From an uncultured Porphyromonadaceae bacterium (GTDB taxonomy: Bacteria; Bacteroidota; Bacteroidia; Bacteroidales; Muribaculaceae): a DNA stretch of 32,509 bases. Every line of letters starts with the position of its first letter. The first letter of the stretch is position 1. The notes beneath the pieces were generated by a model that saw nothing but the letters and a program-made list of their open reading frames with translations, did no database searches and was not told where the DNA came from. The translations under genes were made by a program, and so were the position numbers. Location of the stretch: positions 76,828 through 109,336 of the forward strand of contig CAMWUY010000001.1 in assembly GCA_947177615.1 (NCBI GenBank), given 5' to 3'. Shown here one piece after another: positions 1 through 32,509 of the stretch.

Positions 1-282
1 GTCGCGGGGGTTGAACTCCAGATAGATCATAAAATCCTCCGGCTCCAGATAGCGCTCTGCAAATGTGTATTCGCCGACGCTTGAATCAGGAGTGGCCTTG
101 TGGTCCTGGATGATTTTACCGAGGCGAACCTGCGGAAGAGCATATTTCTTCTGGATACCCGACTTGATGTGAATAAGCCCCTCCTTGTAGGTCTCATTCT
201 CCTGTGCGGCAAGGGTCAGAAGATCACCAAGGACTTCACCAGTATAGTTACTCTGACCCGCGTTAAAAGTAAATGCTGCCAT
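1..282 (-). CDS. Probable phage major capsid protein, N-terminal part (runs off window start)
   Basis: Reverse-strand translation from ATG at 280-282: MAAFTFNAGQSNYTGEVLGDLLTLAAQENETYKEGLIHIKSGIQKKYALPQVRLGKIIQDHK...; open to window edge. Product inferred from position directly downstream of protease/scaffold gene. Confidence 0.55.
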   Translation of the reverse strand, partial: MAAFTFNAGQSNYTGEVLGDLLTLAAQENETYKEGLIHIKSGIQKKYALPQVRLGKIIQDHKATPDSSVGEYTFAERYLEPEDFMIYLEFNPRD

Positions 283-325
283 TGTTGTTTGTGAATTAAA
301 ATATTAATGATTGATTTGCTGGCGA

Positions 326-1573
326 TTAGTCGAGGGTCTTGAACTGGAAGTTCTTACCCACAACATCTTCGACCTTGGCCTGAACTTTCTGTTCCTCGGT
401 CTGGATGCCGTCTTTGGCGACGTCCTGATTGGCCTGAGAGATGATCTGTCCGAGATTGTCACGAGCGGGAATTTTGGCGAGGATGCGCTCAGCAAGTTCA
501 AAATCGCTCTGGGCCATTTTGATGTAGTCCTCACGGTCATCCTTGCTGATTTTGCAATCCTTGATAGCCTTGTCAACGAGAGCGTTGATCTTGTCCTCTT
601 TGGCCTTGGCTTCTGCTTCCTGATAGACTTTCAGAGCGTCCTTGGCTTTGTCGAGATCGGCGGTCAGATTGCTGATTGAACTCTTGGCACCGGTAAGCTC
701 TGCATTAGCAGTAGCCAACTGTGTCGTCTTTTCGTCAAGAGCTGCCTGAAGAGCGTCGGCCTTGTCAGCTTTAGCTTTAAGCTCATTGAACTTCGCCGTG
801 ATATTATCGGCGGTGGCGTCCTTCCCAGTCAGTCCGAAAAGGGCGGCAAAAACTGAAATTTCGATTTTATCCATTGTTTGAGAATTTGATGTGACATTCT
901 GTTGGTTAATAGTTGTTGAGGGAAGTGTAGGTGCCACCAATCCGTAAATCGCCTTGATTTGGCCGATGTCTTTGGTGTCTTTAAGAGCTGCCTGAATCTG
1001 GTCTTTGACCGCCTTGGGAGTTTCGATGATATGTTCTGAATCGACAAAGCCTTTTTCAACCGCCTGGGTAGCTGTGAGGAAAGTTCCATCTTCACCTTCT
1101 TTGCCGTTCATTATGTTTTCGACCTCTTCTTCAGAAAGACCGAAACGCTTGACATAAATGGTTTTAAGCTGTTGAGTAAAGGCTTCAGTAGCTTGATTGT
1201 ATTGCTTCTCTCCGTTTGCATCACAGAATGGATTGTGAATCATCAGCAGAGCGTAATCTTTCATAAAAAGCTCGTCACCGGCGGCCCAGATAATTGAACC
1301 CATTGAAGCGGCCAGAGCGTCGTTGATACATTCTGTTCGGATCTTACAATCCATGATTTTTGAGAATACGCTCATCCCTTCGATGACACTGCCACCGACA
1401 GAGTTAATATGGATGCGTATCACACTGGGATTGACATAATTGACGAGGTAGTCAAATTCCCAGAGAAATTCTTGAACACTCCAGTAATCGACATCAGTAT
1501 AGTAGCAAATATCGGCAGGAGCACCGGCGCAATAAGCACCTTTGATAAACTTAAATTCCTTATTTTTTGCCAT
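326..1573 (-). CDS. ClpP-like (S14) prohead protease with C-terminal coiled-coil scaffold-like region
   Basis: IRIHINSVGGSVIEGMSVFSKI ... ALAASMGSIIWAAGDELFMKDYALLMIHNPF is Clp-protease-like; C-terminal half is Ala/Lys/Glu-rich coiled coil. Confidence 0.85.
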   Translation of the reverse strand: MAKNKEFKFIKGAYCAGAPADICYYTDVDYWSVQEFLWEFDYLVNYVNPSVIRIHINSVGGSVIEGMSVFSKIMDCKIRTECINDALAASMGSIIWAAGDELFMKDYALLMIHNPFCDANGEKQYNQATEAFTQQLKTIYVKRFGLSEEEVENIMNGKEGEDGTFLTATQAVEKGFVDSEHIIETPKAVKDQIQAALKDTKDIGQIKAIYGLVAPTLPSTTINQQNVTSNSQTMDKIEISVFAALFGLTGKDATADNITAKFNELKAKADKADALQAALDEKTTQLATANAELTGAKSSISNLTADLDKAKDALKVYQEAEAKAKEDKINALVDKAIKDCKISKDDREDYIKMAQSDFELAERILAKIPARDNLGQIISQANQDVAKDGIQTEEQKVQAKVEDVVGKNFQFKTLD

Positions 1574-1661
1574 TGTTGCTCAATTTTCTTAGTAATAGTG
1601 AGCAACAAAAAAGCCCCTGCGGTCAACAGGGGCTAAGTTTCAATTATTCAATTATTTATGT

Positions 1662-2414
1662 TCAATTTGGCTTTGTGATGAAATCAGTGGCTTCATTGTA
1701 AGTTCTGGGATGATCCAGATTGTTATGTTCATCAGGATTAACACCTTCGATAGATGGGTCTTGGTCGGCGTGGTTGGTAAATGGAGGACAAACAAACTTC
1801 TTGTAAATCTTATTGCGAGTCGCCCAGATATTCCTTTGCTTAAACCAAATTTCATAAGTCATCCAGCAAGGTTGCAAGCCATGATCGAAACTTTCCATCG
1901 GATCGACATATTCAAGCTGACAGCGTTCTTGCAAACACTCATATTTGCTAATGCTTTCCTGAATAGTTTGATGGATGCGTTCTGCAACGTAATACACACC
2001 CATATCATGCCCATCCTCATGGACGTTTAGACTATTGAGGATAAAACGGATTCTTAATTCGGCTCGACCTTCATTAATGCGAGATTGTTGAACCAAGTAT
2101 CTCCAGTTTATGAAGTGAACAAAGGCTGCCGGAAATCCTAAAGTTTCTTCTTTATTGCCACTGGGGGAGATAATACGCTCATATTGGCCATCATCAATTT
2201 GCACAGTAGCAAAGATTTTTGGACTACCAGGCACACCATATTCCCAAGTTACTGAGCGAAGAATCTCTTTCATCGCTTTCAATACATCCATTGGCCCATT
2301 AGATTCAACTTGAAGAGGTTTTTCAGGTTGTTCCTTGGGCTTTTCTGTAGGTGGCGAGACTGCACTTGTTTTATTGCCACTTATGACTTTATTATTTTTC
2401 TTATCTACAATCAT
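1662..2414 (-). CDS. Hypothetical phage protein in head/neck module
   Basis: 250 aa ORF in collinear minus-strand structural cluster; no family recognised. Confidence 0.7.
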   Translation of the reverse strand: MIVDKKNNKVISGNKTSAVSPPTEKPKEQPEKPLQVESNGPMDVLKAMKEILRSVTWEYGVPGSPKIFATVQIDDGQYERIISPSGNKEETLGFPAAFVHFINWRYLVQQSRINEGRAELRIRFILNSLNVHEDGHDMGVYYVAERIHQTIQESISKYECLQERCQLEYVDPMESFDHGLQPCWMTYEIWFKQRNIWATRNKIYKKFVCPPFTNHADQDPSIEGVNPDEHNNLDHPRTYNEATDFITKPN

Positions 2415-2438
2415 TGTTCAATCTTTATTGATAATAGC

Positions 2439-3362
2439 TCAGGATTTCTTTACAAGGAACACGCTATCAAAGAGGTACAATTTCGTCATCTTTCTCATAA
2501 AGCTATCAGTAAATGGATTTAAGTAAGATGAGTGGCCCATAAACTGTCTTTTTATGTACGGTTTTGGCTTATGTCCGTTCCATGCGCTTCCGTATGTACC
2601 TTTGCCTTCATTATGATATCCGGCATAACAAATGCTGTGTTTCTTGTGATGGGCAGAATTGGCTGGTACGATGTCTGTATAAACTCGTGTCCTTGCTGCT
2701 CCAGCATTTTCATCAATTTTAATCGAGTTATATAAATCGCCATACTCCTTCAAAATTCGATTGCCAGTACCTCTGCTGGCACGTTTTTTTAGGGTATATG
2801 CTGAGAGAGAAGCCCATCTGCGAGAACGACTACTGTAGAATTGCTGATATTTGAAGGAGTTTTGAAACACCTTCATTGCCCTACGGCCAACCACAACACG
2901 AAAATTCTCAGATTGTACTCGCAGAGCATACAAACTGATTTGGATCTGACGGATCCATTGTTTTGTGCCGTGCAGAATTGTGACAGACCCTCCAGCCCCT
3001 CTCTTTCCCTGATTTATATCAGAACCCCAGCGTCCACTTGATGAGCCTTTGCGAACACTTCCTTTTGAGTCAAGATAGCTTGGGCGACTCCAGTTGTAAT
3101 TAGGATTGGAACCACCTTTCAGTGACATTGGCTTGGCCCAAGAAGCCAAATGTCCTTGTCGGGTGGTGAATTTAGTTCCGGAACTGAAGTATTTGCCATA
3201 TTGTTTAGGAAAAGTGGCACGGCCTTTTACCGTACCACCATTCTGATTGCGGAGCCATTGGTTATACAATCGCTCCCTATGCGAACCCAATCTTTGACCC
3301 TCATAGAAATGTTTGCCAAATTGAGTTTTGACTTTACTTGGATCAAACTTTTGCCGAGACAT
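2439..3362 (-). CDS. Phage virion morphogenesis (gpG-like) protein
   Basis: C-terminal half contains W-x-LS-x-T-x-KKR...ILKEYGDLYNSIKI pattern typical of gpG-like tail completion/morphogenesis proteins. Confidence 0.6.
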   Translation of the reverse strand: MSRQKFDPSKVKTQFGKHFYEGQRLGSHRERLYNQWLRNQNGGTVKGRATFPKQYGKYFSSGTKFTTRQGHLASWAKPMSLKGGSNPNYNWSRPSYLDSKGSVRKGSSSGRWGSDINQGKRGAGGSVTILHGTKQWIRQIQISLYALRVQSENFRVVVGRRAMKVFQNSFKYQQFYSSRSRRWASLSAYTLKKRASRGTGNRILKEYGDLYNSIKIDENAGAARTRVYTDIVPANSAHHKKHSICYAGYHNEGKGTYGSAWNGHKPKPYIKRQFMGHSSYLNPFTDSFMRKMTKLYLFDSVFLVKKS

Positions 3363-4197
3363 AGTATTTCTCTCTTAATCTTGAAACAAAGCCCATTAGC
3401 ATATCCTTATCAGTATCTTTTATTGAAAAGTAGCTATGAGTTGGACCAAAAATTCTACCACATTTTGCCAAAGATTCACTATACACGCTGTTAAGTTGCT
3501 TGGGTCTTACATAGTCTTTGGCAGAACCTTTGATTTGGCTTATTTTTGCATCTGCACGAGGAGCCTCCAGTATTTCCAAGAAACAACGACAGTTATATTC
3601 AATGGGTGGAATCATCCACGATGGGAACTCATCTCTGGGAGCAGCATAACCTTGTAAAGCCATGTGCCAGGGTCTAACTTTTGCATCGTTTTGAGTCCAA
3701 TACACAGCATAATCAGTCGCAGACATTTTCATCCACAACGCAGCAACTACTCCGGCATATTCAATATCAGAGTTTTCAATGGCAGAATACTGATCATTAT
3801 ACTTTTTGCACAAAGCGAGTAAGTCATCATAGTCATCAGAATTGAAGTCTATTTCAGTATCGCCTACAACATCTGATACCTCCTCATAGAGTTGATATTC
3901 TTCACAGACGGAGAAATCAATCAGATTGAGAATACCGGCAGTAAGACGGTCTATAAGATCTTTTTCATATTGGGTAAGATTTTCATCCTCAGAATTTTTT
4001 AGAAGCTGAAGTGCATTATCGACCTCTATTTCCAACCCCTTGGCAACGTGTTTGAAAGCAATATCTGTTCTTAACTCTGCAAGAGCATAAAGAGCCTCAT
4101 CCTTATCATCGTTGTGCAAGGACTTTAATAACTGTATGAATAAGGCTACCAAAGATTGATAATCACTGTCATGTTCGGTTTGTTGCTCTTCTGTCAT
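3343..4197 (-). CDS. Phage head morphogenesis / minor head protein (Mu gpF / SPP1 gp7-like)
   Basis: Motif WMIPPIEYNCRCFLEIL matches the P-P-x-x-NCRC signature of gpF-like minor head proteins; located next to portal. Confidence 0.75.
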   Translation of the reverse strand: MTEEQQTEHDSDYQSLVALFIQLLKSLHNDDKDEALYALAELRTDIAFKHVAKGLEIEVDNALQLLKNSEDENLTQYEKDLIDRLTAGILNLIDFSVCEEYQLYEEVSDVVGDTEIDFNSDDYDDLLALCKKYNDQYSAIENSDIEYAGVVAALWMKMSATDYAVYWTQNDAKVRPWHMALQGYAAPRDEFPSWMIPPIEYNCRCFLEILEAPRADAKISQIKGSAKDYVRPKQLNSVYSESLAKCGRIFGPTHSYFSIKDTDKDMLMGFVSRLREKYYVSAKV

Positions 4198-4241
4198 GGC
4201 AGCTTTTACCTGCTTGGCAAGGTCAGAGGTGCATCCGCCTT

Positions 4242-5573
4242 TTAATGCACCCCTGACAGAAAATTTACCCGATTTCTATGATGACCATAGCGTTTATAAT
4301 ATTCTTCATCACTCATACGGTGGCCGTCGCCATCGCCATCATCCCAATCGCCGACACCACCTCCACCGTTTCCTGATTCAAAGTTACGCTGGGTTCCAAC
4401 CACAACACCCCATTCTTTGTCAATTTCTTCTGGGTCAACCTCATATTTATCAGTGAGCATATCATAGAGCTTAATCTTGTTCTCATCCGACATTTCGACT
4501 TTATTCATGTACTTAAAGTACACATCATCAGTAATTAACCCCCAGTATCTTAGAACAGGTACAACTTGCTCATTCATTACGTTCTCAATGCGAGTACGAT
4601 ATGAATTTACACGAGCACGATAAATGTTCTCGTGAGCTTTGGTAGATCCTACATAAGCCTGAGTAGCACCGGCCATAGATTCAGAACCAAGTATCAGGCT
4701 GTCATTTTCCTTATTAGTAAACTCTGCGAGAGTATGGTAAATTTTTTCAGAATTGGATGCGGCAAATGCTTTGATGTCAATTTCATCGCCCTTACCAGTA
4801 ACAAGCACTTTGTTTTGAGCAGCAGAACCGATTTTTCGTGCCAATCTTTGTCGAGACTCATTATCTTCAGCTTCGGTTTTGCCGTGAATGATAGGCTGCC
4901 CATAAGTGTGACTGAAGTTTACCCAGTTACTTATGGTATATTTCTGAGCAAGGATATTTGGTGTGGTGGCGGCAAAAATACCGAACCCACCAGTATTGAC
5001 GAGAATATAGTTGTGCTTATATTGCTCTGCATCCAAATCCCAGCCCGGACTCCACTGGCCCCAGCGTTGGATTACGCGGCGTTGATCTGGAAGGATGTTA
5101 CGGCGCTCAATACTATTCACCTCTTTAAGTAATCCAGTATTGGGGTCAAGCTCCGGCATAATTTCAAGAAGTGTGTAGCCATACAACTCTGCTTCGATAA
5201 TGCCCTTGATGATTTTTTCAAATTGAGATCCTTGACAAATCTTTGATTGTTTAGGGTCTCTAATCCATTTACCATCTTTGTCCTCACGAGCAAACATATA
5301 CCGTTTCCCCACTAACTGAGAAAACAGTGTGAGAATCGTACCCTGGAGGTGAGCATTTTGAATATAGCAGCCTTCATATAGGTCTATGAGCCTGGAACGG
5401 TCATCCATAATGGTGCCGTCCTCAACCTGACTGACTACGCTCTTATATCTGCATCGACGTGTCAGCTCATCGGTGTATTCGGTGATGGTCTTTTTTACTA
5501 TGTTGAAATGGGCGATCAGGGCCTCATCAGTAAAGAAATTACCATTTGAATTATTTTCACTGCGTTTACGCAT
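4242..5573 (-). CDS. Phage portal protein (Mu gp29-like, DUF935-like); start codon uncertain (ORF extends to 5696)
   Basis: GYTLLEIMPELDPNTGLLKEVNSIERRNILPDQRRVIQRWGQ... and FSHTYGQPIIHGKT... read like DUF935 portals; likely start MRKRSENNSNGNFF. Confidence 0.75.
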   Translation of the reverse strand: MRKRSENNSNGNFFTDEALIAHFNIVKKTITEYTDELTRRCRYKSVVSQVEDGTIMDDRSRLIDLYEGCYIQNAHLQGTILTLFSQLVGKRYMFAREDKDGKWIRDPKQSKICQGSQFEKIIKGIIEAELYGYTLLEIMPELDPNTGLLKEVNSIERRNILPDQRRVIQRWGQWSPGWDLDAEQYKHNYILVNTGGFGIFAATTPNILAQKYTISNWVNFSHTYGQPIIHGKTEAEDNESRQRLARKIGSAAQNKVLVTGKGDEIDIKAFAASNSEKIYHTLAEFTNKENDSLILGSESMAGATQAYVGSTKAHENIYRARVNSYRTRIENVMNEQVVPVLRYWGLITDDVYFKYMNKVEMSDENKIKLYDMLTDKYEVDPEEIDKEWGVVVGTQRNFESGNGGGGVGDWDDGDGDGHRMSDEEYYKRYGHHRNRVNFLSGVH

Positions 5574-5798
5574 AATCTTGATTTTATTGGTAATAGTCTT
5601 ACTGTATAGCCACTTCAAGAACCCCTGCACACCATAAATTCTGCCAGTACACAGTTGAAATAAAAAATTTTCAAATTTTTTATTACAGATTATCAAATAC
5701 TTATAACATTTTTGGTTTCACTTTGCTCAATTTCACTATACACCCAATACTATTATATATAGGAGTACATCAAACTCAACTCTAAAAACTACAGTCAA

Positions 5799-5999
5799 AT
5801 GGCAAACTGGAAGAACTTAAAAAAGAATCCTCCTACAGAAAGTTGTAACATCTGCCTAAAGATAGGTACATCTTATGATACCTATTTCTTTAAGAGATAT
5901 ACCGACTACAGTTGGGAGTTGCACAAATACCCCAGAGCAATCGGTCCAGAAAAGGTCCCCGATCATGCCCTTTACATCAATCTTGATGAAATTAAATGA
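5799..5999 (+). CDS. Hypothetical small protein
   Basis: 66 aa ORF, first gene of divergent plus-strand operon. Confidence 0.6.
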   Translation: MANWKNLKKNPPTESCNICLKIGTSYDTYFFKRYTDYSWELHKYPRAIGPEKVPDHALYINLDEIK

Positions 6000-6032
6000 T
6001 GATACGCAGTTAAAACTTCAAAACCAACTTAC

Positions 6033-6452
6033 ATGAGAGCTTTTATTGAAGCAAAAGTGAAATTCAAAAAGCAGTTGCAGAATGGGAAAATTAAGGAAAT
6101 CAATGAACCTTATCTTGTAAAAGCCTTGTCTTTTACAGAAGCGGAAGCCCGCGTTACTGAAGAGGTGCGCCCCTTTATTTCGGGAGATTTTTCAGTATCG
6201 GCTGTGACTAAATCCAATATCGTTGAGGTATTTTACGACCCGGAAGGTGATTTCTGGTACAAGGTGAAGGCAAACTTCATAAGCCTTAATGAAAAGACCA
6301 ACACTGAGAAGTTGACATCTTCTTATTATCTGGTCCAGGCACGCGATTTCCGAACCGCGTATGACAATTTCCAGAAAGGAATGAAGGATACGATGGCAGA
6401 TTATACAATCGTCAGTATCACAGAAACCAAAATAATGGATGTGTTTGAGTAA
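6033..6452 (+). CDS. DUF4494-like protein
   Basis: FWYKVKANFISLNEKTNTEKLTSSYYLVQARDFRTAYDNFQKGMKDTMADYTIVSITETKIMDVF resembles the DUF4494 family of Bacteroidota. Confidence 0.75.
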   Translation: MRAFIEAKVKFKKQLQNGKIKEINEPYLVKALSFTEAEARVTEEVRPFISGDFSVSAVTKSNIVEVFYDPEGDFWYKVKANFISLNEKTNTEKLTSSYYLVQARDFRTAYDNFQKGMKDTMADYTIVSITETKIMDVFE

Positions 6453-6456
6453 GGCT

Positions 6457-6927
6457 ATGGACTACAAGACTACAATCCTGAAAGAAGAAGTTAAAACTGA
6501 TGAGATTCTGTTACCGGAAATATCGGATCTGAATTTCGGCTTTTTAGGAGAAGGCAAGATAGTATTCGATTATACGGCCTATATCGAAACCAATAAGCTC
6601 CCAGCTATTGATTACAAAGTGTTTATGAGAGCCAACAGGCATTTTATCGAAATACTTGCAAAATCCTATAAAAAGAAAACATCAGAACTATTTTATCAAA
6701 ATGCTAACGGTCATATACTGGTAGCGGCAGAATTAGCTTTTGTTTTCTTAGCCTTTGTAAATCCGGAGATGTTTCTGTATTTCAATGGTCTTTTGACCGA
6801 TGTTATCACAGATGGAGTTGCGTACAGTCATGGCTTCATATTCAGTATGGCCGCGAACAGATTACCCTCAGATGTTCTAAGTGAAATAATCAAAGAAAGA
6901 GAGAATGACCCAGCCGGAAGTGAATAA
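6457..6927 (+). CDS. Hypothetical protein
   Basis: ORF MDYKTTILKEEVKTDEILLPEISD...; start chosen at 6457 within ORF 6439-6927. Confidence 0.6.
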   Translation: MDYKTTILKEEVKTDEILLPEISDLNFGFLGEGKIVFDYTAYIETNKLPAIDYKVFMRANRHFIEILAKSYKKKTSELFYQNANGHILVAAELAFVFLAFVNPEMFLYFNGLLTDVITDGVAYSHGFIFSMAANRLPSDVLSEIIKERENDPAGSE

Positions 6928-7252
6928 TAAACCGACTACTATTGTGGCATTTGATTCGTCATACGTTTTGGTGGCGATCTTCAAATCCATAAGTGAGGCT
7001 GCTACTTTAACCAATACTGTCCGCCAGTCATTAATTAAAGCAGCCTATGGAGATATAATCTCAGTCAATAAAAGATACTGGAGGGCAGTGCCACCTGACG
7101 TTCAAATTGAACCTGACGATGTGGGTAAATTGACATTGTTTGAGTTTGATGCGGCCGTTGGAGAGGATCGAAAGATTTATTCAACTCGTAAAATGCTCAA
7201 AAATTCAGTAATGCTGGAGAGTGAATATGTGGCGTTAAATGCAAACAAATAA
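6905..7252 (+). CDS. Hypothetical protein
   Basis: 115 aa ORF overlapping the preceding gene end; SISEAATLTNTVRQSLIKAAYG may be a small HTH-like segment. Confidence 0.55.
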   Translation: MTQPEVNNKPTTIVAFDSSYVLVAIFKSISEAATLTNTVRQSLIKAAYGDIISVNKRYWRAVPPDVQIEPDDVGKLTLFEFDAAVGEDRKIYSTRKMLKNSVMLESEYVALNANK

Positions 7253-7270
7253 GTATAATAAAAAAATAAA

Positions 7271-7597
7271 ATGACACTAAACGAATATCAGCAGAAAGCA
7301 CTTGAAACTGCGATTTACTCTGATGAGTACAAAATCATCTATCCGGCCCTTGGTATGTGCGGTGAGGCTGGAGAGGTTGCGGATAAGGTAAAGAAAGTTA
7401 TCCGTGACAACAATCAGGAGTTTAACCAGGAAAAGAAAGGAGAGATTGCCAAAGAAATAGGCGACGTTCTCTGGTATTGCGCAACGCTGGCACATGACCT
7501 TGGCTATTCTCTTGAAGAGATTGCCGAAATCAACTATGCCAAACTTAAATCGCGTCAAATGCGAGGCAAGATTGGTGGAGAAGGTGATAATAGATAA
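7271..7597 (+). CDS. MazG-like nucleotide pyrophosphohydrolase
   Basis: LGMCGEAGEVADKVKKVIRD ... KEIGDVLWYCATLAHDLGYSLEEIAEINYAKLKSR: MazG metal-binding EExxE/D pattern. Confidence 0.9.
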   Translation: MTLNEYQQKALETAIYSDEYKIIYPALGMCGEAGEVADKVKKVIRDNNQEFNQEKKGEIAKEIGDVLWYCATLAHDLGYSLEEIAEINYAKLKSRQMRGKIGGEGDNR

Positions 7598-7637
7598 GCA
7601 ACCCCACTCTTAACTACTCGATAGGGCAGTAGCCCAG

Positions 7638-7672
7638 GGAGCGTGATATGCCAGATTCACGCTCCTTTTTTA
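7638..7672 (+). terminator. Rho-independent-like terminator
   Basis: GGAGCGTGA-tatgccagat-TCACGCTCC followed by T-run. Confidence 0.85.
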
Positions 7673-7780
7673 TGTTCTTTTCTATATAATTAAGGAGTGC
7701 CCTTTTGCAAAAAGTGAAACATGTCAAAAAATTAATAAGTTCTAAACCAGCGATATAAGTCGAGTTTAACATTTTTTAGA

Positions 7781-7815
7781 AAGTGAAACTACAAAAATAT
7801 TTGGTGGTTTCACTT
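7781..7815. promoter_or_regulatory. Inverted repeat AAGTGAAAC...GTTTCACTT upstream of the recombinase
   Basis: aagtgaaactacaaaaatatttggtggtttcactt just before ATG at 7854; an additional AAAGTGAAAC at 7711-7720. Confidence 0.55.
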
Positions 7816-7853
7816 TTTAGAATTAATTTTGCGAAACCAAATTCCAGAATTGT

Positions 7854-8447
7854 ATGAGTAAAAAAGGAAGCGTAACTACGGCAGACTATCTGCCGTATGC
7901 GGATTATCAAAAACTTGTTCAGGCTCTAATTGATGAAAAGAAGTATTGGTGGGCCTGTTACTGCATCCTGTCTTTTTGTACCGGATTGCGGTTCTCTGAT
8001 GTGTGTAAATTAAAATGGTCTGATGTGCTCGATCAGAGAAAGATTATCATCACAGCCAAGAAAACAAACAAGACCCATGTCATTCCTATAGGCCAAAACG
8101 CTTCTGAGCATTTCTCTTCCTTACATAAACTGATGGGCAAACCATCAAAACGAGATTTAATACTTGTTGGTCAAAAGGGTGAAGAAGGAAGGCCGGTTTC
8201 AATTCAGTATATAAATCGCGCATTAAAGAAGTGGGCGGTCAAGTACGAATTAGACATTGATAACTTCAGTACACATACATTTCGGAAAACATTTGGGAGA
8301 TATGTATATGATAAAGGTGGCAGAGATGAAAAGACACTTATGTATCTGAATAGAATTTTCAAACACTCCAGTTTAGATACCACTATGATATATCTCGGAA
8401 TTAGAGATGAGGAAATATCGAATATCTTTGATTCTATACAAATATAA
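7854..8447 (+). CDS. Tyrosine recombinase/integrase, catalytic domain only
   Basis: CTGLRFSDVCKLKWSDV ... HTFRKTFGRYVYDKGG ... FKHSSLDTTMIYLGI carries the R...HxxR...H/Y-type box motifs; 197 aa without an N-terminal core-binding domain. Confidence 0.85.
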   Translation: MSKKGSVTTADYLPYADYQKLVQALIDEKKYWWACYCILSFCTGLRFSDVCKLKWSDVLDQRKIIITAKKTNKTHVIPIGQNASEHFSSLHKLMGKPSKRDLILVGQKGEEGRPVSIQYINRALKKWAVKYELDIDNFSTHTFRKTFGRYVYDKGGRDEKTLMYLNRIFKHSSLDTTMIYLGIRDEEISNIFDSIQI

Positions 8448-8470
8448 AATATAATATGGGGCGTCGGATT

Positions 8471-9073
8471 ATGAACAAACTCACATATTGCAATCTTTGC
8501 GGAAATAAGATATGGATGCAGGGTTACAATATCCAGAATCACATTACTCACATTATGATGAAGCATAATGTGTGCTATGATTGTGCCTTCTGGGAAGAGT
8601 TGATTGCTTATCCTCCAGAATATATGGAGGTAGTCAATCATCAATGTCTACGCCTTCATCCGGTCGCTAATAAAAAAGATAAGACTTTAATTCTGGGAGG
8701 CAAAGGTAAGATGAGGTATTTTATGCGTCCTGATGGCTCACTCATCCAGTCTAATGATATATGGATTATAGGAACCATACCAGAGCGTTTCAAATCTCAA
8801 TTACCCACAACCGCTATTGAAATTACTTTCAAAGCCTACCGTCAATTAAAGAAAAGTCAGAGAAAATGTCAAGCTCGTGCCTGTATGGATCGGTACAACT
8901 GTTTCAGATATGATCGAGCTTTAGAGAATGATGAAAGAGGGCCATTCAATGTTATCCCACCAAAATGGAATGTTGGTGATGAGCATTGCGGTTTCTTTAT
9001 CAATCTCCAGGATATAAAAAGTGATGAAAGCAGTGTATTCAGTAAACCAGATTCAAATGAAACAAAAAACTGA
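8471..9073 (+). CDS. Hypothetical protein with zinc-ribbon-like N-terminus
   Basis: CNLCGNKIWMQGYN...H...CYDCAFW; start chosen at the second Met of the ORF. Confidence 0.6.
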   Translation: MNKLTYCNLCGNKIWMQGYNIQNHITHIMMKHNVCYDCAFWEELIAYPPEYMEVVNHQCLRLHPVANKKDKTLILGGKGKMRYFMRPDGSLIQSNDIWIIGTIPERFKSQLPTTAIEITFKAYRQLKKSQRKCQARACMDRYNCFRYDRALENDERGPFNVIPPKWNVGDEHCGFFINLQDIKSDESSVFSKPDSNETKN

Positions 9074-9347
9074 AGAGTTGCTTAAAAAAGCACAGGAAAT
9101 TATGGGCGAGGGGTCGGATTTCCTCATCATAGCCCATAAGGACGGACAATGTGGTGCCGTAGCACATGGAGATACTGACACTATTGCTCAGGCAATATTC
9201 TCATGTATGCACCAGCCGGACAATCCTATCGGCCAGACTCTGTATCGTATCATCCAGCTCAATGTGACCAATATTCTGGCCAATCCGTCACCTTATGCGA
9301 ACCGCCTGAGATTTGACATCAATTTCGCCAACTATGGAAAAAAGTAA
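9057..9347 (+). CDS. Hypothetical protein
   Basis: ORF MKQKTEELLKKAQEIMGEGSDFLIIAHKDGQCGAVAHGD... Confidence 0.6.
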   Translation: MKQKTEELLKKAQEIMGEGSDFLIIAHKDGQCGAVAHGDTDTIAQAIFSCMHQPDNPIGQTLYRIIQLNVTNILANPSPYANRLRFDINFANYGKK

Positions 9348-10176
9348 AAAATATCTGCCATACGATGTGTCAGATATTGACACGTTGCTGAATGAGCCTT
9401 GGGAAATCAGTGACCAGCCATTCATGCTCCATGCTGCGTATGCCTTGAACTGCCTCTATGATATAGTGGCTCCGGAAGATGATGAAGAGTTTACTCCAGA
9501 TAATATTTGGGGTAACAAGATTGAGAAAAAGATCCTCGACCGATTGGTATTGGATATTCAAGATGATTTTAATGATGCGGCCACCAATCGTAAGCCAGTA
9601 CGAATATGGGATAGAGGCTACACTATCAGAAAAGTCAATGCCTATGACCATTCTCGCCTTCATCTGATTTTCAATTTCCCCATAGAGAATGGAGAATATA
9701 CTATCACGAAAGAAGGCGTACTGAATCTGGCCGGTGTTACCGACCCTCTTCTAAAACCTTATGAGGTTTCCAAAGAACAGGCCCATATCAATAGAACTTA
9801 TCTCAGACAAATCATCATGCTTGCTGAAGATGATAAGAACAATGGCTGGGATCAGCTTACCGATATGGAGATTGTAGTTTACTGTTGGGCGTTATTCTAT
9901 AACAAATACCAGTTTGATAACTTCATCCAGTTCAAAAAAGAGTATAAGGATTACCTCTATGTTACTGAAAAGGAGATTTTCGACTGCCTGAATGAAAAGT
10001 CAACTCTCAGACAAAAGCCAGTAGGGATGTATGCGTTTTCCTATGATAAGATCCAGGAATGGAACAAAAATCACGAGCAAATATCGGCGGCCGACAAAAT
10101 ACCGGCTTCCGAAGCAGAAGATTACTGGTACGATGTAGCTCTCAAAAAGTCATTCAAACCGATTGACCAGCGATAA
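9337..10176 (+). CDS. Hypothetical protein
   Basis: Long ORF MEKSKKYLPYDVSDIDTLLNEPWEISDQPFMLHAAY... overlapping upstream stop. Confidence 0.7.
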   Translation, partial: EKSKKYLPYDVSDIDTLLNEPWEISDQPFMLHAAYALNCLYDIVAPEDDEEFTPDNIWGNKIEKKILDRLVLDIQDDFNDAATNRKPVRIWDRGYTIRKVNAYDHSRLHLIFNFPIENGEYTITKEGVLNLAGVTDPLLKPYEVSKEQAHINRTYLRQIIMLAEDDKNNGWDQLTDMEIVVYCWALFYNKYQFDNFIQFKKEYKDYLYVTEKEIFDCLNEKSTLRQKPVGMYAFSYDKIQEWNKNHEQISAADKIPASEAEDYWYDVALKKSFKPIDQR

Positions 10177-10202
10177 ACCGATATAAGATGAGGGGGATTG
10201 CA

Positions 10203-11093
10203 TTATGCTTTTCCCCTCATTGCTTTTACATCTTTCATAAAGAGCAAGCCCTCAGTATAATCCAGAATGTAATTGCCCGCCTCCCATCTCTCTAAATGTT
10301 TCTTGGCACCATTATCCCGATCCATAACTAATTCAAACCGGTCGTTCAGATACCAATACACATTATCCTTCCCTTTCTGGGGTATCTTGATAAACTTATG
10401 GCCACGCTCATTATATGACCATCCTGCTTTAGATGTAGCTGAATGGAGTCTCTTAATATCTGCTTCAGACGCTGGTTTTAGGGGTGTATAGTTAGAATCA
10501 ATCCAACAATCCATTTGCAATTCATCTTTATAGAGATATGCAAGAAAATGATATTTGGAATTGTCTGATTCTAAATACATTCCAACTCCAACTTCATCAC
10601 TGTTTGGTTTTTGGATAGTGGCATAAAAATATTTTTGAGGGGTGTATATCTTATCGAATTTGCTGGTGCGAACAGAGAAATCCAGCCCTTTTTCAAAAAT
10701 CAGACGTTTCAACTCAGTCACGCGAGGTTCTTCCAAATGTTGTAATCTTTCAGGCTCCAGCACCTCCATTTCGTTAACAATGAGATTGCCTTCATAATCG
10801 CAATATGCAGCTAAAGTTACACCTGATGGAGTGCTGCTGCCCACAATTCCCATAGTGTTTCCATAGCTGATATAATCTCCGGCTCCCAGTCCGCTTTCGA
10901 TCCATTTTCTGAATTGACGGTATGTAGAATCCGCTTTAGGATAAAGTGCTTTGTGTATCTTTCCTCCTTTGAATCGCTTTCGGCAATACAAGAGAACCTT
11001 ATGCCAATCTTCATCAGGAAATCGGCAATCAGAAGTGTAACGATATATCTGGTTCAGAGTTTTCATCTGGTGAGGTCTTGTTTTAACCTGCAA
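10203..11093 (-). CDS. Hypothetical protein
   Basis: 296 aa minus-strand ORF; no family recognised. Confidence 0.65.
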   Translation of the reverse strand: MQVKTRPHQMKTLNQIYRYTSDCRFPDEDWHKVLLYCRKRFKGGKIHKALYPKADSTYRQFRKWIESGLGAGDYISYGNTMGIVGSSTPSGVTLAAYCDYEGNLIVNEMEVLEPERLQHLEEPRVTELKRLIFEKGLDFSVRTSKFDKIYTPQKYFYATIQKPNSDEVGVGMYLESDNSKYHFLAYLYKDELQMDCWIDSNYTPLKPASEADIKRLHSATSKAGWSYNERGHKFIKIPQKGKDNVYWYLNDRFELVMDRDNGAKKHLERWEAGNYILDYTEGLLFMKDVKAMRGKA

Positions 11094-11235
11094 AATTACT
11101 ATTAAAAATTAAAACCAGCTGAAATAATCACCGATTATTTTGGCAAAACTTAAATTTTTAATAATTTTGCAATCTGCAAATGAGGATGTTACCCATCCTG
11201 ACGTGATGAAAGCAGTGTTATGAAGAGTTCATAAC

Positions 11236-11817
11236 ATGAAGAAAATACCGAATAGGGCTAAACTCCCACCGCCGGAGCCAGTAGTGATTAAGCTGGATCC
11301 AAAACTTCTCAGAGGTGGAATTGTCCTTCCTAAAGTCAAGTACGAGATACTGGCTACTGTTGAGACTGAAGAGGTTTTTGACGGAATGGTTATACCCATG
11401 CCCAAAGTCTTGATATACTTCCTGAGCAAGAATGAGCTTATGGTTGTCTCGACAATTATGGAAGAAGCCAATGAAAATGGGGAGTGCGCATTGTCAGTAC
11501 AAGAATTGGCCGTAAAAATGAGACTTTCTGTTCCCACTCTCAGCAACTGTCTTTATTCCTTACGAAAAATCGGATTATTACTTGAAACACCCAATGGCAA
11601 GAGAGGGGGCGGCAGAATCCGACAACTCAATTACCCAGCAATCCAACATTTGAATGACCTTGTGGAAGAAGAAGATCCTGGCATATACGCTCGGATCAGG
11701 AAGGCTACACGCAAAATCAACATTCTCAATCTGACCAAGGATGATGTGAAGAGTGCTTACGATACTCATGTACTGGAGCCTGGGCACGATCCGGCAGAGG
11801 AAGAAGAATATAACTAA
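11236..11817 (+). CDS. Winged-helix/HTH DNA-binding protein (replication or regulation)
   Basis: LSVQELAVKMRLSVPTLSNCLYSLRKIGLLLETPNGKRGGGRIRQLNY reads as a wHTH. Confidence 0.7.
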   Translation: MKKIPNRAKLPPPEPVVIKLDPKLLRGGIVLPKVKYEILATVETEEVFDGMVIPMPKVLIYFLSKNELMVVSTIMEEANENGECALSVQELAVKMRLSVPTLSNCLYSLRKIGLLLETPNGKRGGGRIRQLNYPAIQHLNDLVEEEDPGIYARIRKATRKINILNLTKDDVKSAYDTHVLEPGHDPAEEEEYN

Positions 11818-11856
11818 GTGATGAAAGCAGTGTTTCTCAAAAACTGAAAAAAAACA

Positions 11857-12159
11857 ATGAGCAGACCAATTCCTTTTGAGTATCAGCAGTTCGGAAACAT
11901 AACTGTTGTGGCTCTGGATTCAAAACTGAAAGATTACGATTTCAAGCCGGTTAATGTTGGTGGAAAAATGATGATCCAGCTTCCTGAGAAAACGATAAAA
12001 GACTGTCGCAACATTGATGGCTGCATCTATCTCCATCTCGGAAGAGTGAATGACAGTGTTATGGTTGATCTTATCGAGAAATTCCAGAAGTTGAAAATGG
12101 AAAAGGGATGGAAACCTGGAAAGGGTTTGGTAATCCCCGATAACAAATTCAGGCTTTGA
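11857..12159 (+). CDS. Hypothetical protein
   Basis: 100 aa ORF in operon. Confidence 0.6.
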   Translation: MSRPIPFEYQQFGNITVVALDSKLKDYDFKPVNVGGKMMIQLPEKTIKDCRNIDGCIYLHLGRVNDSVMVDLIEKFQKLKMEKGWKPGKGLVIPDNKFRL

Positions 12160-12160
12160 C

Positions 12161-12418
12161 ATGAGTTTCAAAGATTACTTGCTATCACTCCGCTGGAACA
12201 CGTTTGCAAAATATCCGGCACAAGGTTCGGATGTTTACATTCACTGTTCCACTGATGATGGCAGCACTCACAAGTTTGTCAAAGTAAAACAGTTCAACGC
12301 TGTCTGCTTTGACTTCCAGGGAATCGTAAGTAAATATTCAAAAAATCATCAATGGCAGTTTTCGTGGCTGCCAGCTGCAAAAACCGAAGAAGATTATGAT
12401 AACTCAATTTCTGATTAG
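12161..12418 (+). CDS. Hypothetical small protein
   Basis: 85 aa ORF starting immediately after the previous stop. Confidence 0.55.
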   Translation: MSFKDYLLSLRWNTFAKYPAQGSDVYIHCSTDDGSTHKFVKVKQFNAVCFDFQGIVSKYSKNHQWQFSWLPAAKTEEDYDNSISD

Positions 12419-12563
12419 CGCGATGATGGCTGTTTCGCCATTTCATCCAAAGACCCCAGTACCTGATGTGCCTAAACAATATGCCATCCTGACTGCCGGC
12501 GAGGAAGAGCGCAAGCCAACTTCCAGAAGAGAACGCAGAGCAAGTATGCGCCGTAAAACCTGA
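12396..12563 (+). CDS. Hypothetical 55-aa protein (below ORF-track cutoff)
   Basis: MITQFLISAMMAVSPFHPKTPVPDVPKQYAILTAGEEERKPTSRRERRASMRRKT; overlaps previous gene end. Confidence 0.45.
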   Translation: MITQFLISAMMAVSPFHPKTPVPDVPKQYAILTAGEEERKPTSRRERRASMRRKT

Positions 12564-12695
12564 TGAAAGCAGCGTTTCTTTCAAACAAGACTATTAAATA
12601 GCAAACGAAAGTTTTTGTCTCATACATGAATTTGGTTGTGCGCTGGGCTGGGAAGCTCGGCGCATTTTTGTGGTTCGGGATCCGGTCGGGGGCAG

Positions 12696-12773
12696 CAAAA
12701 AAGAAAAAGAAAAAACAGAAAAAAGAAAAAGGGACAGAAAAAGAAAAAAGAAAAATAAATAAAAAGAAAAAAG
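12696..12773 (+). repeat. Low-complexity A/G (poly-purine) tract
   Basis: ~78 nt nearly all A/G: aaaaaagaaaaagaaaaaacagaaaaaagaaaaaggg... Confidence 0.85.
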
Positions 12774-12774
12774 T

Positions 12775-12835
12775 GGCCTACTCTCCTTCATTCCTTTTCT
12801 CCTAAAGTCGAAAAGGAAATTCAGTCGAGTAGGCC
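12775..12835. other. Two-step hairpin adjoining the purine tract
   Basis: GGCCTACTC(12775-12783)/GAGTAGGCC(12827-12835), inner TTCCTTTTC(12791-12799)/GAAAAGGAA(12810-12818). Confidence 0.65.
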
Positions 12836-12880
12836 GCGCACACGCGAGCGCGTGCCCAAGGCATAGAACTTCATAGTATA

Positions 12881-13006
12881 GTTCCCTATTCCAGTAAACT
12901 TAACAAAGTCTGTTTCCCTACATTCCAGCAAACTCTTGAAAAGACTGTTTAGGAAAGTTTAGATTAGAGCTTAGTTCCATTCCCAGTAATTAAACAAAAA
13001 CTGTTT
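12881..13006 (+). repeat. Three degenerate direct repeats, possible iterons
   Basis: gttccctattccagtaaacttaacaaagtctgttt (12881-12915); gtttccctacattccagcaaactcttgaaaagactgttt (12912-12950); gttccattcccagtaattaaacaaaaactgtttt (12974-13006). Confidence 0.55.
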
Positions 13007-13692
13007 TGTGATTTTTGGGAAAAGGTGTTTTGAAGGTTTAGGGTGTGGAAGAATTTTTAAGGGGTATGTTTTTTAATTTTTCAAAAACCTTCTCACAAAT
13101 AAGACCGCGCCCCGCCGCCGATCGTCGCCGCCCCGGCCACCGAAAAACCGATTTGAAAATTGGCCCCGGAAAATTTGGGGCAAGTGTTTTGAGGGATTTT
13201 TGGTGTGTCAGAAGAAGAAAAATTGAGGTTGCCAAAAAGTCTGCTTGTAGGATTTGATGAAATATGCCCAAATTTGGGGCGTAGGATGAGCTACAATCGA
13301 ATTGTGGTGCGAAGATGTGTAGTTGTTCATCCGAGGGTGAGAAACGCGGAATTTGGGGCATTTCTGGCGGTTTTGAGATTTGGCTGGAAAGTGGCTTGAT
13401 GTGGCTGAGGTCTGAGAAAAATCAGGCTGGAATGATAAGTGCTGAATTATCAGCAAATTAGGTGTAAAATGAGCTGGAAACTCAGTTTTAAGGTAAAAAT
13501 CAGGCTAAAAATTGGATGATACTGGAGTGTTTTGTGGGGCTGGGATGGTACCGAACCTCCCAGTATAACACCTTCCAAAAACGAGATTTGAAATTTGGGA
13601 AAAATTTACATCTGCCTTGAAGAGCAAGGGAGGCACCCACCCCGGTTTTTTATTTGTTTTCAGATAGTTAGCCATATTTTTGGCTTATTTTG

Positions 13693-13717
13693 GTTTCACT
13701 TTTACAATAAGTGAAAC
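13693..13717. promoter_or_regulatory. Inverted repeat GTTTCACTT-N7-AAGTGAAAC (candidate operator)
   Basis: Perfect 9-bp inverted repeat; same core recurs at 7781-7813 and 13827-13854. Confidence 0.55.
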
Positions 13718-13826
13718 ATATATTTTTTGCTCAAAAATCGAAGTCTAAATGTTAAAAAGTGTTTAATTGTTGGTGATTGTCGCTAATTGATTGATTTTGT
13801 TGTAGTTATCCTTAATTAGCAATTTT

Positions 13827-13854
13827 GGTTTCACTATTTTTCAAAAGTGAAACC
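13827..13854. promoter_or_regulatory. Inverted repeat GGTTTCACT-N10-AGTGAAACC (candidate operator)
   Basis: Perfect 9-bp inverted repeat with the same core. Confidence 0.55.
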
Positions 13855-14798
13855 TTTTTATATATAGGTGTAACTCCATATTTTAACATTTGTTTAACAT
13901 TTCAAATTACCCTTATCCATTTTTGGCACTATCTCAAAGGTCAAAATTACCCTTTTTCAAAAATTTTTTTGTGGAAAATAAAGATTTTACCCTATTGATT
14001 TTCAAGTAATTACACTCTTACAAACAGCCTTACACCTTAATAGATATAAAAGAATGGGGTTATGAAAAAATTTTTTGCAGATAGTGTTGTAACCGTCCAC
14101 AGACCACTGCAATATTGTGGTGTAAGATTTGAGAAACGGATTAGCTCCCGAACCTCTCAAACATCTTGCAAGAGAACTTTGACATATTGGTGCTTAGTTG
14201 CTTTTGGCAATAAGTGTGAAAAGTGAAATCCCTTGACTCCATGAGTGAGGAAAATTTAGCAAATTTTCGCTTTATCCTTTGCAAGTCCATGACCTGCGCA
14301 TATAGGTGAAAAGTGTGTAAAGTAGCGAAGTAACATACTGTTATCAAAGATTATGCAACAAAATTGTATCGTGTGGGTAAAATCCGCAATAGTGCGGGCG
14401 TATAAAGCGATGCAGCCCCTGCGCACGGGGGAAGAGTGGGAGTAATGCGTCCATTCGGGGGAAACCTTTGCCTATGATGTAGGGTGAAACGACTCATATA
14501 GGAAGCATAGAGCGCAAAAAAGTCCAAAATGTGCAAAAACGGTTGCGCACGAATGCGGTAAAGGCATACCATGCAAGCGCACTGACCGTACCCCTTAGTG
14601 GGCGTGTTTGGATTGGCGTAGGAGCACAAGTTACGCCCGTTCTGGAGAATAATGTATCCAATCAACACTTTATAGGGTGAGTCCGTAAAAGCGGCACAGG
14701 GAGTGTGGCATATTATGCCCTTGCAATGTACTCCCCACCCACTATTCATTAACCTCAAAGCAGTTGTGACCGCTCATGTGTGGGGTCACTATATCATC

Positions 14799-15413
14799 AT
14801 GGCTACAAATGTAACCCTCAACGCAAAGCAAATCAACGGTGGCTCACGCGAAATCATCTCCAAGACTTCGCAACTCACGCAGGTACTCCGTACCTTTGAG
14901 ACCCTCTACACCCAAAAACTGCCCTCGTGCGACGGCATGACTGTGGAGGGCTTCATGAGCGCAATGGGCGTGGAGCGTTTCACCACCACCAACAAAAAGG
15001 GCGTGGTGACGAAAAAAGGCTACACCCCCGGCACTATCCGCAAAGGGTGGAATGACTCTATGCAGACCGAAGAGGGCAAAATGTGCGTGTTCAAGAACGT
15101 GCCGGCGAAGTACAAGGACGAAGAGGGCACGGTCTATCGTGTATTCACACCCGAAGAGGCTGCAAAGATTGACGGCAAGTGCGTTTCACGCTTCATGCTG
15201 TCGGAAATCGCCGACGACAAGTGGACTGTCGCAATTATTCTGCGCGGTCTGAAACAGGGTCGTGACTTCAAGAAGTACAATGACCGTTCTGTGGAGTCCG
15301 AAATGGCGTGGGAAGAGATGGATGATTTGTGTATCACCCGTATCGTCGAGGACGAAAACGGCAAGGAAGTCCGCGAAATCAAGTGCATTAAAAAGGATGA
15401 GGTGTATTTCTGA
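14799..15413 (+). CDS. Hypothetical protein
   Basis: MATNVTLNAKQINGGSREIISKTSQLTQVLRTFETLYTQKLPS...; start chosen within ORF 14703-15413. Confidence 0.65.
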   Translation: MATNVTLNAKQINGGSREIISKTSQLTQVLRTFETLYTQKLPSCDGMTVEGFMSAMGVERFTTTNKKGVVTKKGYTPGTIRKGWNDSMQTEEGKMCVFKNVPAKYKDEEGTVYRVFTPEEAAKIDGKCVSRFMLSEIADDKWTVAIILRGLKQGRDFKKYNDRSVESEMAWEEMDDLCITRIVEDENGKEVREIKCIKKDEVYF

Positions 15414-15682
15414 GCCTCACTCCCTATAATCTAAAGTCGGAAACACCCAAAGCACCGGGTGTGAATTGGTGTCCTCGTAAATGAACATTTTTGCCACTAT
15501 CGGGGTATGTGGCGCCTGTGTGCCGGATGACGGGTTTAGACTATCTGATGGGGCAATGTCAAAAATCGGTGGCATTGTTATTAAGAGCCGTATTTATGAC
15601 GCAACATTCGTGGCGAAGTACAAGCCATAGGTGTGCAATGGTGTTCGAGCCCCCTAAGCGTCAACCAATAAAATTCAATGCA

Positions 15683-16177
15683 ATGGCAACAAAAACATTC
15701 AAAGGGGTATCTATGCCCAAATCTGAGCTCAACGCCTATGGTGTTGGGCTTTTGCGTTTGAGTGAGGCACATATCAATGCCGAAAACTTCAAGCGTGAGG
15801 AGATAGAGTATATCGGCAAATGTAGCATCCGCCGGCGTAAGGTGGTGCTGGGTCGTATCGGAAACGTGTGGGGAATTAGTGGGCGCATGGCGGAACAGCG
15901 TCGCCAAGTGACCGCACAATTCCAAGCAAACTTGCGGTTCCGGGCGCACTATGTCATCGAGGGAAAGCGTGTGACTGTGCTTCACGTTTCTCGCAATGTG
16001 AGTGCTGAAAAGGCTATGTCCGATTATGAGTGCCGCGATACTTCAAAACCTGTCTGGGATATGTCCGCAAAGGAGATATTTCGTGTCGCCAAAGGTGCAA
16101 GACCTTCACGCAAACACGCTCCCAAAATGGGTCTTTCAACTCGCATTGCCAATGCTGCCCGTATGGAGAAACTTTAA
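15683..16177 (+). CDS. Hypothetical basic protein
   Basis: MATKTFKGVSMPKSELNAYGVGLLRLSEAHINAENFKREEIEYIGKCSIRRRK...; start chosen within ORF 15491-16177. Confidence 0.6.
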   Translation: MATKTFKGVSMPKSELNAYGVGLLRLSEAHINAENFKREEIEYIGKCSIRRRKVVLGRIGNVWGISGRMAEQRRQVTAQFQANLRFRAHYVIEGKRVTVLHVSRNVSAEKAMSDYECRDTSKPVWDMSAKEIFRVAKGARPSRKHAPKMGLSTRIANAARMEKL

Positions 16178-16316
16178 TAACAACCCAATAAAAATTCACC
16201 AAAATGATTAGAACAGTTTATTTCATCTGCGGTCGCCCTCGTGTGGCTGTGAGAGTCGCCTCCTGTGCTGGTGGCGTGTACGTCAATTACGCTAACCCTT
16301 CAAAATCCAACAAAAA

Positions 16317-16736
16317 ATGAAATCGCTTTTCAAACTCGCTGCGGTCGGCTGTCTCGCCGCCGTTCTCGGTGTCGGCTGTGCCGTCGCCGCTTCTTTCGTG
16401 AAGTATCAGGAAGAAATCATGGAGTCCATCACGGATTATCCGTCTGAAAACCGTCCTGTGAGCGGAATGTTCTTCTCCACTGAATATGTGGTGGAAGAGT
16501 ACGAGTATGACGATGCCTATTGTCTGCTCTATGATGATGCGGACGCAAATATGTTCGAGTGTGAAATTATCGTTGACCTCGAAACCTATGAACTGGTGCA
16601 GTATCATATCGAGAATGACAAGAAACTCGTCGGCTCCCTGGTGCTGAATGACGATTACAGTTATGACGGTCTGGAAGTGTTCACCTTTATGCCCAACCCT
16701 GAATTTGAGATGGCGGACGCAAGTGCAAACCTCTAA
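16317..16736 (+). CDS. Hypothetical protein with N-terminal signal/TM segment
   Basis: MKSLFKLAAVGCLAAVLGVGCAVAASFVKYQ hydrophobic N-terminus. Confidence 0.65.
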   Translation: MKSLFKLAAVGCLAAVLGVGCAVAASFVKYQEEIMESITDYPSENRPVSGMFFSTEYVVEEYEYDDAYCLLYDDADANMFECEIIVDLETYELVQYHIENDKKLVGSLVLNDDYSYDGLEVFTFMPNPEFEMADASANL

Positions 16737-16748
16737 AAACTCCCAACA

Positions 16749-17054
16749 ATGAAGAAAATCATTCTCACACTGGTTCTCGCGGTGGCTGCCATATCTGCCT
16801 ATGCCGCCGATGAAGTCAAGAACGACACAATCCCCGTCAACAATTCGGAGATAGTCAAAATCGTGGAAGATGAGAGCGTCAATTCCAAAGGCAACAAAGT
16901 GACCAAGTTCTATTTCCTGTATGCCGGCGAACTGATACCGGCTTCCCGACACGTTGTGGAGTCCTACAATCTCTGCAAGAAACACGAGGCAAAATGCCGC
17001 CTCGCTGTGGTCGTAAACAAGAAAAACAACCGTAAACGTATAATTCTAAACTAA
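16749..17054 (+). CDS. Small secreted protein, hypothetical
   Basis: MKKIILTLVLAVAAISAYAADEVKND: classic signal peptide. Confidence 0.65.
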   Translation: MKKIILTLVLAVAAISAYAADEVKNDTIPVNNSEIVKIVEDESVNSKGNKVTKFYFLYAGELIPASRHVVESYNLCKKHEAKCRLAVVVNKKNNRKRIILN

Positions 17055-17061
17055 TAAGGCT

Positions 17062-17229
17062 ATGGCAAATTATTATGCAATGTCTGTTTCCGAACTGGAG
17101 GCAGAGCGTGACCGACTTGAAGCAAAGATGATGGCGTCCAATGACACCGCCGAAATCGAACTGCTCAGTCAGGATATTGAGGGTATCGAGGATATTCTCA
17201 GTGAGCGCGATTCTATGGCAGAGGATTAA
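17062..17229 (+). CDS. Hypothetical 55-aa protein
   Basis: MANYYAMSVSELEAERDRLEAKMMASNDTAEIELLSQDIEGIEDILSERDSMAED; below ORF-track cutoff. Confidence 0.5.
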   Translation: MANYYAMSVSELEAERDRLEAKMMASNDTAEIELLSQDIEGIEDILSERDSMAED

Positions 17230-17251
17230 ACTGCCCAAACCAAAACTCTGG

Positions 17252-17283
17252 TCGGTACTTCATTTGAGGTGCCGACCTTTTTC
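17252..17283 (+). terminator. Terminator-like hairpin
   Basis: GGTCGG...CCGACC followed by TTTTTCTTT. Confidence 0.6.
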
Positions 17284-17307
17284 TTTAACTCCAAAAACAA
17301 AATCAAA

Positions 17308-17829
17308 ATGATGAGAATCAACTTTTCAAGTGTACTTGCGGACGTATTTTCTCAGTACACTACTGCCGATGAACTGAAATCCGCCGCTAATGCGATGTGC
17401 GCTCAGATTAAGGAAGCGTATGAGGCTCGTTTCAAAGAACTCACTCCCAACGCAAAAACTGCATCAAAACCTGCGACCGCCCCGGCTGCTCCTGCAAAGC
17501 CTGAAGCAAAGCCCAAAAAGGATAAGACCGCCAAGACCAAGCCTGCTGAGGCGCCTAAGACTGAAGCCAAGTCTGCCGGCGACACCGACACATTGGTCGC
17601 AATCACTGACCTCAAAGCCATCAAGAAACTCGGACTCACTTTCGAGAAGTACAACGACCGTTGCTGGGTGCTTCGCGGCGATACCAAGCCACTTCGCAAA
17701 GTTCTTAAAGAACAGTTCAAAGGCGTTTTCAACAGCCATTTGTCTGGTGGCGAGGGCTGGGTTATCAAGACTGCCAACGTGGAGGAATGTGCCAAGGCTC
17801 TCGGCTTAAAACTTCCCAAGGCTGCATGA
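17308..17829 (+). CDS. Hypothetical protein with Ala/Lys/Pro-rich linker
   Basis: N-terminal helical region, PAAPAKPEAKPKKDKTAKTKPAEAPKTEAKS linker, C-terminal LTFEKYNDRCWVLRGDTKPLRKVLKEQF... domain. Confidence 0.6.
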   Translation: MMRINFSSVLADVFSQYTTADELKSAANAMCAQIKEAYEARFKELTPNAKTASKPATAPAAPAKPEAKPKKDKTAKTKPAEAPKTEAKSAGDTDTLVAITDLKAIKKLGLTFEKYNDRCWVLRGDTKPLRKVLKEQFKGVFNSHLSGGEGWVIKTANVEECAKALGLKLPKAA

Positions 17830-17841
17830 ATCAATCGGATG

Positions 17842-17882
17842 AGCATAAAGGGCAGTGTTTGCCCAGAGCATTGCCCTTTATC
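17842..17882 (+). terminator. Terminator-like hairpin
   Basis: AAAGGGCA...TGCCCTTT inverted repeat after the stop of the preceding gene. Confidence 0.45.
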
Positions 17883-17948
17883 AATTATTAACATCCATTA
17901 AGAAAAATCTGAGCAACAAATCTTCTAATAAACAAAAACGGACTCACA

Positions 17949-18188
17949 ATGAAAAAGACCTCAATCGAAATTCTCAATGCCGTGCTGACTATTCTTGTCG
18001 GCATAGTTACGCTCATCCTCTGTGCAAGACGTATGGTGTGGCTCAAAGTGAGCCGCAACATTCTCAGACCTCATTTTGGCATTGAGACCAGGGCTTATCG
18101 GAAGTGGCATGACAAACGCTCTGCCCACATCCAGAAGCTGCTTGACAAGGAACATAAAGACAACCCCAATATAATTTCATTCGTATGA
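17949..18188 (+). CDS. Hypothetical small membrane protein
   Basis: MKKTSIEILNAVLTILVGIVTLILCARRM hydrophobic segment. Confidence 0.55.
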   Translation: MKKTSIEILNAVLTILVGIVTLILCARRMVWLKVSRNILRPHFGIETRAYRKWHDKRSAHIQKLLDKEHKDNPNIISFV

Positions 18189-18907
18189 CACCGAATATCT
18201 CTAAAATAATTCAGACCATGAGCAATATTGTGGCTGATGTTATGACTTCATTCCAGTCGGATTTTGAGAATTTCGATCGCCCATATATCGAAAACGCCGA
18301 CAGTTCTAAGTTTCCGATGATTTGGATTGTCGGGAAATCCCATACCCATCTCTTGAATTTGGGCGAATATGAAGAGCACTTCAGTGAAAACGAAGTGGCA
18401 CGATTTGCCTATGTTCAGGGTGGCAATCCTTTTTTCTCTTTTCTCGATGCTCTTGGTGGCGACCATCTTTTCTTGATAGAGCCGGACGGCGTGAGGGAAA
18501 TCACTGAAAAGCAAGCGCGTGAAGTTTGCCGTGACATAGTGACTCCAGTTGCTGAGAAGTGGATAAAAGAAAATGGTCCGCTTCCGACAAAAGTTCAGGT
18601 GCCGGTCAAGTTCTTCAATATCACGCTATCCAAAATCAAAGAACTGATCCGCGAATGTGAGGCGCACAACGATAATTCTCTTATCGAAATATTCCGGCGC
18701 TTTCATAATTATCGCCGTGTCGCAAAAGACCAATACATCCAGATTTCTTATAATCCCGGATATAACGAGTTTACCTTTTGCGAATACACCAACGGCAAGC
18801 AAGGTCTGGTCGGAGGTATTATCTTTCATGGCTGGCCCGAAACAGGCTATATGGTGAATGGCTCTTATCAAATGGAGCCAACATACGGTTGGTCATCACA
18901 CACTTAA
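18185..18907 (+). CDS. Hypothetical protein
   Basis: 240 aa ORF, ATGA overlap with upstream gene. Confidence 0.65.
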   Translation: MTPNISKIIQTMSNIVADVMTSFQSDFENFDRPYIENADSSKFPMIWIVGKSHTHLLNLGEYEEHFSENEVARFAYVQGGNPFFSFLDALGGDHLFLIEPDGVREITEKQAREVCRDIVTPVAEKWIKENGPLPTKVQVPVKFFNITLSKIKELIRECEAHNDNSLIEIFRRFHNYRRVAKDQYIQISYNPGYNEFTFCEYTNGKQGLVGGIIFHGWPETGYMVNGSYQMEPTYGWSSHT

Positions 18908-18918
18908 CTTTTACAACT

Positions 18919-19896
18919 ATGTGCAATGAAATGAAACCCTGGGAGCCTTATCTTCCAGAGCATGTCTGCCTTTACTATGTGGATTACAACAGTAACCTTG
19001 ATGGTAACACAAAACAACTTCAGAAGTGTATCGAGGACAATAATCTTTATCCCATATCAGAATCCATAGATGAATGGTGGGATTTTCCTGAAGGTCAGTA
19101 TCTCGACGATATGCAGAGGGCTATGGAGAATGACGATATAGAATGGGATGATGACTGGAGAGATGAAATCATCGAAGCCTTGCGCGAAAAGGATGATAGC
19201 GACCCAGTGAAAGACCTAATCCGCAACACCTCCGATATTCACTGTTATTTTGACCTCGGATATGATGTCGATGAGCCATTCGGCGCCGATGAGGAAGAGC
19301 AGGAAGAAGAGATTGACGGCATTTGCAAGGTGTTGAAAATTGCCAAGGATTCTCCTATGCGTGAGAAAATCGCCGGAATCTACTATAACGCTTCTTATGG
19401 TGGTAGCCTTCGCATATATTTTCCGGCTGGTCTGCTGACTTTGCTTTCCGGCAATGGTTGGGACGGCAGCAAGGAGGATTTTAAGTCTATCAAATTCAAA
19501 GGGAAATTTCGCGTGGTCATCATTGACACAATGAATGGTAGTGGTGATTTTGAGGATGACATTGAGCTTGATGTTGAATATGATTTTGACCGCTCATTGC
19601 TCGGCATATCTGAAGAGGACCACTACGGTTTTGAAGAGATTTTCGGTGACGATTGCGGAATTAAGCATTGCGAAACTCCGACTTTTGAAAAGGAAACAAA
19701 AGCCGAAACCGTCCACGTCGAAAATGAAGCACTCACTCAGGAACGTGAAAGACAGCAGAAATACAATGACACTTTCAAAGCTGGCAAATGCACATTCGGC
19801 GACTGCGATATGAACCGACACCGGGATATTCAATACAGCAACGTCTTTCCATGTGGTTGGCATTGTCCTCACTGCGGCATGACTTGGATTAATTAA
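18919..19896 (+). CDS. Hypothetical acidic protein with C-terminal zinc-ribbon-like end
   Basis: MCNEMKPWEPYLPEHVCLYYVDYNSN...; ends CGWHCPHCGMTWIN. Confidence 0.65.
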   Translation: MCNEMKPWEPYLPEHVCLYYVDYNSNLDGNTKQLQKCIEDNNLYPISESIDEWWDFPEGQYLDDMQRAMENDDIEWDDDWRDEIIEALREKDDSDPVKDLIRNTSDIHCYFDLGYDVDEPFGADEEEQEEEIDGICKVLKIAKDSPMREKIAGIYYNASYGGSLRIYFPAGLLTLLSGNGWDGSKEDFKSIKFKGKFRVVIIDTMNGSGDFEDDIELDVEYDFDRSLLGISEEDHYGFEEIFGDDCGIKHCETPTFEKETKAETVHVENEALTQERERQQKYNDTFKAGKCTFGDCDMNRHRDIQYSNVFPCGWHCPHCGMTWIN

Positions 19897-19907
19897 AAAG
19901 TAAAGCC

Positions 19908-20741
19908 ATGAACGATAATCTATTGATTGAGACCAAGGAGATTGGTAATCATCGAGTTAAAATATACTACGACGCATGGGGGCAGAGTCCAATCACAAAT
20001 TCTGATATGGCTGCTCGGTACTTGTTCGAGTATAACGATTGCTATCATCATACTCTTCACGAGGAATGTAACTGGAAAGACTGGTTTCTTGAAAACCGAC
20101 ACTCTCTGGAGGATGCACTGCGCTATATGGCGGCAGACGTTGTGAAGCAGAAAGACATAATCAATTATTACAAAAAGGGTGAGATTGATGGTCTGCGCTT
20201 CATCTATGATCGACATGAGCGTGAGTGGAAGTTACAGACATGGGAAGAATGGCTGGGCGGTTGGCACACTCGATATGAGATTGAGCCATGTGACCTCAAA
20301 AAGTACGATGTTCGCCCTGAGTTAGTCGAGTGTCTGAGTAAAGATGACCTTATATCGCTCATTCAAGACTGCGCTAAGGATTTTGTCATCAAAGAATGGA
20401 GCACCACCGGATATTCTCAGGGAGATTTGGTGAAGGGCGTAGCCTATATGTCGAAAGAACGATATGACAAAATGGTCGGAGACACCGGTAAGCCTTGGAA
20501 AGAACATGCTGATTATCTTATAGACTTGGAAGTCAAAGAAATCGGAATGTGGATGTGGGGCGATGTTAAAGGCTATGTCCTTGAAAAGAAAGTACCATTC
20601 ACCAAAGTCTATGACGATGATAATCGTGAGGATGAAGAGGATATTGAATGGGAAGAGGTCGGCTCCTGCTGGGGTTTCTTTATGGAAACCGAAGAACTCA
20701 TTAATGAGGTGATTTCGGAATACAGTCTAAAATCTGCTTAA
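19908..20741 (+). CDS. Hypothetical acidic protein
   Basis: 277 aa ORF in operon. Confidence 0.65.
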   Translation: MNDNLLIETKEIGNHRVKIYYDAWGQSPITNSDMAARYLFEYNDCYHHTLHEECNWKDWFLENRHSLEDALRYMAADVVKQKDIINYYKKGEIDGLRFIYDRHEREWKLQTWEEWLGGWHTRYEIEPCDLKKYDVRPELVECLSKDDLISLIQDCAKDFVIKEWSTTGYSQGDLVKGVAYMSKERYDKMVGDTGKPWKEHADYLIDLEVKEIGMWMWGDVKGYVLEKKVPFTKVYDDDNREDEEDIEWEEVGSCWGFFMETEELINEVISEYSLKSA

Positions 20742-20753
20742 TCTACAATCAAA

Positions 20754-21035
20754 ATGCTACGATATCCAAATCCGATATACTCCAATAGCCTGAAGAAGAA
20801 AATCAAGCAAATCAACAAGACTCAGGCTCGTAAACTGTATGAGGCTGGGGAAACAGTTTATCTGCTTCCCTGCCTTTGCAGAGTTGATGGTGTGTGGGTT
20901 TCTCCATACCCCATTGATAAGGAACACGCTGTATGGTGGGGCGACTCGTTTGAGAGCGATGTCCTCAGCTTCACCAATTATAACTGCTGCTCAGAATTGG
21001 GCAAATATCCAATCTTTTTCAAAGAAATAGAATGA
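20754..21035 (+). CDS. Hypothetical small protein
   Basis: 93 aa ORF, overlaps next start. Confidence 0.55.
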   Translation: MLRYPNPIYSNSLKKKIKQINKTQARKLYEAGETVYLLPCLCRVDGVWVSPYPIDKEHAVWWGDSFESDVLSFTNYNCCSELGKYPIFFKEIE

Positions 21036-21415
21036 AAAGAGTCATAATAAAAAACTACAATTTTGTAGCGGATGCTTTATATGAAATATTTGAGCATCTA
21101 ATGGTTGCGAAAGCTAACGATTCCTTTGAGTTTGTACCTGAAGGACGAGAATATGGCTTCATGGTAACTCCACAACCTAAATATCGAATTACTCCAGACA
21201 ATCGGGAGGTGCCGGCACTTCCATTTTATGACTTTAATTGGGAGATGTATAATGATAAATGCGGAGTATATCGCGGAATGGAATGGGGGTGGACATTAAA
21301 AGTTCAGGAAAACCTCTTCTTTATTTCAATGCCTGGGAACATCCCAAGCGACTTTGAAATGATTTGTTGGTATCACAATTTCTATACTAACGGAAACAAA
21401 AACAGTCTTATATGA
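21032..21415 (+). CDS. Hypothetical protein
   Basis: 127 aa ORF with ATGA coupling. Confidence 0.55.
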   Translation: MKRVIIKNYNFVADALYEIFEHLMVAKANDSFEFVPEGREYGFMVTPQPKYRITPDNREVPALPFYDFNWEMYNDKCGVYRGMEWGWTLKVQENLFFISMPGNIPSDFEMICWYHNFYTNGNKNSLI

Positions 21416-21930
21416 TGAATTTTGATTTAACATCATTGGAACAGTATCGTGCTCCAAAGATTCAAGACTACATTGCTGTAATAGGCAAAGTCACTCGTGT
21501 CATGAATCTTCGCATTGTGAAGAAGAATGATAAGGGAGCGAAACAAGAATACTTTACACGTTTTGAGTGTGGAGTAGATATTATACCACTTGCAAGTGGA
21601 GGACATATCATTATTACAACTCTTGGCTTTTACGCTTTTTCTTTCGTAGAGTTTGTAACAAAGTTTTTAGCATACCAGCGAATAAAAATAAAAGAAAGTG
21701 CTTCAACTTTAAGGTATTTTGGTCAAACCACCACTGTTTTGGGGTTGGGTTTCATTTTTTCAGACGATACAGATGCTCTTTCAACGTCAAGTGTGGATGA
21801 GGATGGCAATATAGTCTATGAAAATGTTGAGCCAGAATATGTAGAAGATGAAAGGCTGATAAAAGATATCAAATGCTATGCTTCTACTGACTTGTTTATC
21901 GAAGCACTCAGTAAATTAAATAAAAAATGA
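21412..21930 (+). CDS. Hypothetical protein
   Basis: 172 aa ORF with ATGA coupling on both sides. Confidence 0.55.
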   Translation: MMNFDLTSLEQYRAPKIQDYIAVIGKVTRVMNLRIVKKNDKGAKQEYFTRFECGVDIIPLASGGHIIITTLGFYAFSFVEFVTKFLAYQRIKIKESASTLRYFGQTTTVLGLGFIFSDDTDALSTSSVDEDGNIVYENVEPEYVEDERLIKDIKCYASTDLFIEALSKLNKK

Positions 21931-22529
21931 TATATACAGTCGAAGAAAGCCTCCACAATTTCCAGTTCTGGAGTGGTGGCAAAGATAGAGCTGATAAATG
22001 CTCAATCGAAGAACTTGATAGCATTGAGAAATTTCTGGAAGAGATTGCACCGGAAGATGGCTGGACTGATTCAGGCATTAACGATATGTTCTGGTTTGAT
22101 TTCGATACTCTTGCCCAGCACCTCGGCTATAAGAATGAAGAGGATTTTGACCTCCAGCATGACCCCAACTATCTCGATGATGACGATTTGGAGGAATTTG
22201 TCGAAGAGTGGTTCGCCGATTTCCTTCAGGGTGTCAAAGATAGAGAGGGAACTGATGGACTGGTCAGTCTGTATGAAAACTGTTTCTCTGGTGATTATAT
22301 GGATTTTGCCTTGACTGATGAAGAAAAAGCGGAGGCAGAAGATGCCCTTGATTATCCAGGCTGGATAGGTGAACGCATTTACGATCACCTTCTCACAGTT
22401 AAGGCTGCCGACCTTATGGAAGCGCTTTTTGAGGATGACAATGGTCACGAAAATTTGGAGAATTTTCCTACAAAAGAGCAGTTCCGAAAAGAAATGATGT
22501 GCAAACATAAAAAATCCGAACAGCAATGA
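21927..22529 (+). CDS. Hypothetical acidic protein
   Basis: 200 aa, D/E-rich, translationally coupled. Confidence 0.6.
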   Translation: MIYTVEESLHNFQFWSGGKDRADKCSIEELDSIEKFLEEIAPEDGWTDSGINDMFWFDFDTLAQHLGYKNEEDFDLQHDPNYLDDDDLEEFVEEWFADFLQGVKDREGTDGLVSLYENCFSGDYMDFALTDEEKAEAEDALDYPGWIGERIYDHLLTVKAADLMEALFEDDNGHENLENFPTKEQFRKEMMCKHKKSEQQ

Positions 22530-23167
22530 AAACATTTAATGAATTTATGCTTGATTGGTGGCATAACTACCTTGATGAAGCAGATGAGGCTACTCTGAAA
22601 GCATTGATGGAAAACCTTATTGGTGAAGAAGAAACTATTGAGGATTATATCCCCGATGATGCAGAAAGCCCTTATGATTGGTTATATGCCAATATGACTG
22701 AGGCAAGTGAGATATATAAAAAATATTTCAGTTTCAGCAGTGATGGGCTAAATCCTGATACTATGCCTAAAATTGAAGAGCTTGCCTATCAGATGCTGAA
22801 GGAAAACGCTGATTGGTTCGTTCATCGTTATCCCTCGCAACAAGACACACTGCCAAGTTTCGCAGAGACTTTTCTTAGAGATATGGCAGACCATATTTCA
22901 GGTTATGATAATCCTGAAGGATTTTTCAAAGACCTTCAGCATGGTTGCTCATCCGGACTAATAGGAATGCTAATTTATAATAGCGACTGCAAGCAAATCT
23001 ATATCGAACACATAGATGATATGGAAGAGTATGTGGAACAAATTTATGAGGAAATAGGATATGTCGAGAATAAAAATCGTCTCCCTCATTACACACTCGT
23101 TTGCTGGATATGCTATGAGGAATTTGGTTTTCAAATTGGTCGAGCCTTGTTCCCTGAAACATTCTAA
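22526..23167 (+). CDS. Hypothetical acidic protein
   Basis: 213 aa, translationally coupled. Confidence 0.6.
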   Translation: MKTFNEFMLDWWHNYLDEADEATLKALMENLIGEEETIEDYIPDDAESPYDWLYANMTEASEIYKKYFSFSSDGLNPDTMPKIEELAYQMLKENADWFVHRYPSQQDTLPSFAETFLRDMADHISGYDNPEGFFKDLQHGCSSGLIGMLIYNSDCKQIYIEHIDDMEEYVEQIYEEIGYVENKNRLPHYTLVCWICYEEFGFQIGRALFPETF

Positions 23168-23171
23168 AAAT

Positions 23172-23459
23172 ATGGAGGAAAGACTTAAAAAATTGAAAAA
23201 GATGTCGAGACAATATCGCTTCGACATCGACGGAAGTTTTTGCAAAGTATGGAATGGCGGAATGGGATGTCTTACATTTGTAGTTTTGCTTGAATCCGAG
23301 GAAAAGGTACTGGTTAATTCTACAATAGCCCGGAAAAAGGATTATGAACGAGTGGCTGAAGTGTTTCCAGAATTTGAAATAGTCAAAGTTGCATACGGCT
23401 ATCCGATTTTTTATAATCACTCTATGCTTTGGGCATATCGAAATGGCTATGCCGTATGA
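23172..23459 (+). CDS. Hypothetical protein
   Basis: MEERLKKLKKMSRQYRFDIDGSFCKVWNGGMG... Confidence 0.55.
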   Translation: MEERLKKLKKMSRQYRFDIDGSFCKVWNGGMGCLTFVVLLESEEKVLVNSTIARKKDYERVAEVFPEFEIVKVAYGYPIFYNHSMLWAYRNGYAV

Positions 23460-23707
23460 AAGTAGTTTTCAGAATTTATCCCGATGGTCAAGTGATAGCT
23501 CTCTTCCCTGAAGAGAGTGATAAGCGAACTGGCGGCACGATGTCTTATATGCACATCGGTCAACATGGAGATGCAGATTATTATGGAGTGATTCAGCAGA
23601 CGAAGCCGGCTACAGAATCCCAGTATCTCCCTCTTTTTAATGAGTTAAAAAGCATTGGTTATAAAGACCTTCAAGTGCGTCAAAAAGCTAAACTCAAATG
23701 GGTATAA
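23456..23707 (+). CDS. Hypothetical small protein
   Basis: MKVVFRIYPDGQVIALFPEESDKRTGGTMSYMHIGQHGDADYYGVIQQTKPATESQYLPLFNELKSIGY; ATGA coupling. Confidence 0.6.
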   Translation: MKVVFRIYPDGQVIALFPEESDKRTGGTMSYMHIGQHGDADYYGVIQQTKPATESQYLPLFNELKSIGYKDLQVRQKAKLKWV

Positions 23708-23994
23708 AACAATCAAAAAAGGAATTGGAAGTATTCAAACAAAAGGCTATGCGAGCTTATGCAAAAGCCAATAAAATATCCATCCTCATTTTCATCAGAG
23801 AATCTTATTCACATGAGTTGGTTGCTGTTTCAGTTCAAGAACGGACAGATTATAAAGGCGACCCTTACTATACTTTTGGTAGATTATATCATGTGTTCGG
23901 TGAGCAATGCGCCTATGACCAGTGCGGTTGTGCCACCTTTGATGATGAGATGAAGGTAAGAATGGCTGCTTATCAATTCTTTGGAATAAAATAA
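23698..23994 (+). CDS. Hypothetical small protein
   Basis: 98 aa ORF overlapping the previous one. Confidence 0.55.
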   Translation: MGIKQSKKELEVFKQKAMRAYAKANKISILIFIRESYSHELVAVSVQERTDYKGDPYYTFGRLYHVFGEQCAYDQCGCATFDDEMKVRMAAYQFFGIK

Positions 23995-23999
23995 ATGCT

Positions 24000-24596
24000 A
24001 TGGTTGCAAAAGAAATTACAAAAGAGCTGGTTGAACAGCAAATGAATAGCACTCTTAGCTATTTCCCTTGGGGTGGCAAAGTGATTGCTGTACGACAGAA
24101 TCAATGGGGCGAATGGATTGTTGACTGCAAGATTCCCGGTCATTATAGCAGGGATTGCGATGGCCCTGGCGGTCATTACTATCGTATGGAGGATGCAGAC
24201 TGTCCTATTCGTCAATTTATGGTTGTCTTGGAATATCATGAATCCAGATTTGGTATGTTACCTTGGTGGTTGACAAGATATTTTGAGGCAGAAAACGATA
24301 AACGTCTCTACACTTTCCCCGAAGAGGGCGGTTTTTTCGATCCCGATGCACCACGCAGCCCTTACATACTTGCTAAAATAAAAACCAGTATCGAACAACA
24401 CCCTTGCCTATGGGAGCTTCAGGAAATGTGGGGCGCATTTAGCAATATTCCCATTAACAATGATGATGAGATAGAAAAGCCATTCTACTTCTGGGAGGCT
24501 GGCACCTCCCGGTTTGAGATATGGCACTGGTTTGATAAACTCTGCCCGAATGGTCTTGCAGTGGACCTGATGAGCGAAACTCCAAAAAATTCATAA
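24000..24596 (+). CDS. Hypothetical protein
   Basis: 198 aa ORF. Confidence 0.6.
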   Translation: MVAKEITKELVEQQMNSTLSYFPWGGKVIAVRQNQWGEWIVDCKIPGHYSRDCDGPGGHYYRMEDADCPIRQFMVVLEYHESRFGMLPWWLTRYFEAENDKRLYTFPEEGGFFDPDAPRSPYILAKIKTSIEQHPCLWELQEMWGAFSNIPINNDDEIEKPFYFWEAGTSRFEIWHWFDKLCPNGLAVDLMSETPKNS

Positions 24597-24598
24597 CT

Positions 24599-24883
24599 AT
24601 GAAACCGAATGACCATATTTTCTATAATGGTAAGGAATATCCGTTATTCCAAGTCGATATTATAGATCAAGAAACAGAAGAGTCAGCTGAAAACATGGAG
24701 TTTATGACTGTAACAGTTGCAACTCAATCACTTTCTGACCAATTAATTGATTCCGTTACAGGAATGCCTTTTGATAAAGGCGCAGAACGGCTTGATAACG
24801 AAATATTTTTCTACATTCCTGATGAGCTGGCAGAGCGAGAGGCGTGTGAGATAGCAGATTATGTTTCTGATAATTGCTGGTGA
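24599..24883 (+). CDS. Hypothetical small protein
   Basis: 94 aa ORF. Confidence 0.55.
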   Translation: MKPNDHIFYNGKEYPLFQVDIIDQETEESAENMEFMTVTVATQSLSDQLIDSVTGMPFDKGAERLDNEIFFYIPDELAEREACEIADYVSDNCW

Positions 24884-24884
24884 T

Positions 24885-25388
24885 ATGGAATATACGCATA
24901 TATCTGATAACGCATGGCGTTGGGCTTACGATAAGTTCTACAAAGAACGCTATGAGCATTACAGAAAATCTGGAGTGTCTGCCGCCGAAGCGATTGACCA
25001 GGCATTTCAGGAAACAGTGGACCTCGAATTTCATCCATACTTCCCCGAACAGCGCCCCATAAATCAGAGATTAATGACCGAATGGGGAGAAAAACATCAA
25101 CAAATGTTAGAAGGCGAACTTCATATTGCAATCATAAATGCCGACTCTATTTCTCCGGAGGTGGGCATTATCAAAGTGAAGTGGGGATGGTTGCGGCGCG
25201 ATCTCCCTCAGTGGTTGATTGACAATGGTCATTACGACTACTTCTATGAAATTCCAGACGATGAGGAAGAATTGATTGAGCATTTCCTTTTCGTTTATTG
25301 CGACTATAGCCAGAATAATTTGCACTGGCAATGTGTGCCTCCTGACACTCAATTCAAGCAATTAACAATTAAAGATTTCCAGAAATGA
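24885..25388 (+). CDS. Hypothetical protein
   Basis: MEYTHISDNAWRWAYDKFYKERYEHYRKSGVSAAEAIDQAFQ...; start chosen within ORF 24861-25388. Confidence 0.6.
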   Translation: MEYTHISDNAWRWAYDKFYKERYEHYRKSGVSAAEAIDQAFQETVDLEFHPYFPEQRPINQRLMTEWGEKHQQMLEGELHIAIINADSISPEVGIIKVKWGWLRRDLPQWLIDNGHYDYFYEIPDDEEELIEHFLFVYCDYSQNNLHWQCVPPDTQFKQLTIKDFQK

Positions 25389-25768
25389 AACATACCGATT
25401 TTTATAGCCTCCACAAGAAACTTGATGCACAAGAAAGGGAGGAATTGATAGCTGCCGTCCGCGCTCATGGTGGAGAATATATTTTCGTTCACTTTGATGA
25501 GGATGGTGATTATGATGAGGAAGAGCGCAGTAACGCTCCAATCATTATGGCAGGCACTCGTAGTATGGATACCTACGAGGATTTCTATATCTCTCGCGTA
25601 GAACTTGAAGATGACCAGTATCTAAATATTTATGGATGGCCCAAGGAGGGCTGGACTGACGAGCTTCAACTTAATGATTTTGCTCACGGTCATCTTGAAT
25701 ATATCATCGACCAGATTCCTGAGACTGATACCGTACAGGATGTTACCATAACGGCTTCTGAGTCTTAA
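25385..25768 (+). CDS. Hypothetical protein
   Basis: 127 aa ORF with ATGA coupling. Confidence 0.55.
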   Translation: MKHTDFYSLHKKLDAQEREELIAAVRAHGGEYIFVHFDEDGDYDEEERSNAPIIMAGTRSMDTYEDFYISRVELEDDQYLNIYGWPKEGWTDELQLNDFAHGHLEYIIDQIPETDTVQDVTITASES

Positions 25769-25850
25769 AAACTCTTAAAAATCTCGTTCTCATTCCAATT
25801 TTTCAACATCACGAGACTATTCAGATAAAAACCATATAAACTTCTAAAAT

Positions 25851-26018
25851 ATGACTCCACAAGCAATGAACTGCCTTGATTTATATCGAGGCGGCAATCC
25901 TTCTACTATCAAGCAACTGCTTCAGCACCAGAAGCCTTCAGTGGTTGCGGAACTGAAAAATCACTTCGGCACCAACGATCTCGACAAGTTGGCTGTGTGT
26001 CTCAGCAAAGGTAAATAA
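25851..26018 (+). CDS. Hypothetical 55-aa protein
   Basis: MTPQAMNCLDLYRGGNPSTIKQLLQHQKPSVVAELKNHFGTNDLDKLAVCLSKGK; below ORF-track cutoff. Confidence 0.45.
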   Translation: MTPQAMNCLDLYRGGNPSTIKQLLQHQKPSVVAELKNHFGTNDLDKLAVCLSKGK

Positions 26019-26044
26019 TACATCACCAAAAAAAATATAACAAT

Positions 26045-26758
26045 ATGATCTCAGACGAAATCGCAAAAGGAATCTACGCTTCTCTCCCGACAGACGAGAA
26101 GCTGAAACTCGCACTCTACAGTGACTTCGGTGAAGAAGCACCGGCAGTGTATGACTTCATCAAATCCCCCGCTAAAGAAAGTGAGGAAGTTAACGTAACC
26201 GTCCAGCCAGTTCACATCCCCGGCGAAGTTCTTACTACTGATGGGGTGTATTATCTCTATGAGGACGGCACATCAGAAATGTTTGACTATAAGAAGCGCA
26301 ACGCTCCGACAAAGACTGTCAAGCGTATCGGCGTGGTGATGGGTAGTCACGCTCTCGCTGTCAATCTGGAGGATTACCCGGAACAGCCTCTTACCAATCA
26401 GAAAGACACAACCAATTATGCCGGCTACATTTCAGAATATGACGATGCAGTTGCTGACTGGAATGGTAAGGCCAACACTGAGCACATCAAGTCTATCGGC
26501 ACCGGCATAGAACTGGAGGATGACGAATGGATCCCTTCAGTCGCCGAACTCTACCTCATCTATCTCAATAAGCGGTCAATCAATGCCGCCATCGAACTTA
26601 GCGGCGGTAGCCGCATAAAGGATGGCTGGTACTGGACCAGCACTGAGTGCTCGGCGGCGGGCGCTTGGCACTTGCGCCTGAACGACGGCGGCCTCAACTA
26701 CTGGTACACTAAGGTCACGAACAGCCCATACGTCCGGGCTGTGGCAGCATTTCATTAA
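26045..26758 (+). CDS. Protein with C-terminal C-type-lectin-like (DGR variable-protein-like) domain
   Basis: C-terminus DGWYWTSTECSAAGAWHLRLNDGGLNYWYTKVTNSPYVRAVAAFH resembles DGR target tails of the W-YWTSTE...RAVAAFH form. Confidence 0.7.
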   Translation: MISDEIAKGIYASLPTDEKLKLALYSDFGEEAPAVYDFIKSPAKESEEVNVTVQPVHIPGEVLTTDGVYYLYEDGTSEMFDYKKRNAPTKTVKRIGVVMGSHALAVNLEDYPEQPLTNQKDTTNYAGYISEYDDAVADWNGKANTEHIKSIGTGIELEDDEWIPSVAELYLIYLNKRSINAAIELSGGSRIKDGWYWTSTECSAAGAWHLRLNDGGLNYWYTKVTNSPYVRAVAAFH

Positions 26759-26767
26759 CCCTTAACC

Positions 26768-26833
26768 CCTTTATCCCTTTAACCCTTGGAGCGAAGCGAC
26801 TGCGAGCGAAGCGAGTTAGGGATAAAGGGGTTC
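26768..26833. other. Large inverted repeat just after the lectin-like tail
   Basis: AACCCCTTTATCCCT ... AGGGATAAAGGGGTT, 15-bp perfect arms; loop contains direct repeat GAGCGAAGCGA. Confidence 0.8.
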
Positions 26834-26846
26834 AATTTCTACTTTT

Positions 26847-27371
26847 ATGAAACGCCCCGATCTTGATAATGTTCGTGAATTATTACGAGCAAAAAATTAT
26901 GAGGCAGTTGCAGAAATAGAACCTCAAATAATTGAATACTGTAAACAAAAATTAAATAATTGCAGTGATTCCATAGAGTTGATACATACTCTTTTACTTA
27001 CACTTGAATCGCAATACAGTGAAAAGGAGAAAGACTCTGAGAATCCCCTACCAGATTATTTATTGGGTTTGACAAACAGATTGATAAGTGAATATGGATT
27101 GGTCAGAATAGATGATTATCATTCACTTCAAGCTAATGATGTTACCCTTTATTACTGGAAACATAAGAAAAAATGGCATAGCAATACAGTGGTTGTCAAT
27201 AAGGTAATTGATGGTTCAAAGGTTCACATCCGCTATGCCCATCACGAACCTCCACATGGTTTTGAACACACTTTCAAAGCCAACAACTTCAAATTCGCAA
27301 TCAGACAGTTAACTTCATCCCCAAGAGAGGAAGTAAACATAAAATATACATTCTTTTTCTTTAACTCATAA
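26847..27371 (+). CDS. Hypothetical protein
   Basis: 174 aa ORF. Confidence 0.6.
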   Translation: MKRPDLDNVRELLRAKNYEAVAEIEPQIIEYCKQKLNNCSDSIELIHTLLLTLESQYSEKEKDSENPLPDYLLGLTNRLISEYGLVRIDDYHSLQANDVTLYYWKHKKKWHSNTVVVNKVIDGSKVHIRYAHHEPPHGFEHTFKANNFKFAIRQLTSSPREEVNIKYTFFFFNS

Positions 27372-27383
27372 ATATCTTTCAAT

Positions 27384-27788
27384 ATGGAATTTACCCCTTT
27401 TGAAACAGCACTTAAATATCATCTTGACAAACGTGCTGAAGAAGATCCTCAGTTCGCCGCATCATACGCTAAACCAAATAAATCTTTGGAAGAATGTTGC
27501 AAGTACATCTACCAGGAAGCAGAAAAAGCCAACAAAACGAAACAGAAAGTTATGGGAGTCAAAGGCGAAGAGGTTATTGGACTTGCCATTCATTACTATG
27601 ATGAAGATGACATTGTAGTAAATGGTCCGAAAAATAAGGTGGAAGCTGTGCAAAGCTCCACACCGGAAACTCCAACTACTCCCGAACAAGCTACTCCCGA
27701 AACTAAGCGTAAGACTCGCAAGCCCAGAAAACCCAAAACAGAGGTTGACCCCAATATCCCGGAGCCTCTGGATATTCCGATTTTCTAA
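27384..27788 (+). CDS. PcfK-like protein
   Basis: FETALKYHLDKRAEEDPQFAASYAKPNKSLEECCKYIYQEAEK...GEEVIGLAIHYYDEDDI, located immediately upstream of a PcfJ-like gene. Confidence 0.75.
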   Translation: MEFTPFETALKYHLDKRAEEDPQFAASYAKPNKSLEECCKYIYQEAEKANKTKQKVMGVKGEEVIGLAIHYYDEDDIVVNGPKNKVEAVQSSTPETPTTPEQATPETKRKTRKPRKPKTEVDPNIPEPLDIPIF

Positions 27789-27806
27789 TCATCACGCCGA
27801 CATCAC

Positions 27807-29111
27807 ATGAAGCCAAGAAATAAACTTCAGAGAAAGATTCTGAAACTATCTCAGGGTCTTTCTCCACTAACCGAATACCAGTACAAAGAGGCTGTAAGGA
27901 AAGTTGGTCTGCATATCGCTAAATATAGTCCCAAGAGAGGGTATGAGTGTTTAGATTGCGGTCATACTTGGACTGGAGCTGAGGCAAAGCGAGCAGTTTG
28001 TCCTCATTGTGCTGCAAAACTGGAAGTTGACAAGACTCGGAAAAAGAATTTTTGCGATAAGTCATACTTCGCAGTGGTTACAAAATGCCAGGGTTTTCAA
28101 GTGGTTCGGATGTTCTTTATGCAGACCAATCTAAGACAAGGCAGTGAACCGACATATTGGATATGTGAGGCATTTCAACGATGGCTTACTCCAGAAGGGA
28201 AAACCCAAATAGTTAGTCGTGCTCGACATTGGCTCTCTCATTATTGTGATTGCTGGAATTGGGGGAGCGATATGGAATTACGAGATGAAAATGCCGGCCA
28301 TACGGTAACACCTTGGAAAGTTGTAGGTCAATCATCAGTAATCTCTGAAATCAGACGTAATGGATATGCTGGAGACTTTCACCACTGTTCACCTTACACT
28401 CTTTTTAAGAGGCTTCTGACAGATAACAGGATTGAAACACTATGGAAAGTAGGGCAATATAAATTAGTTGCTTATTCATTTGGCAATTCATATAAGTTTG
28501 ACAAATACTGGTCGTCAATAAAAATCGCCTTACGTCACAAGTATCAGATAAAAGACCCTACAATATGGTTTGACTTACTTGACTCCTTGGAGTACCTAAA
28601 TAAAGACCTCCGAAATCCAGCTTTAATTTGTCCGGCTAATCTGAAAGCCACCCATGATGAATGGATGGCGAAAAAGGAATCCAAGATACAGAAAGAGCGC
28701 GAGCGTCAGGAAAGACTGAGACTTCAAAGAATTGAGGAACAATATTTGGAAGATCTGAAACAAGCTCAAAAAGATGAAGATGAGTACAAAAACTCCAAGT
28801 CCAAATTCTTCGATTTGGAGTTCAAAGACAAAGAAATCATCATCAAACCTTTGATGAGTGTGAAGGAATTTATTGAAGAAGGACGTCAAATGCACCATTG
28901 TGTCTTTACTAATAATTACTATAAAAAGCAATCTGCTTTGATACTTCACGCATTGGTCGAAGGTGTGTCAATAGCCACAATAGAATTTTCTTTGGAGGAC
29001 TTCTCAGTCGTTCAATGTCGAAAGGCATATAACAAGAAGCCTGAATTATATGATCGGATAATGACATTGATGAAAAGAAACACTCCCCAAATAATGTCTA
29101 AAGCAGTATAA
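27807..29111 (+). CDS. PcfJ-like protein
   Basis: N-terminal zinc ribbon (CLDCGHTW...CPHC) and C-terminal MHHCVFTNNYYKK...IATIEFSLEDFSVVQCRKAYNKKP typical of PcfJ-like proteins. Confidence 0.8.
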   Translation: MKPRNKLQRKILKLSQGLSPLTEYQYKEAVRKVGLHIAKYSPKRGYECLDCGHTWTGAEAKRAVCPHCAAKLEVDKTRKKNFCDKSYFAVVTKCQGFQVVRMFFMQTNLRQGSEPTYWICEAFQRWLTPEGKTQIVSRARHWLSHYCDCWNWGSDMELRDENAGHTVTPWKVVGQSSVISEIRRNGYAGDFHHCSPYTLFKRLLTDNRIETLWKVGQYKLVAYSFGNSYKFDKYWSSIKIALRHKYQIKDPTIWFDLLDSLEYLNKDLRNPALICPANLKATHDEWMAKKESKIQKERERQERLRLQRIEEQYLEDLKQAQKDEDEYKNSKSKFFDLEFKDKEIIIKPLMSVKEFIEEGRQMHHCVFTNNYYKKQSALILHALVEGVSIATIEFSLEDFSVVQCRKAYNKKPELYDRIMTLMKRNTPQIMSKAV

Positions 29112-29114
29112 AAT

Positions 29115-29429
29115 ATGACTGAAGAATTAAGAATCGCTATGATCGCCATCAATAAATGGATGTTTCATGGCTGGAACTATAAAGTAGTTCCAATGACTTT
29201 TACCACTCCCGGTGGTGTGTCGGTTACTCCTTATGTACCTGAGTTTCTAAAAGAAGTAAAATGGACGTGCCATATCAGTCACATGCTGGAGAAATGGAAC
29301 CATGCCACCCGTTCCCAGGACCCTGATACATATATGACAAAGTTCTATGCGGAACTTGACAATAATAACCGTCGGCTCTTGCTGGAATGGGTTATTCAAA
29401 ACTACAATGGTGAAAAATCTTTATTCTAA
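29115..29429 (+). CDS. Hypothetical protein
   Basis: 104 aa ORF. Confidence 0.55.
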   Translation: MTEELRIAMIAINKWMFHGWNYKVVPMTFTTPGGVSVTPYVPEFLKEVKWTCHISHMLEKWNHATRSQDPDTYMTKFYAELDNNNRRLLLEWVIQNYNGEKSLF

Positions 29430-29433
29430 AGCT

Positions 29434-29685
29434 ATGGAAGTATATAGCGTACAAGTTGAATATACCGGCCAACGCCCTTCTGAGGACTGGAAAAATCATA
29501 CTCTTTGGTCAACATTTGAAGGCGCCAAACGTGGCCTAAAAGAAGAGCGTGACGGTATTCTCCAAGAGAAAACGTGGCTCAAAAATGAAAACTGCATAGA
29601 AATTGATGAAGAAGATCATTTTTGTGCTGGTGACGATGACGAGTCCTATGAAATTACAATCATCAAAGAAACAGTCCATGAATGA
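29434..29685 (+). CDS. Hypothetical small acidic protein translationally coupled to the RT
   Basis: MEVYSVQVEYTGQRPSEDWKNHTLWSTFEGAKRGLKEERDG...; stop overlaps the RT start (ATGAATGA). Confidence 0.55.
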   Translation: MEVYSVQVEYTGQRPSEDWKNHTLWSTFEGAKRGLKEERDGILQEKTWLKNENCIEIDEEDHFCAGDDDESYEITIIKETVHE

Positions 29686-30949
29686 CAAAATATTAGAGAT
29701 GTTCTTCGACATTAAACGTTGGACGTATGCCATTGACAAGGGTGTCGGGAAGCATATCAATAAAGCTCATCTCTACCAGCTTACTAAACCTGAGACCAGA
29801 GCCGCAATGTATGCTGCCATTCGGGATGGTAAGTATGAGATAGCTCCACCTCATACGGCTCAAATTCCGAAAGATAACGGAGATTTCCGAACCGTCTATA
29901 TCAATGAGCCGGTTGACCGCGTATTTCTCAGCATTGCCAATGACCTCTTGTTTGAGCTTATGCCTGAGATGATTCATCCGGCTTGCCAGTCCTACCAAAA
30001 AGGTATTGGATGTGGTAAGATCGTGAAAGAAATATCTCAGAAAATCTGTGAGACCAAAGGTGAGGTTATCGGATGGAAATCTGACTTCAGCAAATATTTC
30101 GACACAGTACCCATTCAGTTTATTGACAGGGCCTTTGATAAGGTTGAAGCCAAATATGGCCATTCAGCTATCATAGATGTACTTCGCAAGTATTATCACT
30201 CTGACTGGTATTTTGATGCAGACGGTAATCTCCAGAAATCCTACCAGTCACTCAAACAAGGTTGCTCAGTAGCCTCTTGGTTAGCCAATGTGGTAATGTT
30301 TAGTCTGGATGAGCGATTGAGCAAGCTGGATGGCGAATACGTCCGCTATTCCGATGATGCTCTGTTTGTCGGCCCGGATTATATGAGGGCAATGGAAATT
30401 ATGTCTGAAGAAGTTGCAATGCGAGAAATGACACTCAATCCCAAAAAGATAGAGTATTTGACGCATACTCGCTGGTTCAAATTTCTCGGATTCTCTATCA
30501 AAGGCGCTTCCATTTCACTCAGTTCCACAAGAATCAAAGCCTTTCAAAAAGAAATTGAGGCCCGGACAATTCGTGCTAAGAGCAAAAGCTACAATAGAGC
30601 CATCAATCAAGTGAATAATTATCTGTATATCGGCAATGGCGAATATAGCTGGGCCACTCAGGTTCTTCCGGTTATCAACGTAAAGAAAGATGTTCAGATA
30701 CTATCGGTATTTGTTGCAGATTGCTTACGAGCAGTGATGACTGGCAAAACTAAAGTTGGTGGCTTAGGTTATGTGGCCAATAATCCTGATGGCTGTATTC
30801 AACGTGGCCTTGGTCGAAATGTAAAGGCAAATCGTATCAAAACCGATAAGACGCTTCCAGGCTACTATACTCTGGGATGTATGCAAAACGCTCTCCGCAC
30901 CAGTAAAGAAGTCTATAAAACTCTGGTGGCTAATCTAAATCGGAAATGA
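29678..30949 (+). CDS. Stand-alone reverse transcriptase (RNA-directed DNA polymerase), non-DGR type
   Basis: GDFRTVYINEPVDRVFLSIANDLL ... WKSDFSKYFDTVP ... LKQGCSVASWLANVVM ... YVRYSDDALFVG (YSDD at 30347-30358) ... TRWFKFLGFSI: RT motifs in order; 423 aa from ATG 29678. Confidence 0.9.
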   Translation: MNDKILEMFFDIKRWTYAIDKGVGKHINKAHLYQLTKPETRAAMYAAIRDGKYEIAPPHTAQIPKDNGDFRTVYINEPVDRVFLSIANDLLFELMPEMIHPACQSYQKGIGCGKIVKEISQKICETKGEVIGWKSDFSKYFDTVPIQFIDRAFDKVEAKYGHSAIIDVLRKYYHSDWYFDADGNLQKSYQSLKQGCSVASWLANVVMFSLDERLSKLDGEYVRYSDDALFVGPDYMRAMEIMSEEVAMREMTLNPKKIEYLTHTRWFKFLGFSIKGASISLSSTRIKAFQKEIEARTIRAKSKSYNRAINQVNNYLYIGNGEYSWATQVLPVINVKKDVQILSVFVADCLRAVMTGKTKVGGLGYVANNPDGCIQRGLGRNVKANRIKTDKTLPGYYTLGCMQNALRTSKEVYKTLVANLNRK

Positions 30950-30966
30950 TATAAAGTATAGATTGA

Positions 30967-31100
30967 GTGTGCAATGACTGATAGAACGACAATCCTTTCA
31001 GTGAAGGATCAACAACCCTACTGTGGGCCAGGAGCTATCGCTTTCCGTGGCCAACAGTATGGCAGGATCCTTCTGACATCAAACATCTAAAGTAACACAC
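30967..31100 (+). ncRNA. RT-linked array unit 1: structured RNA candidate
   Basis: P1 GTGTG(30967-30971)/CACAC(31096-31100); box GATAGAACGACAAT (30980-30993); hairpin TCAG-tg-AAGGATC(30998-31010)/GATCCTT-CTGA(31066-31076) with inner TACTGTGGGCCA/TGGCCAACAGTA; then CATCAAACATC-TAAAG (TAAAG at 31088). Confidence 0.75.
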
Positions 31101-31126
31101 GATTTTGTCTGACTATCAATTACCGA

Positions 31127-31271
31127 ATATGCGGTCTTATCTGAAGGGTCAATCATTCAATTATACAGAAGATGCCAAGATGGGCCAAGTTCCATCATCT
31201 CTTATCAGAGATGACTTTCACTGGCCCATCTGAGATATTCTGTAGAATATCAAACTAATAAAGCGACATAT
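31127..31271 (+). ncRNA. RT-linked array unit 2: structured RNA candidate
   Basis: P1 ATATG(31127-31131)/CATAT(31267-31271); box ATCTGAAGGGTCAAT (31139-31153); hairpin TACAGAA(31164-31170)/TTCTGTA(31238-31244), AGATGGGCCA(31178-31187)/TGGCCCATCT(31222-31231), CATCTC/GAGATG; then TATCAAACTAA-TAAAG (TAAAG at 31259). Confidence 0.8.
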
Positions 31272-31299
31272 CATTGACATGACAGATATTATAAGCCAA

Positions 31300-31424
31300 G
31301 TATATGGTAGCAATCTGAGAGATGATAAATTTAGTTTGGGCTTCATTAAGCTGCCGCTGTAGGCCATACCTACCCTCCAGCGGCAGCCATAAAGCCCTGA
31401 CATCAGACAGTTAAAGAGATATAC
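31300..31424 (+). ncRNA. RT-linked array unit 3: structured RNA candidate
   Basis: P1 GTATA(31300-31304)/TATAC(31420-31424); box ATCTGAGAGATGATA (31313-31327); hairpin GGGCTT(31338-31343)/AAGCCC(31392-31397), GCTGCCGCTG(31350-31359)/CAGCGGCAGC(31378-31387); then CATCAGACAGT-TAAAG (TAAAG at 31412). Confidence 0.8.
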
Positions 31425-31448
31425 CACATCATCTTCAGTAGCTTAGTA

Positions 31449-31600
31449 ATGCGACATTATAGTTCAAGAAAGCAAAATTCAGTCATCCAGATTGTCAATA
31501 TGACTCAGGTTCCACCGGCGTTTCAATCCTTATCAGGCTCTCACGCCGGTTCTACCTGAGTCATCCGTCTGGATTCCATCAGTACAATAAAGAAACGCAT
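31449..31600 (+). ncRNA. RT-linked array unit 4: structured RNA candidate
   Basis: P1 ATGCG(31449-31453)/CGCAT(31596-31600); box GTTCAAGAAAGCAAA (31462-31476); hairpin ATCCAGA(31485-31491)/TCTGGAT(31568-31574), ATGACTCAGGT(31500-31510)/ACCTGAGTCAT(31554-31564), ACCGGCG(31514-31520)/CGCCGGT(31544-31550); then CATCAGTACAA-TAAAG (TAAAG at 31588). Confidence 0.8.
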
Positions 31601-31628
31601 CGCTGTTTTTGAGAACCGTACAACCTCA

Positions 31629-31773
31629 GCACAAAGGAACATAATCAAGACTGGCAATTTATATAGAGCTGGATGTAATACTGGATCCGAATCGACGCCA
31701 GGTTAACCACCTGGCTTTGTCGATTCGGTACCAGTCTATCCAGCTCTGTAATCGACTCAGTAAAGAAATGTGC
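31629..31773 (+). ncRNA. RT-linked array unit 5: structured RNA candidate
   Basis: P1 GCACA(31629-31633)/TGTGC(31769-31773); box AATCAAGACTGGCAAT (31643-31658); hairpin AGAGCTGGAT(31665-31674)/ATCCAGCTCT(31738-31747), ACTGG/CCAGT, CCGAATCGAC(31687-31696)/GTCGATTCGG(31719-31728), GCCAGGT(31697-31703)/ACCTGGC(31709-31715); then AATCGACTCAG-TAAAG (TAAAG at 31761). Confidence 0.8.
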
Positions 31774-31812
31774 CAAGCCAATGAGATTATAATTTTTTAA
31801 CTAACAAATCAA

Positions 31813-32274
31813 ATGCAAACCATCTATTATGAAGCAATAGCGAAAGTTCAAAATGGAGCGAAGTTCCATATTGACTTTCAACAAAGGAGTCTGAAAATTG
31901 ATGGCAAATATGTCATTAAGAAAGGCGAGTATGAGGGTGAATTAGGAATTGAAGTATCTGATACTCCACTTCTAACTATTGCCCAACTCTTTCTTCGCTA
32001 TCAGCATAGTTTGCCTTCGGAAAGAAGTGATAATAAAAGATACAGATATTTCAATCCTCTTCCGGAGCATGAGCTTTCTGATAACGATATGCTTTACGGC
32101 GAACCACGAGAAACTGCTCAAATCAAATTGGAGCTTTATGTTCTGATAATGATTTTGAACGGCTCTCTGAAATGGGATGAATTTGCCAAGGACAAATGGT
32201 TCTGGCAATGCCCATCAGTAAAAGAACTCATCATCCTCAAAGAATGGGTTGAACCTAAAACAGAAAACAAATAA
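31813..32274 (+). CDS. Hypothetical protein downstream of the array
   Basis: 153 aa ORF MQTIYYEAIAKVQNGAKFHIDFQQRSLKIDGKYVIKKGEYEGELG... Confidence 0.6.
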   Translation: MQTIYYEAIAKVQNGAKFHIDFQQRSLKIDGKYVIKKGEYEGELGIEVSDTPLLTIAQLFLRYQHSLPSERSDNKRYRYFNPLPEHELSDNDMLYGEPRETAQIKLELYVLIMILNGSLKWDEFAKDKWFWQCPSVKELIILKEWVEPKTENK

Positions 32275-32293
32275 CATCAAAAATAATATTAAA

Positions 32294-32509
32294 ATGAAGA
32301 AACTGAATGTAAAATGCCCTAAGTGTGGCACCAACATCGAAATCAATGCACCTGAAGTCGTAGCAGTAGTTGCTCCCATCTCAGCAATCCCGGTAGTCGC
32401 TGCTTTTCCTGTCAAGAAGCTCAATGATGCAGAGGTCAAAATCGAAGCTCTCCGCAATGCCGGCGTCAACGTAGCCAACCTCTTCTCTATTCGTGGCACA
32501 AATGGTGAC
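32294..32509 (+). CDS. Hypothetical zinc-ribbon protein, N-terminal part (runs off window end)
   Basis: MKKLNVKCPKCGTNIEINAPEVVAVVAPISAIPVVAAFPVKKLNDAEVKIEALRNAGVNVANLFSIRGTNGD, open to window edge. Confidence 0.65.
   Translation, partial: MKKLNVKCPKCGTNIEINAPEVVAVVAPISAIPVVAAFPVKKLNDAEVKIEALRNAGVNVANLFSIRGTNGD

Follow-up and report, generated by a model that had tools for sequence, protein, structure and literature searches.

The UG27 locus and its phage setting

The window, the whole stretch of 32,509 nucleotides that was analysed, is the right end of a contig of 109,336 bp. The contig is BS-TP1-like; among named phages, its portal (49%) and head protease (36%) are nearest to those of Bacteroides phage BS-TP1. 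A reverse transcriptase (RT) gene and the gene for an accessory protein, RTas346, are separated in the window by about 863 nt, and this gap is filled by an array of five structured units (Table 1). With PADLOC, residues 1-419 of the RT were aligned to positions 2-420 of the 420 in the RT_UG27 model (E=7.6e-229, 758 bits), the runner-up models being UG26 (5.9e-31) and then Drt9 (1e-27). The sequence RYSDD is kept unchanged throughout the RT homologues, and the catalytic YxDD motif is intact. A structure model of the RT (pLDDT 87) found its nearest fold in a group II intron RT, followed by DRT9 and DRT2. RTas346 adjoins the RT in homologues as well as in the window. It was modelled with confidence (pLDDT 91.5), and no match was found for it in Pfam, nor for its model among PDB structures at E<=0.001, ToxN included; the predicted structure is possibly a new fold.

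The phage BS-TP1 (111,694 bp) carries the same RT cassette with eight units in its array; in its GenBank record the UG27 RT (PQ571274.1, L052 5995-7257) is labelled 'tail protein' and the ncRNA array of 1.35 kb has no annotation. In the window, PcfK-like and PcfJ-like genes, which are usually noted on conjugative elements, occupy 27384-29111 of the phage contig's sequence shown there, immediately upstream of the RT.

A coding function for the array was rejected, as its longest open stretch is just 52 codons. Scans with promoter consensus sequences gave no assignable promoter. Rfam provided no match to the array at gathering score, and at E<=1 merely chance-like miRNA and CRISPR models far under threshold, while the fold of the whole array has a z of -10.3.

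Table 1. Features of the UG27 RT cassette, by position in the window
Feature	Span	Strand	P0	P1 (5' strand/3' strand)	P2	P3	UAAAG box	Remarks
Reverse transcriptase, UG27 class	29678..30949	+						423 aa, catalytic YSDD; PADLOC, Pfam RVT_1
ncRNA unit 1	30962..31118	+	30962-30965/30972-30975, loop A30966	30967-30971/31096-31100 (GTGTG/CACAC)	30979-30984/31113-31118 and 30988-30992/31105-31109, AAC/UGA internal loop	31003-31073	31088-31092	Pairs verified; covariation across homologues
ncRNA unit 2	31122..31288	+	31122-31125/31132-31135	31127-31131/31267-31271 (ATATG/CATAT)	31138-31143/31283-31288 and 31148-31153/31273-31278	31160-31248	31259-31263	
ncRNA unit 3	31296..31438	+	31296-31298/31305-31307	31300-31304/31420-31424 (GTATA/TATAC)	31315-31318/31435-31438 and 31321-31326/31428-31433	31338-31397	31412-31416	
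ncRNA unit 4	31446..31616	+	31446-31447/31454-31455	31449-31453/31596-31600 (ATGCG/CGCAT)	31462-31465/31613-31616 and 31469-31473/31605-31609, AAG/UGA loop	31485-31574	31588-31592	
ncRNA unit 5	31624..31790	+	31624-31626/31635-31637	31629-31633/31769-31773 (GCACA/TGTGC)	31641-31646/31785-31790 and 31652-31655/31777-31780, AAG/UGA loop	31665-31747	31761-31765	
T-run	31793..31798	+						Directly 3' of P2 in last unit; likely 3' end of array transcript
Accessory protein RTas346	31813..32274	+						153 aa; PADLOC RTas346 E=7e-67

Architecture and covariation of the units

Every unit is a pseudoknot bearing a long variable hairpin (P3), and the five are variants of one design. The bases flanking the 5' strand of helix P1 pair together as P0 (ATTG-AGTGTG-CAAT, ACCG-AATATG-CGGT and CCA-AGTATA-TGG in units 1-3), placing this strand within a six-base loop of A+RYRYR. 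The P0 of unit 4 has 2 bp in the window and 4 bp in the homologous locus L003, and that of unit 5 closes with a C-A mismatch in the window and with C-G in L004. P2 begins just after P0 and pairs with the bases just after the P1 3' strand, crossing P1; its strands are TGATAG..GACAA with TTGTC..CTATCA in unit 1 and TATCTG..GTCAAT with ATTGAC..CAGATA in unit 2, likewise in units 3-5. The P2 helix has two parts, and its internal loop is AAN/UGA in most units. P3, a hairpin of near-perfect pairing, is located between P2 and P1, and the P1 3' strand (YRYRY) sits downstream of a UANAG box.

A sequence-only reading had recognized the five P1 pairs, with the 3' strand starting 8 nt after the start of TAAAG in all five units and each 5' strand preceded by A; all ten of its coordinates and sequences are exact. 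The A is the first base of the P0 loop and occurs in 54 of 71 units when homologues are included, making it a preference and not a rule. The same reading took P1 to be the helix that closes each unit. With its 5' strand in the P0 loop and its 3' strand between those of P2, P1 is instead a pseudoknot helix.

The background frequency of other RYRYR words in the same stretch was 9.1%, a level at which five matches in five units would arise by chance with a probability of about 6e-6. Related RTs were drawn from genome, viral and phage collections, yielding 19 loci and 96 units after deduplication; the complementarity seen in the window was perfectly Watson-Crick in 91 of these units, while four had one G-U pair and one had a single mismatch. 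Because the parser used for this count locates units by their complementarity, the partner test was redone on boxes selected solely for the 3' consensus (UANAG, three bases, YRYRY), with the other 31 RYRYR words as background. An exact partner was present upstream of 67 of the 72 boxes so chosen, compared to 9.1% for the other words, and the partner lay inside the loop of a 3-bp hairpin in 72%, compared to 0.45%. A descriptor of P0, P1 and P2 recovered exactly the five units and nothing else within the window, and 155 units over all loci (duplicates included) vs 3 in shuffled copies.

Compensatory changes were observed both between units and within one unit across phages, which bears out the proposal that P1 is a selected nucleic-acid helix. 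Thus, the ATATG/CATAT of unit 2 is replaced by GTATG/CATAC in L003, and the GCACA/TGTGC of unit 5 by GCATA/TATGC in L003 and GTACA/TGTAC in L014; L002 has GCACA/TGTGT, an intermediate containing a G-U pair. The alternation of purines and pyrimidines, also noted in the sequence-only reading, is a rule of the family: all units in the final set follow RYRYR, and the pattern reappears when boxes are picked without requiring it, with one degenerate box in L056. This box (UAUAG CAA GCGCC, at about position 1127 of the intergenic region) is without a YRYRY partner and is perhaps a decaying unit.

In a covariation matrix of 46 columns and 71 units, the eight strongest of the 1035 column pairs were exactly the three pairs of P0 and the five of P1; the choice of units leaned on P1 and P0, and hence the descriptor scan and the consensus-box partner test are the less biased support. 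For P2, the strands of a unit paired with an average of -15.5 kcal/mol, compared to -7.8 (sd 3.0) for strands swapped between units, and for 53 units the own partner ranked in the top three of 72. Of five orthologue groups folded with RNAalifold, which cannot draw pseudoknots, three (those of units 1 and 2 and of the ACGTA last unit) yielded both P0 and P2, and each of the five contained 5-16 compensatory pairs. Two motifs were conserved far above shuffles, UUYA preceding P3 in 68 of 72 units and AUYR some 10 nt upstream of the UANAG box in 63 of 72. The sequence of P3 itself varies between units and phages while the structural core is kept.

It had further been suggested that the different P1 words keep each unit from mispairing with its neighbours. 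This orthogonal code was rejected, as words recur within one array: GCACA is found in three of five units of L055, GTATG in three of seven of L056, and both GCACA and GCATA three times each among the eight units of L017. Cross-pairing of P1 strands within arrays (9.9%, or 32% with G-U allowed) compares with 7.8% overall, and drawing five words that all differ would not be unusual at the observed word frequencies. The words therefore do not distinguish units. The P1 observation is real and strong, and it was in topology and orthogonality that the earlier reading erred; P1 may plausibly have a role in cDNA output.

Distribution and evolution of the arrays

All complete UG27 RT loci examined have the array next to the RT; in 18 of the 19 deduplicated loci, it lies between the RT and accessory genes. 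The exception is L017 (4998-9345), where the RT and RTas346 are fused in one frame of 554 aa and an array of eight units, displaced by about 1.2 kb, is found downstream of a different gene. This fusion, together with the distant array, indicates that the array is an independent module, not a leader for the accessory gene. L017 also contains scattered copies of a repeat like GGGAAGAAGTAAGA, some of them within the RT frame. Among the more distant RTs (L030-L051), no such array was found, the descriptor giving one isolated match at chance level; the array is confined to UG27 loci.

Arrays gain and lose units, the homologues having two, four, five, seven or eight, with unit 2 absent from L010. 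The units are very divergent, spanning 76-192 nt from P1 to P1'. The neighbouring units 3 and 4 of L015 share an identical stretch from the end of P3 to P1' (TATTCGATTACAGAAATGCGTCACA), as a recent duplication or conversion would leave. L058 and L059, which are the most divergent loci, contain two units with a short P3, and both units of L059 have a separate T-run behind them. Overall, a run of at least five T follows nine of 15 last units compared to three of 62 internal units, and this suggests a transcript end immediately 3' of the last P2.

Candidate functions and comparison with known systems

The analysis as a whole points to the units as probable tandem ncRNA partners, possibly templates, of the UG27 RT, which would then be a DRT-like RT with many ncRNAs and not one. 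Alongside the observed structure, covariation, confinement to UG27 loci and presence in phages, the proposed steps of transcription, binding by the RT and use as template are modelled on the studied members of Class 2 DRT, in which a cis-encoded ncRNA serves as template (PMC13174585, PMC12632851, PMC12483538). The array would be transcribed as far as the T-run after its last unit, and the RT would bind each unit through its pseudoknot core. A segment beside the core, either P3 or the unpaired stretch that separates it from P1, would provide the template or specificity part, such that one phage RT would make or use several RNAs or cDNAs. RTas346 would act in the same pathway as the RT; given that it has no known fold, its effector step is a guess. 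That phage genomes carry these cassettes suggests conflict between phages or between phage and host, and the likely setting would be one involving other phages or host defences.

A more specific version is advanced tentatively, namely that the RT may copy a different segment from each pseudoknotted ncRNA of a tandem library to generate a panel of distinct cDNAs per locus. No template could be assigned in the units, and inspection of their single-stranded segments by eye showed no direct-repeat A-B-A' pattern of the DRT10 kind. If this version is true, gain and loss of units would retune a multi-template array; to our knowledge, no described RT system uses such an array.

Alternatively, the array could act simply as RNA, its tandem pseudoknots binding and restraining either RTas346 or the RT, as the RNA antitoxins of type III toxin-antitoxin systems do with their toxins. 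These ToxI-like systems are characterized by tandem pseudoknots in one array next to the gene of a small protein, and the conservation of the structural core while P3 varies would fit. However, antitoxin repeats are short and near-identical, unlike the longer, divergent units of UG27 loci, the array strictly accompanies an RT with intact YSDD, and a ToxN/AbiQ-like protein is absent, RTas346 matching no fold in Pfam or the PDB; this role is accordingly considered unlikely. Still less probable is a structured leader or attenuator controlling translation of the accessory gene, notwithstanding the position of the array just upstream of its start on the same strand: in L017 the full eight-unit array stands behind a different gene, and five to eight independently covarying pseudoknots far exceed the needs of attenuation. 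Variation of P3 between units and phages around a constant core would also be expected of a guide-like array with P3 arms matching rival-phage or host nucleic acids. This was rejected as highly improbable: among 50,697 phage genomes the sole match at E<=1 was the homologous array of BS-TP1 (targets shorter than about 20 nt would escape such a search), and the window's own genome held no significant match besides the array itself. Nor does the array have identical repeats of CRISPR length, its repeats being short and imperfect, and CRISPR repeat models in Rfam matched only far under their gathering score. Finally, a retron-like msr/msd array, in which each unit would yield branched multicopy single-stranded DNA, shares with this locus an RT beside a structured RNA with a long, near-perfect, msd-like hairpin, but was rejected as the most improbable reading, since the RT scores 758 bits as UG27 and 34 with the best retron model among the matches listed, it has neither VTG nor the NAxxH motif, and P1 and P2 form a pseudoknot and not a closing a1/a2 helix.

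As putative partners of the RT, the UG27 units have their closest counterparts among the ncRNAs of the UG/DRT enzymes. These RTs have repeatedly proved to make unusual DNA, including genes de novo, homopolymers and telomere-like repeats, each from one ncRNA. No paper naming UG27 or RT-associated ncRNA arrays was found in the literature covered; as far as that literature shows, UG27 is uncharacterised. It now has a defined candidate RNA partner, a base-resolved and covariation-backed model that predicts mutations to break and restore pairing.

The order of elements in a UG27 unit (P3, a single strand with the UANAG box, and the P1 pseudoknot) recalls the stem, template and conserved pseudoknot described for telomerase RNA (PMC12039810); this is a resemblance of layout only, with no homology shown, and the UG27 units are tandem. 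In the pseudoknotted ncRNA of DRT2, a poorly conserved template is flanked by short conserved motifs (PMC12039810), and P3 likewise lies between short conserved flanks. UG26, DRT9 and UG17 are among the RT families nearest to the RT of the window, and in DRT9 and DRT10 (UG17), the relatives of known function, the cis ncRNA is the cDNA template (PMC12483538, PMC12632851). A UG-family RT beside a structured ncRNA, commonly with an accessory protein, is the arrangement of Class 2 DRT (DRT2, DRT9 (UG28), DRT10 (UG17) and DRT3a), and the UG27 locus has both the intact YxDD and the conserved structured ncRNA in cis. It differs from DRT10 in having RTas346 where that system has SLATT (PMC12632851), and in that UG27 loci are phage-carried; the P0-loop pseudoknot with its strict RYRYR rule is a further distinction from the DRT systems. 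Another difference, which is also a point against a DRT-like role, is one of number: DRT2, DRT3, DRT9 and DRT10 each have a single ncRNA, whereas UG27 loci (19 loci) contain two to eight different units. This raises a question beyond the single-ncRNA systems, that of why one RT would need many RNAs, and suggests one enzyme served by a whole set of structured RNAs, not the usual single one.
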